DNA of 64,000 nucleotides from Ophiosphaerella korrae (lineage: Eukaryota > Ascomycota > Dothideomycetes > Pleosporales > Phaeosphaeriaceae). This document shows positions 1 to 64,000 of the stretch, in pieces. Under the pieces are notes generated by a model, which worked only from the letters and a program-made list of their open reading frames with translations, did no database searches and was not told where the DNA came from. How positions within the stretch are numbered: the stretch's first letter is position 1; every line of letters starts with the position of its first letter. The translations under genes were made by a program, and so were the position numbers. The stretch spans positions 1 to 64,000 of the forward strand of contig JALNQF010000172.1 in assembly GCA_028456385.1 (NCBI GenBank). Reading direction: 5' to 3'.

Positions 1-521
1 AAAGCGGTTAATATGCCTGTTGTGGTTTGGCGCCATCTCAACCGAGGCAAATCCATAGTCAGTTGACCTGCTGCCTCACCATGGGTGGTCTGAATTTGGA
101 TAACTCAATTCGTATCTTGAGCTTGGCTGCCGATCACTGCGAGGCTATGCCTACTTTCCGTGTTTCGAATAACCTAATTTTGGGTCAGCGACTATATAAT
201 TTCCGAGTTAGGATCTTATCGATACAATCAACATCATTATCATCAAGGTAAGCAAAGCGTCAACCTGGAAGAAGAAGTTAGCAGACAAACTATGATTAAT
301 GAGATTCATTGATCTACGTTCGTGATACCTCCTTGTAGTTACAGGTCACCGATAGATCCCGTGAATGTGAGAGTTCGTGAATGCGAGACTCACGACGGAG
401 GCGTGCCTCATAGTCGTTATCCATTATAGCTTGTGGATGCTTCCCATTCAGCGCTTTCCAATTTAATCATCAGATCCTGATCCTTAACCTCCTCCTGTGC
501 CGACAAGTCTCCCTCCTGCTG

Positions 522-1079
522 CTAAATGAGTAAGGCCTGCTCCTTCCTTGCCAGTAACACATCGCATATGAACATCCATGGAAACTGATATCCATCCAGC
601 TCTTCAAACTTCTCGAGGGTCGATATCTCCTCAGCCGCGAAGCCAGATTGAAGGAATCCCAAGGCAAAGAACATTTGGAGCTCCTTGCACTTGTCAGCTA
701 GCGAGTAATCATGTATTATTTCTTTGAGCACATACTCGCAGAACTGCTCGCGATTGCAATATTCAGCAGTGCATTCCGATAGAGTTAGGAAGGCCACTTT
801 GATAAGCTTATAGATGCAGTAATTTTCGCTAAAGATAAACGTATCTATCAAAAGCTTTGCATGATCGCACCAATTGAGTCCGAAGGATGATTCAATGGTC
901 CTTTTCCCCATGTCCATGAACTCGACAAACAGGGCAAAGGTTGTAGTATTGGTAATGTTGACGATGATAGCCCCTGTAATCGCAGGAGTCAGTGGTATGA
1001 TGGAAACGGAAGGCAAATAAACTTCAGTAAATTGGCGGACCCTATCGAAGATTAAACCAGTTGGTATGTAGAAGTCCAT
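522..1079 (-). CDS. Possible BTB/POZ-like protein fragment
   Basis: This is an uninterrupted frame of 185 codons. The stretch around residues 45-60 (FALFVEFMDMGKR) resembles the part of fungal BTB/POZ proteins where the acidic-proline strand leads into the 'LFVEWLYTG' segment. It is followed by a helical region rich in Leu, Cys and Lys, like the BACK-type region of those proteins. The usual N-terminal BTB core is not visible in front of it. The gene is therefore either 5'-incomplete, has an upstream exon I could not find, or is a degraded copy. Nothing nearby hints at a role. The assignment rests on weak pattern similarity, and an unrelated protein or a chance frame remains possible. Confidence 0.35.
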   Translation of the reverse strand: MDFYIPTGLIFDRVRQFTEVYLPSVSIIPLTPAITGAIIVNITNTTTFALFVEFMDMGKRTIESSFGLNWCDHAKLLIDTFIFSENYCIYKLIKVAFLTLSECTAEYCNREQFCEYVLKEIIHDYSLADKCKELQMFFALGFLQSGFAAEEISTLEKFEELDGYQFPWMFICDVLLARKEQALLI

Positions 1080-3708
1080 CGTCTGGCTACTCTCAACGAC
1101 TCAGTAGAGAGTTGTGCGCGTATATTGGCTGTTCCGATGTCAGATACATGCCTATTTGGTGTGATCAGGCAGGACTACGGAGGGAGCACAAGTCGGCCCT
1201 GGGAGTCGTAGGTTTCGGCCATTTCTCTAGATGTTAGTAAGAGCTGCGGGTGTGTAAAAGCACACACACCCAGAAGAATCCGAGGGTATTTAATGCTGGT
1301 TTCGAAGTTACAGGGACAGATTCGAATAGTAGACGCGGGTGACAGCTACATTTGCCTAGGTGTTCGTTTCGGTGGACCCGCAAAATAGTTTCAGTCTTAT
1401 TTGTACATCTCAGCTCCATTTTTTTTTTTTGGCGTACTGGATTAGGAGCAAAGTCAGACTGACGTGCAACTTGTTCCCATTTGCCATGATTTCGCAGAGC
1501 AATGTCTTCTATAGTTTAGCTAGACGAGATGTCATGTTATGCGACAACCATGATTACGAATCAAAGTGTATGAAACGACATCGCACTAGGTCAAGCGAGG
1601 AGTCGGTCATATTTCTTATGGCAAAGAGCATTGCGAGCTTGGATAATATAGAATGACAAAGACGCATGGGACTAGAGGACCTGACCTATATGAGAGAAAT
1701 TAAGAAATAGATAAGCCGGACAGAGGAGAGAAGTACGAAAGGTTAGATGAATAATGGAAAATGAAACACTAGAATGATAGCCCGGGAGTTGCGTAGTCAT
1801 GTGGGGGGGGGGGGGGTCATGCATTTCTCCAGTCTTGACCTCGACAGTGGATGTCTTAATGCTACCGTAATGCTTCTTTTTGCAAGGCCTAGACTACTAA
1901 AAGTTGTATATGGCGCTGTTATAGAAGGACGCCTGTTGATAACCGGCCTTTTCACATTAGCAGCTTTTGGGAGACGCTGCAATCAGTGAAAAGCCTTTGC
2001 CCGTGTGATCGAACACGATTTAAAAGAAGGATTCTGGTGGCTTGCGGCGGAGAGAACATGCCAGGAACATTGCACGATGGCTGATATGCTCAGTTGGATG
2101 GTTACCAATCACTGGGCGTAGGCAACAAACATGCGCAATAACTTGTCGACCATGAATCGAGACGAAGATTCCACCAATCCCTTTGGATGCGTCACATTGA
2201 GAATGACTCTCCGATAGCGCAGATTGGGTCCCTCGGCAAAGTTTGAGGCTCTGAGGTGTCACGAAGCCATTTTCGATGAGGCATATATATGATGGCAGGA
2301 TTTTTAGAGGTCTAATTGACCAAATATAGGTCCGAGGAAAGAGTGTGGCTAGAAGGTCCGACTAGTGAGGAGAAAGCATGTTGTTAGTTGTGCGGATATA
2401 TGCAAAGCTCATCAACACTACGATAGCAAATTTGCTGGTTGATAGAGGAAGTGGCCCACTGCTGTGGGGCGCTCCGTGGGGTGAGTGGTGTGGTCGGCGT
2501 TCGGGTGAGTAAGAGTCGGTACAGCTACGTCCGATATATCGTTGGTTATAAATGGAAAAGGCTGTTGTGCGTCTAACGGTGATGGCTGACGGCCGGCTAA
2601 AGTCGGCCGGGAGGGAGAAACGGTAGGTGTGAGCAGTGGTGTTATATGAGGCGTAGTATGTGCTGTGAGCAGCTTTAGGCCAAACACATAGGGTGAAGGC
2701 CTGAAGAGGACGGGTGTGTAACTATACAAGCCAACGATTGCATGCAGACCGACGGTGAGCGGGCTCCGGAAGTATTCGGCCCCGGTCGGTTCTTTCCTTC
2801 TCTTCGCACTCTGATATCTAATAGATATCTAATAGATGGCTTCCAGACTCGTCGAGGGCGAACACGTGACATGGCACAATAGGGCTGAGCGTGCACGGTG
2901 GAGGACGCATCGCGATGGTAGAGGGCAAATCAGATCGTCTGGCAGTCCGATCCTGTGCAAAACAGATCTTGTGCTAGCTGGCAGTTTGTCTTGTTTGGTC
3001 GTGATGTTAGTGGGTAGGAGGCTTGGCGTCAACGAGGTTGTCACTACAAAACACCTCAACTCGCCATTCTCCACCAATCCCCGCAAACAGTGTAACTTTG
3101 GTTCGCATCGGTATCTTGTTCCCGCTTGCAATCTCTTGTTGACAGCCTGACGCTATGCTTGGCGTTTCGATACATTGAGCGGCAGCGAATGACATGATTG
3201 GTGCGAAATTAGCAGCCTTAGCGACCGTATGAGCAGCCGACGGATAAATTCAAGCCCCAGCAGTCGGCGGGCGTCTCACGGCTCCTACCCGGTCAGGCTG
3301 CAGTGAATTGCTTCGAACATGCGACTCCTAGTGCCATTTCAAACGGCATATTCTGTGTCCAGCCATACGAAGGCTTTTGGGTGGACAAAGGCGCGGGTTT
3401 GACGGAAGCTTGGTGCTTCCATCTCGCCAGGATATGGTGCTATCTCGCTTTCAATCTCCAGACGCACGGCGATCGCATCTACAACACGTTTTATATCCTC
3501 ATCATTCGGCAAGCCTGTGACATTGACCTGTCTGCGGCGACAAGTTCGACTTTGTCCATCCACAGCCCCACCTCCCGCACCCTTGACCACGTTACGGAGA
3601 TGGTAGAGACAGCCGTTGGAGATTGCCAGCTGAACACCGCCCGCCGCATCCTCGCCGAAATCCAACTCCGCATCAACGGCTTCAACACCTACGGCTAAAC
3701 AATCTCAC
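1080..3708. other. Intergenic region without supported genes
   Basis: Only short, mutually overlapping frames occur here and none shows a recognisable domain. A homopolymer run of 14 G lies at about 1803-1816, and TATCTAATAGA is directly repeated near 2816-2834. The last 400 bases before the quinate-repressor-like gene are open on both strands (about 3303-3698), but I see no family signature there. Confidence 0.6.
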
Positions 3709-5793
3709 GTGCGCATGCCACACAAGCACCCTGAACCAAGCCCGCCACCCATGGCCACCACCACGCTGCCGCCTGGGAATCTACTCACCTCCCACCTCAA
3801 GGAGGGCGCCGTCATCGGCGTCCAGGCCATTCCCAGCGGCGACCGCCCGGCGCTGTTGCTCCTGCACAACGAGGGCGAAGACGACATTGTCTCTATTTTC
3901 GCCGACGTCCTGGGCCAGAAGTGGGAGCCCGCGACTTCTGTGCAGGACATCAATGCAGGCCCGCCGTCGACCATCTACGGTCTGAGCAGTGCGCTTGCGC
4001 CCTCGCAGCTGGACGGCTTCGACCGTTCGCGCTTATTGATTAATACCCACCGGGTGGACGGTGGTCACGAGTTAAATGAAGACCTTACCGATCGCTGCGA
4101 CTACGAATACCTCTACACACGCTCCACCTTCTTCCGCCGCGACGTCTCGCGATTTTTGTCCTTCATTCTTGGCCAGATCGGGCCCCACCGCGACCTGACG
4201 AAGAAGGCGCGCACCACCTTAATTTCAACCACGTTCCCAGATGTACACGCGGCGCTGCCGAACCTCGACATCCTTTCCGTAGGCGCAGACGCCATTGAGA
4301 TACGAGTGGATCTGCTCAAAGAGCCGCTGCCCGATGGAACGGTTAGCAAGGTACCGAGCCTGAAGTATGTTGGCGAACAATTGATGGTCCTGCGCCAACG
4401 CACAGAACTTCCGATAATATACACCACCCGATGTACAAAGGAAAATGGGCGTTTTCCAATGGAGGACCCAGGCCTGTTCTACAAATATCTGGCGCGTGCC
4501 ATACAATGGGGTTGTGAATACATTGATGTGGAACTGTGGTTGCCCGAGGAAATTAGGCGGAAGCTAGCAGAACACAAAGGCTGCAGCAAAATCATATCCG
4601 CGTTCCACGACTTCTCGGGTACATTTAAATGGACTGCACCTGAAACCGAGACGCTGTTCGAACAGGGAGCAATGTATGGTGATATCGTCAAGATGTATGT
4701 TCTAGTCAACTCCATGCAGGAGAATTATGAACTTGAGTACTTCCGGTCGACTATCCAAGCCAAGTATCCGCACCCTCCGTTTTCAGGTCTCAACATGGGG
4801 CCCATGGGGCAGCTGTCGAGGACGATGAATAAAATCTTCACCCCAATTACCCACCCGTTGCTACCCTTGATAGCAGCACCCGGCCAGCTGAGTGCTGCCG
4901 AGATCAATGCGGCGCTGCACACCATGGGCCAAGTGCCCAAGCAAGATATTTACGGCATTGGCAGTTTCCGATCGACATCACAGGCCATGTTTTTTGAGAA
5001 ATGCTTCAATGAGCTTAGTCTCCCACACTCTTTCAAATTTGCGGAGAGAGCGCCAAAAGCCTCGGTTGAGTATATTTTCCAGCGCCCTAATTTTGGAGGA
5101 GCGTACATCAACCCACCACTAGCCACATCGGCTGCATACCTGCCTTCACTGTCAAACGCGGCACGTGCGATCGGTCAGGTTGATACAGTGTTGGTCCCAC
5201 CTGGAGCAGGCAATACGTCGTTTATCGGTGACAATACTAGATGGAAGGGTATCCGAGCAACACTAACGCGCGATTTTGTACCATCAGCATACAGTGGACG
5301 AGCTGCCTTATTACTTGCTAGCAGCGAAGCAGATGCATCAGCGTCCATTTTTGCGCTGAAGAACTTGGGCATTGGCCCAATTTATACGATTGGGTTCAAG
5401 TCACGCGGGCCGCTATCGACCGACCTGCAGCCGGTACGGTCCGTTGAGGACGTGAAGCATTTAGAGCAACCCTTTGTTATTATCTCCGCGCTTCCAGCAG
5501 AAAAGAGTTTGCTGGTAGTGCCACTGTTGAAGCATTACAGGGTTCACGGGAGAAACGGCAGCACAAATGGACATGGGCTTGCAGCAGCGAAGCCTGCGGG
5601 CAAGGTGTTTGTTGACTTGGCCAGTGGGCCCCGAAAAGCGGACCCGCTGGCAGTGGCTACGACTGCGGGCTGGACTGCATACGGCATTGATGACGTTTCG
5701 GCGTGGACGACAGTGGAAACCATCAGACGGCTTGTAGGGCAGAATGTCTGCTATGACTTTGTGCGATTGGCGTCTGGTCGAGAGCTTTTTTAG
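3709..5793 (+). CDS. Quinate repressor-like protein (type I dehydroquinase plus dead shikimate dehydrogenase)
   Basis: The protein has 694 residues from the first ATG, or 680 from the better-placed ATG at 3751 (cacccATGGcc). It resembles the C-terminal part of the AROM pentafunctional enzyme and the quinate repressors QutR and Qa-1S. Residues about 170-350 form a type I 3-dehydroquinate dehydratase domain. The general-base His (SAFHDF, H300) and the Schiff-base Lys (YGDIVKM, K328) are both present. Residues about 410-690 form a shikimate dehydrogenase-like domain with lost chemistry. The HSxSP substrate motif reads RSTSQ. The catalytic Lys after the GGA motif is replaced (GGAYINPPLATS). The catalytic Asp of GDNTDW is Arg (GDNTRW). 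The Gly-rich NADP loop is absent (LLASSEAD). The N-terminal 150 residues show no shikimate-kinase P-loop. From family knowledge this pattern fits a regulator of quinate catabolism rather than a biosynthetic enzyme. The retained dehydroquinase residues leave some activity possible. Confidence 0.8.
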   Translation: MRMPHKHPEPSPPPMATTTLPPGNLLTSHLKEGAVIGVQAIPSGDRPALLLLHNEGEDDIVSIFADVLGQKWEPATSVQDINAGPPSTIYGLSSALAPSQLDGFDRSRLLINTHRVDGGHELNEDLTDRCDYEYLYTRSTFFRRDVSRFLSFILGQIGPHRDLTKKARTTLISTTFPDVHAALPNLDILSVGADAIEIRVDLLKEPLPDGTVSKVPSLKYVGEQLMVLRQRTELPIIYTTRCTKENGRFPMEDPGLFYKYLARAIQWGCEYIDVELWLPEEIRRKLAEHKGCSKIISAFHDFSGTFKWTAPETETLFEQGAMYGDIVKMYVLVNSMQENYELEYFRSTIQAKYPHPPFSGLNMGPMGQLSRTMNKIFTPITHPLLPLIAAPGQLSAAEINAALHTMGQVPKQDIYGIGSFRSTSQAMFFEKCFNELSLPHSFKFAERAPKASVEYIFQRPNFGGAYINPPLATSAAYLPSLSNAARAIGQVDTVLVPPGAGNTSFIGDNTRWKGIRATLTRDFVPSAYSGRAALLLASSEADASASIFALKNLGIGPIYTIGFKSRGPLSTDLQPVRSVEDVKHLEQPFVIISALPAEKSLLVVPLLKHYRVHGRNGSTNGHGLAAAKPAGKVFVDLASGPRKADPLAVATTAGWTAYGIDDVSAWTTVETIRRLVGQNVCYDFVRLASGRELF

Positions 5794-6776
5794 CAGATTA
5801 GCAGAGGCAGAGCACGACGGATGGTGCAACCAAATCAGTTTTACATTCGCTGGACACGCCCTGGCACTTTCTTGTCAACGATATGCTGTGCTGTGTGAGA
5901 GGAGCAGTAATCTCAGTAACCTGTCCGAGGGCGACATATCATGGCTCCTTATGCCAGCTGAGGCGCTGAGGCAGACGGTCAGCCCGCTCAAGGCCAATCG
6001 CTTGCGGCAGATTGCAAGGGTTGCGGGCGGCACAAAATTACGGAACCTCGTGGCGCTATCCCAGCGGCGAAGGGCAGTTGGATTGGCTCGCTTGTTTTAC
6101 CCCAGGTTTCTAGAAGAAGAGACAGCGTTCCGACGCTACGGGGATTCGTTATGCGGCCGAGGTCGTGCGGCGTGAGACAAGAAGCAATCTAAAGGCCAAA
6201 TTACTGGTGTTGCAGCAAAGGCTGGTGTGGGTGCCAGGGTAATACCGAGGTATGTGCACCGTGCAGGCCCGTATTGAATCCGTCATTCCAGAAACGCTAG
6301 CCTGCACCCCTACCCAGCACCTGGCCAGTAGTCTACTTGCTGGCTAGCGGAGTGTCGTCGTGCTTTTCTGGCTGCACTCCGCCTGCTCAGGCCGAAGCTT
6401 ACACGGCTGTTGTAAGGAAGATGTGCGGCCCAACGGCTCAATTTCTGCCGAGAATCGATCGTCACGCGGTGGGTACCTCGAAACCTTACTAAACGAAATG
6501 TTACTGTATTGTTCGTCGTCATGCACTTCTGAATCACGTCGGGATGGTGTGGGCTCCCGCAGACACATGTTCATCAAGCTTGAGCCTTGTGTGTCGTCCG
6601 TGTGTTGGTCCCCTGTCGTTCCCCACTGCCAGTTTCCTTAATTTGAACCACATCTTACGCCGCCGCGCATGGACCCAGGGCCTTCCTCTTCTCAAGTCTA
6701 ACGTCCTGTGCTTTTCGCGCTCACATTCGCTGCTCCGGACGATGCGTCTTGCTTCGTCGCCTTCCCCATCCTCAAC

Positions 6777-9677
6777 ATGTCCACCGATGTCTCGCAGTCA
6801 CTGGCGGCAATGAGACCCCAGATTGGCATCGATCGCCTGCCGGCACGCCGCATCTCCAACGAGCCGCGGGAGGCTATGAACTGCAAGAGTTGCCGCAAGC
6901 GAAAGGTGATTTCACGGCTGCAAACCTTTTTGCTCAAATGGCTGCTAATGGTGTCTGCTTCCAGATCAAATGCAACCGCACAAGGCCCACCTGCGAAGCC
7001 TGTCAGGTGTTCAACTGCCCATGTATCTATGGTATGCTAAAACGCCACCGGCGCGTTGGATTCCAGCGCTGACCTTGCGCAGATGCCGTACCAAAAAAGC
7101 GAGGGCCCAAGACGGATGTCCTCGAGGCCCTCCTCAAGCGTGTTGACGGCCTCGAAAAGCGGCTGCACACCGAAGGCAAAAGTGATGACCTAACCGACTT
7201 GGACCCCTCCACTACCCAAGACACTTCCAACGACTCCAATGCCTCCAGCACATCGCCATCGCAGCCATCTCGACCCCCTAATGACATTCTACCCAACCAT
7301 GCTCAGTCCCATTCCCGTGCTCAGGTCACAAGCCATGCGAATCAGCTGATGTCGCCCATTGAGCCAAGGTACATCACTTCCCCACGTCTCCACTTCTCAC
7401 ATGGCTAATCATCTCCAGCGTTCAAGCCCAAGGCCTTTCGCCTGAGCTACTTCTGGATGCCTACTTTACCAGAATCCATGGCAAACCCTATTACATCCTA
7501 GACGAAGCGACAACCAGACAGCGGCTACAGGCCAATCAACTGCCCGCACACTTAGCCTATGCCATCTACGCCGTGGCTGCCAGGTACGCCGCGTCACCCC
7601 GGGCCCTTAACGACTGCAATTAAGCTCACCTATCTAGATTTGCTCCACATTTCGGGGGATATGCTTCAGCCGTACAAATCGGCCAAGAATATGCACGCCG
7701 CGCCCGTCTAGAACTTGATATTGACGAACCTTCCATTGAAGCCCTGCAGACTTTGATGCTGCTTGCCCAAGCGAGCTTTCAATTAGGCAAAGGGAAGAAG
7801 ACGTTCATGCTGCTAAGTACGCATTTGGACATAACCGGGTTCCCAAGCTATACTAACCTGTGTTTAAGCTTCCGCCATTAGCATGGCGTTTGCCCTTGAT
7901 CTGCATCGCGAACTCCCGACTGGCATGAAGGTCACCCCTGCCGAGCGAGAAGGCCGACGACGGCTATTCTGGTCATGCTATCTCATGGATCGCTTCGCCG
8001 CGACCGGCTCTAAGCGACCGTCATTGGTCTCGGATGAATCCATTGTGCTGCGTCTGCCCAGCTGGCAACTGCACCCAGGTGCAATCTTGCTTGAGGGTGA
8101 CTACTTTCCCAGTGGATGCAATTTGCAATACATGGGTGGTACAGGAAAAGGCGGACAAGGAAGCATGGGTATGCTGATCGGCATAGCAAGAATCCTGGGT
8201 ATAACGAACCGCTATCTTGCAGCCGGTGGTGTCAAGGGCGATTCGCATTTTCCTTGGCACTCACTTTCTAATTTATCGAAGATTCGCCAGGAACTGGACA
8301 TCTGGGCCTCGGAAACGCAGGATACGTTCACATCAATCGAGTCACTTTTTGGCCAGTCTGACAGCGCGATTCTGGTCCTCAGCAAACTTGTTTATCACCT
8401 TATACATTGTCTTATATACCGGCCATTTTTACCGGTGGACCTCGCCGAGCTTTCCAGTACCTCCCAACATCAACCCTGGCAAATTGAGGCCACGAATCTT
8501 TGCTTTCTACATGCAAATGCCATTGCTGAATTGGTCGAAATCGGAAGCACTTCATCCATTATCGATTGGCCGGCTTTTGTTGGATACTGCCTGAGCACGG
8601 CTGGTACCATCCACGTGCACGGAGCACACTACCCACGGCGAGAAGGAGAGGTTTTTTCAGTCAGCGCCGAATTTCTGTCGCGCGAAATGCAGCAACTCTC
8701 TGAACTCCGTTGCATTTGGGCTACTATCCAGCACCAAAGAGATACGCTACAAACAATCTATGGATGCCACACCGAGCTTGTGAAGTCCTTGGCTAGCAAC
8801 CCCATGCGCTATGCGCCAGTCTTCCAGCTCGAGGACTTTTTTGACAGGTACCCTAGCCAAATTTTTGATGGGTCACACGTCACATTTCTTGAAATCCCTA
8901 TTGATGCAATTCACGACAGGTGAGAATTGCATATCAAAGTTTGGCGGGTTGAGTCGCTGACAGTCCCGCAGCATGGCGACATACACTATCGAGCAACGCA
9001 ATAATATGTACATGAGTAGCAGTATGGCTGGCAACGCACGTGCCTATCAACAGCAATCTCTCCCTTCACAAAATCGACAGCAGTACTCGAATGGTCATCC
9101 GAACAAGAAGCGAAGGTCAACAGCAGCTACAAAGATCAATATCCAGGCACAACCACCACCACTACCAACACCCACATCTGCCACGCACCCGCCTGTCTTA
9201 CGAGAGACTAGACTTTCGGATGCTAGCGTGTCAGACACGAACTCAAATGCCAGCCCGAGCAATACAGAGGCAAATCTACCCACCAACCCCTCAATCCCGC
9301 CCTACACGCCACCGCCAAACAGCAGCGCGTTAAACCTCCCAAGTACTACTGGCAGTCTTGCCATGCCGTTTAGTCCCAATTTCTCACTCTCGCCACTTCC
9401 GCAATTTGCAAGTTTAGCGCCCTCCCCTGTACCGCGACCAGCAAATCTAAACGGCCAAGACAGGCCGGCAATACAGTTTGATCCAATGTTGAGCATGCCA
9501 ACACCGTACGATCAACAACCCACGCCAGGGGCAGGAAGCACATCAGGTGCATCAGTACATACGGACCCAGACAGCAAGGATCCGTTCCTGAGTTTGCTGG
9601 AACAGCTTGCAGAAAACGAAGTTAGCCGCGGTGGCCCTAGCGAGCTTGATTTCTTTCTTAGTGGCCAGAGCGGCTAG
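6777..9677 (+). CDS. Zn2Cys6 transcription factor with fungal-specific TF domain
   Basis: There are seven exons: 6777-6905, 6965-7031, 7083-7368, 7419-7583, 7638-7816, 7869-8919 and 8972-9677. All introns are 50-59 nt and GT-AG, and the exons sum to 860 residues. The Zn2Cys6 cluster uses C36, C39, C46, C53, C56 and C63 ([10 protein letters not shown], then [14 protein letters not shown]). It is split by the first intron right after RKRK. A basic linker (VPKKRGPK) and a short coiled-coil segment ([16 protein letters not shown]) follow. The fungal-specific regulatory domain spans about residues 190-520, including the [15 protein letters not shown] motif. The last 240 residues are rich in Ser, Pro, Asn and Gln, as in activation domains. 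It lies 1 kb downstream of the quinate-repressor-like gene on the same strand. That makes a functional pairing conceivable, but it lacks the AROM-like half of QutA, so I do not call it QutA. Confidence 0.9.
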
Positions 9678-12600
9678 GCTCTCTCCACTCCTCCATCTAG
9701 GAAAGATTTGCGGAGTTGGGGGGGACTCGACATCATCCAATTCATCCATTTCGATGGCTCGGCTCGCAACGGAGCATTTCAACATTTCACTTTGGGTAAG
9801 AGGCCGGATATGCAGGCTCAACCTCACTACATTCGACAAAGACTTGGATAGTCCATTTTATTTATGGTGCACACAGCGACTAGGTTCATAAGCATGTTGC
9901 GTCAAAATGACAGCAATGGCGCAAAATCGGTGTTTGAGAGGGAATGTTATGGAGCGCTAAAACGGAGAGGATGAACTGTCACGGCCGCCAACGCAATCAA
10001 ATTCTGTATAATATTATTCTACCACAAAAGCTGTCGTCGTACCCAGCTACGCAACCAGCCGGATTGCCATTTCATCACCGTAACCTGTACGGCAATTGAT
10101 ACAAACTACGTTGCAGATTGTCAACCATGAATCCATGAATGCTACCCCACCCCCACCGGAAGCGCGCGGCCTGACTGCCAGTTACAGCATGCGATCCGTC
10201 CATCTCGGAGCTGCAGAAGGTTTGCCTCTATCGGCTGTGTGCTAGGGATATTAGACATGCAGCCAGGCCCTGGGATCACGCACAAGGCAGCCGGGTTCGT
10301 GTTCGCGTCCCAGGTTGCATCCCGGTTGCCATCCAATATCTCGCATGCATGCCCTTTAGCCCGGGATGCGTGTGGCCGTGCGCCCATGAAGGCACGGGGA
10401 AGTACCCCAGAGCCTTCAACCCCAAGTTTTTGCGCTGCATTAATGGCAGACCGCCTTGCATGCGTATGGCGAGACTACTCTCGTCGCCTGACGTGTGGAC
10501 CTGCAGACCGAATTTCTTTTCAAACGAGCGCGACTGCCGTTGCATGTACAATGTTCCTGAACGGCGTTTGCTTTGTGACGCCAGACGCAACGCCCGCGAC
10601 GAAGATTGGTCGCTGCACACGAGTTCAAAGGCCGAGAGGTAGGGCAGATCGACAGGGTGTCCGGCTATTATAGTACGTGTAAACAGGTAGATGTGGTTAT
10701 CAGTCAGCCTTACATACTCTGAATTCCTTATCACGCTGCAGATACTACGTAGGTAGGGCGAGTTGTGGGCGTGCGTGCGGCTCCCTCGCGTGACATCGGA
10801 GTATGACTTTCTAGGAAGGGTATATGATCGCACATATGATGAGCGGCTACGCGCCTAGTTCTCCGAAAAAGCGGTGGGCTAGGTACACAAGTACACGAGC
10901 AGGTACTCTCCATCGGACCTTTCTCCGGGCCTACCTACGTGCAAAAGCACAAGCTGATAATGAAGGGAGCGCAAGTTACATGTATGATCTTGATTGCGAA
11001 AAAGTGCACGGGTGTGCCAATTGCAGGTGGTGTGATTCCCGCCTTGTCTTTGTCAACCTATAGTCATCTGTTCATCTGCGACCAAATACACCCAATTCGC
11101 CTCCCGTTTGGTTAGCGGCGATGCTGATAGGCTATCGCTTTTTGCACACCCATTTCGCTTGTCACGGCTCCAGATTGTGGTACAAGCCACGATGCAGCAG
11201 AGTGCAGCCACCCCGCAAACGATGCTGCCAGCCATAGCGAAAGCGCGGGGAAAGAAGCTTCTGGCTGCAGGGCCAAGCGTGTTGTTCCACCAAGGAGAAA
11301 TTCGGGTACGCGCTGGGCTATTGGATTCATCGCGAACGGTGTCAGGGACGAGATCGGGAGTTGGAGAGGTTACACTGGAGGATGGGCAGCGTTCCTCGAG
11401 GGTGGATCTGAGAGGTGATCATTGCCTTGAGGTGTGGCCCGCTACCAGGAGCGAAGGCGCGTGCAGGTTAGGATGTACCTTGTGCTTGATTTAGACATTG
11501 TACTCTTTCTGAGGCTGAGGTCGTGGCCCAAATTACATGGTGGCTTCTTTCACTACGTCTCCAACCTACCTAGGGACACACTCTACCCCATTGATCGATA
11601 CTATCACGCTCCAAATATGCCACTGTTCGGCCCCGGGAGCGCACTCACCATACCAACACCCACCCCAAACACCACAAAACAGCACCATCACCCCCTAACA
11701 AAAGGCCCAACCCTCAGCCCTAACGCACCCGCTTTCCCACCGGCACTTCCGCAGATAACATGTCAGCCCTGAACCACATTTCGCTCTTCCCCCATCTGAT
11801 AAAACCCGCAGCTTCAGCAAAACTTATTGGTGGAACTCGGCCCCGCCAGGCTGAAACACAGGCAAATGAGTTTTTGGCTGGCTCGTTTGATAAAGCGCAG
11901 AACGCGAGGGAGCGAAAGTGTGCTGCGCGGGTTTTTATGCGTTGGAGGTACGACCGTTCTGAATAGGTGTGTGTGTGTGTGTGTGTGTGGTCACGGCCGC
12001 GGCTAGTGTCCTGCGCTTGCTATATGCAGCACTTATTTGGGATTGGCTTTTTTTTTTCGGGGTTTTTTTTTGGCTGCGTGTGGGACGGAACTGGGGATTG
12101 GGACTGGGGCGTGACGTGACGTGAGAGGTTGTTCTGGAACGCGAGCTAGAGCGTGCGTCATGAGGGTGTGCGTTGTACAGTGTGTATATCTAGCGGCGGG
12201 TGGGGTGGTGACTTGCAAGGTGTGTTAGCAGCGCGTAGGTAGCCGCATTCGAACTACGCTGATCTGCACGCTGATATCCAGGGATTCGGAGTATACATAA
12301 AATACAGTACGGATCTAGTTTGCGGGCTTGTTTTGCCATGTTCGGGCTGGGTTTCGTGATGATAGCTTGATCATCATGTGAAGCGCTCCGCAGGACTGTA
12401 AATCATGGCGCGACGAGTATTGTCCTAGTTTCTTCTCTCTACCGTGCCTAAGGTTGAGGTACTGGAATCTGCTGGCAAGAACCTTGGACTCCACGCGCTG
12501 CTGGTTGCTTGCTCCGCCTGAATCGCCTCACGACGAGATTTAAATTTGTTTTGGTAAGAGAGTAGTATTTCCATACTCCCATGACCCGGAAAAGCCACTA

Positions 12601-13328
12601 CGGGAACAAAAATAAATAGATCCGCTGGTGACGACACGTCTGGGAATATGAACAGATCTTTCACTCACATCCACCAAGGGCAGAAATGTGCCCTGATGTG
12701 TGTGGTGCGTGCCTGACATCTCCATGCATGACACAGCCGTTTAGATGACAGCGGCAGTGGACCTCCGTGTCAAAAGCATGGTTTATAGTCTCGATTGGCG
12801 ACGAGGGCTAGATCGATGCATGTGCAAAGCTTATCTTGCACCGGGCGAATCTCGGTTAGGGGCAAAGGAACGAGTGGATCTGTAGAAGATTGCTGGTTGT
12901 GGGTATATCAGTCAAGCCCGGTACATGAGAATTAGTGCAAAGGTGCAGACACTAGAAGACGTATGCGAGACAAGTGTGTGTTACGGCAGAAGTAGCTCTG
13001 GCATGCATGCCCATGTCCATCGTGGAATTGGTTCTCTCAAGGGTAAGCATAGAGTTTCGGGGTTGTTCCCGCTGCACAACAACATGTGAATAAACTAGGA
13101 TTGAGGCCAATCTTTCGAGATTGGTCTCCCACATTAGCAAGAACCTGTAACCAAATCCTGTAGCCGACATGTTGAGATTGTTGTGTATGTAATGGCATTG
13201 CCACTTGTATTAAACCAGCTCAACCATCTAATCTATAACCTAACTTATCGGGAGGAGCTCCATATATATGAATGGGTGAACTAGGTCATGGTCACCTATA
13301 CCATGTTAGTGAGGAGAAAAGAAAAGGT
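9678..13328. other. Long intergenic region, no supported gene
   Basis: This is about 3.6 kb with only short overlapping frames and no domain or plausible splice chain. It contains a (GT)n microsatellite at about 11966-11988, followed by T-rich runs at 12050-12070. A 68-codon frame at 11760-11966 (MSALNHISLF...) is the most protein-like piece, but I found nothing to support it. Confidence 0.55.
11966..11988. repeat. (GT)n microsatellite
   Basis: About eleven tandem GT units end in a TGG. No coding frame depends on it. Confidence 0.9.
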
Positions 13329-15140
13329 CTAGAGCGAATAGGGTCGACGTACCAACTCTTCTGCGGAGACGGGGTGGATGGCCTATATGGTTATGTCAGT
13401 TCTTCGAGTTTAATTTAATATAACGCAAATCAAGTCGGCGTCTTATTCCCCGCAAAACTAGCTACATCCACGTGCACATCTAACAGCGGCGCGGAACCGT
13501 TGCTTGATGTTGCCGCTCCCTTGCATCGCGCATATGCAAGTGCGGAGCTCCGTTTCTAGATCCGGGAATGGGAAAGAAGAGTAAAGAAGAAGATGGGGAG
13601 CACATACCACACAATTGTCAAAATCCTGCTTAGTTGCGCCCATCTTGATCGCCACACCAAATCCTTGCAGGATCTCGCTGCTCGCTTGGCCGAGGATATG
13701 CAGCCCAACAACCTTCTCTTCCTTGCCCACACATATTATCTTGTATGCAGTCGGCCCCTTTTCTGCGGGATCCATCATTGCGTAATACATGCCTGTGAAC
13801 TGTGTCTTGTAGATCTTGATATCATCGCCGTACTTCTCGCGCGCTTCAGGTTCGGTTAGACCAATAGACCCAATTTCAGGGTGGGCGAAGACAACGGATG
13901 GGATGTTTGAGTATTCGAGGCGAGCATCTGGCTTACCACCGAACAAGCGATCTGAGAGGCGGCGACCGGCAGCGATAGCGACGGGGGTGAGTTCAAAGCC
14001 ACGATCGCAGACGTCACCAATGGCGTAGACGTTGGGGATCGAAGTGTTTTGATATTCGTCAGTGACGATGTGGTTCTTGTGATTGAGCTTGATGTCAAAG
14101 TCCTTGATTTTGAGGTCTTCGATTTCAGGCACGCGTCCAGTGGCGAAGAGGACTTCTTCAACCTCGATTGTAGACTCCTTCTTTGTTGCGGTCTCCTGGT
14201 ATGTAACGCGCTTCAAGCCCTTGCCAATATCCTCTACCTTCGTAATCTGACTGCCCTTGTGCAGGTCGATGCCTTGTCGTTCATACTCTTTTGTCACAGC
14301 ATCCTGGATCATGGGATCGAAAGATCGGAGGAGTGTGTCGCCACGGATGAAGAAGTGTGTCTTCGTGCCAAGTGCATGAAGCATACCAGTCATCTCAACT
14401 CCAATGTACCCCGCACCGCTGGTTGCAATACTCTTGGGCTGCTTCTCAAGGTCGAAGAAGCTATCGCTGTTGATGCACAGCTCCTTTCCAGGAATATCAG
14501 GCAATTTTGGTCGGCCACCGGTCGCGATGAGGATGTGCTTTGCCTTTACGCGTTGAGTACCACCATCGTGAAGCGCTACCTCGACTTCGTTCTTTCCTAC
14601 AAACTTGGCCCTTCCTCGAAGATGCTCAATACTATCTTTGTTCAGGTTGTTCTCGTAGATGCCGTTTAGACGCTTGACATATGCGTCACGCTTCTTTTTG
14701 AAGTAAGGCCAGTCAAATGCTGGTGTTTCGGTCACTTGGAAACCATATGATTTGGCGTCCTTGAATGTCTCTGCAATCGCTGCTGCATTCCAGGTGACTT
14801 TCTTTGGCACACAACCGACGTTGACGCAGGTACCGCCGTAGCGATTCGACTCGACTGCAATAACTTTCGCACCGTATTTAGCTGCTCGTCGACCGGACGC
14901 GATACCGCCGCTGCCGATACCCAAGACCAGATAATCACACTCTTTAGTAGTTGAAGACATGACGGGACGAGAGGTAGAGAAGTGAGATGTAATATTGGAC
15001 AACCGCGAAGACGCCACTGTTAATCTCGAGGTAGGTGTGAAGCGGGATGGCGCAACGATGGAGAGCCCCGCGGAGGAAGAAGCAGTGTAATAGAGACTCA
15101 GAGATGGAGCTCGTAGCCTACAAGCCAATATTTTACGCAT
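13329..15140 (-). CDS. glr1: Glutathione reductase (NADPH), probably mitochondrial and cytosolic forms
   Basis: This flavoenzyme reduces glutathione disulphide with NADPH. The two coding exons are 15140-13608 and 13382-13329, giving 528 residues. The FAD Rossmann motif GIGSGG lies at about 74-79. The redox-active pair is C105 and C110 (GGTCVNVGCVPKK). The NADPH fold GAGYIG lies near 245, and the second FAD motif is IGDVCDRG. The conserved C-terminal segment that supplies the catalytic His is on the small last exon (AIHPVSAEELV), reached across a 225-nt intron (13383-13607) with a gtatgt donor and a tatag acceptor. The family usually has HPT here and this protein has HPV. The first 60 residues are rich in Arg and Ser without acidic residues, like a mitochondrial presequence. 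A second in-frame ATG at 14960 (M61) would give the cytosolic form. Reading through the intron keeps a long open frame but loses the active-site His. Confidence 0.95.
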
Positions 15141-15653
15141 GTAGATGGATAGCCTAGGGTGGGGTATCGCCTTCTTATAGAATGACGCAACCAGAAAGCA
15201 ATGGCCAAAGTAGAATAGTTGCTTTTAGTAATCCTACTCGTCTAGTCCTATGGGAGTTACAGCGCTTGCTGCAGTCAGATTCTGCAGAGGGCGTTACCCA
15301 AAGAATGCGTTGATATGTAATCGCAGTGCGTCTCAGACAGAATTAACTTTTTCTGATTTGGAATGGCAGACAAGGTGGGATGGATTGCGCGAGCCTCGGC
15401 TGGTCCCTTGCTTGCGCCTTTCCACATTGGTAAGCCATCTTCGACATGGATTACCTCATCGATTCTAGATCACCTCACCACCAGCTCTCATATGCCTGCT
15501 TCCACATGCTCATCTGTAGATTGTCCACTTTAATGGCATATCGAAAAATGCTAACACAAGCAGTGTGTTGGCTGGGAGATGTAGAACGGGCGACACCACC
15601 GTGAAAAGCCTCACAGATAGACCCAAGAAAAACCAACGCATAGTTCTATCACA
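15141..15653. other. Intergenic region between divergent genes
   Basis: This is the shared upstream region of glutathione reductase (leftward) and the small membrane protein (rightward). No coding evidence is seen. Confidence 0.6.
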
Positions 15654-16145
15654 ATGGGTGGCCGACTTTCCAAGCCCAAAGCTGTGGACGGCATGAGTGA
15701 GCTGCCAAAATCTACATCCAGCAATGCTTCAGCCCGTCTATCACGAAACCGTGGTATTGTAAATGGCAGAGTGTGTCCCCTTTGGCCTGTTTCTCCATCT
15801 GCCCACTAGCTAACCATCCCATAGACTATAATGGCCCCCCTCGCCGCCCTTACGATGGCAGGCCTGCTCTTCGTTTATGCACGCACTTCGATTCGCGCCG
15901 CCAAACTCAACGCCCAGCGACACCGTGAAGCTGACGGCGGCCAAATCAGCTGGCATAAGGAGAGTCTGCGTCGGCATGGCCAGTTAGAGAGGCTAGATGA
16001 TGATCGTGGGACGTTCAAAGAGGCGCTTGTGGGGGATATCAGGAAGAAGAGAAAGGAGAGTGAGGACAAGGAAAAGGCCGAAGTACCGGTTGAGAGGAGT
16101 GAAAATGATGTACAGCTTAGGAAAATAGTAGGCAAGCGAGATTAG
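15654..16145 (+). CDS. Small membrane protein with myristoylation-type N-terminus
   Basis: Two exons (15654-15770 and 15825-16145) joined across a 54-nt intron give 145 residues in frame (NGR joined to TIMAPL). The N-terminus MGGRLSKPK fits the N-myristoylation pattern, with Gly2 and Ser6. One hydrophobic segment follows (about residues 42-58, MAPLAALTMAGLLFVYA). The C-terminal half is highly charged and probably helical (IRKKRKESEDKEKAE). This suggests a peripheral or single-pass membrane protein with a soluble charged tail. I do not recognise the family. The clean splice junction and compositional structure make the gene itself credible. Confidence 0.7.
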
Positions 16146-16358
16146 GGGTTAGATGAGGAGATGATATAGAATACCTTAGGTTCCTCAGTATTGGTAAATT
16201 GAGAAAAAACTTTTGTCTATCAACATCACAATGCAAAACAATATCAGAAAGCCAGACACTGAATAAAACATTTCAATTGACTCCCTACCAAATCCGCACC
16301 CATCCAAAGCCCATACAACTACTTTTCTATAGCCAGTGAAAGAAATTCCATTATACTC

Positions 16359-16502
16359 CTAGGATGCAGGTAGGATATCGATGTTACGCCATTGCACTCC
16401 GATCATTCCGTAGTAGCCCACCAAAGAGAAGATGTAGAATGAAAGAGCACCGACGCAATGCAAAAGGTCGCCCCAGTCGTACATCATAATCATAAAGGCC
16501 AT
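16359..16502 (-). CDS. Small membrane ORF just after the R3H gene stop
   Basis: This 47-codon frame starts four bases beyond the stop codon of the R3H-SUZ gene on the same strand. The predicted peptide begins MAFMIMMYDWGDLL and has one aromatic-rich hydrophobic span (GALSFYIFSLVGYYGMIGVQW), then a short polar tail ending ILPAS. The composition is much more like a real single-pass membrane microprotein than like 3' untranslated sequence. No promoter gap separates it from the upstream gene, so expression would need an internal promoter, reinitiation or splicing to an exon I cannot see. It is too short for a family assignment. Confidence 0.4.
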   Translation of the reverse strand: MAFMIMMYDWGDLLHCVGALSFYIFSLVGYYGMIGVQWRNIDILPAS

Positions 16503-16505
16503 CAA

Positions 16506-19185
16506 TTAGTTGTTATTCCCACTACTACTACCCCGAACTGGGACAACCGGAGTGCTGCTCACAAGGGTGGGGCCCATGGTGCTTGGGATTCGGGCCATTG
16601 CGGGCAGTTTGGGAGCAACTTGTGACACAGGAACAGGAGCTGGAGGCTTGGCAGGTAGATGTGCGGGCGTCCCGTACTTGGCAATGCTACTATGTGATAC
16701 AGATGGATCGCTAGCCTGAGAAGCATTTCTGTGCATCGAACCGGCAGAACCATTACCCTGTATGCTTTGAGGAGAACCGAAGGAAGGTGTACTAGCAACC
16801 GAAGGACTTGGTCTCGGCATCTGATGTGGCATACCGCTCGGACCGGGCATCTGGTAATTGTTATATCCATTCATTGGCGGTGGGCCTTGATTCATGCTTG
16901 GCTGCATCTGGTATGGCATATTGCGGCCACCTGGAATGAAAGCCTGGCTTTGCGGATTGAATTGCTGCCGATTGTAGCTACCAGGAATAGGATGCTGGTT
17001 GTGATTAGGCTTGCCGTTGTAAGGAGTTGGGGGGAATTGCCCATAGGGGTACGAGGTAGGCATTGGTCCTTGATGCGGTGCAGACATGGGCCGATTCCCT
17101 GGACCAGGTTGTGGATAGGGACCTTGAGTCATTGGGTACGACGTTTGTTGAGGCATTTGTGACCACCCCGAATTTCCAGGCATTTGCGGAGATTGTTGAA
17201 ATGAGTCTTGGTATGAGGCCATGGGTATGTTACCCATCTTCGGCGTCACCTGTGAAGGCCCATTTGAATTCTGGAAGGACATACGTTGAAAATCATTGGA
17301 AAGGTCAAATCCGTTCTGCATCGGTCCATAATTGGGGTACATCGAGTTGTTTGAGGGTTGATACTGCTGTCCTGACCATCCATACTGCGCTTGCCCGTCT
17401 GAAGGCATCATAGTAGGGAACGGGCTAGTGTACGTTGTTGGTGGTGAAGCACCCTGGTTCATGCCTTGGTACTGCGGATTGGGGATTGGCCCTGGGAAGC
17501 CGTTGTAGTATACACCATTCTCGCCGTTGTATCCTGGGACTGGATATTGCTGAGGGTAATATACGTTGTAGCGAGACCGTGCTTGAAAGTCATCGTCATC
17601 GTAATTGCGCTGCTTCTTAGTTTTCTTCTTTCCGGCAGCCGAACTTGACCTAGAAACATCTTTGCCCTTCTCATCCCCTGACCCAGCGGCCTCAGAGGGA
17701 TCGGCCATGTCGTTCTCTTCACCTTCGGCACTGCCGAAAATACGCTGTCGGGCCTCCTTGTATCGCGCCTCTCGCTCTTCTCGAGTCAGAGCGGCCTTGT
17801 CCTTCTCTTTTTCATCATTGCTGCCTTCACTACCGCCAACCTCGGATGTTGTCATGGATGGATTTTGTGAATTAGCCGTGGTGTTAGTGCCGGATTTTCC
17901 GTCATCACGACGCATGATCTTTCGAGCGGGAAGGTCAACTGGGGGCGTACTGGTACCCTTTGCAAGGCCGCCCATCTGCGACAAGGGAGGCGGGCTGAGA
18001 GATCTTAGTAGATGATTTAAGTTGAGGGCGTGAATAGGCTTCCTTACATTCTGCAGAATGGTGTTCGCGTGATTTTGATACATTCTTTGGCTGAGTCAAG
18101 TTCATGGCCAAGTAGATAATATGCGGCAAGACGATGGGCAAGCAATCTATAAAATGAATTGCAGCTAGGTAAGGCCCATTCGCTCTCACTAATTTTGATC
18201 AACACATCGGCCGAAAGTAGATTGAATAGACAGAGGCTTACCGAGGTTCCTTGATAAAATCGATAAAGTCTTGCTCAAGCTTGACGATAAACAAGCGGTC
18301 GCGAGGAGACTGCAACGCTTGGAGGAGTTTTTCATCGGGTATGGCTGGTGGAATAGGACCACCGTTCATCATAGGCATGCCACTGACTACTGGCTGTGAC
18401 ATTGGCCTAGCGCCATTCTGTGGCTGATTGGGGTCATAGAGAGATGAATTGCCGTTCGGAAGGTTTGGGAAGCGTCCAGGCGGGACACCTCGGTGAGGCT
18501 GGGGATTCATGACTGCAATCTCATGGAGTTGGTCGCGAAATGCACGCGCAATCCCATTATCAGAACCCTGCCGAGAATCCGCAGTAACAGAGTCTGGAGG
18601 GCTGGTCACATCCTCTTCTTCAACTGCTCTGAGGCTGGCGCTGTCGTCGGGCCGAAGCGACTCTTTCTCGTCAAGTGCGAAGGTAGTCGCAGAGGCAACG
18701 CTTTTCCCATCGATACTCGGGGGTTTAGCCGATCCGTCAGATGAAGAAAGCTGGGTGCTGCTGTCCTCGGCGACAGAAACCTTGACAAAGGCGATCGACC
18801 GCGGCCTCTCGTTCCCCTCGTTTTTCACGTCAGACGAAGGTGCGGCGGACTGAACTGCCGCATCAGTCCATTCTCCAGTTCGAACAGCTGTGCTACCAGC
18901 TTTGTCATTAGCCGAAGTCTTCTCAGGCTTCGCCACAGGCACCTTTGGAGCCTCTCCATTGACGGACATGGGGCGAGTGGTTTGAGGAAGTGCGAGATTT
19001 CGCGGGGTGGCGACGGGTGGTCTAGGTTTGGAGGTGGTTTCTTTTGTGGGTGAAGGTCTCAATGCAGAGGCAGCAACCTAGGCCTGTCAGTGCATAAGTC
19101 TTGAATATGGAATCTGTGCACGCACTTTTGCGAAGGATGGCCTCAAATGGGATTGCTCAGCAGGAACTGGAGCATGAGATGCCAT
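16506..19185 (-). CDS. R3H and SUZ domain RNA-binding protein
   Basis: Four exons (19185-19126, 19077-18242, 18188-18048, 18003-16506) give 844 residues. The start MASHAPVPAEQ lies on the short first exon. Residues about 275-345 form an R3H domain: the segment reading NSFYRLLAHRLAAYY contains the R-x3-H signature, and ITRTPFCR follows. Most of this domain is on the 141-nt third exon. A SUZ domain follows: ARKIMRRDD, then LTREEREARYKEARQRIFG. SUZ segments bind RNA in proteins that often carry R3H in front. The C-terminal 400 residues are low complexity, rich in Pro, Gln, Asn, Gly, Met and Tyr, typical of proteins that enter cytoplasmic RNA granules. The N-terminal 270 residues are Ser/Pro-rich and disordered. 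A role in mRNA metabolism is inferred from domain content only. Confidence 0.88.
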
Positions 19186-20025
19186 TGTAGGTTAGATAGT
19201 GTCGCCTTTGGGACTAGATAGAAACGAGGAAGACAGTTTAATGCGCCTGGGTAGAAGCACAGTAGGCGCTGCTGTGGAGAAGAAGAACGTGTATGTATGA
19301 GTCTGCGAGTTTTGGTAATCGGGCGTGCGGCTATACAAAGCAACAAATGGCCCAGGATCGAAGTCGAATAGCAGGCCAAGCTCAAAGCCACAGAGAGTTG
19401 GTCGTGGACCGAAAGGAAGGTATGTATTATTGCCAAAGTGATGGACGTTTTTTTCAGGAAATAGGGTGCTCAAGGAAAATCGCGATAGCCAGGGCCAGGG
19501 AGCTGGACATGTTGGTGTACCGACATTCGTGGATGCGTAGTAGTGTGGGGCTATCGAGGTTGATGTTGAGCAGCCTTGAGGTCAGGCCTTTGATCCTAGT
19601 TGCGCGTGGTGGGGAGCAAGCGGCCAAGCGATCTGATATAGGGCGCGCACAGCAGGCGACCGGTGAATTGACGCGTTGGCAGAGGCGCAGTGGCAGGGAG
19701 CGAGGCTGCAAGGACCAGGCTGATTGTGCGGGGTGCGGCGCAGCGGTCTTCGGGTAGACGTCGAGCAGTGATGTGAGGCCGTCAAAGCTGCTGCCAGCCG
19801 GAGCGGAGAAATGTTTCTGAGCTAACTTTCCCCGTCACGTGCGCCGCCTCATCGTGCAGGTGCCCATTTGCCGGAATAGTTTCATCGAAACAGAACTTGG
19901 CGAAGCTTGATTACTACTCCGACGCTGATTCTTGCTCTCACCTCCCTGGCCCTGGAGCCGAGTTGTGTGGCATCCACTACTCATACCTGATTACCTATTG
20001 TAGATATTCCCTTGCTGAAGCCGCC
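19186..20025. other. Intergenic region between divergent genes
   Basis: This is the upstream region of the R3H-SUZ gene (leftward) and the CCHC protein (rightward). A 154-codon frame at 19293-19757 shows no family features. A frame running from 19897 into the CCHC gene is treated as leader sequence. Confidence 0.5.
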
Positions 20026-21066
20026 ATGTACCGCCGACCAGGCACTGGCCGTTCCAAAGCCTCCGCCGATACGCTCTGCCAGAAGTGCCTCCAACGAGGG
20101 CATTACAGTTACGAGTGCAAAGCTTCAGCCCAGGAACGTCCATATGCTTCGCGGCCTTCCCGAACACAGCAGCTTCTCAACCCAAAACTGAAGCCAAAGC
20201 TCACCACAGAGGTTCCAGAGGACCTGGTGCGCAAGAAGGGTCTCGCCGATGCCATCCTGAAGAAGAAAGAGGAGGAGCGATCAGGTCGCGACTACAAGCG
20301 CTCAAGATCTCTATCAACTTCATCTGTGGATTCCGTGTCTACCATCTCTACCAATAATCGATCACCATCCAGGTCACCTTCGCCGCCACGGCGCCGGGCG
20401 CATGATGGAGGCGACCGTAAAGCCCCCATCAAACAAAGGAAGCGATCCATGTCAAGAAACTCACACTCTTCGCATGACTCCAACCGCAAAACTCGGCGGC
20501 GCATGAGCTCCTTCAGCCCCGGCGAGCGAGGCCGACGAAGGACGCGATCGAGGTCCACCTCAGCGCGCATGGATATATTGCATGAGGACCCACAACGAAA
20601 GGACTCCCATGGGCGGTACCGTAGAGGCTCACGCTCGCGGAGTAGGAGCAGACAACGACACGGAAAACGGGCAGTGCGCCGACCCTCTTCATCGCGATCA
20701 AAGTCTCGTAGCCTCGACCGCATGGACACATCTGATAGCCGTGAAGGACGAAATGGTGGAGCAAGAAATCAGCCAGCGGCATATATGCCTAATCGAGGCA
20801 TGCCTTCGCGGTCTCCTTCACCATATAGGCCGGGCCGTGTTCGCAGTCCAAGACGAAAAGCACCCCCACGATCACCTAGCCCGCGCAATGGAAGGAGTAA
20901 TTATCAAAGTCAAAGCGGGTTTCATGGCCCAGCTCGCAACCGATTCGGCAATGGACCAGCGAGAAATTTCCCACCAGCTGCTCTGCCCGTGCAGCGGGAG
21001 CGCAGTCTGAGTCCGTTCAGTAAACGGGTTGCTATGACAAAGGCTATGCAGGCAGGGGGTGCTTGA
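20026..21066 (+). CDS. CCHC zinc-knuckle, RS-rich protein (ZCCHC10-like)
   Basis: I chose the ATG at 20026 (gccATGt, MYRRPGTGRSKAS) because similarity to the family starts there. A frame extending up to 19897 is open but looks like leader. The protein then has 346 residues. A single CX2CX4HX4C zinc knuckle (CQKCLQRGHYSYEC) lies near residues 20-33. It is followed by the conserved RPSRTQQLLNPKLKPKL stretch seen in ZCCHC10-type proteins. The rest is dominated by Arg-Ser and Ser-Pro repeats (for example SRSRSRSRQR), as in splicing-associated proteins. A nuclear RNA-processing role is inferred from this composition and from the family. Confidence 0.82.
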   Translation: MYRRPGTGRSKASADTLCQKCLQRGHYSYECKASAQERPYASRPSRTQQLLNPKLKPKLTTEVPEDLVRKKGLADAILKKKEEERSGRDYKRSRSLSTSSVDSVSTISTNNRSPSRSPSPPRRRAHDGGDRKAPIKQRKRSMSRNSHSSHDSNRKTRRRMSSFSPGERGRRRTRSRSTSARMDILHEDPQRKDSHGRYRRGSRSRSRSRQRHGKRAVRRPSSSRSKSRSLDRMDTSDSREGRNGGARNQPAAYMPNRGMPSRSPSPYRPGRVRSPRRKAPPRSPSPRNGRSNYQSQSGFHGPARNRFGNGPARNFPPAALPVQRERSLSPFSKRVAMTKAMQAGGA

Positions 21067-21550
21067 GAATGAAAGGAAGAAAGTGCCATTAATTAGATGA
21101 TCCATCAAAAGCAATATTTCTGGGTCGCGTATAGTGGATGGGAAGGGCTATGAAGCATTGGATTTGTAAGTATACCTTGGTTTCGACTGAAATCGGCAGA
21201 GGACATGAATTTGATATTCGAGATCTAGAAAGTGATGCTAGACTAACGGCGGCGTCCATCAATGGAGGGGGTTTCAATAGTATTGTAAAGGGGCACAAAG
21301 CTATATCAATTCGAGCGATTGGCTAAGCCAAATGTCTTTACTCTAATATACTTAATATGCCTACGTAGGGATTCCGGTCTTTTGATAGACTTTTCCGTAC
21401 TCTATACCCATGTCTTCCGCCGTCCCCGCTCCCATCTTTCTGGAAATCTCACTACCGCTGATCCTGCGGGCTCAGTCGCATGCTCGGAGCGGTGATGCTA
21501 GAACGACATGCATCTAGGATAATTTCATCGCGAAACCATACCGACGACTT
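21067..21550. other. Intergenic region between convergent genes
   Basis: The 3' ends of the CCHC gene and Cwf18 face each other here. Nothing else is seen. Confidence 0.5.
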
Positions 21551-22219
21551 TCAGCTCACATCCTCGTCTTCCTCATCCCTTCTCCGTTCTCTCTCTTCCT
21601 CCTGTTCTTTTAAATGCATAGCCTCCACTAGCTCGCTCCCCTCCATGCCAACTTCTTCCCCATCCCCTTCATTAGCATCCTTTACTCCACCAACCTGCCT
21701 TACCTCCTTCTCCTTAATTGCCTTCTGTGCTTCTATCCTCTCCCTCACCAACCTCGCAATCGCATTCTCAGTCTGCACCTCCAACGGCTTGAGCTTCTGC
21801 TCTAAATCTCTTTTCAAGTCCCAGTTTGGTTTTTTGGGCTGTATCTTGAATAGATCTAGCCCTTTATCATCTGCTTTCTCTTCCTCTTGCTGTTGCTTGG
21901 TTTCTAGCGCTAATTGCTGAGCCTTGTATTCCAACGTTGAGGTTGGGTCGGCGATTGGTTGATTGTCGAATCCGAGCTTGACGTTGCGCGTTTCGGGGTC
22001 GAAGTTTCGCCCGCTGAGATAGGTTTTTGTTACAGCATTGTCGGCTTCGTTATCTGCTTCCTCAGTGCGGGTGAGGGCTGTCGCATTGTCGGCTTGTAGT
22101 GATGAGGGTTCCTCTGACTCGTCTGTCGTCGGTGCTTGCTTGCGCTTTAAGGATTTGAGTTGAGCGAGGCGCGCTTTGCGATCGTTAGCTGCTGCGGATA
22201 GTTTCTCGTGCGACGACAT
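21551..22219 (-). CDS. cwf18: Pre-mRNA splicing factor Cwf18 (CCDC12 family)
   Basis: This is a single 222-codon exon. It shows the CCDC12/Cwf18 pattern: an N-terminal basic helix (ANDRKARLAQLKSLKRK), the conserved YLSGRNFDPETRNVKLGF segment, and a central NWDLKRDLEQKLKPLE motif followed by a long coiled coil (TENAIARLVRERI). Cwf18 associates with the Prp19/Cdc5 complex of the spliceosome. The C-terminal tail is very acidic and Glu/Arg-rich. Length is in the family's range. It shares a 194-bp divergent promoter with the PPR gene. Confidence 0.9.
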   Translation of the reverse strand: MSSHEKLSAAANDRKARLAQLKSLKRKQAPTTDESEEPSSLQADNATALTRTEEADNEADNAVTKTYLSGRNFDPETRNVKLGFDNQPIADPTSTLEYKAQQLALETKQQQEEEKADDKGLDLFKIQPKKPNWDLKRDLEQKLKPLEVQTENAIARLVRERIEAQKAIKEKEVRQVGGVKDANEGDGEEVGMEGSELVEAMHLKEQEEERERRRDEEDEDVS

Positions 22220-22413
22220 GGCGAATCCAGTGAGAGTTGAGTGAGTTGATGGTTGCGCGCCTACAGCTCCAAAAAGTTCTGAGGAAGTCCGGCAAGCTTT
22301 TCAAACCATAAGCGAACCATGCATCTCGACATTTTCCAGCTATCATGAACATCACATCTTCGGCCAGCCAACGCGTCATGGCTCGATGAAGCGCATTCCA
22401 ATCCCACTCTCTC
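22220..22413. promoter_or_regulatory. Shared divergent promoter of cwf18 and the PPR gene
   Basis: Only 194 bases separate the two start codons, so both genes must use overlapping upstream sequence. No specific factor site is claimed. Confidence 0.6.
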
Positions 22414-25320
22414 ATGCCCCAAGCTCGTATCCCTAATGCTAGCTTCATTGCCAGCGCAGAGCTTCCTATCCTGCCTTTTCTTGCGCCACGGGTTTTCGTC
22501 GAGTCACCCACCCCCAGCAGGAGTCACAAACGCCGTCGAAGACCATATAAAATAGAGAAAGGGGAAGAGAAGGTTTTCGATAATGCTGGTACACTAAAAT
22601 CATTGCGAGTAGGCCGCGTGTCCGAAAGAGCTTGGAGACACGCACAACATGCACCATGGGCGTCCCCGGGAAACGCTCGTCTCCCCGAATTGGCCAGACT
22701 GCGCTACGCAGACATATTCGCTTTTGGCCGCCATCCTCTTAGAAGTTATAGTACGAGTAGACTTATTCCTCGGGGGGTTCTATCAACACCGAAAGAGATA
22801 CCTGAACGATCCAGCATGACTGTTGTGGCGCACCAACCTTCAGTGCTGGACCAAAAAAATCATATTCTTGCATCCAGACGTGGGAAGGCATTGATTGTAG
22901 AGCGAGCAAGGCTTGCGAGGTACATGGATCATGCACTCAACGAAGATGCAGAGAGTCTTTTGAAGGATGGGAGATACCGGTCCCTGCGTCGTCGAATTGC
23001 GAACCTTCAAAATTGGAGAGTCACAAGCCTAGATCTGAGGCAAAAACGTCGCGACTTAAAGCAGAGTTCTGTGCTGATTCAAGGCTTTGCGGCACTTGAT
23101 CGATCAACGTACCCAGCTATAGGACGACACACACACAGGATCACTATCAGCCATGATCCTAGGTGCGCTCGATGGAGTAGAAAAGTGTTTAAAGACACTG
23201 CAAAGCATGAGTTACATGAGACGTGGAAGAATTGGATGGCATTCGATATGGGGACCCGAAAGACTGCATATCAACGTTTGCTGCTCTATCTACTCGATCG
23301 CAAGCCTTCGCGCGCCATGCAATTTATTCATGTCATAGCCAACGATCCGATCTTACGGGGTATGAAGACAGAGGCCATTGCGGATGCCCTTGGCCATCTC
23401 TCGAAGATACACAAGCGAGGCGCTTATTGGATGAATGAAGGTTGGAGCGCAGATAAAGAAGCTGTCAAACGAAGTTTTGTGCCGGCATTTGTCCACATTT
23501 TTCGAAAGGCTTTGGCTGGACAAAAGGATGCTTGTTCACAAGATCTACTGTATAATCTGGTAGACTTGGCAGACAAGGACGATCTCAAGAAAGTATTTGA
23601 CTGCCTAACCGAGAATAGCGTCTTCCTCTCGTTTGACACTGTTCTGCATTATGCAAACGCCTTTGCACATGCCGGGGAAATACCATCAGCACTTAGGTGT
23701 TTGGATAAGCTCAAGGCAATGAGTTATTCCAGTGCTTGGAAAGTAAAATCTGATCGGGAAAGGCTTCGATGGACCTGTGCTTTGATATTGCGCAAGAGCA
23801 TGGCTAAGAATCATGATTACCACGAAACACCTGGGATTATAGCACACTTGGTTCAACTGGGTATCAAGATGGACACCCGCCTCTACAACGTTGTCATGCA
23901 TAATGCAATGGAAGCACTCGACTATGCCACTGCTTTCAAAGTGTACAACGCTTTGGAAGGAAACGGGCTGGAGGCAGACAAGCATACGCATTCCATCCTC
24001 TTGCATGGATGTGCGTCGCAGAGCAATCCTGCAATGTTTTCTCAATTTGCACAACACTGTGCAGATGTAGCTGACAAGATTCAAGACCCATGGCTAGCGA
24101 CAGATTACCTTTATTACTTATACGTTCGCCATCAAAACGAGACTGATAAGTCGCACACCTTGGCTTTACTTGAGCATGCGTATGTTCGCTTCTTCTCAAC
24201 TAGGCCTTTAGAGATGATCGACAATCGAATCAGAGCAGCCACGAATATTTTTTCAGACGAGCAATCAGGCTCGGCCAACGCCTCTGCCAAGTTCCAACCT
24301 ACGCCTGTTGCCCTCTACATCTTACTTCAGGCCCAAATTCAAGACGCGCTTGTTATCAGCAATCAGCGAGTGTTTGGCCTATATACTAGGTTCAAATCGC
24401 TTGTAAAAGCAAAAAAGGACGAGACTGTGACGAGACTTGCTGAAACCCCGATCATCTGGAACGCCTTTCTGCTTGCCTTTTGTCGAAAGCAGCAGTTCGC
24501 CAACGCATCACAACTCATCAAAGACATGACAAATGACTCGCCTCAACCCAACATCTACAGCTGGAACATCTTCATGCAAGCTTTCTTCAAAACTGGTCAA
24601 GTACAGGCTGCAGAGCGTGTTTTTGAAATACTACGCAGTCGTGGCATCGATCCCGACCAGTACACATATGGCGTCTTATTACGAGGATATGCAAAAGCAC
24701 AGCTTATTGAGCGCATCGGGGAGGTTATGGAACATGTTGATGTGGATCAAGAGATGGATCCTGACCTATTGAGATCCCTAGCGCTGATGACAGGTCGGAA
24801 TGAATTGATGTTGACGTTGGAGAAGAGTCGGATTTACAAGGAGGCCAAGATGCAGGAGGAAGCGCGGATTGAGACGGAGGCTGAGGAAGTGCGATGGGCA
24901 CCACCACAGCTTACCTTGGACGAACTTGAAGCACATGACCCAAGCTCATTATCTTCTGGCCACATGGCAGCTGTCGGTTCGGCAGATCACGCACTAAATG
25001 AGCCAATCAATTCACAGCAAACTCAAGAAAGTCCCTTCGACTCCGGAGCACAGCACAGAAACCTTCAAGAACAATTTGGTGTCCGAGCGCCCGCTTCCCC
25101 AGCTTCGCCTTCTCATGCAAAACCTTCGAATCACTCGGATTCTATTGCTCCTGTTGAAGGAAGTAATAGCTTCAAGTCCCTGCTCGCCAGCAGCGCTGAC
25201 AAGGCGCAAATATCGAAAGAGTTGCCGAAGTTTCGCGCCCGGCGATTGTTCGTGATGGATAGGTCAAAGGAAGGAACGAGATTCCGCCGCGAGAGGAATA
25301 TAGGTCTATGGTCAGGGTAG
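22414..25320 (+). CDS. Pentatricopeptide repeat protein, probably mitochondrial
   Basis: This is a single exon of 968 codons. The protein is mostly paired helices. The clearest PPR units are about residues 710-780 (IYSWNIFMQAFFKTGQVQAAERV and DQYTYGVLLRGYAKAQ). Weaker units occur at about 400-560 (MDTRLYNVVMHNAMEALDYA). The N-terminus is rich in Arg and Ser, consistent with a mitochondrial presequence, although the true start could be one of the later Met codons. Such proteins bind organellar RNA and control its translation or processing. The C-terminal 150 residues are disordered and end in a short basic stretch (RFRRERNIGLWSG). I cannot say which mitochondrial transcript it serves. Confidence 0.82.
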   Translation: MPQARIPNASFIASAELPILPFLAPRVFVESPTPSRSHKRRRRPYKIEKGEEKVFDNAGTLKSLRVGRVSERAWRHAQHAPWASPGNARLPELARLRYADIFAFGRHPLRSYSTSRLIPRGVLSTPKEIPERSSMTVVAHQPSVLDQKNHILASRRGKALIVERARLARYMDHALNEDAESLLKDGRYRSLRRRIANLQNWRVTSLDLRQKRRDLKQSSVLIQGFAALDRSTYPAIGRHTHRITISHDPRCARWSRKVFKDTAKHELHETWKNWMAFDMGTRKTAYQRLLLYLLDRKPSRAMQFIHVIANDPILRGMKTEAIADALGHLSKIHKRGAYWMNEGWSADKEAVKRSFVPAFVHIFRKALAGQKDACSQDLLYNLVDLADKDDLKKVFDCLTENSVFLSFDTVLHYANAFAHAGEIPSALRCLDKLKAMSYSSAWKVKSDRERLRWTCALILRKSMAKNHDYHETPGIIAHLVQLGIKMDTRLYNVVMHNAMEALDYATAFKVYNALEGNGLEADKHTHSILLHGCASQSNPAMFSQFAQHCADVADKIQDPWLATDYLYYLYVRHQNETDKSHTLALLEHAYVRFFSTRPLEMIDNRIRAATNIFSDEQSGSANASAKFQPTPVALYILLQAQIQDALVISNQRVFGLYTRFKSLVKAKKDETVTRLAETPIIWNAFLLAFCRKQQFANASQLIKDMTNDSPQPNIYSWNIFMQAFFKTGQVQAAERVFEILRSRGIDPDQYTYGVLLRGYAKAQLIERIGEVMEHVDVDQEMDPDLLRSLALMTGRNELMLTLEKSRIYKEAKMQEEARIETEAEEVRWAPPQLTLDELEAHDPSSLSSGHMAAVGSADHALNEPINSQQTQESPFDSGAQHRNLQEQFGVRAPASPASPSHAKPSNHSDSIAPVEGSNSFKSLLASSADKAQISKELPKFRARRLFVMDRSKEGTRFRRERNIGLWSG

Positions 25321-25352
25321 ATGTAATGTTACTATCGTATGCTATTTTGACA
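25321..25352. other. Very short 3' gap between PPR gene and NTPase remnant
   Basis: The PPR stop codon is followed after 32 bases by the convergent remnant on the other strand. No terminator-like signal is obvious. Confidence 0.4.
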
Positions 25353-25709
25353 TTATACCTTCGGCTGCTGAAGTTTCCAGCTCTTTGCGTTGAGACCTGA
25401 CCGCTGCGCCATGTGCCGAATACGAGGAGGCACCTGAGAAGGAGGGAGCAGCGATGTCACGATTAAGTTGGCACCAGTATCGGTATCGGTATCGGTTAAC
25501 AAATCAATAGCCGTCTTCAATACACTACCATAAAATACTAGCAGAATCTTCAAACGATTTCCTGTCGCAGTTGTTCGATCTGCAATAGTCTGTAGAAGCC
25601 GTGAAAGCCAACCCACCCACTCCGAATCGTCTCGATATGTTTTGTGCAAACCCTCAGCCTCGAGGATAAAAGCTCGTGGTATTTTGGAGAAGAAAAGACA
25701 GATGGTCAA
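25353..25709 (-). pseudogene. Fragment resembling a STAND-type NTPase
   Basis: This 118-codon frame reads like an internal slice of a fungal STAND/NACHT NTPase. A hydrophobic strand followed by acidic residues (AFILEAEGLHKTY) fits a Walker B strand. A helix (WVGWLSRLLQTIADRT) comes next, and then a second strand (RLKILLVFYGS) at the place where 'LKILITSRP' normally sits. No P-loop precedes it within 500 bases and no repeat domain follows. It is therefore best read as a relic of a larger gene, perhaps an allorecognition-type protein. The TATCGG hexanucleotide is repeated about three times within it (25478-25497) and encodes DTDTDT. Similarity is by pattern only. Confidence 0.35.
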
Positions 25710-25856
25710 CCTATCTTCGCTTTCGGGACTAGCCTATCGCCTTGCCTCTAGTAGCGAGCCTGCCGCACTCACTGCCAGATCCTCCATGTGAGAATCTAGC
25801 TGATTTCTGAAGCGGAGGCGACGCAATATCAAAGCACATGGGCAAACAGGCTCTCT

Positions 25857-26519
25857 TTGTTTTCATTCCCTCCCATGCTAACTGCGCCTTGGTTTCCAGC
25901 ACCTTTGACATGGCCTCCATTTTTTTCGTCATGGCTTCCGTTATTTCCAGCATGGCCACCAACGATTAACCCTTGGAGCTTTCCAGGAGTTCCCCCAGCG
26001 AGTGCGGCAGGGTTGCCAGCAGGACCTCTGCCTTCTAAACCTTTGATAGTACAGGCTCCAGTAATTGCACCTACAGCTCCCATAAACAAGCTCACCGTTG
26101 AAATCCCTTCCGTTCTTTCGATTCTCAGTAAGCTGCCAGTTGGTCTCTCTGCAGTTCTTCCAGCTTTGGCCAAGCTACCCGCACTTGCTCCAACACCTAC
26201 TATATCTCCGGTGACACTTTCGGTCGCCGCGGTTCCAACGATAATTTCAAGTCAGGTTCTCGTTGTGGTACCCACCGTAGCTCCAAACGTGGTACAACAA
26301 GCTGCCTCGCCACCTCCTGCACCTACACTTCCAGCTGCAATCCCTAAAGCAATCACGTTACCGTTTCCAGCAAACATTCTAGGGGCGCTCCCATTAGACC
26401 TACCGAAGGCCTTGCCAACAGATCTTGACGATCTTCCAGATCTCCTATCGGAAGGTATTGGAAATTATTACAAAGCATGTGGAGACAACAGTGGAGTAAT
26501 GGAGAAGTACATCAAGTGA
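25857..26519 (+). CDS. Proline/alanine/leucine-rich hypothetical protein
   Basis: This is a frame of 220 codons with strongly biased composition: Pro, Ala, Leu, Val and Ile make up most of it, with little charge until the last 40 residues (DLDDLPDLLSEGIGNYYKACGD). There is no clear signal peptide, although the first 35 residues are hydrophobic and aromatic (FSFPPMLTAPWFPAPLTWPP). The opposite strand is open for 115 codons over the same bases and is Gly-rich, so one of the two frames is a shadow. No family is recognised. It may be a surface or secreted low-complexity protein, or non-coding. Confidence 0.3.
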   Translation: MFSFPPMLTAPWFPAPLTWPPFFSSWLPLFPAWPPTINPWSFPGVPPASAAGLPAGPLPSKPLIVQAPVIAPTAPINKLTVEIPSVLSILSKLPVGLSAVLPALAKLPALAPTPTISPVTLSVAAVPTIISSQVLVVVPTVAPNVVQQAASPPPAPTLPAAIPKAITLPFPANILGALPLDLPKALPTDLDDLPDLLSEGIGNYYKACGDNSGVMEKYIK

Positions 26520-26861
26520 CCAAATCACACATCAAGATTGGTGTCTATGTGACTATTTAAGTGCATCACCAGTGCGACAGGATCTTAGCTTTTAGCTTCA
26601 CAAAAGCTTTATCCTGCTGTTCAATTTCATGTGATCACCAAGACAGGCATGTTCCTTCGAATTCTTGCATTGGCCTGACTAAGCTGGTAACTAGTTCAAG
26701 TATTTTGCTGGGTGTATAGGCCTAAGGCACATTTATAATCACTCTTTCGTTTCTATTTGTCTTGAACTTTGATTTGACTACTTTTGAATGGACACTGCCT
26801 GACCTCGAAAGTAATTCAGAACCTCCTTATGTCTGTGTGTAACTTCCATCTCAGCCCGGTG

Positions 26862-29800
26862 CTAAGCGCCGTCAAATACCAGAAGGGATTTGATATTGAC
26901 TTTGCCAAACCCAGACCGACGCAATAGGTCTCGGCCCCGATGAAACGGGAACTCAGCTACGACCATAATACTTATATTCACATCGCTAATGCCGGCTTTG
27001 GTCAGCAGTCGTAACACTGCGCATAGCGTTGTTCCTGTGGCAAGAACATCATCCACCACAACCACTGGAGCACTTTTTGAGGCAATATTCAATTCCACCT
27101 CGATGCGCTTCTCTTCCACCGGACGAGAGCCCAAAGACGAAATATAAGATGGTTTTTTGGTGACAGAGATGATGGGTGGAGGCAGTTTGCCAGAGTCACG
27201 AATGACCAATAGCGGCAAACCAGTCTTTGAGGCAAGCGACGCTGCGAATATGTCGCCAGCACCATAACACACAATTCTGTCAACTCTGGCCCAATCACCG
27301 CTGAAATGGGTTTGAAGTAAAGATGTGCATAGGTTTAGTCCATCCGGTTGCGCGGCGATACCAAGCACATGACGGAAATCTGTGCCTGGTGGAAAATTTG
27401 ATGTTAATTGTACCATACTAGCCAACCGCTGGAGGTCCTCATGTAAGAAAGGGACTAGGTGCTTCTCAGCAAAATCAGTTGCTGCCTCTTCCCCAGCGGT
27501 GTCATTTTCAAAGAGAAAACTAGGGCAATAATCCAACTCTGTTGTGATTTTTGAGTCACTCTCGTCGACCGCGTCCCTGAATGGTTCAGCGTAAGTACTT
27601 TTAGGATTCCCCCGACGATCATTCCGCGTCTGCTCACTCGCTTGGATGCGAACATCAAGCAGTCTTCTATCCGGTACCAGATGTGATAGAGTTGGGATTG
27701 GCGCCTCATCTCTCATCCCAGTGATCAACAGGACGTCAACTTCTGCGGCGGCATGTGATACGTTCAGAAAGTGCTCCTCTGGTAGTCGAGGTCGTTGCCG
27801 CACTTGTTCTTGGAAGAATGCAGTCAATTTTGAACGATGCTTCTCCTTATAAGGACGATCTCCGAGTAGACGAGCCAGGTCAGCACCAACAGCTTCGGCG
27901 TACTCTCGCTTCGTTTCATCACTAATACTGACAACTCTTGTTGTAAGGTCGTTCCGGAGATGTTTTCGAAATACGGAAGTCCATAAATTTGCACAAGTGT
28001 CTTTGCCTGCAGCGATTTCGCCCGTGACAAGTATGATGAGCTTCTGTTGACTTGGCCACTGTGGAAGGGGACAAGAATAAGCCAAAACATTACACGGATC
28101 CATTTCAGATTTCAGAGCAGCTAGGCGCGGACCATTTGGGCCAAATGCCTTAGCTGCTAGCCTAAGGTCCCTTGGATCTGGGCCAAGATCAGCGCCATAG
28201 ACTCCCGCGCTCAGGGGTAACAAATCTTCGGCAACATCATACACCCATTGCATAGTCGACTGAGCGACTTTTGTGCCTTCTTGATCTCGTAGCCAGACAC
28301 CGGTTATCACGCAGGCGAAGTCCCAAGTCCGACATCCAAAAGCTGTTATATCATGAGCAACATCTCCAATCGCTCCGCCACCTTGAAGTAAATGGAAATA
28401 GCAAAGTGGGGATGGGCGGCTCTCTATGGCTGCCACCAAATGCTTGGCAATGTTGGTTTCTCTAATGTTTTTCAGGAACAGACATCGTTTGAATGAAGAC
28501 GTCTTGCCGCCGCCGTGACCACCATGCATTCCAGACATGTACATCTCTGCTTCAAACAGAGCAACACCATCTATCGCATTGCAATCCTTTTGCGACGTCC
28601 AGACATCGCCCCAATTTTCAGGCATGCGTGATGCTGAGGTTTTCCCGGTCGTAGAACATTCGAACATGGTCATCCCAAGTTTTAGCTGTCCGTCCCAATA
28701 CAAATACGCATCGGCAGAAAAGCTTCGGTCGGGGTTGCTGGTGGCAAGCTCGTCAAAGTGGCAAAGTTGCCGTTCAGCTTGCAGACTATCCTCCAACGGA
28801 ACGACACGTTCGCTAGTGAAATAGCTTGGAGCTGGATAGGCTTTCAAAGTCACGCTGACAACAATGCCAAAGTTGGTTCCCGCGCCTCTAATAGCCCACA
28901 ACAGGCTGTTTTCGTTTTCTGGGCGAACAGCGCCGGCTGGCTGGTGTGAACTTGGTACTTGGCCAATGCAAAGGATTTTGCCAGACTCTATGCTGATGAT
29001 TACAGCGCCAGCAATAGCGTCGCAAGTTAAACCGTGTAATCTAGCCAAATGGCCGATGCCACCTTGTAGCCACAGTCCTGCCCCTACACTCGGACGGGCC
29101 CCCAAAGGTACCGTTTTACCTGCTGACAAGGCCTTGCGAATGATGTCTTCTGTTTTGCAACCAACACCAGCAACGACCCAGGAAGCTGAGTCTTCGGCTG
29201 AAATAATTTGTACGTCGTTGAAAGCCTCCATGTTGATTGCGACGATGTTTGGCCAGACGCAGTGACCGCTATGACCTCCACCAACCACGGTGAGGCTCGT
29301 TTTATTTTTGAGGGCCCACTGGACACAGTCTTGAATATGTTGAATAGTCGTCGGCGCCATCATAGGAGCAGATTGGTGGAGGCGGGCCTCTCGGTTCTTG
29401 AGCTTTCGCTCTCCTTCGAGACTTGGCACCTTCGCCATCAAACTTGGTAACGTGGTTGCTGATTGTGTAAAGGCGATCATCACTTCTGGTGAGCTGAAGG
29501 TAAGGTACCCCGGATAGGCTTCCTCACGACGGCACAACGTGCGGCATACTTTTCGCCAGTTGGTATGCGTGGCTTCGTTGATGTCTTTTTTCTGAGGGTT
29601 GAACCCAGCGACAAAGGAAGAAAAACAGTCAATCATTTCATCTTCGTCTAGAACACTAATGGTACCCGAAGGAAATAATTTGGTTTGATGAGACACTAAA
29701 CCGTTGATATTCAGGTCATCACGGTGGAATACCAAGACCAGCCCGCCGTTTGGTGAATCCACGAGCATGCTCAGGGCCCGCTCAATAAAACTGTACTTTG

Positions 29801-30287
29801 GGCTCATGCCGTACATACTATGACAGAACAAGATGATGTCATATTTTTCATCGTCGTTATCTGTGTGTACGTTGGTAAAGGCAGTGCGGCGGATGTCAGG
29901 TAGCGATTTCGTTCCAAGAAAAATGGGGTCTGTCTTGGATTTCGCGTCAAATGAGCGTTCCAGGCGCGTCGCAAAGAACTCATGTGGCTCAAATGCAACA
30001 TATCGGTGAATCTTCTGTTTGAGGTGCGGAGGAAGATATCCAAATACGCTTTTTGGGCCTGGCCCTATCTCCAATACTGCGATCTGAGACCGAGAACTGA
30101 GAAGAGATGTTATGTGTTGACATAGCTCGGGGACGATGAAATTTTGATATGCGATCTGCCCGGAGCCTTGCACAAAGAAATTGAAGCCAGTGCGATATTG
30201 CTCATCTGACAACTGCTGCGTTAATGATGATGTATCGGGCGCTAGTTCTTGCCGCAACATTTGTTTTAGGGTATTTATTGTCGCCAT
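26862..30287 (-). CDS. Four-domain fusion: SAM methyltransferase - BBE-type FAD oxidase - phosphomevalonate-kinase-like - APRT-like
   Basis: One uninterrupted 1141-codon exon with a good start context (gaaATGGcg). Residues about 40-260 form a class I SAM-dependent methyltransferase: motif I is LEIGPGP (72-78), and a YDIILFCHSMYG strand follows. Residues about 305-740 form a berberine-bridge-type FAD oxidase. GGGHSGHC carries the likely flavin-linking His339. The position that holds a second, Cys flavin link in many relatives is Arg398 (GARPS). The C-terminal BBE segment ends RLAALKSEMDPCNVL. Residues about 748-950 form a P-loop kinase with Walker A GEIAAGKDT. PYKEKHRSK and an ITGMRDEAPI strand followed by EQTRNDRRG resemble animal-type phosphomevalonate kinase. 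Residues about 963-1141 form an adenine-phosphoribosyltransferase-like domain with FPPGTDFRHV, KLPP and the PRPP loop VVVVDDVLATGTT. Each domain keeps its core motifs. The product is unknown. Chemistry on a purine- or PRPP-derived metabolite is inference. Confidence 0.85.
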   Translation of the reverse strand: MATINTLKQMLRQELAPDTSSLTQQLSDEQYRTGFNFFVQGSGQIAYQNFIVPELCQHITSLLSSRSQIAVLEIGPGPKSVFGYLPPHLKQKIHRYVAFEPHEFFATRLERSFDAKSKTDPIFLGTKSLPDIRRTAFTNVHTDNDDEKYDIILFCHSMYGMSPKYSFIERALSMLVDSPNGGLVLVFHRDDLNINGLVSHQTKLFPSGTISVLDEDEMIDCFSSFVAGFNPQKKDINEATHTNWRKVCRTLCRREEAYPGYLTFSSPEVMIAFTQSATTLPSLMAKVPSLEGERKLKNREARLHQSAPMMAPTTIQHIQDCVQWALKNKTSLTVVGGGHSGHCVWPNIVAINMEAFNDVQIISAEDSASWVVAGVGCKTEDIIRKALSAGKTVPLGARPSVGAGLWLQGGIGHLARLHGLTCDAIAGAVIISIESGKILCIGQVPSSHQPAGAVRPENENSLLWAIRGAGTNFGIVVSVTLKAYPAPSYFTSERVVPLEDSLQAERQLCHFDELATSNPDRSFSADAYLYWDGQLKLGMTMFECSTTGKTSASRMPENWGDVWTSQKDCNAIDGVALFEAEMYMSGMHGGHGGGKTSSFKRCLFLKNIRETNIAKHLVAAIESRPSPLCYFHLLQGGGAIGDVAHDITAFGCRTWDFACVITGVWLRDQEGTKVAQSTMQWVYDVAEDLLPLSAGVYGADLGPDPRDLRLAAKAFGPNGPRLAALKSEMDPCNVLAYSCPLPQWPSQQKLIILVTGEIAAGKDTCANLWTSVFRKHLRNDLTTRVVSISDETKREYAEAVGADLARLLGDRPYKEKHRSKLTAFFQEQVRQRPRLPEEHFLNVSHAAAEVDVLLITGMRDEAPIPTLSHLVPDRRLLDVRIQASEQTRNDRRGNPKSTYAEPFRDAVDESDSKITTELDYCPSFLFENDTAGEEAATDFAEKHLVPFLHEDLQRLASMVQLTSNFPPGTDFRHVLGIAAQPDGLNLCTSLLQTHFSGDWARVDRIVCYGAGDIFAASLASKTGLPLLVIRDSGKLPPPIISVTKKPSYISSLGSRPVEEKRIEVELNIASKSAPVVVVDDVLATGTTLCAVLRLLTKAGISDVNISIMVVAEFPFHRGRDLLRRSGFGKVNIKSLLVFDGA

Positions 30288-30917
30288 TTCGCCTCTAATG
30301 GGTGTGGGGTGGAGGGCTGCGGGGTAGGTTGCGGCTGACAGCGTAGATACTTATACCTAGAAGGTTCAGGTCAGGCGCTGTAGTTACACAACGAGCTTTA
30401 TTCACTCTTTGCAAACAAGGTAGCTCAGCTGACCAAACAGGTGAATTTTACATATCCATCATTTCAGGCCTTCGAATGCACCTATAAAGGTAATATAGAC
30501 ACTATGATATGAAATACATCGTTCGCCATGGGTCTAGAAGAAAGTACCCTTCTGTTATATTATCTTTAAGTTCCACTGGCACCCGGATCCAATCCATTAA
30601 TCTTTTGATTCCTGTTGTTTACGAACCAAAGTTCAAGCACTTGGCCTATTGGCGTTTAGATTATCATAGATCTTGACAACTATTGCAGACCAGTTTCATC
30701 TACCTCTTGAATAAGGAACAAAATATGAATTAAAGAAAGATGGCCTCTTGACCTACACTGCACACATATTACATATTTGAACTGATCCCTACCACTCAAA
30801 GCGCGAATTGGGATTCACTAAGCTGTTCGGACTTGTCCTCACATGGGCTATCATCTCTTTTCTTCATGCTGTTTATGCTATCATCATTTTATCACTCTCA
30901 CTGCCCTCTCGAGATGA
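30288..30917. other. Intergenic AT-rich region
   Basis: This lies upstream of the four-domain fusion and downstream of the rhodopsin-domain gene. No coding evidence is seen. Confidence 0.5.
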
Positions 30918-32042
30918 TCACAGTCTGCCTGTGGAGTTGATGGCGTTGCAAATTTTGCGAATTTTGAGGAAAGCGGCATGGGAGAGTTTCAACATAGCTG
31001 GTATTGAAGTCCCTATCAGGGCAACGGTTGGTTCTATATGTGTAGGAATCCAAAAGGCGATCCCGTAGTCTCGGAGTCTTTGCAGATCATTGTTTGATGG
31101 TGGGAATTTATATACTGTACGAAGTTCACTGACATGCTATCAGACGGAGGTTTTCCACTAGGTACTTACTGTAGCTTGAATCTACGCGAGCCTGTTGTAC
31201 GCATGTGACGACTTTGTAACAGGCTGCGACAGGGGCCCTGTTCCTTGACATCAGATTCGTTCTAATATGCTCTCCAAAAAGGCTAACGTACGATGTCATT
31301 AAAATGAAAGTAAAAGTGACTTGAAGGCGCTGTTTTTTCGACAGCTGAAGATTCCAAACCATAGGTATTGGGAAAATGAGCAGAACCACGTCGAATACCA
31401 AACTGATTATGTACAACCACAGAGTTGATTTGAAGTAAAGGTTAGCATTACACCCTGTCTGTTTATTGATTGGATTCCACGCCACCTGAATTGGGCGACA
31501 GACGAAGCAAGGAATGATTTCGAAAACTACAAGGTAGATACCTTGTAGCGCGATAATGCCCCAAATTATGTTCCTGTAGACTGTACCGGTTTTGGAAAAT
31601 AGCCGATGATAAAACAGGAGGATAGGGACTCGGATCGTGGTGGATAATGCTGGATATATCCAAACTATGGCGAAAGAGGCTTGGGGGAGCACTCGGTACT
31701 CATCGCTCGTAATTTCACCCAGTTGCTTGCCAATTCCAGAATAATATGTTATATAAGCTGCAAAGACAGTCCAACCTAGATAGATAATCTAATAGCCATT
31801 AGCCGTCACCCGAGCTGCTCAAAAACATATAGACATGACTGTACTAGCGCTGGGATGATGGCATAGTCATCGGGGCCCATGCTTTTCGATACATATTGTT
31901 GGCTCAACCTAGCGACCACAGCAACACTCGCTATGACGCTAGTAACGATAATAGTAACAAAGACTGATAGGTCTTTGTGCCTGTCATCGATATCGTTTGA
32001 CGTGGAAATAGAGCGTGGGGCCGATAGGTAACGATAGGTCAT
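30918..32042 (-). CDS. Fungal rhodopsin-domain integral membrane protein
   Basis: Four exons (32042-31845, 31788-31292, 31243-31170, 31114-30918) give 321 residues. The frame is kept across all junctions, but the 48-nt second intron is the least certain. About seven hydrophobic spans are present. The family's signatures occur in order: GPDDYAII after helix 1-2, the PALSTTIRVPILLFYHRLF helix, the WNPINKQTGCN loop with the CRPIQVAW segment, and a late helix reading IEPTVALIGTSIP. This is the large 'rhodopsin domain' family of Pezizomycotina membrane proteins (PTH11-like and secondary-metabolite-cluster members). It is not a retinal-binding opsin. It lies upstream of the fusion gene on the same strand. 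A link is possible but unproven. Confidence 0.75.
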
Positions 32043-34128
32043 AGTGACTACCGTATGGCAAGATGCCTTGTAAAACTATTATAGCAGCCTACAATATCTT
32101 GCACAGATGTGCATGGGTTCTTTGATACTCAAAATCTGAATAGTCAAAAATTGAGATGAAGGTAAAGGGTTAACAACTGCAATGAGATAGAGCGGCTTCA
32201 AGCTGACATTTCAACAAGTGGCTACAGATTGGTTGCTGCATGCTTGGGCCGCGTAAGCTTGCACATCTCACACAGCTGTAGTAATCGCATGCTTGGCGGG
32301 GGCTCAAACATGTGGATGGTGGGCCAGGGACCCTGAACATGATAGCCGAATAGACATCCTAATTTCAGCTATGATCCCTAAATTCTGGGGTGGCTAATCC
32401 TATGTATATTCGGAGTCCTGCACAGCTTCTCATAATCGAGGTATTTCAAATCAGCCTAAGCACCTTCAAGAAAGTAGGTAGTCTAATACCACGTGAATCG
32501 AAGAACATTATCGATCGCGACAGTACTACTAAGTGTAATATGATTTAGGAATGTTAATAGATTAGAATTTCCTAGAATTCAATCAGTTAATCAAAATTCA
32601 GCCTTATCGCTGACGCCGACGCCTGAGTTGATCTGACGTGGGTAATATCAGCACTAGATAGCGAAATTATACGAACCTCAGCTTGGTATTAACTTATTGT
32701 AGACAAACGATATGGTAGAGTGAGACAAAAGTGAAGTCTAGATTTGGCAGACACGAGGAAATGGGTGAATATCCAGACTTATACTTACCGCTTTTCCTAA
32801 AGAAGCTGTAAGCACTCGAATTTTTCGCGGGTTACGACCTAATGAGGATCTTTCGGTGGCAAATACAATCGTTGTATCATGCTACCCCGAAGTTGCCTAA
32901 AAGAGGCATATGACATGCAGTTGACTCAAGGTTCTTAGCGATTTTCGAGAATCCTACCGATAATCATTGAGTTAGCTTTTTAAAAATATTTCAGATTAAT
33001 GCAAAATTGCCGTATATGTTAGATAATTTTATTCCATTGTGTACATAGAAGCGGGCGAGAAGTTTACTGAGTTTGACCACCCGTGTTCATCAATGCACAG
33101 CTAGAAAGACTGCTCATTGTAAGGTATTGCCCAGCAATTCAGGGGAGGGATAGTCCGGCTATCCGTTCTCATAACACGTTCATAGCGGGTTTTCCCTAAA
33201 CTACCTTACCAGTTGTAAAATACGATCTGGGACACTTTCGATCTTTTAAGGTGCAGACTAGAGTCCAATGATCTTCCGAAGCCGTAGCTTTCGCTAAGTC
33301 CTACCTACTCCATCGCTTCGCACTTTTCAGCGATAGGCTCATCCACAAATGTAATAGATGTATACTCTTGAGCTTGTAGATGTGCCTAGGCAATAGGATA
33401 CCTCGGGTATTATTTACTAGATATTAAAACAATTATGTCGCGCCGAGAATTAGAAGCTGATCAGAAATGTAAATCTTGGCGAATAACGAGATATCCAAAG
33501 TATATATCATGTGATCGATTTTTTTCTAGTAGTAAATGTATCGATATACACCTATTTATTAAATCCCTTGGGCTAGTTCTAGCTTACGGCTGAGAGAGTA
33601 TAAAATAGGCTATAGTCCAACGGTGTCTAGCACAATGTGGGTAAACACCTCAGCAAAGTGACTCTACTCACACTAAATTTACAAGAAACGGTTTCTGAAA
33701 AGCCCATACCTAATTCAAGAGATGCGAGATAAAATTTGGGTATTCTCAGTATGGCACTGAGGAAATTTTGAAGACTCTCGATCCCAACCCACTTAAAGAT
33801 CATTGGGACTTCGGTACAACTACGGTCCATTGAAAACTACCTGGTATCCACTACCCTGAGGCTTGGCTCTTGGAATTCTTACTCCGTCCATCAAGTGCCG
33901 CGGTACTTCCAACAATCATGATCTCGCGTCGACTCGTTTGGTAATGGTGCTCGGCTCGGCTTTGCTTGAAGTGCAAGAAACGTCTGCAGTCCCTGCTTGG
34001 CTGCCGAAAATTCGGCACTCAGACATGGCATCGTCATCAGCAAATCAACGAATTAAAACTGTACTTCCCGCTTGGCTCGGAAAGAAAGACTGAGTACAAT
34101 TCATACCTCCAAAATCTCGTAACTAGTC
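32043..34128. other. AT-rich gene desert
   Basis: About 2.1 kb without any frame above 90 codons that looks protein-like. It is rich in TA and AA/TT steps and in stop codons in all frames, in contrast to the flanks. It may be an old repeat or transposon eroded by mutation. I see no terminal repeats or transposase remnants to prove it. Confidence 0.5.
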
Positions 34129-36165
34129 ATGCCCGCCTCGCTCAAGACCCTCCTACTGGCCAGCCTCGTTGCTGCTCAGGTTTCGGTGGCCCAACCTTGC
34201 GACAACAAACCCAATTTAGAATACTTTGGTGATCTAGAAAAGTACTGGAGCTATGGACGATCTCCACCGGTATACCCTTCACGTTTGTACACCCCATCGT
34301 TGGTGAGACATGCCTTCTAAGATCTGACAAGCAAATACAACTGGTACGGGCGACTGGTCAGATGCCGTCTTACAAGCGCGCGCTCTGGTTGCCAGAATGA
34401 GCTTGGCCGAGAAGGGAAATGTCACAATGGGTTTTATCAATGCTGAGTTCAATGGATGCAACGGCAAGAGTGGCGGAGTGCCTCGACTAGGGTTTCCAGG
34501 ATACTGCCTAAACAATGCCGAGAATGGGGCCGGAGGGGCTGAGGGCGTGAATCTTGAATGGCCTCTTGAAAGAAGAGCTCCACTTTCAAGGCTTCATCAT
34601 CAGCGATTGGTTCATGCAACAAAGCGGCGTAGCGAGCGCATTAGCGGGGCTTGATATAGTGATACCAATCGCGCCATACTAGACTGATGGCAACCTGACC
34701 AATATGGTAAAAAAATGGGTCGGTGTCAATGGCTAGACTGGATGATATGGTAACGCGTACCATCGCACCATGGCACAAGATTGAGAATCAAAATAATGGT
34801 ACTAAGCGTCCAGGTTTTGGCATTCCAGCGAGTTTGACCCAGAGGCACGAATTTGTCGACGCGCGATCACCCGACTCAAAGCCGATCATCTTTCAGAGCG
34901 CCGTGGAAGGCCATGTTCTGGTCAAGAATATCAACAAGGCACTTCCCCTAGAAAAGCCAAAGTTCATATCAATTTTCGGTTACGATGCTGCAGGGCAGTT
35001 AATGAACACGGCTGAGGTAGCAGGCTTCAATCTGTGGAAGATGGGGATGCGCAATGCGTTGCAATTTCTTAACGGCACAACTTTCAGTGCAGCGATGCTG
35101 GACTTACTTTTCGGGTCAAGTATGGAGCAAACCACCACGGGCCCGGAAATTGCATTAAATAACACTCTGTTCACGGGCGGCGGGTCCGGAGCGGTGGTGG
35201 GCGCCATCGACTCGCCGCTCGATGCCTTCAAGCGGAAAATATATGATGACGACACATACCTAGCATGGGATATCCAAACTCCTAACCCAGTGGTGAACGC
35301 TGCTTTGGAGGTCTGCCTGGTGTTCATAAACGCACTAGGGTCAGAATCGCGAAATCGACGCAATCTCTCTGATGCATATTCTAATGGCATCGTAACGAGC
35401 GTAGCATCGCAGTGTAAGAACACCATGGTTGTCATTCACAGTGTCGGAATGCGGCTTGTTGATGAGTGGTTTGACCACCCCAACATAACGGCCATTATTC
35501 TTGGTCACTTGCCAGGTCAAGATTCAGGCTGTGCTCTCTTCGAGTTAATATATGGGCGTCAATCTTTCTCTGGCCGCCTACCTTACACTGTCGCGAAACA
35601 GGAATCTGACTATGGTCATTTGCTGGATCCAGTGTTTCCCGGCGACCAGAATCCTTACTATCCCCAGACCAACTTCATGGAAGGCGTATACATCGACTAC
35701 AAGCACTTCTTGAAAGAGAATATTAAGCCACGATTTGCATTTGGGTTTGGATTGACATATACCGAATTTGAGTACTCGGGCCTCATAATAAACGTGAATG
35801 ACACTGCGACCGCGTTTCGCCTACTCCCAAATTCCGTTGTCGTTCACCAAGGGGGAGTGGAACCTTTGTGGGAAAACGTAGTGCACGTAGAATGTATGAT
35901 ACAAAATATCGGCAATGCCACAGCGAAAGAAGTGGCGCAACTCTATATGGGCATACCTGGTGGGCCGGAGAAAGTGCCGCGCGGGTTTAGCAAAAAGTTA
36001 ATTAAGCCAGGGAACTAGAATGTGTTTCAATTCGATCTTACGCGGCGCGATCTGAGTACTTGGAATGTTTTAGAGCAGAAATGGGAGTTGCAACGTGGCA
36101 CGTATCATGTCTACGTTGGTAAAAGTGTAGAGGATATTCAGCTAAGTAGTGCCTTCGAGATTTGA
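34129..36165 (+). pseudogene. Decayed GH3 beta-glucosidase
   Basis: The N-terminus is a signal peptide (MPASLKTLLLASLVAAQVS). Residues SPPVYPS join across an intron to a GTGDWSDAV segment, and LGFPGYCLNNAENGAGG follows, all typical of fungal secreted GH3 beta-glucosidases. At about 34552-34562 the sequence jumps to [16 protein letters not shown] in another frame. Some 130-160 residues that should lie between, including the catalytic-domain KH motif, are therefore deleted. The segment ending with IAPY meets a stop at 34680-34682, and a frameshift lies near the A-run at 34709-34715. A long frame, 34723-36018, encodes the rest of the protein, including RLPYTVAKQESDYG and FGFGLTYTEFEYS. A further stop at 36016-36018 is followed in frame by the normal C-terminus ([17 protein letters not shown]). 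The nucleophile-region SDW remains but the gene cannot make an intact enzyme. Confidence 0.85.
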
Positions 36166-36444
36166 GATAGAAAAGCAAGAAACCTCATTTGCTTCTACTT
36201 ATCTACAATAATTAAATGTATATATAGCTCTAGGAAGGCTCTTTGGGTACGAAGTTAGCGTTCGGAAGTATCAAACCATCAGACCGTAGCAAAGGAATTG
36301 GTACTGATTTCGTGATTAAGAAATGGAGTCAAATACAGCATTGATGATGCCGATGAAGGGTGGATTGTTCAATTTCTTTGGGTATACGATGTATCGCTAC
36401 AGTTCATCCGACTAACAAAATTAGAACTTGTTCTACTGTTGGGA

Positions 36445-37170
36445 TCACGACTTGTCTATAATCTGCTGTGCCATTTCTTCAAGACCTCCAGCCATAACCT
36501 CTAGTTTCGCATCACTGAAAATGTCCAGGCAAGCTTCTTTCTCAAGCACCGAGCTCCATGCGCCACGGAACCCGACTTTCGTCGCTGACGCAACATCCCA
36601 CAAGTGGGCAGCAGCAAACCACTTCACGTCGTTCGCGCCTAGCCGCTTCCATACAGCCTCATATGCAATCCGGGCAGGTTTCGCAACGCCTACATTGTCG
36701 CAACTAATGAAATTCTCCAGCGGCATATTCATATCAGCACGCTCAAAATAGCCTCTGACGCGCTGCACATCCCCGGTAGTAAAGCACCACACGGTGAAGC
36801 CATTATCGCGCAAGAGCTGGAAGGCCTCGCGGCAACTAGGGCGGATTTGCAAAGCGCTGTAGCCTTCAATGCACTGCTCGCGTTGTTCGTCGGTGGCCAA
36901 AGCCCGGGGATCAGCGATGCCACAGAGGCTGAGAGTACGGTAGAACGTTCCGCGGAGGACTTCTTTGTAGGTTTTATAACTTCCAGATATTGAGAGAAAG
37001 GTAAATTCCAATTCGGCGGCTGTCTGCCATGTGAAGCCAAAGTGTTGTGGGGTGATGGTGTTCTGGCGAAGCTTGGCGCCAAAGACAGAGTCTATTCGTT
37101 CGTAGTATGCGTCAAACGATACGCAGGTACCGACAACGTCAAAGATAACATGTTTTTGTGGAGGAGACAT
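36445..37170 (-). CDS. HAD-superfamily hydrolase (haloacid dehalogenase type II-like)
   Basis: This is a single exon of 241 codons. HAD motif I is VIFDVVGT with the nucleophile D11. Motif II is the Thr in CFTTGD (near 130), motif III is the Lys in VAKP, and motif IV is the Asp in HLWDV (near 196), followed by GFRGAW. The spacing and the helical cap between motifs I and II match L-2-haloacid dehalogenase-type fungal proteins. The substrate cannot be deduced, since many fungal members act as phosphatases or on unknown compounds. It is intact although it sits between two broken genes. Its upstream region (about 270 bases) is shared with the decayed FAD oxidoreductase. Confidence 0.85.
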   Translation of the reverse strand: MSPPQKHVIFDVVGTCVSFDAYYERIDSVFGAKLRQNTITPQHFGFTWQTAAELEFTFLSISGSYKTYKEVLRGTFYRTLSLCGIADPRALATDEQREQCIEGYSALQIRPSCREAFQLLRDNGFTVWCFTTGDVQRVRGYFERADMNMPLENFISCDNVGVAKPARIAYEAVWKRLGANDVKWFAAAHLWDVASATKVGFRGAWSSVLEKEACLDIFSDAKLEVMAGGLEEMAQQIIDKS

Positions 37171-37443
37171 TGTTTGGGGTTGTGAGAAGACTGGGTCGTC
37201 TGTTTTTCTGTAGTTGTTGTACTTGATCCCGAAGGCCCAGTTGGACCTTCCAAGTCACCTCCGAAACTGGATCGGTGACCTGAAAATTACGAATCCATAT
37301 TTAGGTGGCGTGGCACCGTAGCACCATAACCAGGTCATTTAGGTGCCCAGTCTGTTGTCGCGCCGATCTGTTTTCCCCGAAAGGTATGAGACATCTGCAT
37401 ATAATTAGCAGCAGCGTGCTAACTTAAGTATCGAATTGGAGTA

Positions 37444-39278
37444 ATGAATTTTTTGCTTTTCCCAACGGCTCAGTTGGTGTTACCAGCTGCCAGCCCTACC
37501 AAATCCTACTGGATCGAGGCTGCCGATTCGCCTCTACGTAACTTTCGTTCTAGTAATGAGTTGCTAGTAGAAACTGATGTAGCAATCATTGGCATTGGTT
37601 GCGCAGGCGCATCAATCGCTTACTGGATACACAAAGTTTGTGACTGCATCAGCATGATCTAGCAGCCTATGGACTCACAACAATTCAGTATACCGAGAAT
37701 GCCCCAATACAACCTCACATGACTCTTCTAGAAGCCCGAGATATCTGCGGCTCCGCCACTGGACGAAATGGTGAGAAGCTCTAGGCTACTGCGTCAAGAA
37801 ATCCGCCAATGATTGACAGGGGGTCAATTGAGACCACATACTTATTCTCGTTATCCAATCTGGTCCGAACGATTTGGCCCTCATGGGGCCATGGAACTCA
37901 TCACGCACGAAATGGCCCATTTGTCGGCATTCAGGGACTTGACGAGTGAAGAAGGTATCGCTGAAGAAGTCTGTCTCAAATTTGGGTATACTTTTGATGC
38001 TGCCATGGCTGATGAAGCCTGGACACGGCTTAAAGGCGCGCTAGAAGCTATGCGGAGGGATCATGGTGATGAGAACGAAATCGTCAGGGTATGCAAAATT
38101 CTCGAAGATGCCCGTGAAGCAGAAGAGTTTTCGCAGATGACAGGAGCCATTGCGGCAGTGGTACACCCTGCCGGACAAATGTACAGCCCCCAATTTGCAT
38201 TATCCTGAAAATTATCTAACAAAGACTTAGATGGCCGTATAAATTCGTCCATGCAATTTTGCGCATCATTCTGCAAAAAGGCAAACTGAGCTTGCAAGCC
38301 CATACGCCAGTCACGCAAGTTTCAGAGCGAGAGGCCAACGGCTGAGTCACGGTTCAGACTGATTGAGGAATTATTCGTGCCAAAACAGTAGTTCACACGA
38401 CGAACAGATGGGCCTCACATCTTCTCCCTGAGTTCAGCAACCTCATATTGCCTGACAGGGGATTCCTTGCGACCATCAAGGCACCCCCGGGATTCATCAA
38501 GAACACGGGTTCCCAACACTGGGGCAAGGCCGTGAATATAAGTCCCATCTCGCTTACTGTATAACTAGGGAGCTGATTAAAAGGATAGAACTATCATCTC
38601 CAACTTCCTCCACCGTACAACACTATTATTGTTGGAGGAGCAAGGCGACCCCCCGTTCATAAACCAAACGCCTGCTTGATGGATGATGATGAAGATAAAC
38701 AAATTGCCGGATTAGCAGATTTCTCCAAGTCATGGCCCGCATCGGATATCGCTGCCTGGCCAGGATCGGGTCGTGCTGAATTTGGCGAGAAAGATGACGA
38801 AGGCGGTTGTTGGACTGGTGGTAAGCCGCATTTGGAAAAATCACCAAAGGCTTTCTGACTGACCAACCATAGTACAAAGTGCGAGTGCAGATGCCTTTCC
38901 TTTTATTGGCCCTGTACTCGGCTGAAATGGCCACTACATCGCTGCAGGATTTGCTAGACACGGTAAATATGCAATGTCAAATGACACAATAAGGCTGAAC
39001 TAACTTGTAAAGGAATGCCTCAAGTTCTGCTTTCAACCGCTCATATGGCACCTCTCGTTTTAGAGTCGCTTGGTTTCAAGTACAGTCAGCCACGTCTAGC
39101 TGCCCCGTTCCCTACATTGCCTCAGCCGTTCCTTGCTACCCCCGAACGCATTGAAAGTCTTCAAAGTACAGATCCTACAAAAATTCTTCAATCATTCAAA
39201 GAAAGCTACGCAGGGAGCGTAATAAAATCGTTTTGCAATACTCCAAGAGTTGTGTCAACTTTGGAAAAGGGTCACTAA
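37444..39278 (+). pseudogene. Decayed FAD-dependent (DAO-type) oxidoreductase
   Basis: The N-terminal exon has the dinucleotide motif AIIGIGCAGASIAYWI. After an intron comes LEARDICGSATGRNG, the characteristic segment of fungal DAO-type oxidoreductases. A second intron leads to GQLRPHTYSRYPIW and a long helical part. Further on the frame is broken by TGA codons at 38343-38345, 38364-38366 and 38923-38925. Each sits inside otherwise conserved sequence: HTTNRWASHLLPEF and RGFLATIKAPPGF follow the first two, and FPFIGPVLG and NGHYIAAGFARH flank the third. The middle one replaces the Arg of a TDRG motif, consistent with CGA-to-TGA change. Splice sites are still recognisable, so inactivation is fairly recent. 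The last exon runs to 39278. Confidence 0.8.
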
Positions 39279-39705
39279 CTTTAGTCGATATTGCTACAAA
39301 CTGATGACACCCTTATAGGCCAGTATCTTGTATATCTGATAGGATCATAGACTGAAGTAAGAAGCTGCCGGTTAGAGAGGAAAGCAAAATTGTCTCAACT
39401 TCTTGATACGCAATGATTTTAGCATTGAATAGGTCAGAACCGGACTTTCAAGATAGATGATGTAATTGTATGAAATAAATAGTTCGCGTAAAAGATAGCC
39501 TGTATTTTTAACGTTAAAAACATCTTGTATAGCCTGCTAAAGTCTTATTAACCTCACAAAAATGCTAGTGACTTATCCCACCTATTCCTGCTGATTCACT
39601 AAGAACCTCCGTGCTTTCCAAAACGCTTAGCAGGACCCAAAATATGGAAATATGAAAACGGTGTCCTGTATCCAAAACGCCAGCATATGAGGATTGTATC
39701 CTTTT
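39279..39705. other. AT-rich intergenic region
   Basis: The 3' ends of the FAD-oxidoreductase pseudogene and a Zn2Cys6 gene converge here. Nothing coding is seen. Confidence 0.5.
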
Positions 39706-41872
39706 TCACCAACTTAATCCTTGATCCCAATCAACCGCAAGCCAATTTCCTGCGCCGTAAGGTCCAAGCCACCCCTGCGGTTGAACTAAAGTTGGTTCAA
39801 GTGATGCTTCAGTCGCCACATTATTGTTCATTATTTGTTGCTGCATAGCCAAATTTGCGGCCATATCCAGTTCCATAGTGTTATTACCCGGCGTCCGCAA
39901 TCCGTGGAGGATACTCGCCATTTCTAACTCGCTGGGAGCAACAGGTGCCGCTTGAGGTAGTTTCTGGTGTATGGGGTGCCACATGCGGCACAGATCCGGT
40001 CCAAAGTCCGAGAAGAACTCGGCCGCGCTGTTTGGAAAGTTGGTATTGGAGAACTGGCCGAGCTGAGGTCGTTGAGTGACTTTTTCGCGGACGTCCATTA
40101 GGTGCTTCAAGCTGCCGATCGCAGTGGGCCATCTTTTGCTCAATTCTTCGAGTGCTCGTGCCATGATGTCTAGGTTCTGTTCAGCCACGTTCACCATGTC
40201 TGAGTATCGGTAGCATGAAAGTTGAGTCATGCCCGCCGTCAGACAGTAGAATGTAAAGATTGGTCCAAGGTAGCGGAGTTCATCCCTGGCTATAAAGTCT
40301 TCAAATATACCCGTGATATATGATGAAGCGAGGAGTGACGCTGGTGATGGCGCCAGCTTGGGATCTGCTGGGCGGTTGAGGATGGCTAAAACTGTGAAGT
40401 ACTGAACATGAATCTGTCGTGCTTCAAAATTGTAAGGTTTCAGTGGCCGTCGCTCACTCCCTTCGCATAATTGCAAATGATCAGGAAGCGTCTTAACCCA
40501 TCGAAATAGTCGATCTTCGAGCGGTTTTCTGTATTCTTGGAGGCCCTGTTTGCCAAGATAATTTTGGGTGAGGTCGCCTGGAAGTGGATAAGCATATTAT
40601 CCAATATATTTCTAACTCTAAAGATCGCCAATACTTCAGGGGGTGCTCACCAAGAATACATGAGATACCTACATAAGCAGAGAAGAGTTCAGCTGGAGCT
40701 GTAGCGCCGTCAAAGTCCAGCAAAGAAATTGGCGAGACATCCGCGAATTTGAGATCAATAGCTCGAGGCCTTCCATGTCCTGCGTTGATGAGACAGTCTC
40801 GAGCGGCCAAGGACCACCAAATTCTTTTTCGTAGTCCTGCGTCTGGCTTGCCAGTAGGTTCTCGATGGAGACCGACTTGATGCGCTAGTCCGACACAAAC
40901 TCTCAGCCAGAAACTAGAGGTGTCCAGTGATATTTGTTCTGGGCCTTGCGGATTCCACCAATGCAGCAAACAAGTTGCAGCAATGGTTATGATAGGATCT
41001 TCTTCGGCACCCATCCAGAACAACACTCTGGCCTTCTTGTAGAACTCTTCGGACGGATAATCGGGTAGCGCAGCACTAACCCTACTACCAGCGAGGAAAA
41101 TTGCATGCTGAAGGAGAAGTGAGACTTTTCCAGGCCTGCGATCATATATCCAACTACGTTCGACGACCGGTGACCACGGATAACATCGGGTCCAGAATGC
41201 GTCGAGTAGGCTTTCGCGTATGGATCTTGGAGGCAAATCGGTGACGCGCTGCACTCGCAAGATTTCGACATCGCTTCCTGACAAAAGATGAGGTACTTTT
41301 TCAGGTACACCAGCATCATCGTTGACTGGAACCTCTCCTCGAAGGTACTCTAACCGGCCGAGGTAGCTAACACTGTTTGACCTTTGGTACGATGTATCAG
41401 CAATTGCCGATTTGCCATGATGCGGAGCTGCAAATAAGCAGTCCTGATGGCTTGCAAAAGAGTTTAGTTCTTGAAGGCCACTAGTACCAGACATTAGTCG
41501 GCCGGATTCGTGTTCCGCCTTGAGGCTTCGATCTTGTGGAATCGCTGCTGCTTCTGTTCCAAATAACCGATCACCAGTTTCCAGAGCCTCGGTGCTGATC
41601 GAATCCACAAATGGAAATGCTGTCTGGCTGTCCTCCGGTATCGAGGGGTCGCTTTGCTGGATGTTGGTGCGAGTTTGACTAGCGGGCGGAGAGGGGCTAA
41701 AGGTGAATCGTTTACGCTTCCTCTCCCGAGGCACACACTCGTACCCGTCTCTCCGGCAAGGCGTGCAGAGCTCGCCCTCCACATCATCAATGTCGCACCT
41801 CACCTTCTTCTTGTGGCATATGACGCATGCCTTGACCGTCCGACGAGCCCGCCCATCTTTGTTCTTCGGCAT
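39706..41872 (-). CDS. Zn2Cys6 transcription factor (cutinase-factor-like type)
   Basis: Two exons (41872-40651 and 40577-39706) with a 73-nt intron give 697 residues. The Zn2Cys6 cluster uses C16, C19, C26, C36, C39 and C46 (ACVICHKKKVRCD... CTPCRRDGYEC). It is followed by a basic RERKRKRF linker. This form, with CHxxKVRCD and a long central loop, is typical of the family around cutinase transcription factor 1. The fungal-specific regulatory domain spans about residues 210-480 (ESLLDAFWTRCYPWSPVV, LAHQVGLHREP and RKRIWWSLAARD). The C-terminus is rich in Gln, Asn and Met. It is one of few intact genes in the accessory segment and could regulate neighbours. That is inference from position only. 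Confidence 0.88.
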
Positions 41873-42445
41873 CTTGCCTCACCATTGACAATATAGTTAT
41901 GGCATTATAGCTAGGCATAAAACTAGCATGGGAATTTGCATAGAGACTAGGTTCCGGGCGAAAAGACGTGAGATCAAAGGGCGAAAGGTGACATGTTCGC
42001 AGTGTTAGTTGGGAAGGTGCAAGATCGAATCGTCCCCACGATGCGGGTTGATGCAGCCGAGGCTTCCAACCAGGGTCTCAAGCCACCAACACGCCGACCT
42101 CCTCTTTTCGGCACGGCTCTCTAACAATCTTCTCCATATGCAGACCATTCCAGCTGAGAAATGAATCACATACATCGTTATCATTAGTTAGCGTTGATAC
42201 TCGGCCCTTTCCCTTGCTTGAATTCGGGAAATGAGGCACCCTCTTACACGCGCGTTTCAACTGCGCCAGGTTCACTTTTTCATATTGACGGACAAGATGT
42301 TTTTCAAGACAAGAGATCATGTTCTTGTTGTTCAAGTGTAGTCGGAAATAGGCCTGGATTGAGCTAAGCTCAAGAACCTTGCCGAGTTTGGCAATTCAAT
42401 TTTCAACGCTTTCTAATAACTATGAGTCGTCAGAATTTTCCGTCT
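41873..42445. other. Intergenic region with a possible protein relic
   Basis: On the minus strand an 85-codon frame (42335-42078) remains open upstream to about 42390. It reads like a real peptide (LSSIQAYFRLHLNNKN, then YEKVNLAQLKRACKR) but has no upstream start in range and no recognisable family. It could be a terminal exon or a relic. Confidence 0.25.
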
Positions 42446-43230
42446 TCAGTGTAAGAACTCCTTAATGAAGTTGACTACGCTCCGCTTAGCCCTCTCCAGC
42501 CCCTCCTTCTGCTTTGGATCATTTGGATCACCTCTGCAAGCGAATCCATGTGTTAGTCCAGGGAAGTACACATACTCCCATTGCACGCCAGTCTTGGGGA
42601 GCCTATCCAGCGTGTACTTCTTCAATTCCTCTGTAAATGTAGGGTCGTTCTCTGGAGCAATAATCTGAAACGGCACCTTGATCGCATCGACATCAGAATT
42701 TTTAACCAATGATGGATGAGCAGTGGAAGCGGCATCGATGAGCGAAGGATCAGCTGCGAGCTTGAAAGCTGCCCAGCCGCCGTAACAAAAGCCTACTGCG
42801 GCGACCTTTGGGTACTGCTTCTTAAGTTCTTGGGCGGAGGCCTTAACCTGAGGCCAGCGAGTATCTATACTATTGCGGGCAAGAAAGGCCATGAGATCGA
42901 AATTCTTCGCTTTCTCAGGGTCGGAGAGCGCACCGGGGTCTACGACTTCTCCGTCGAAGCTGTATGCCCGTTACTAGCGTCCTGTCAATTACGAGTTTAA
43001 GAGAGAACATACAAGTCAGGCACATAGACGGTAACATTGGCTTCCTTCGCGTAGTGATCCGCTATGATTCGGATATTGGGAAGTTTCCAACCAAATATAT
43101 CTGTGATGATGATAACAGCCGCAGCCTTGCTATCGCCAGCCACATAAGCATTGAGCTCGCCGAGAGTAGCCTCCTTGCCAGTGGTCGTCGCATTCCAAGC
43201 AAATCCGGTTTTGCAGTTGTCGCAGACCAT
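42446..43230 (-). CDS. Dienelactone hydrolase family protein
   Basis: Two exons (43230-43013 and 42959-42446) with a 53-nt intron give 243 residues. The junction restores VPDFFDGEVVDPGALSD, which the family expects. The alpha/beta-hydrolase triad is present: the Cys nucleophile in GFCYGGWAA, the Asp in APENDPTF and the His in GLTHGF. The N-terminus MVCDNCKTGF with a GKEATLGELNAY segment matches the fungal DLH/AIM2-type group. Proteins of this group are annotated as carboxymethylenebutenolidases, but most fungal members have unknown cytosolic substrates. It has no signal peptide. It is intact and ordinary in length. Confidence 0.92.
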
Positions 43231-44004
43231 AGTGTCGATTTCTCTATAAACAAAAAAGTGCTCTGCAACGAAATGAGGGGGTTCAAGCTTGGTTTAAAAC
43301 TGGAAAGATGGGGGGTTCAAGCAATCAAGAATCTGGAGCCGTTTCTGACTCAGCATCGTCGGAAACCGAGGGGGGCAGTGCCAAGGGAATTCCGCCTACT
43401 TGCTGGGAGGACGGTATCATTCCGAAATGCTAGCTAAGATGGTTGGCCCGCAATGACGCCATCAAATGGAGAATTGGATCTGGGACGGAGATAAATAAAC
43501 GAGCGCGAGCGTAAACGCCGCGCCGAGCCGAGCCGAGCCCGGGTACTTTTGAGCAGTATCTCGCGGCCAAATGTAATCTTGTATTCCAAGCAGACATAAA
43601 CTAGATTCAATATTCTTACATATCACTGTTGAAAGGAGCAATCCCGACCCATCAGAGATGGCAGTGGAGGGCGGTGAGGAGGCAGGACCAGACGCGATTG
43701 TTTACATTCCTGATTAGTACTAGCGTCAGCCCTATATAATTAGCTGCCCCAACACAGGATAGTTCAATACAATTCCACAATATTCATCAATGACACCTTC
43801 AAACATTGTATCCTGAATTGTCTAATTACGTTTAGTTCCATATTCGCGTGTAGTAGGAGACAGTGCTTGTCCACAGGCATACGACTAAATTAAAAAGTCG
43901 TCTTGCCAAAACGCACCTTATTGCATTATCTAAAATTGCTTTTAGTTCTCTGCAAAAATTCTCCGAGGTAAAACTTGCCATAGGCAGTCATTGTCAAGTT
44001 TGAA
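43231..44004. other. Intergenic region
   Basis: This contains the dienelactone hydrolase promoter and a short CCGAG tandem at 43523-43540. No supported gene. Confidence 0.5.
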
Positions 44005-45270
44005 TCAGAGACTATCATTACCGTTCGCGCGGTCCGCCAATATGTCCTGATCAGGAAGAAAGTCTGGATCAAGGGGACGCCAAGTGCAAGCACCGTCTGC
44101 GCAGCGTTCATACACAAGCATGAAGGTGTTATTCAACGACGTTCTCTTGTAGTGGCCGCTTTGCGCCCAAACCAGTCGTTTCTTAGCCCACTGGTCTTCT
44201 TTAAACCATAGTACAACCCAGTCTATAGGCACAGACTGGAATCCTGCGAAGTACTTGTTCTCGCCGCTGGCATTGTTGGAATATGTAAACTCACTGAAAT
44301 CAATCTCGTCCGCATCCAATACTGGAGGATGAGCTTCCCTACCTGTAGCATCGGCTTTCGTAAATGAAGCCTTCGAGCAGGAGGTGCAAACGCGGTAGAG
44401 GGCACCTTCCCGCTTAAAAGAATCTTCATACTCTCGAACATCGATATGGTAGATGTCATAGAAGGGATCGCTCGGGATTACGACCCTTCGAGCGACAAAA
44501 CCAAAGATGTACATTTCCCATGACCATCCAAGTTCCGCCTCCTTGTTCGACTCTCTCCAACGCGGTTCACACATATCTGGACTTACCCAGAAGTTGTATG
44601 CATGAGCAAATTCGTGCACCAATGTTATGGCCAGCAGAAATAAACCTCGAAAATACCCATTTGCGTCAGCAGGGCTGAGCAAGTACTTTCGGTAGAGTTC
44701 GTTGATGACAATGACTGGGCATCCATGACCCGTACGAGTTGCAGGTTTATTCAAAGGCAAAAGACTGGGCTCAAAGTACTTAAAGAACGGGCAGTATTCT
44801 TTCCACCGAAACGTTTCACCACTTAAATCCTCTGAGCTATGACCTTCTGGCGCGAACGTAAGAGTAATGACTCGGCCAACATGATATATGTTCTCTTTGA
44901 CGTTTGCTAGACTGTCAGGGCTTTGAGTACCCGAATTCGATTGGATATACTTGCCTGATGAGTTGACATGACGCTCACCATACGTCAGACGACAAAACCA
45001 CGCTAATGCGTAATCATCTGTCAGAAAAAGCGACGCAAGCTGAAGCGCTGGTTCAATCTGCCGAAATACGTAGCTAGAGAACTGGCCTGGCCCGGTGACC
45101 CAGCGATCCATAAACATGGGAAGAATATTGTTCGCTAGGTCGGAACTCCGGCTTGGTCCACTTTTAGGCGATCTGGACGCGCGCAGATAGCGAAAGTATT
45201 GTGGCAGCAGCAAGCTGAACATGTGGTCCTCCAAAACTGTCTTTGTCACCTGGCTGACGGCCATGCTCAC
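44005..45270 (-). CDS. Putative zinc metalloprotease (HExxH, gluzincin-like), orphan
   Basis: This is one 421-codon exon. Residues 219-223 are HEFAH, in a hydrophobic helix (FLLAITLVHEFAHAYNFWV) as expected for a zincin active site. A second acidic motif, KEAELGWSWE at about 243-252, could supply the third zinc ligand (E245), as in gluzincins. The N-terminal 200 residues are predicted mixed alpha/beta without a signal peptide or recognisable prodomain. A C-x2-C pair lies in CTSCSK near 305. The frame stays open for about 20 codons upstream of the chosen Met (NLLKQKVGPEHILVS), so an upstream exon is possible. I do not recognise a named peptidase family. Protease activity is inferred from the motif alone. 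Confidence 0.6.
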   Translation of the reverse strand: MSMAVSQVTKTVLEDHMFSLLLPQYFRYLRASRSPKSGPSRSSDLANNILPMFMDRWVTGPGQFSSYVFRQIEPALQLASLFLTDDYALAWFCRLTYGERHVNSSGKYIQSNSGTQSPDSLANVKENIYHVGRVITLTFAPEGHSSEDLSGETFRWKEYCPFFKYFEPSLLPLNKPATRTGHGCPVIVINELYRKYLLSPADANGYFRGLFLLAITLVHEFAHAYNFWVSPDMCEPRWRESNKEAELGWSWEMYIFGFVARRVVIPSDPFYDIYHIDVREYEDSFKREGALYRVCTSCSKASFTKADATGREAHPPVLDADEIDFSEFTYSNNASGENKYFAGFQSVPIDWVVLWFKEDQWAKKRLVWAQSGHYKRTSLNNTFMLVYERCADGACTWRPLDPDFLPDQDILADRANGNDSL

Positions 45271-46176
45271 CAGGATGTGCTCAGGTCCAACTTTCTGTTT
45301 GAGTAAATTATGTGTTGCATTATATTAGAGAGGCTAAAAAACCTTCATGCCCGTACAATGTAAAAGTGAAGGCATGTTTCTAGACCTAGGCTCTGAGTGT
45401 TCAGTATATGCATTGTGTAGATATGAAGTGTGATGTGGAACGAGCAAGAATATGGTTGATCTAGGTATTGTTGGCTTTTAGGTATCCTGGGAATGGTACA
45501 ACGGCATAAAGTATATGCCACTCTAAGGTTCTTCCGTAAAATTTGATAATTCGCACTGTTGGTGGCGCATTTATGCGAACCTTAAACAACATATGTAGTC
45601 TATCCTGCCGGACCCTTGTGCTCGCTACTATTGCTTATATGAGAAAAGATCCTTTGAGGTAATTGCGCGATTCCTAACTTGACAGCCGTAAAATTAAATT
45701 GGTTGCCACCAAGATCAAAAATACTTCTTTGACAGCGCTGGGAGATGAGGATCGTCGAAGTTGGGCATGCATGCATACAACTCGTTGTGGAGGGATATCA
45801 GCACTCATGCTAGTATCGTGTATTTAGAAAGGTCTAGAAGCAAAGCGGCATGCGATTTTCATTTTGCCTATCATCACCTACACACACAGCGCTGCTATGC
45901 GGTGACGTTGACCAGTGAAGTAGCTTGTTGACGATTATTGATTACGAAAATAGGCTGAAGACGTGGTTTACTGTAGATATGTCAGTTCTAAGATTGGACG
46001 ATGGCAGGGAATCCAACGCAGGAGAAGCTATCCGCTACGCTAGTCCCTGTCGAAGATGTCACATGGGCTGGTTTGGGCTCCTCCTCCGGACACCTTCGCT
46101 GCCACCATCGTTAACTTCTAACCAATCGTGTGCACATTCTCTACATTTGCTCTTCTATTTGAGGTGCATCTTTTCT
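45271..46176. other. Intergenic AT-rich region
   Basis: No supported gene. A 92-codon plus-strand frame at its right end overlaps the 3' end of the acyl-CoA synthetase gene and has no family features. Confidence 0.5.
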
Positions 46177-48032
46177 TTAGAGTTTCGCCAGCTGTCTGGC
46201 TGAAGTGACCCATTGCTGGACTTCTGAACAGGTCTCGTGGTCAACAGGAAAAACCTTCGGGCCTAGAATCTTCTTCTGCACTTTCCCTGTGGCCGTCTTG
46301 GGCAGCTCGCCATCAACAATGCGCAGAAGGGTCGGTAGCTTGTATCCTGCTAATTTGTCACGCAAGTCCCGGCGCACATCCGCTATGGTCAGCATGTACT
46401 CAGTGTTGCCATGCGTTTCTAGGAAGGCGTCCGTCAGCTCCTCTTCTTGAAGCGAGATCAATGCTGCCACGCGTTGCCCAAACTCCTCATCGGCAACACC
46501 AACCACCATTGCTTCCGCAATGTACGGCAAGCTGAGCAACTCACGTTCAACGTCCAATGCCGAGATTTTGTACCCGCCCGATTTGATGATGTCGAGAGAT
46601 GCTCTTCCCACGATGTAGTAGTATTTTCCTTCCCTCCGCGCAATATCACCTGTTCGGAAATAGCCATCCTTGTCGTGAGCTTTGGAAGTGGCTTCAGGAT
46701 CCTGCAGGTACTTTAAGAACATATGCTAGATATTACTCAGAAAGATGACGCAAAGAACTACCAAGCTATACTCACCGGACTTTTGACAAGTACCTCACCC
46801 TCTTCACCCTCCGACAGTTTCACGTCAACACCGCTCGCAATTTCACCCACCGAGCCACCAGGCGCCTTTTTGTCGTCCAGCCGGACTTTGAAGATGGCCC
46901 CAAACTCGGTTGCCCCATAACGCTGAACAATCTTCTTCTGCATCAACATGGTCCAGAAATCGTTGAGAGGCCGGGGTAATGCTGACGTCCCACATAGGCA
47001 TGCGCGAAACTGCCTCGCTCCGGCAATGTACTTGGCCAACTCGTGAGACGGCAGCTTACACAGTGTCTGTTGGTAGTAGCGTCGCATTCGCATGTATATG
47101 GTAGGCACCCCAGAGAAGAAGGTCAGTCGTTGACGAGGGTTGGTAGCACCTTGCCTCCATCTTTCCCACGTCCATACCTCATCGAAACCTCCGCTGTGGA
47201 ACTCAATACGACTGCCTGAGATAAGAAAGGGGAAGAAATTGATCCCGACGCCGGTTGCATGATGTACAGGAAGGACATGAAGCATGACGTCGTCCTCGTT
47301 CAATCTGTAGTGGTCGGCTACGGATAGAGCGCAATCAAATACGAAGGATCTCCGCATTACGGCCCCTTTCGGAGGTCCTGTTGTACCGCTCGTGAAGATG
47401 ACAACACCAGGTGCATTCTCTTCCAATGCACGGTCTGATGAAATAAGAATATCTTTTGGGTCGAGGACTGGAGTATACGTGCAAGGCGCTATCGGAACAC
47501 CGCGAAAGTGCTCATTGCTGGTCGTTGCAATACGTTTCTCTAACTCACAGCACTTCTCAAGGTCAAATGAGCTAACAAGGACTAGAGCTGATTTTGACTT
47601 CTCGACAAAGTATGCTGCCTCCTCTACTGGTAACGCAGGAGTGATTGGCACCGCGGCAGCACCAACTGCGAGGACCGTCAACATGGCCACTGTAAATTCA
47701 TAACCGCCAGCGGCCACAATGGCAATGTAAACCTCGTCTCTACGCTCTAGCGATTCGAGCGTCAACGTATCCATGGCACTCAAAACCGTTTCGCGCAGAG
47801 CGAGTACATCAGACAGGAGCTCCAAATGAGTCCTTTGATGATTGGAGCGAACATCATCGATGGCAACACGCACAGGGATCCGACTCGCGTATCGGAGCAG
47901 CCGGCTAAAAAGAGGCTACAAGAAGTTAAAAAAAAAAAAAAGTTGAAATTGACGGGATTTATGGGTTCATACTGTGTTTGGGAGAACGTTGGTACCCGCA
48001 TGAGTTGGGACCATGAAAGACCTATCCTCCAT
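46177..48032 (-). CDS. ACSF3-like acyl-CoA synthetase with peroxisomal signal
   Basis: Three exons (48032-47973, 47915-46776, 46725-46177) give 582 residues. The first exon was found by splicing: MEDRSFMVPTHAGTNVLPNT joins PLFSRLLRYASRIPVRVAI, and 'LPNTP-F' is the start typical of malonyl-CoA-synthetase (ACSF3)-type enzymes. The AMP-binding signatures are all present: the P-loop IFTSGTTGPPKGAV, RYGATEFGAIF, YFRTGD and the catalytic Lys region PKTATGKVQKK. The protein ends ARQLAKL, so its last three residues, AKL, are a type 1 peroxisomal targeting signal. Mammalian ACSF3 is mitochondrial. Here peroxisomal activation of a carboxylic acid is more likely. The substrate (malonate, methylmalonate or another acid) is not determined. 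It is the left member of an acyl-metabolism group with the BAHD and acyl-CoA oxidase genes. Confidence 0.88.
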
Positions 48033-50094
48033 GATGCTGGTGGTACTGTGAAAGGGTCAACTACCCCGTCAATGACCATCTCGAAAAGGTAATGCCGAGG
48101 TATGGATCGCGCACCTAAAGTAAGATCGAGTCGACTGAAGCTGTCATTATATGTACTGGTCTCTGCCGAATAGCAACAACGACATGGCCCCCTGCCGATC
48201 GTCCTCGCTCCACGCAGCACCATAGGAGCTGACCCCGACTGGAGCCTACCCCGCAGCCTTGTCGCTTCCAGCGACAAACAGTCTCACATCCTCAAAGCAA
48301 GCCTGCATAGTGAACGAGGATGATCATTCGGCCCGGCTTGGACTTGATTTTAATCGCACATAATATTGGACCCTCGAGACCACCCTATCGGCGGACCGCC
48401 AGCATGGATGGCGCGGAAACAGCTCTTATCCGAATGGTTCATTGCCTTTGAGCGCGGAAATAATCAACATTATGCGAACCACACGTCAGCATACCAATCT
48501 GCTATCAGCCGAATCCTGCTGGATGGCAACAGGTTTAGTCGTGATTGTACCAAGTCAAACCATATCACATTTGAATCGTTTCTTCGAGTCAATATTAAAG
48601 CGACGGACAAATTTACAGCCATCCATTCTTGGGCTATGGTTATGCTTTTTTAGGTAAATCACGACCTGTTTCACACCCATTTGAAGCGCTCGCTAATTTC
48701 ATTTGTAAAGTGCCAATTGTTTGTGCTGTCGTCTTCTCCTACCGCTCGATTGGCAGAGCAGAGAGCCTGCATGTGACCAGGGTGGCATGATTCTTGGGGC
48801 ACTACAAGTTTACAGCGCCTTCTCCAACTCATACTCTGTGGTCTATGGCATTGTGCCGATTAACCACCGAGGGAGTGGTGGCTTGCAGAACAGAAGACGA
48901 GCATCCCTAGTATTGCTAGATAGACTAACAACAGAAATACAGTTGCACGATGCACATTACGATATATAGCGTCCGTTTCGAGCACACCAGCCACACCTGA
49001 CGCCAATTTCACTGGCCGATTTTTGGCTTCCCGTGTCATAGGTGACTTTGCTGGCAAGAAGTCTTGACTCCTCAGCGCTCCACCCGCGACGTGTCTCCTC
49101 ACGACTGATGCTTTAACAAGTGAGTCTTCCTCGCTTACGCAATTTCCGAATCCATCGATATGTGAGGATTCTCACCGCTCCCTGGCTGAGTCACCTCGAT
49201 TGGGCCCTATCCAATCAATGTGTGTAATGACGTTTTCCTCGCCGTTCCACGTACTGTGCTCGCGCTTCTTCCATGCACCTGGGCTTCGAGGAGCCTCATT
49301 TGGTCACCACACAAGGCGGCGACTCACACCCTACGCTACCAGCCAGACTCGCGGGATCTCAATGGTGGCTTGCCTCACCCAAGCGCATAGTCTAGCCGTG
49401 GCCAATCCACAAGTTAGGAATCTCGCGGACTAGCCACGCACACCGTGCCGCATCTCTCCTATAGGCAACATCACCAAGGACGCATTCTGTCAGCGAGGCA
49501 GACCGATGGGGCGGCCAAAGAGGGCCTGCCTGACCCCCTGTAAGCCAGGATATGGCTGGAGGACGCGAATTTATTCGATCGCTTTCAGTGTTCTGTGTGC
49601 TGTCGCCTGATGCCCCGCTCCCGTGAGATGTGTGTTTGCTGCGCGAGAAGCAAACTGGGCAAGAGATTACCTTTCCTGTCCCAAGTCAGTGGAGCTCTAT
49701 GAACGTTCCCGCAGCTCCGGCTGCATCTCGCCTGCATCCGCGAGGTTTGACACCCAGCACGGTGAACGAGGCGGACGGGGCATCGGGAGAACGAAACGTT
49801 GGGCGCGCAAGTCAAGGGACAGGGGCGCTCGAAAAAGCAAAGCTTAGTCGGGGAAGCGGAACAGCAGGGCCGTGTATTACTCCTTGCAGGTAAGTGGAGT
49901 TTAGCGCATTCGGCCCGCCAAACGATCCCAGTGCCGCTTGCCGTTACACGACACGCTCGAAGGACCTTGCGGTGAAGGGGGTAGAAATGACAGCTCTTGT
50001 GGTCCCTTTCTGCAGGTTTGTTCGTCCATATTGAAGGTAGGGTATGCCTGTGGCACGCTTGTGATATATATACTAACTAGCAACAGACCCAGCC
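48033..50094. other. Intergenic region, about 2 kb
   Basis: This is the upstream region shared by the acyl-CoA synthetase (leftward) and the BAHD acyltransferase (rightward). Several short frames around 49.6-49.9 kb show no family features. It is large enough for an undetected small gene, but none is supported. Confidence 0.5.
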
Positions 50095-51906
50095 ATGGCT
50101 TTAGGCCTTTTTCTAACATTGCGTAAGCCCTGGCTGCTAGATTTTATTGCTAGCATCGCATCCCGCACTTTTAGAATGATTGTGAAGTCGGAGTGCCCTC
50201 TGCCACCGGAGAGTCGGTCATTCCAACTTTCCTTCCTAGACCAAAACGTGGTTCGTGTTTACACCCAAACGTTGACCATCTTCCCAGTGAGTATGCCTGC
50301 TGTTCGTTTCCTAACGTGCTGACCTGTCGATTAGTTTCCTGACCAGAATGAAGCTGAGGCTGCTATTACCGCCATTAGTGGTGGGCTGCGCTTAACTTTG
50401 CAGCGATTTCCATTTCTTGCTGGTACTCTCAGTCTCGCCAACCGTGAATCCGGAAAATTGGCGTTGAATTATCCTACCGAGATTGTTGATGGGCATATGG
50501 ACAAGTTGTTAAGAGTAAAGCAAATACCCTTTGACAAGAAAAAATTTCCTTACGCCTACGACCAGCTCCGACGAGATGGTATGCCATCTAGCGCATTCCA
50601 CGCCGCTATGTTTGTTCCAGACGACTTTGTCGACTTTCCCGGCATCCCCGAGTTTGGCGAGGGCCAAGTAGACTTCACAAAAAGTGATGCACCGGTAATG
50701 AGAATCCAAGCGTGCTTTATTCCCGGTGGCCTCGTACTAAGCATGTACATCCATCACAGCATGTTTGACTGCTCGGGAGTAAGTTCTTTCTGGACTGCTC
50801 TTAGTGCGAACGTCTCCAAGGTTTCTGGGAAGCGTACGCTTGAGAAGGACGAACACTTCGGTATGATAGCACGGTGCCTTGAACACTCTCATCACTAACT
50901 TCCGAAGCACCCCTGAGCGTCGCCGAGGAGCAGTCTTCTTTGCGAATGCAACTGGAGGCTCGTACTCGACGTCACTTAACCGACAAGCCGGTTGCCGATT
51001 CTTACTGTGATGGAATATATCGGTACGAACGGACGTTACCTCCAGACACGGCATGCTCGCAGAAGATTTTCGTAGTGCCAGCGGCACGCGTCCGAGAGTA
51101 CCGCGAGAAACTACGACGCCATTTTCCTGAAAAAGAGCCGCCCACCATGTGCAACGTGCTTGCTGCGCTGGTATGGACGCACGTAACGCGTGCAAGGGGA
51201 AAGCGTTTGATGAGCAACGGCCATACGGAGACGAATATTGGCATCGCCACCGACTTGCGAAAAAGACAACAGCCGCCCGAGACTGGAGAGTACATGGGTA
51301 ACATGGCCCTATTCTCGAAGGGCACGCTGCAGATTTCTGATTTGATGGCCGAGGACCGGTGAGTATCTTCCCCTCACCTTCGCCTTGACCTGTAACACCT
51401 CAGGTTGCATTGACTGCTACCAATATCGGCGACACCAAACTGCCTACTAGTCAAGCTGACATACATGCAGTGTAACCAACCGAACCATAATCCACGTCAT
51501 CAAGAAAATCAAAAGCACTATCGGCAAAGTCAACAATAGCTGGATCGCCCAACAGCTAACCTTCTTCAAGTCAATTGAACGCATCAGGGATACGGAATGT
51601 GCTCTTGCTCTACGGTTTGGCACCGACATTTACATCACATCTTGGCTAAACTTTGCCGCCGACCTTCGTTGGGGCATTCCTGGTACAGACCTGGACAGGG
51701 AGTCTCTGGATGGCAGGCCTGAATTCATCAGGCGCCTGTACAACCCAAGCGATGGCGGCATGATATTCCTTCCCCGAAGGAGGTCACTAGTAAACAACGC
51801 GGAGGCGCCGTTCGAGATACTAGTCCGGCTCGCGAAAGAAGACATGGATCGCGTGTTGAATGAAGAGGGCGGGTTGAAAAGCTGGGCTGACGCTGTGGTC
51901 GATTGA
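50095..51906 (+). CDS. BAHD/TRI101-type acyltransferase
   Basis: Four exons (50095-50286, 50335-50860, 50908-51358, 51471-51906) give 534 residues. The start has a strong context (cagccATGGc). The active-site HxxxD is H205 to D209 (HHSMFDCSG). The middle region PFPDQNEAEAAITAISGG and RFPFLAGTL matches the trichothecene-3-O-acetyltransferase-like group of fungal BAHD enzymes. ATDLRKRQQPP with EYMGN is the conserved second-domain segment. The C-terminal structural motif usually written DFGWG appears as DLRWG. The enzyme would transfer an acyl group from CoA to an alcohol or amine, but acceptor and donor are unknown. It has no peroxisomal signal, unlike its neighbours. It lies 2 kb from the acyl-CoA synthetase start and 0.7 kb before the acyl-CoA oxidase. 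Confidence 0.88.
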
Positions 51907-52606
51907 TTTTTAGCATTCGACTTAGGGCGTCGATGCACATTGTGCATCTTTGAGCCCTGTAGGTTTGCTTGGTGTACTGATGCACCATGTTGGGTTTCCT
52001 ATCTCTCGGAGTGTCAGGTATTAGGGAGTGCCCCTGGTTTTTGTTTTCATGGGGTTGGGTTGGGTCTGGACATCTGATATCCTGTATAACTACTTTGCTT
52101 TTGGGGGACTAGCAGGCGCCATTTCACTAAGGCGGGGTGTTCTTTGGTCTTCTCTTATCATATGGTTTTCTGCGCTTGTTAGCTTACTCCATGTTGGTCG
52201 TGTGCTTGAAACTACTATGTCGCACGATGCAGATGCGCGTCACAGCCACAGCTTTGTAATCGTAAACATTATCAGATCCTCAGCCATCATCACATATTGT
52301 GACCAGAGGCCTTGTAAGTATGATAGGTATCGTGGCTTCCTGTTGAGATACCGAGAGTTACCCCAGGTTTACCGGATGTTGTCCACTAGTAACAACACCC
52401 CGCATTATGACGTGACGCCATATCAAGCACCTCCGCAACATCTCTCAATACCGAGGCAAGGATTGGGTGAGCACCATCTGGACAAGTTCTGTTTCATGAT
52501 TTGCTATGTCGTGCCAACTCCAACGGCTATCGGCTGCGCTCCATCTAGAGACAAACTAAGTCGTGCTGTAACACGTTAGGCGACTGCATAAGCGACCGAC
52601 TCTGCC
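51907..52606. other. Intergenic region before acyl-CoA oxidase
   Basis: This is the promoter region of the acyl-CoA oxidase. A plus-strand frame of about 183 codons (52028-52579) has no recognisable features and is probably not coding. Confidence 0.5.
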
Positions 52607-54964
52607 ATGCACGACTTCACCAATCACCTCAAACCGGCCTATGATGGCACGATAACACTTCAAGCCGAACGCTCAGCTTCGGTAATTGATATCACTGAAT
52701 TAGCACACCATCTCTTGGGTCGAGATGGTTTTCTCCAGCGGCAAGAGAAGATTCTAAATGTGCTCACCAAGGAGAAGCTGTTCAGGAAGGACCAGCAGCT
52801 GAACCTGTCACGGCCAGAGCGATATCACCTGGGCCTAGCAAGAGCAAAAGCAATACAGCGTATTGTTAGACGCGAGGGATGGAGTCACGAGGATCATGCA
52901 ATGGCCGAGTATCTTAACGACGAGATGCTGCCATACGCCTTGCATATGTCCATGTTCGGTCAGTGTATATGCGTTTGTGTAGCCAAGGTGTCGAGCTGAC
53001 ACACCATTGCATATATCAGTGACCACTGTCAGGGAACAAGCCTCAGAAGAGCAACAGGCATACTGGATGCCGAAAATACTCAACTACGAAATCATTGGCT
53101 GCTACGCACAAACAGAGCTCGGTCACGGTAGCAACGTACGTGGGCTTGAAACAACCGCGACATGGGATCCACTTAGGAAGGAGTTCGAGATACATAGCCC
53201 GTACCTGACGGCTAGTAAATGGTGGAATGGAAGCTTGGGCCGGACAGCTACACATGCTGTACGTCATGCCAACCGACTTTGTACCACGAGCCCAGCTCGC
53301 CCTAAAGTCAAAATCTAATTATGATGACGTGCATAGATCGTGATAGCACAACTCGTTTTGCCCAAGCCGAACGACCCGACCGAATTTGTCAGTCACGGGC
53401 CGCATCCCTTCATCATGCAGGTTCGGGAGAAGGGAACGCACCAGCCCTTTCCAGGGATTGCTATAGGTGATATTGGGCCCAAGTATGGTACGTATATGTG
53501 GTCCTCACGTCAATCTTTCTAAAAGGTTTTGGGTGGTTGCTGCATCAGAACGCTTGTGTCCAGATCTTATAGTGCCAAAGGGCAAGGGCTGCTTTTTGTT
53601 AGCTCTCTGGTCAGCAACGACTGCTGACGACATATTCACTAGGCTATGCATCCATGGACAATGGCTACATGCTTTTTGACCACTTTCGTGTTCCCAGATC
53701 AGCCATGCTATCCCGTTACGCAGAAGTCTCGGACGAAACAGGTGCTCTTGTGCGAACGGGTCACCATGCCGTTGTCTACGGCTCGCTCACGTTTGTTCGT
53801 GGTCAGATTATCATGCATGCGCGTTTGGTCCTTGCGCGAGCCGTTACTGTCGCAATACGGTACTGCTCAATCCGCCGGCAGTTCAAGGACCGAGACTCCC
53901 CGATGCAAGGTGAAGAGATGAAGGTTTTAGACTATCCCACAGTGCAAATCCGACTTCTGCCATTACTTGCCACGACATATGCGTTGCATTATACAGGCGA
54001 GTACATGTACGAACTTTATCGTAAGAGCAGGCGGACTATTGAAACTGGCGACTTTGGTCCTCTAGCAGAGTTGCACAGCACGAGTAGCGGACTGAAAAGT
54101 CTATGCACTATGCTTGCGGCGGACGGGATTGAAACCTGTCGACGGGCAATGGGTGGTCACGGCTTTGGGGGCGGAAGTGGACTCATTGGTCTCAACGCGG
54201 ACTACCTTTCCAAGCCAACCGTTGAAGGGGACAACTGGATGATTACGCAACAAGCCGCAGCATATCTGATCAAGAAGATGACCAATGCAGTCCAAAGCCC
54301 GCATGTGGCGCCAAAGGATCCGGCCGATGAGCTTTTTCAATTCTACCTGCAGAACAAAGGCCACCGCGTGCCGCAAACGGTGAGCAAAGATGGAGATATC
54401 AATGATCAAGCCGTGGTAGAGATCTTCCGATGGCGGGCCGCTGATCTCACCTATCGTGCATACCAAGCCCGTATCATAGGCAAGAGACCCTGGACCAAGC
54501 TGATGATAATGCTCCACAACCTTAGCCGTGCGTACTCGGAACAAATCCTTGTGACAAACTTTTACAATGCATGCAACACGACCGCGCTCAGCTCTCCCAC
54601 CCCGGCCGTGATGAAAACCTGTTTCCGACTCTATGCACTATACACGCTTGGTCAGGCGGCGTCTGAATTTAATATGACCAGTGCTGCGTCCGCGGAGGCA
54701 GTGTATGCACTTCAGGACTCTATACTGGAGCTCATGACCAAGTTGCGGCCGCATGCAGTTAGGCTTGTGGATGCATGGTCGATTCCAGACTGGCTGCTGA
54801 ATAGTGCACTGGGGAGGAGTGACGGGAAGGCGTATGAGGAGTTATTCGACATGGCACATAGACGGAATCCACTGAATAAACAGACATTCAATCCAGACTG
54901 GAGGAGCGAGGAGATAGTGTTGGGGAGTGGGGATGAGGGTAAACATGTGCTTGCGAAGCTGTAG
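52607..54964 (+). CDS. Peroxisomal acyl-CoA oxidase
   Basis: Four exons (52607-52958, 53020-53258, 53337-53487, 53643-54964) give 687 residues, the usual length for POX1-type enzymes. The first step of peroxisomal beta-oxidation is the FAD-dependent oxidation of acyl-CoA with production of H2O2. The conserved order is clear: ARPxRY-like SRPERYHLGLARAK, TELGHGSNVRGLETTA, SKWWNGSLGRTATHA, GPHPFIMQVR, DIGPKYGYASMDNGYM, and the catalytic-Glu segment VEGDNWM. The C-terminus ends HVLAKL, with AKL as the peroxisomal signal. The third intron is long (155 nt, 53488-53642) compared with the others (61 and 78). It may be a paralogue specialised for a cluster rather than the main fatty-acid enzyme; that is inference from its neighbours. 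Confidence 0.93.
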
Positions 54965-55294
54965 TTGAGACGATTTAGTTGAATACGTAATGATTATCTG
55001 GGTACAATGACTCTGCGTTGCAGGTAATTACTTGCTTTCGGCAACTTCATCCAGAGGCTCAACCGCATGTTCAACCATAGTCCGGAGATAAGCGCCCCGC
55101 GCTAAAACTAACCCCGAACCCACACCACCGCAAAGTTCACCTACGTCGAGCAGTGTCAACCAACGACCAATCCAACACCCGCAGCAACACTCGATCCATC
55201 ACATACCCAGACTCGTCATTGAATGAATTGAAGGTAAAGCAAGAAAGAAAGAGCAAGGAAACGAGAGACGCCACTCGGTACCCAGCAGCCCACC
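54965..55294. other. Intergenic region before the NatA gene
   Basis: This is the promoter and leader of the N-acetyltransferase gene. It contains short AACAC/CAACACCCGC-type repeats but no gene. Confidence 0.5.
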
Positions 55295-56419
55295 ATGGAC
55301 ATCCGCGTGCTCAAACCCTCGGACATTCCCCACGTCCAACTGGCCAACATCACAAACCTGCCCGAGAACTACTTTTGCAAATACTACCTGTACCACGCCA
55401 TGAGCTGGCCGCAACTCAGCTATGTAGCCGTCGACGTAAGTGCGTCAAGTTTTTTTTTTCCCACCGCGCGCACGTGACCACATGCCAGATTTATCGCCCA
55501 CAACCCAACGGCCCCCTCCCCCCTCCCCCCCCCCAATCCAATCCAATCCAATCCAATCCAATTCACCCTTTACCCCCGCCCCTTATTTTGCACTGTTCCG
55601 TTTTACCCAAGGCATGGTTTGCTGATTTGTTTTGTTGCGCGCATGTAGGTCTCGCGCCCGCCTAGGACGCCCTATTCGCCGCCCAAAATCGTGGGCTATG
55701 TTCTTGCGAAGATGGAGGAGGAGCCGGCAGATGGTGTGCAGCACGGGCACATTACGTCTTTGTCGGTGATGCGCACGCATCGGCGGCTGGGGCTGGCGGA
55801 GAAGCTGATGAGGCAGTCGCGTATGTTGTGTAACCCTATTGTTTTAAAATCACTCGATGTCTTAGTCCCCTACTCTCCCCCCTCCCCCTCCCCCTCCCCC
55901 CCCCCTCTCCCCTTTCCTGTGTGCCTCCCCCGCGCCGATTCTGCAGGTTTTATTTGTTGGGATGCGTGGTGGCTATTGCTGATCGGTTTAGAACGCGCAA
56001 TGGCAGAGACGTTTGCGGCGCATTATGTCTCGCTGCATGTGCGTGTGTCGAATACGGCGGCGCTGCATTTGTACCGGGATACGTTGGGCTTTACGGTGGA
56101 TAAGGTCGAGGCGAAGTACTACGCGGACGGGGAAGACGCGTACAGTATGAAGATGGAGTTGTCGGATTTGAAGGAGCAGGTATGTGGTCCCTTTGCTATT
56201 TGTCCAGTCCACCACTACTAGCGTATGCTTTTGTTGGTTGGGTTTGGCTAACGGATATAGCTGCGCGACGCAGAAGAAGCAATGTTTGGTAGCGAGGGCG
56301 TGGATGAAGGGGAAGGGGTAGGCAGCGAAGGGGCGGAGAAGAAAAGCAAGCAAAAGGTAAAAGTAGGACGGAGTAAAGGCGTGGTAGACCTCGTGGAGCG
56401 CAATGAAGTCGCCGCGTAA
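55295..56419 (+). CDS. ard1: N-alpha-acetyltransferase catalytic subunit (NatA, Ard1/Naa10)
   Basis: Four exons (55295-55435, 55649-55820, 55992-56179, 56261-56419) give 219 residues. The start [19 protein letters not shown] and the [19 protein letters not shown] segment are diagnostic of Ard1/Naa10. This protein acetylates the N-termini of nascent chains on the ribosome with the Naa15 partner. The GNAT acetyl-CoA loop is RRLGLA (pattern R/Q-x-x-G-x-A). The [13 protein letters not shown] and [11 protein letters not shown] motifs follow. The C-terminal 55 residues are charged and variable. The first two introns are unusually long for this window (213 and 171 nt) and pyrimidine-rich, the first with a pentanucleotide repeat. 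Confidence 0.95.
55532..55563 (+). repeat. (CCAAT)n pentanucleotide microsatellite in Naa10 intron 1
   Basis: About five tandem CCAAT units follow a C-rich tract within the first intron of the N-acetyltransferase gene. The individual units are CCAAT-box-like but their array position argues for a simple repeat. Confidence 0.85.
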
Positions 56420-56604
56420 ACCGTCTATAAAAACAAAATTACCCTCCAAGTAAATCTAACGCCACAGTGCCGTCCCGTCCCATCTCATCCCAAGCGATTC
56501 GTGGCTATATCATACCTTGATTTGTCGTCGTCGTCGTCGTCGTCATTATCATCATCACCACCACCACCACCACCACCACAAACATGCCTTTATTCTGTTC
56601 ATCA

Positions 56605-58175
56605 TCACATCAACCCCCCTAGCACAACCTTGCCCACCCCCCCAACCTCACTCTTAACCCCCACACGACAACTCTCCTCAAACTCGCGCACAACGCCGGC
56701 AAGTATAATCTTCCGCACCCTCGCATCTGCCTTGGCAAACAAATCCCCCACGACGCCCGGCGCGCCATTCCCGGCGCTGGCCACACTCTCGGGGGTGGCC
56801 AACATGCCCAGTATCCGCGTGTAGCAATCGATCAAGACATCGCACAGCGTAGCAAAGGTGGAAAGGAAATCGGGATCAAAGGGGAGGGAGGGTGTTTGCA
56901 AGTGTGTGTAGGACTCGTTGGGCAGCAGGGCGTCGGTCTCGTCCAGGCCAAAGGCCGACTCGCTGTTTGCGCTGTTGCTCGGGGCCATGGGATGGTCCAG
57001 GCTCGCGAGGCCCGTGGCACTGGAGCTGCGTCTCGCCTTGCCGCCCAGATTGGCGCGCTTGAACATGTGCGGGATGCGGGCGCGCGACAGCGACGACGGG
57101 GTGGAGCCGTCGGCCGGGTGGATGGATTGGTACTGCTCGAACTCGAGGAGCAGGGCGTTGAGGGCTTTGAGGTAGTCTGTTGGCGAGCTGGCGTTGAGGT
57201 CGAGGATGGTGGGCAGCGAGAAGCCGAGGAGGAGGTAGTGGGTTGCGCGGCGGGCCTGGTTGCGCGGCGTGGAGGAGGGGAGGCGGGTCAGGTCGGTCTT
57301 GGAGAAGAGGAGGGTGTTGAACCAGTAGATGCGGCCCTCGTGGCTGGAGTGTGGCATCAGTATTAGCACGACGGCAATGACGGCAATGGCAGTAGCGGCA
57401 GCAGCAGCAGCAGCAGCAGCAGGAGGAGGAGGAGGAGGACATACGCTTTGCGCAGGTAGTCCAGGGTGGATATGCGCTTGGATGCCAGCTCGTGGATCTG
57501 CTGGAAGACGAGGTTGGGGGTTGTGCCGCTGGGCACGGGGATCGGGGGCGCGGGGGCGAGCTGCGGCGGCGGCGGGCGGTTTGCGGCGAGCGCTTCCCTC
57601 TGGGACGGGGGGTGGCGCAGGGGCATGGGGACGGCCATGTTGAACGGCGTCTTGGGCCTGTCGACGGCGGGGCTGGCCGTGTCCTTGGCGCTGTCGGCGG
57701 AGCGCTGCTTGGTGCGCGAGAAGGTGGCGATGGAGAGGGTTGGCCGCGGGTTGGGGGCCGCATGGGGGGCTTTGTCGGGCGAGTACGCCAGCGCCAGCGT
57801 GGCCGAGGGCGCCCTCCGGTGCGAGGACGTGCTGGTGGCGGCCGAGGACGTGGTGGTGCGGATCGAGGCGCTGCGGCTGGGACGCAGCGACGAGCCAAAG
57901 TCGGTGATGGACGAGGCGACCGAGTGTCTGCTGGCCTGCCTGCGCCTGGGTGGTGGTGGTGGTGGTGGCGTCGCCGCGAGACGGGGGGCGCTGTGGGGGA
58001 GGGCCGCGAGCGAGAGGCGGGCGGCGGCCGAGGACGAGGAGGCGGCGGCGGCGGCGGCGGTGGTAGTGGTGGTGGCTCTGGGCGGGGTCCTGTCGGGTCG
58101 GCGGGCAAAGAAGGAGGGTCGTCTGGAGAAGAGGCTGCTGGAGGAGGAGGAGGACGGAGGCGTGCGGTCGGCCAT
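56605..58175 (-). CDS. Conserved fungal protein of unknown function
   Basis: Two exons (58175-57445 and 57343-56605), counted from Met MADRTPPSSSS, give 489 residues. An upstream in-frame ATG at 58262 would add 29. The join (LRKA to HEGRIYWFN) restores a motif-rich, clearly conserved core: FQQIHELASKRISTLDYL, then NTLLFSKTDLTRLPS, then HYLLLGFSLPTILDLN. The N-terminal 220 residues are disordered and rich in Ser, Pro, Ala and Arg with homopolymer runs. The last 90 residues are helical (LSTFATLCDVLIDCY). The intron carries (TCC)n and (TGC)n runs. I recognise the core as a widespread Pezizomycotina protein but know no function. It shares a divergent promoter of about 400 bp with the ethanolamine-phosphate cytidylyltransferase gene. 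Confidence 0.8.
57380..57440. repeat. Trinucleotide repeats inside an intron
   Basis: Tandem GCA and GGA units (TGC and TCC on the coding strand) fill much of the 101-nt intron of the conserved unknown gene. A long open frame runs through it by chance because the repeat lacks stops. Confidence 0.85.
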
Positions 58176-58578
58176 GGCGGAGGGCTGTGGAGACGGCTGC
58201 CGATGCCGACACTCGGGGGCCAGGGGTTCGCCTGGATGCGGCAGAGGGATGTGCTCTGGCAAGTCTATGCAGACGGCATGTGTGCCGCCATGTCGAGTCT
58301 ATGTAGGCGGCGTGTATGCTCCGGCTTGCAACTATCACGCCCGACGCGACACCAATTGCGCCTTGAAACCGGCGCAGGAACGCTGTGAGGGCGCTTCCAC
58401 GGCCTGCCTTCTTGGCCACTAGCAGCGCGCACCGCTGCACGCCTGCGCGCCCGTGCCTCGACGGCCATTCCTCTCTCCCCCTCTCTCCCCCCTCTCGCCC
58501 CCCACTCCTCTCTCGCCCCCCCACCTCCACCACCGTCGAGCCGTCGAGCCGCCGCATCGCCGCATCGTCTGCACTGGA
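58176..58578. promoter_or_regulatory. Shared divergent promoter region
   Basis: About 400 bp separate the start codons of the conserved unknown gene and the cytidylyltransferase gene. The region includes a C/T-rich tract at about 58470-58530 on the plus strand. Long frames crossing it on both strands are by-products of its high GC content. Confidence 0.5.
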
Positions 58579-60247
58579 ATGGCCGCCCTGCAGCGCCGCC
58601 ACAGCGCCAGAGTACGTCTGCTGCCGCTGCCCGGGCTGCCTGCACTCACTTCTTTCTTCAGGGCGAGTGGATCCCCGCCGACGGCACGTGGCCCGTCGGC
58701 CCCCAGGCACCTGTGCCCGTTTCGGAGCAGCGCATCTGGGTGGACGGCTGCTTTGACTTTGCCCACCACGGTAGGACTACTGGGCCACCACATATGTGTC
58801 CGTTTTCTCTGCTCACACGCGCCCTCCAGGCCATGCCGGCGCCATGCTGCAGGCCCGCCAGCTTGGCAACGAGCTCCTCGTCGGCGTCCATTCCGACGAG
58901 GCCATTCTCGAGAACAAGGGCCCCACCGTCATGCGCCTCGACGAACGGTAGGCCCCCTCCTCCTCCTCACCACCACCACCACTACCACCACTACCACCAT
59001 GTCGCGCTTTCACTGACCCTCCCAGCGTCATGGCCGTCGAGGCCTGCCGGTGGGCCACCCGCGCCATCCCCAGAGCCCCCTACGTGACCTCGCTGCCCTG
59101 GATCTCCCACTACGGCTGCCAGTACGTTGTCCACGGCGACGACATCACCTCCGACAGCGACGGCAAGGACTGCTACCGCTACGTCAAGGCCGCCGGCAGG
59201 TTCAAGGTTGTCAAGCGCACCCCCGGCATCTCCACCACCGACTTGGTTGGCCGCATGCTGCTCTGCACAAAGTCGCACTTCATCCAGTCGCTCGAGAAGA
59301 GACTGTCCGGCGACGAGGGCCCCGGCGGCGAGGCAGAGCGCCTGGAAACAGGCCAGGCCATGCTGCAGCGCATCAGGGACTACGCCAGCGATGCCACCGG
59401 CCTCGCCCCAGGCTGCGACGTCTGGTACTGGCACGCCTCCCGCCCCGTCAAGCTCCGCCGCACCACCACCAGCAACCCCGCCCAAAACAACCACCAGGAC
59501 ACGTCCCCCAACCACCACCACCACCCCGTCAAAGAAGAAAAGGGCAGGTTCCACCAACTCGTCCACGGCATCGGCGTCAAGCCCGGCCAACAAGTCGTCT
59601 ACGTCGACGGCGGCTGGGACCTCTTTTCCTCGGGCCACATCGAATTCCTGCGCCTCGTCACAAGCGCCGAAGAAGACGCCGCGCGCCTCCGCGGCTGGTA
59701 CGCCCCGGAGTCGATACAACAGCGCATCGATGCGACGGGCGCCGATTACCCCCCCGCCTTCATCGTCGCGGGCATCCACGACGACGAAGTCATCAACCAC
59801 TGGAAAGGCCTCAACTTCCCCATCATGAACGCCTTTGAGCGCGGCCTGTGCGTCCTGCAATGCAAGTACATCTTCGCCACCATCTTCGGCGCCCCCTTCT
59901 CCCTGTCCAAAGCCTTCCTGCACACGCTCCCCTATTCCACCCCTGCCGCCGTCTACCACGGCGAAACAAAGTTTATGCCGCTTACCTATGATTCGTATAC
60001 TGTGCCCAAGGCCCTGGGCATTTATAAAGAGGTGGCGAACCATGGCTGGCAGGATGTGAATGCAGGAGAGGTGGTGGAGCGCATTTTGAGGGGTAGGAAG
60101 ATGTTTGAGGAGAGGCAACGCAGGAAGGGAGAGAAGGGGGTGGGCGAGGAGGGCGAGAGAGCTAGGCAGGAGGAGGAGAGGGAGAGGGAGAGGGAGAGGG
60201 AGAGGGAGGCGAGGAGACGGGAGATTGAGGGGCAGTTTGGGATTTGA
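58579..60247 (+). CDS. ect1: Ethanolamine-phosphate cytidylyltransferase
   Basis: Four exons (58579-58611, 58662-58770, 58830-58947, 59026-60247) give 493 residues. The enzyme makes CDP-ethanolamine from CTP and phosphoethanolamine in the Kennedy pathway. The first cytidylyltransferase half has IWVDGCFDFAHHGHAGAM with the HxGH motif split by an intron, then GVHSDEAI. VKRTPGISTTDLVGRM is the conserved end of that half. The second half starts VYVDGGWDLFSSGHIEFL, where the first His of HxGH is replaced by Ser, and continues GIHDDEVI. The first exon is only 11 codons. The linker between halves has His/Asn/Thr-rich low-complexity sequence. The C-terminal 50 residues are an Arg/Glu charged helix of simple repeats, longer than usual. 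Confidence 0.93.
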
Positions 60248-60401
60248 GAAATGGCTTAGCACAATCATGATGTTATGATCATTCCATTACTGCCTCGTTG
60301 TCATCATCTCCGCTTGAGAAATCGCTAATCGGTCAGTTACTTGCTCATTTCTTGAAAACTATGTTATGCTTATCGTTAGGGTCATATATCCAACGGTGAA
60401 G

Positions 60402-60430
60402 GAGAGATCTCTCTCTCTCTCTCTCTCTCC
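60402..60430. repeat. (CT)n microsatellite
   Basis: About a dozen tandem CT units lie between the convergent 3' ends of the cytidylyltransferase and the Zn2Cys6 gene. Confidence 0.9.
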
Positions 60431-60461
60431 AACCTAATGCCAAAAGGTACTACTAATACAC

Positions 60462-61065
60462 CTATACTGACGTCTTCATCCGCCCAAGCACCCCGTCCAC
60501 GATCCCCTTGACAACACCAATATACCCCTCAACCACTGGCACCACCAGGGCCTTTTTGATCCCCAACTCGGTCCCCATATAATACAGGATGCAATTAATC
60601 CACTCGCGCCTCGCCCCGACATCCATCCCCCTAGGCCTCAGCACCCCAAAGTCCAACTGCGCAAGCGGCACCGGCGCATCATTCGCATGCTTCCCCGCCA
60701 TACACAGCAAGTCAAACGCATGGGACTGCGGCGCCGCCGCCACCACCACCACCACCGGATGCGAAATCGAGTGCCGGTGCGCATGCCTCGCCCCCAACGT
60801 ACCATGCGCCGCCGCCCCCGCCGTCGCATCCCGCGCCTCGTCGAGCACCAGCCCCGAATGCAGAATCGAGTCCATGGTCCCCAGCGCCCAGAGCAGCAGG
60901 TAGCCGCGCACGCTCATCACGTCCGTTGGCGACTTGTGGTGCACGGGGACGGTGAAGCAGCCCAGGACGGCGGCGCACCCGTGCTCGATGAGGTGCACCA
61001 TGCGCGTTGCCACGAACGCGTGGTGCGTGCGGAGCGAGAGCGTGTCTAGCGCCACTTTGGCGCGG

Positions 61066-61124
<59 letters not shown>

Positions 61125-62821
61125 TACCGCTGCTGCTGCTGCTGCTGCTGCTGATGCTGCCGCGGCGCTGGGGTGATGTTGTGCAGAGTCGATGCGTGTC
61201 TGCACTGGGGTACCTGCCGGCTCGGGCATTTTGAACATCCAGTTTAGCATCTCGAGGGTGTCGCGCAGGAGGAACATGCGGCTTGTGCGGAACAGCAGCC
61301 AGATGTGGCAGCGTTTGAGGCTGAAGAAGGAGTGGATTTTCTCTGGGGCGCCGCGTGCTTCGAGGAGCAGTTTTTGCCACAGGGGAGCATAGAGGGGCCG
61401 GATTTCGGGCCGGTTAGGGATAAACGCTGGCTTCCAGCGGTCTGGGAGGGAGTTTTCGCGCGCTTGGTAGTCGGTGTTTAGGTCGATGGCGGATTGGAGG
61501 ATTTCTTGGAGGTCGTGGCGCGTGGTAGGGGGTGTGGCGCTTTTCTTCATTTCGAACCAGCGGGCGTGGAGTTGTGTTTCTCGCCATACGAGGTGGATGA
61601 CGGCTACGTGGACATCGTTGTATAGCCCGGGCACGTGGGTTTTCACGCTGATGAGGCTTTGGATAGGTATTGGTGGAGGCTTTGCAGTTTGTAAACTGGC
61701 TATCAGCTGTTACCAGAGATGAGCTGGTGGAAGTTCACTGAAATGGGTCTGGCTTACCATCTGAGCATATGCCACGTCAAATAGCTTTGCCGCTATTGGA
61801 TTGCTGTAGAATTGCTCCACTGTTCGTAGCTGGAGCAGTGCGTTTGCGCCGGTTTGATGCGCCGCAAATGTCCCTCGTCGCATGGCGCCGCAAAGATTCT
61901 ATCCAGGTTAGATTTGTTTGCATATAGAGATGGACACCAACCTCATACAATCCCATCAGATAGACTGCGCACAGCGCATCGTTCGAAGCGGCCTGCTCCT
62001 TGTCTGCAATCATGTTGGATAGCAGTTTAATGGCTTGTCCAAACTTCTCCTCTGCCAAAACAGCTGCTCTAGGCACTTTGCATCTGTTGTCAAAATTGGC
62101 ATAGGACACGGCGTGGACAATGGTTGCCAGACAAGAGTCTGGCGCCGTATGTTGATACAACATAGGTACATAAACAAAGAGCGCTTCTGAAGGCTCCTCT
62201 GGTGGTCTGTCCGGATTATCGGGTGCAACAAAGTCGTATATAAACCGCTCATAAGCCAGCCGACAGAGATCTAGTGGCACGGTTGGGGCTATCGAGAGGT
62301 CTCGAAAGCTCGGCGTGGGCACTGCTCTTTCTTTCCCCTTAGAGCTGCCTGATATGTCTTGGCCTGACGTATGAGAGGGCCCCGGAATAACAAGCTCCGT
62401 GTGACCGCTTGGCAGGTCCGGCAGGTCTTGTTGCGGGGCTCGAGTGTCTGTGATGTCCTTGTTGCCGGAATTGCTTTGGCTGCGCGCCCTCTGGTTAGAT
62501 TTTGACCTCTTTCTCCACGATTCTTCAGCACGTTGAGCCGCGGCAGCCGTCTGGTTCCGAAAGAGGAGATCCGCTTGGTCCCGATATCTGCACTCCTGGC
62601 CTGATTTGCTGCACCGGTCACACGTGGGTTTTGCCTCATTGCACTAGTGGCGAGCGTCAGCCTCGCATTTCCCAGTAACTTGGTTCATGGACTGGGAGCA
62701 ATCCTGGGACGAAAGTACAAAATAAATGCCACCTGTTTGATTGGCGTGGATGATAACATACCTTGACTTTCCGAGCACGGCACCCTTCACACCCTCGGCT
62801 TGGTCGGCCACGATAGGACAT
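60462..62821 (-). CDS. Zn2Cys6 transcription factor with coding microsatellite
   Basis: Four exons (62821-62762, 62643-61942, 61898-61758, 61706-60462) give 715 residues. The Zn2Cys6 cluster is C11, C14, C21, C28, C31 and C38 (RGCEGCRARKVK joined to CNEAKPTCDRCSKSGQEC). It is split by a 118-nt intron exactly after VKK-type lysine, as is common in the family. The regulatory region includes LAYERFIYDF, AVYLMGLYE and HLVWRETQLHARWF. It belongs to the group of fungal factors with the 'fungal-specific TF domain 2'-like layout. Around 61070-61160 the reading frame runs through tandem GAC/GCT repeats that encode Ala- and Ser-runs followed by Ser-Pro repeats, likely variable between strains. One intron is only 43 nt. 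Confidence 0.88.
61068..61160. repeat. Coding trinucleotide/hexanucleotide repeat (GACGGC, GAC, GCT)
   Basis: Tandem units lie inside the Zn2Cys6 gene. In its frame they give Ser-Pro, Ser and Ala runs. On the other strands they produce long spurious frames of Asp or Val. Confidence 0.9.
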
Positions 62822-64000
62822 GTCAAATGAGTTTTGATTTTGACGTTAAACTAGTAGAAAAGGAACCACTAATGCGACTGGAATAACAGGTTGCACCGAG
62901 CAGTACAGGCGGGTATATTAAGCCGCTGGAACAAGCGCACGTCATTGTCGAAGAGTCAAGATATAACTGGGTGGCAGAAAGCTATGTTCATAAGTTCCTC
63001 TTCGATTTTAAATCTTGCTTCACAAACGCTTTTTGTGGGGTAGCCCTGATACTTGTATGGTCGAAGAAACATACGGAGGATCTAGTGCTGCCATCTCAAC
63101 CAGGCGCGCAATCTCGACAGGCTGGACAGCTTTCGAGAAAATAGTTTGCAAGACTCGATATAGATGCCTGCGTGTCGAGAAATGAAATTCCACCCGCAAA
63201 AGTGGCAATAGAGTCATGACACTGCCTCACGTTGACGAAGCGGACCATGGTATCGTAGCATGTCGGATGTCAGAGGGCAACGTCTGCCAGGCCTCTTTGC
63301 CAAAAACGTCCAATAAAGGGACAGTTCGACGACTTGGCATGTAGCGGCCCGGACCTACTCCGGGCCTCAAGGCTGCTGCGACTGGAGAACGAAACATGTC
63401 GTGAAGCCGTCTAGACCTGGTTCTTGGGACGGCAGCTTGCAGCCAACGTCGCGTTTCAGGGTTCAGGGAATGTGACGTTTGGTTCGTTCCGAAAACATCA
63501 ATCTGCTGTCCCATTGGTTGACCTTCTTCGTATTCTCTTTATTTACCTAAAAGTTGTTTGTGGTCTTGTAAACACACTTCGGCAATGTTTCACATGCGGC
63601 GTCGACGTCTACGAACCGTTTCGGTATTCCCTTCCGACCGACCGTAATTGGCCGCGCACCAGAAAAGCACATTCACAACGCTGGATGAAACCAAATCAAG
63701 AAACACTTCTACTGACAGCTTTGATCCATCGCTGCTATTGAGATAGTGTTTGGGAACACGAACGCTGCGTTTAAAACTATCCACTTTTCCATCACATGCA
63801 TTTTCCTTAACTTCGATTCCCTGTGTTCCCAATGTGTTTCTTGGATGTATCCAAACGGGTTATTGTCCCAACTGTGCTATGATCTTCGCATCGCATAATA
63901 TTGAAGGATCAGGTGTGGGCGAGCGAGTGACTTGGGCTGTGAAGGAGATTCCCTCAAAGATCGCGAATGTATCGGTGAGCGAGGGCGGAGTGTGCAGCCC
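62822..64000. other. Right-end region without supported gene
   Basis: This holds the promoter of the Zn2Cys6 gene and about 1 kb with only short frames. A plus-strand frame beginning with ATG at 63879 (MIFASHNIEGSG...) stays open to the window end and could be a gene start, but nothing identifies it. Confidence 0.45.

Follow-up and report, generated by a model that had tools for sequence, protein, structure and literature searches.

The enzymes closest to the protein described here are normally separate. Histamine N-methyltransferase (HNMT), which methylates a ring nitrogen of imidazole, is a class I methyltransferase with a SAM motif. 6-Hydroxy-D-nicotine oxidase (6-HDNO), EncM, TamL and the BBE-like oxidases are built around a PCMH FAD domain with a GGHS histidine, which in 6-HDNO we take to be the residue that links the flavin. 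Animal-type phosphomevalonate kinase (PMK; structures 3ch4 and 7xnd) is a P-loop enzyme in which K17-R18-K19 and the pair Arg110-Arg111 are presumably the functional basic residues (PMK numbering). In adenine phosphoribosyltransferase (APRT; human 6fci, Giardia 1l1r) the corresponding residues are, we assume, Arg27, Arg67 of the SRGF pyrophosphate loop and Glu104-Tyr105 (human numbering). Cordyceps Cns3, a nucleoside kinase fused to a HisG-type phosphoribosyltransferase, also carries a kinase and a phosphoribosyltransferase in a single fungal chain and serves to make a nucleoside product; unlike the protein considered here, both of its halves belong to other families, and it has neither a methyltransferase nor a flavin oxidase.

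A four-domain gene and its conservation

The window, the whole 64,000-nucleotide stretch of Ophiosphaerella korrae DNA that was analysed, contains on its minus strand a gene at 26862..30287 (ATG at 30287, stop at 26864-26862) whose product is 1141 aa long. All features of the gene given below are on this strand. The frame translates without an internal stop (1162 aa from stop to stop), the four motifs quoted in a first-pass annotation are all present in the translation, and a strict fungal 5' splice site plus branch point pattern finds no match inside it. In GC and GC3 the frame falls inside the spread of values shown by ten other frames of the window. The sole full-length match in the 63-Mb assembly is the gene itself; 13 further matches are partial, and all fall within query residues 298-513, that is, in the flavin domain.

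A homologue search with the fusion protein found 1077 proteins, and the figures that follow come from the 120 that were listed. These include named genomes and metagenomes and span several classes of Pezizomycotina; all 120 share the three Pfam domains at 59-67% identity and 96-100% coverage, so the same domain order, which the annotation had suggested looking for in other fungi, does occur there. An alignment of the window protein with 118 of the 120 (119 rows; P0021, equal in length to P0020, and the merged gene model P0107 were left out) has a mean column identity of 77%. The annotation's central claim, that four enzyme types share one 1141-residue frame with core motifs kept, is borne out across the family: 118 of the 119 rows retain all four motifs, the exception being P0112, which lacks the flavin histidine motif. 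Conservation of the majority residue is 0.87-0.90 in the four domains, as against 0.78-0.86 in the linkers. The distance between two sequences in one domain is correlated with that in the others (r 0.76-0.83, 7021 pairs), and median pairwise divergence is similar in all four (0.16-0.20), which argues that the domains have been inherited and constrained together. What the data show, in short, is a conserved chain that unites four enzyme domains. A structure model of the full length is poor (pLDDT 61.9), and no contacts between domains are claimed for that reason.

The kinase-phosphoribosyltransferase half, used as a query that admits shorter proteins only, gave 225 matches (120 listed). Seventeen were inspected. 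In 13 some of the flavin domain remains, and these resemble truncated or partial gene models; a further one begins within the kinase, and the other three have their start precisely at the kinase domain (P0121 and P0124 of Elaphomyces granulatus, and the metagenome record P0130). These three suggest that a kinase joined to a phosphoribosyltransferase alone may exist in some fungi.

Several individual records call for comment. P0107, from a Rutstroemia sp., is a 1404-aa model with GTP cyclohydrolase I directly ahead of the fusion protein; it probably represents two adjacent genes that have been merged, and so reveals the neighbour of the fusion gene in that fungus. P0240 is a fungal fusion gene recorded under a bacterial name (a Sphingomonadales MAG), most likely fungal DNA contaminating the MAG. 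Two Fusarium falciforme records, P0195 and P0234, match the kinase-phosphoribosyltransferase query at 53% and 44%; P0234 is without a large middle part, the start of the methyltransferase being joined to the end of the flavin domain, and the two are possibly extra, decaying copies.

Methyltransferase and flavin domains

Domain 1 (29418..30287, residues 1-290), a predicted SAM methyltransferase, has no Pfam match in the window protein; two of ten homologous fragments scanned pass the Methyltransf_23 cut-off. Structure prediction, proposed in the annotation, supports the assignment: the AlphaFold prediction for residues 1-304 (pLDDT 84.8) matches class I methyltransferases, and in structure comparison its nearest relative is HNMT. 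With HNMT the domain shares the class I fold and the SAM motif (motif I, LEIGPGP, is at 30054-30074), and E73-x-G75-x-G77 is found in all 119 rows, E100 being likewise invariant. The two differ in that identity is about 14% and domain 1 is part of a fusion; a sequence scan of the PDB with residues 1-299 had no HNMT among its matches. An HNMT-like fold leaves the methyl acceptor unfixed.

Domain 2 (28068..29390, residues 300-740) is a PCMH/BBE-type FAD oxidase. FAD_binding_4 (PF01565) is matched at residues 310-439 (E 1.2e-13, above the Pfam cut-off), while BBE (PF08031), at 712-736, stays below its cut-off (16.0 vs 20.6 bits). Matches found with phmmer are 6yjo, 6-HDNO, chito-oligosaccharide oxidase and EncM; with EncM a weaker second stretch is also aligned and reaches the C-terminal, BBE-like part of the domain. 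His339 (29271-29273) lines up with the GGH histidine of 6-HDNO and is His in 118 of 119 rows, and the position at which bicovalent enzymes have the Cys of GxCPxVG is Arg398 (Arg in 118 of 119 rows). Retention of the histidine and replacement of the cysteine lead to the prediction of a single covalent flavin link. It is this Arg, the sub-threshold BBE match and the four-domain chain that set domain 2 apart from the BBE-like oxidases.

Kinase and phosphoribosyltransferase domains

Domain 3 (27450..28046, residues 748-946; P-loop GEIAAGKD at 27999-28022) is a P-loop kinase of PF04275, the Pfam family of animal-type PMK, which it matches at residues 754-871 with E 7.2e-20 and 71.5 bits (cut-off 33.8). 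It has the GKD of the PMK P-loop, and in the alignment with 7xnd and 3ch4 K793, K814, R818 and R859 fall opposite basic residues of PMK; these four, together with G756, G761, K762 and D763, are present in all 119 rows. The K-R-K of the PMK P-loop, by contrast, is replaced, mostly by Glu-Ser-Cys: the K17 position is Glu in 107 rows and Lys in 8, the R18 position is Ser in 117 (Ile in the window protein), and the K19 position is Cys in 102 and Gly in 13 (Ala in the window protein). At the Arg110-Arg111 pair the first residue is the invariant R859 and the second is Asp (113 rows) or Glu (6 rows). The equivalog cut-off of NCBIfam TIGR01223 is missed by far (34.1 vs 188.15 bits). Data on mutants of human PMK were sought, and none were found in the portions of the open-licence literature that were accessible.

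Does O. korrae need this kinase for making mevalonate-derived products? An ERG8-type PMK is encoded elsewhere in the genome, on contig C135, and is seen as two exon matches of 238.8 and 58.7 bits, under the whole-protein cut-off, and the one PF04275 match in the genome is that in the fusion gene. The annotation's likeness to animal-type PMK holds at the level of the family; as to function, with the P-loop basic residues missing, TIGR01223 missed and an ERG8-type PMK elsewhere, the kinase is probably not a mevalonate enzyme.

Domain 4 (26865..27440, residues 950-1141; PRPP loop VVVVDDVLATGTT at 27027-27065) is an APRT-like type I phosphoribosyltransferase with the APRT fold, matching Pribosyltran at residues 977-1105 (E 2.6e-9). 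It has in common with APRT the fold, the PRPP loop, the IRxxGKLPxP segment and the FPxPGxxFR start; the PRPP-loop pattern is found in 119 of 119 rows, with Asp1080, Gly1085 and Thr1087 invariant. It appears to differ in the SRGF pyrophosphate loop, where the alignment places Gly at human Arg67, and in the loop of human Glu104-Tyr105, which is unconserved in the alignment (Ser/Leu, next to an alignment gap). Opposite human Arg27, 95 of the 119 rows have Arg, 20 His and 4 Cys. Given what the alignment places at these three sites, transfer of phosphoribose to a base by domain 4, suggested by its family, is a putative activity. Of the annotation's APRT-like end, fold and Pribosyltran membership stand, and identity with APRT is doubtful: the NCBI cut-offs are missed (NF002636, 71.4 vs 125; TIGR01090, 58.6 vs 185.85), and a separate, ordinary APRT gene lies on C8, where two exons match with 145.8 and 29.4 bits, under the cut-off.

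Searching each segment with profiles, as had been proposed, confirmed the flavin, kinase and phosphoribosyltransferase assignments and fell short for BBE and for the methyltransferase; domains 3 and 4 did not turn out to match unrelated families. Judged by its conserved residues, the protein appears capable of catalysis, and its acceptor sites are unlike those of PMK and APRT. Members of the family go by 'hypothetical protein', 'phosphoribosyl transferase domain protein', 'adenine phosphoribosyltransferase' and 'phosphomevalonate kinase' in the databases, and the last two of these names are misleading.

Genome context and gene history

The presence of a separate ERG8-type PMK and of another APRT gene argues that the fusion is probably not a housekeeping enzyme and favours a dedicated pathway. 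Ten neighbouring frames of the window were scanned; they form no evident cluster, and none points to a substrate or a product. (The gene is adjoined, at 31126-31788 on the minus strand, by an exon of a membrane protein with the fungal rhodopsin domain PF20684. Farther away, 56600-60300 is occupied by long overlapping frames on both strands, several of them rich in low-complexity sequence; some may be real genes, frame length being weak evidence there.)

A gene tree was made of the window protein and 34 of the 37 organism-named listed homologues, without P0107 and two further Xylographa. Its inner branches are often short (12 of 32 are starred) and classes are mixed, with four changes for the four Leotiomycetes rows; class labels nevertheless cluster above chance, with 12 changes against a shuffled mean of 21, a figure as low being reached in none of 200 shuffles. 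(A technical note: class labels were confirmed in the taxonomy for 10 of the 34 names, including all four Leotiomycetes, and the remainder are those we take to be correct; Sarcosagium is listed there as incertae sedis.) Identity is at times higher between classes (90.9% for Trichoglossum and Lepraria, 87.0% for Glonium and Lepraria) than within one (79.0% for the two Hyaloscypha species, 61.8% for two Dothideomycetes). Several of the tree rows, including Trichoglossum and Icmadophila, are MAGs and could be contaminated. Of the groups put to AU tests as clades, once the tree was already known, Leotiomycetes (4 rows, p 9e-81), Lecanoromycetes (10 rows, p 1e-46; with Sarcosagium 11 rows, p 2e-43) and the genus Hyaloscypha (p 9e-8) are rejected; Sordariomycetes (7 rows, p 0.108) and Dothideomycetes together with the window protein (9 rows, p 0.074) are not. 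Rejection of two of the four tested classes as clades points to transfer between fungi or to duplication with loss; horizontal transfer and ancient duplication followed by loss would each fit the pattern.

What might the fusion do?

Our best reading, put forward tentatively and at somewhat less than an even chance, is that the fusion serves a specialised pathway of Pezizomycotina, in which this one multifunctional enzyme assembles and modifies the ribonucleotide of a purine- or imidazole-like compound. Domain 4, with PRPP as donor, would attach phosphoribose to an N-heterocycle resembling a purine or an imidazole, probably not plain adenine; domain 3 would place a second phosphate on the resulting 5'-phosphate; domain 1 would N-methylate the ring; and domain 2, its flavin held by one histidine, would oxidise it with molecular oxygen. 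The methyltransferase and the oxidase would thus act on the same product, as the annotation had supposed, and fusion would keep reactive intermediates in one chain and fix the stoichiometry. The class of substrate is suggested by kinship with APRT and HNMT; the order of steps and the product are likewise conjectural, and the kinase could have an acceptor other than a nucleotide.

Other readings must be weighed against this one. That separate genes were joined through read-through or through assembly, the latter raised in the annotation itself, has a negligible probability: nothing was found in its favour, and it is ruled out by the single frame, by the recurrence of the fusion across many metagenomes and named genomes (the 120 listed homologues, of 1077, all have matching architecture) and by the correlated divergence of the domains. 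It is improbable, though less so by far, that the kinase works on the donor side and has as its product PRPP or a PRPP-like diphosphate, to be consumed immediately by the phosphoribosyltransferase next to it. The bacterial ribose-1,5-bisphosphokinase PhnN, or PMK in its formation of a diphosphate, would be the model; the chemistry of PMK is indeed the transfer of phosphate onto phosphate, and the two domains adjoin in the window protein and occur together in all 120 listed homologues, but an ordinary PRPP synthetase should supply a fungus with its PRPP. Slightly less probable again is the suggestion that domains 3 and 4 are relics that sense ATP and PRPP, after the fashion of the APRT-fold repressor PurR, with the product made by domains 1 and 2 only. 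Profile matches of the kinase-phosphoribosyltransferase segment include the Pur operon repressor, and replacement has affected both the basic P-loop residues of PMK and the pyrophosphate-loop Arg of APRT; against this, all 119 rows keep Lys762, Asp763, Asp1080, Gly1085 and Thr1087, and a sensor has no need of every catalytic group.

More serious, if still rather unlikely, is a catabolic or detoxifying role: domains 1 and 2 would render an alkaloid or modified base from the environment inactive, and the phosphoribosyltransferase and kinase would salvage the base or trap it as a nucleotide. A gene without an evident cluster among the ten frames scanned around it, a 6-hydroxynicotine oxidase among its nearest solved flavin relatives and a tree that crosses some class boundaries, as suits an accessory function, all agree with such a role; likeness of flavin folds does not, however, specify a substrate, and the same data fit biosynthesis. 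The biosynthetic reading can also be pressed further, to a level at which we hold it to be doubtful: a self-contained pathway on one polypeptide, leading from an N-heterocycle to a new type of nucleoside diphosphate, both methylated and oxidised, Pezizomycotina-wide and repeatedly passed between classes.

Significance

Each of the domains belongs to a known fold or family, and it is the fusion and its pathway that appear to be undescribed. The annotation knew of no pathway with this set of enzymes in one chain, and the accessible portions of the open-licence literature searched contained neither such a pathway nor a description of the four-enzyme fusion. An enzyme so large, conserved and widespread among filamentous fungi, in which four activities can be recognised, should point to a real metabolite and a real pathway; that the four reside in one gene makes the pathway directly testable through a single deletion and metabolomics. 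Its tree, which runs across classes, makes the fusion a candidate for studying gene exchange among fungi. If the one-polypeptide pathway is true, its product would be a signal, cofactor or defensive compound that serves very different fungal ways of life, those of lichens, endophytes, nematode trappers and soil fungi.
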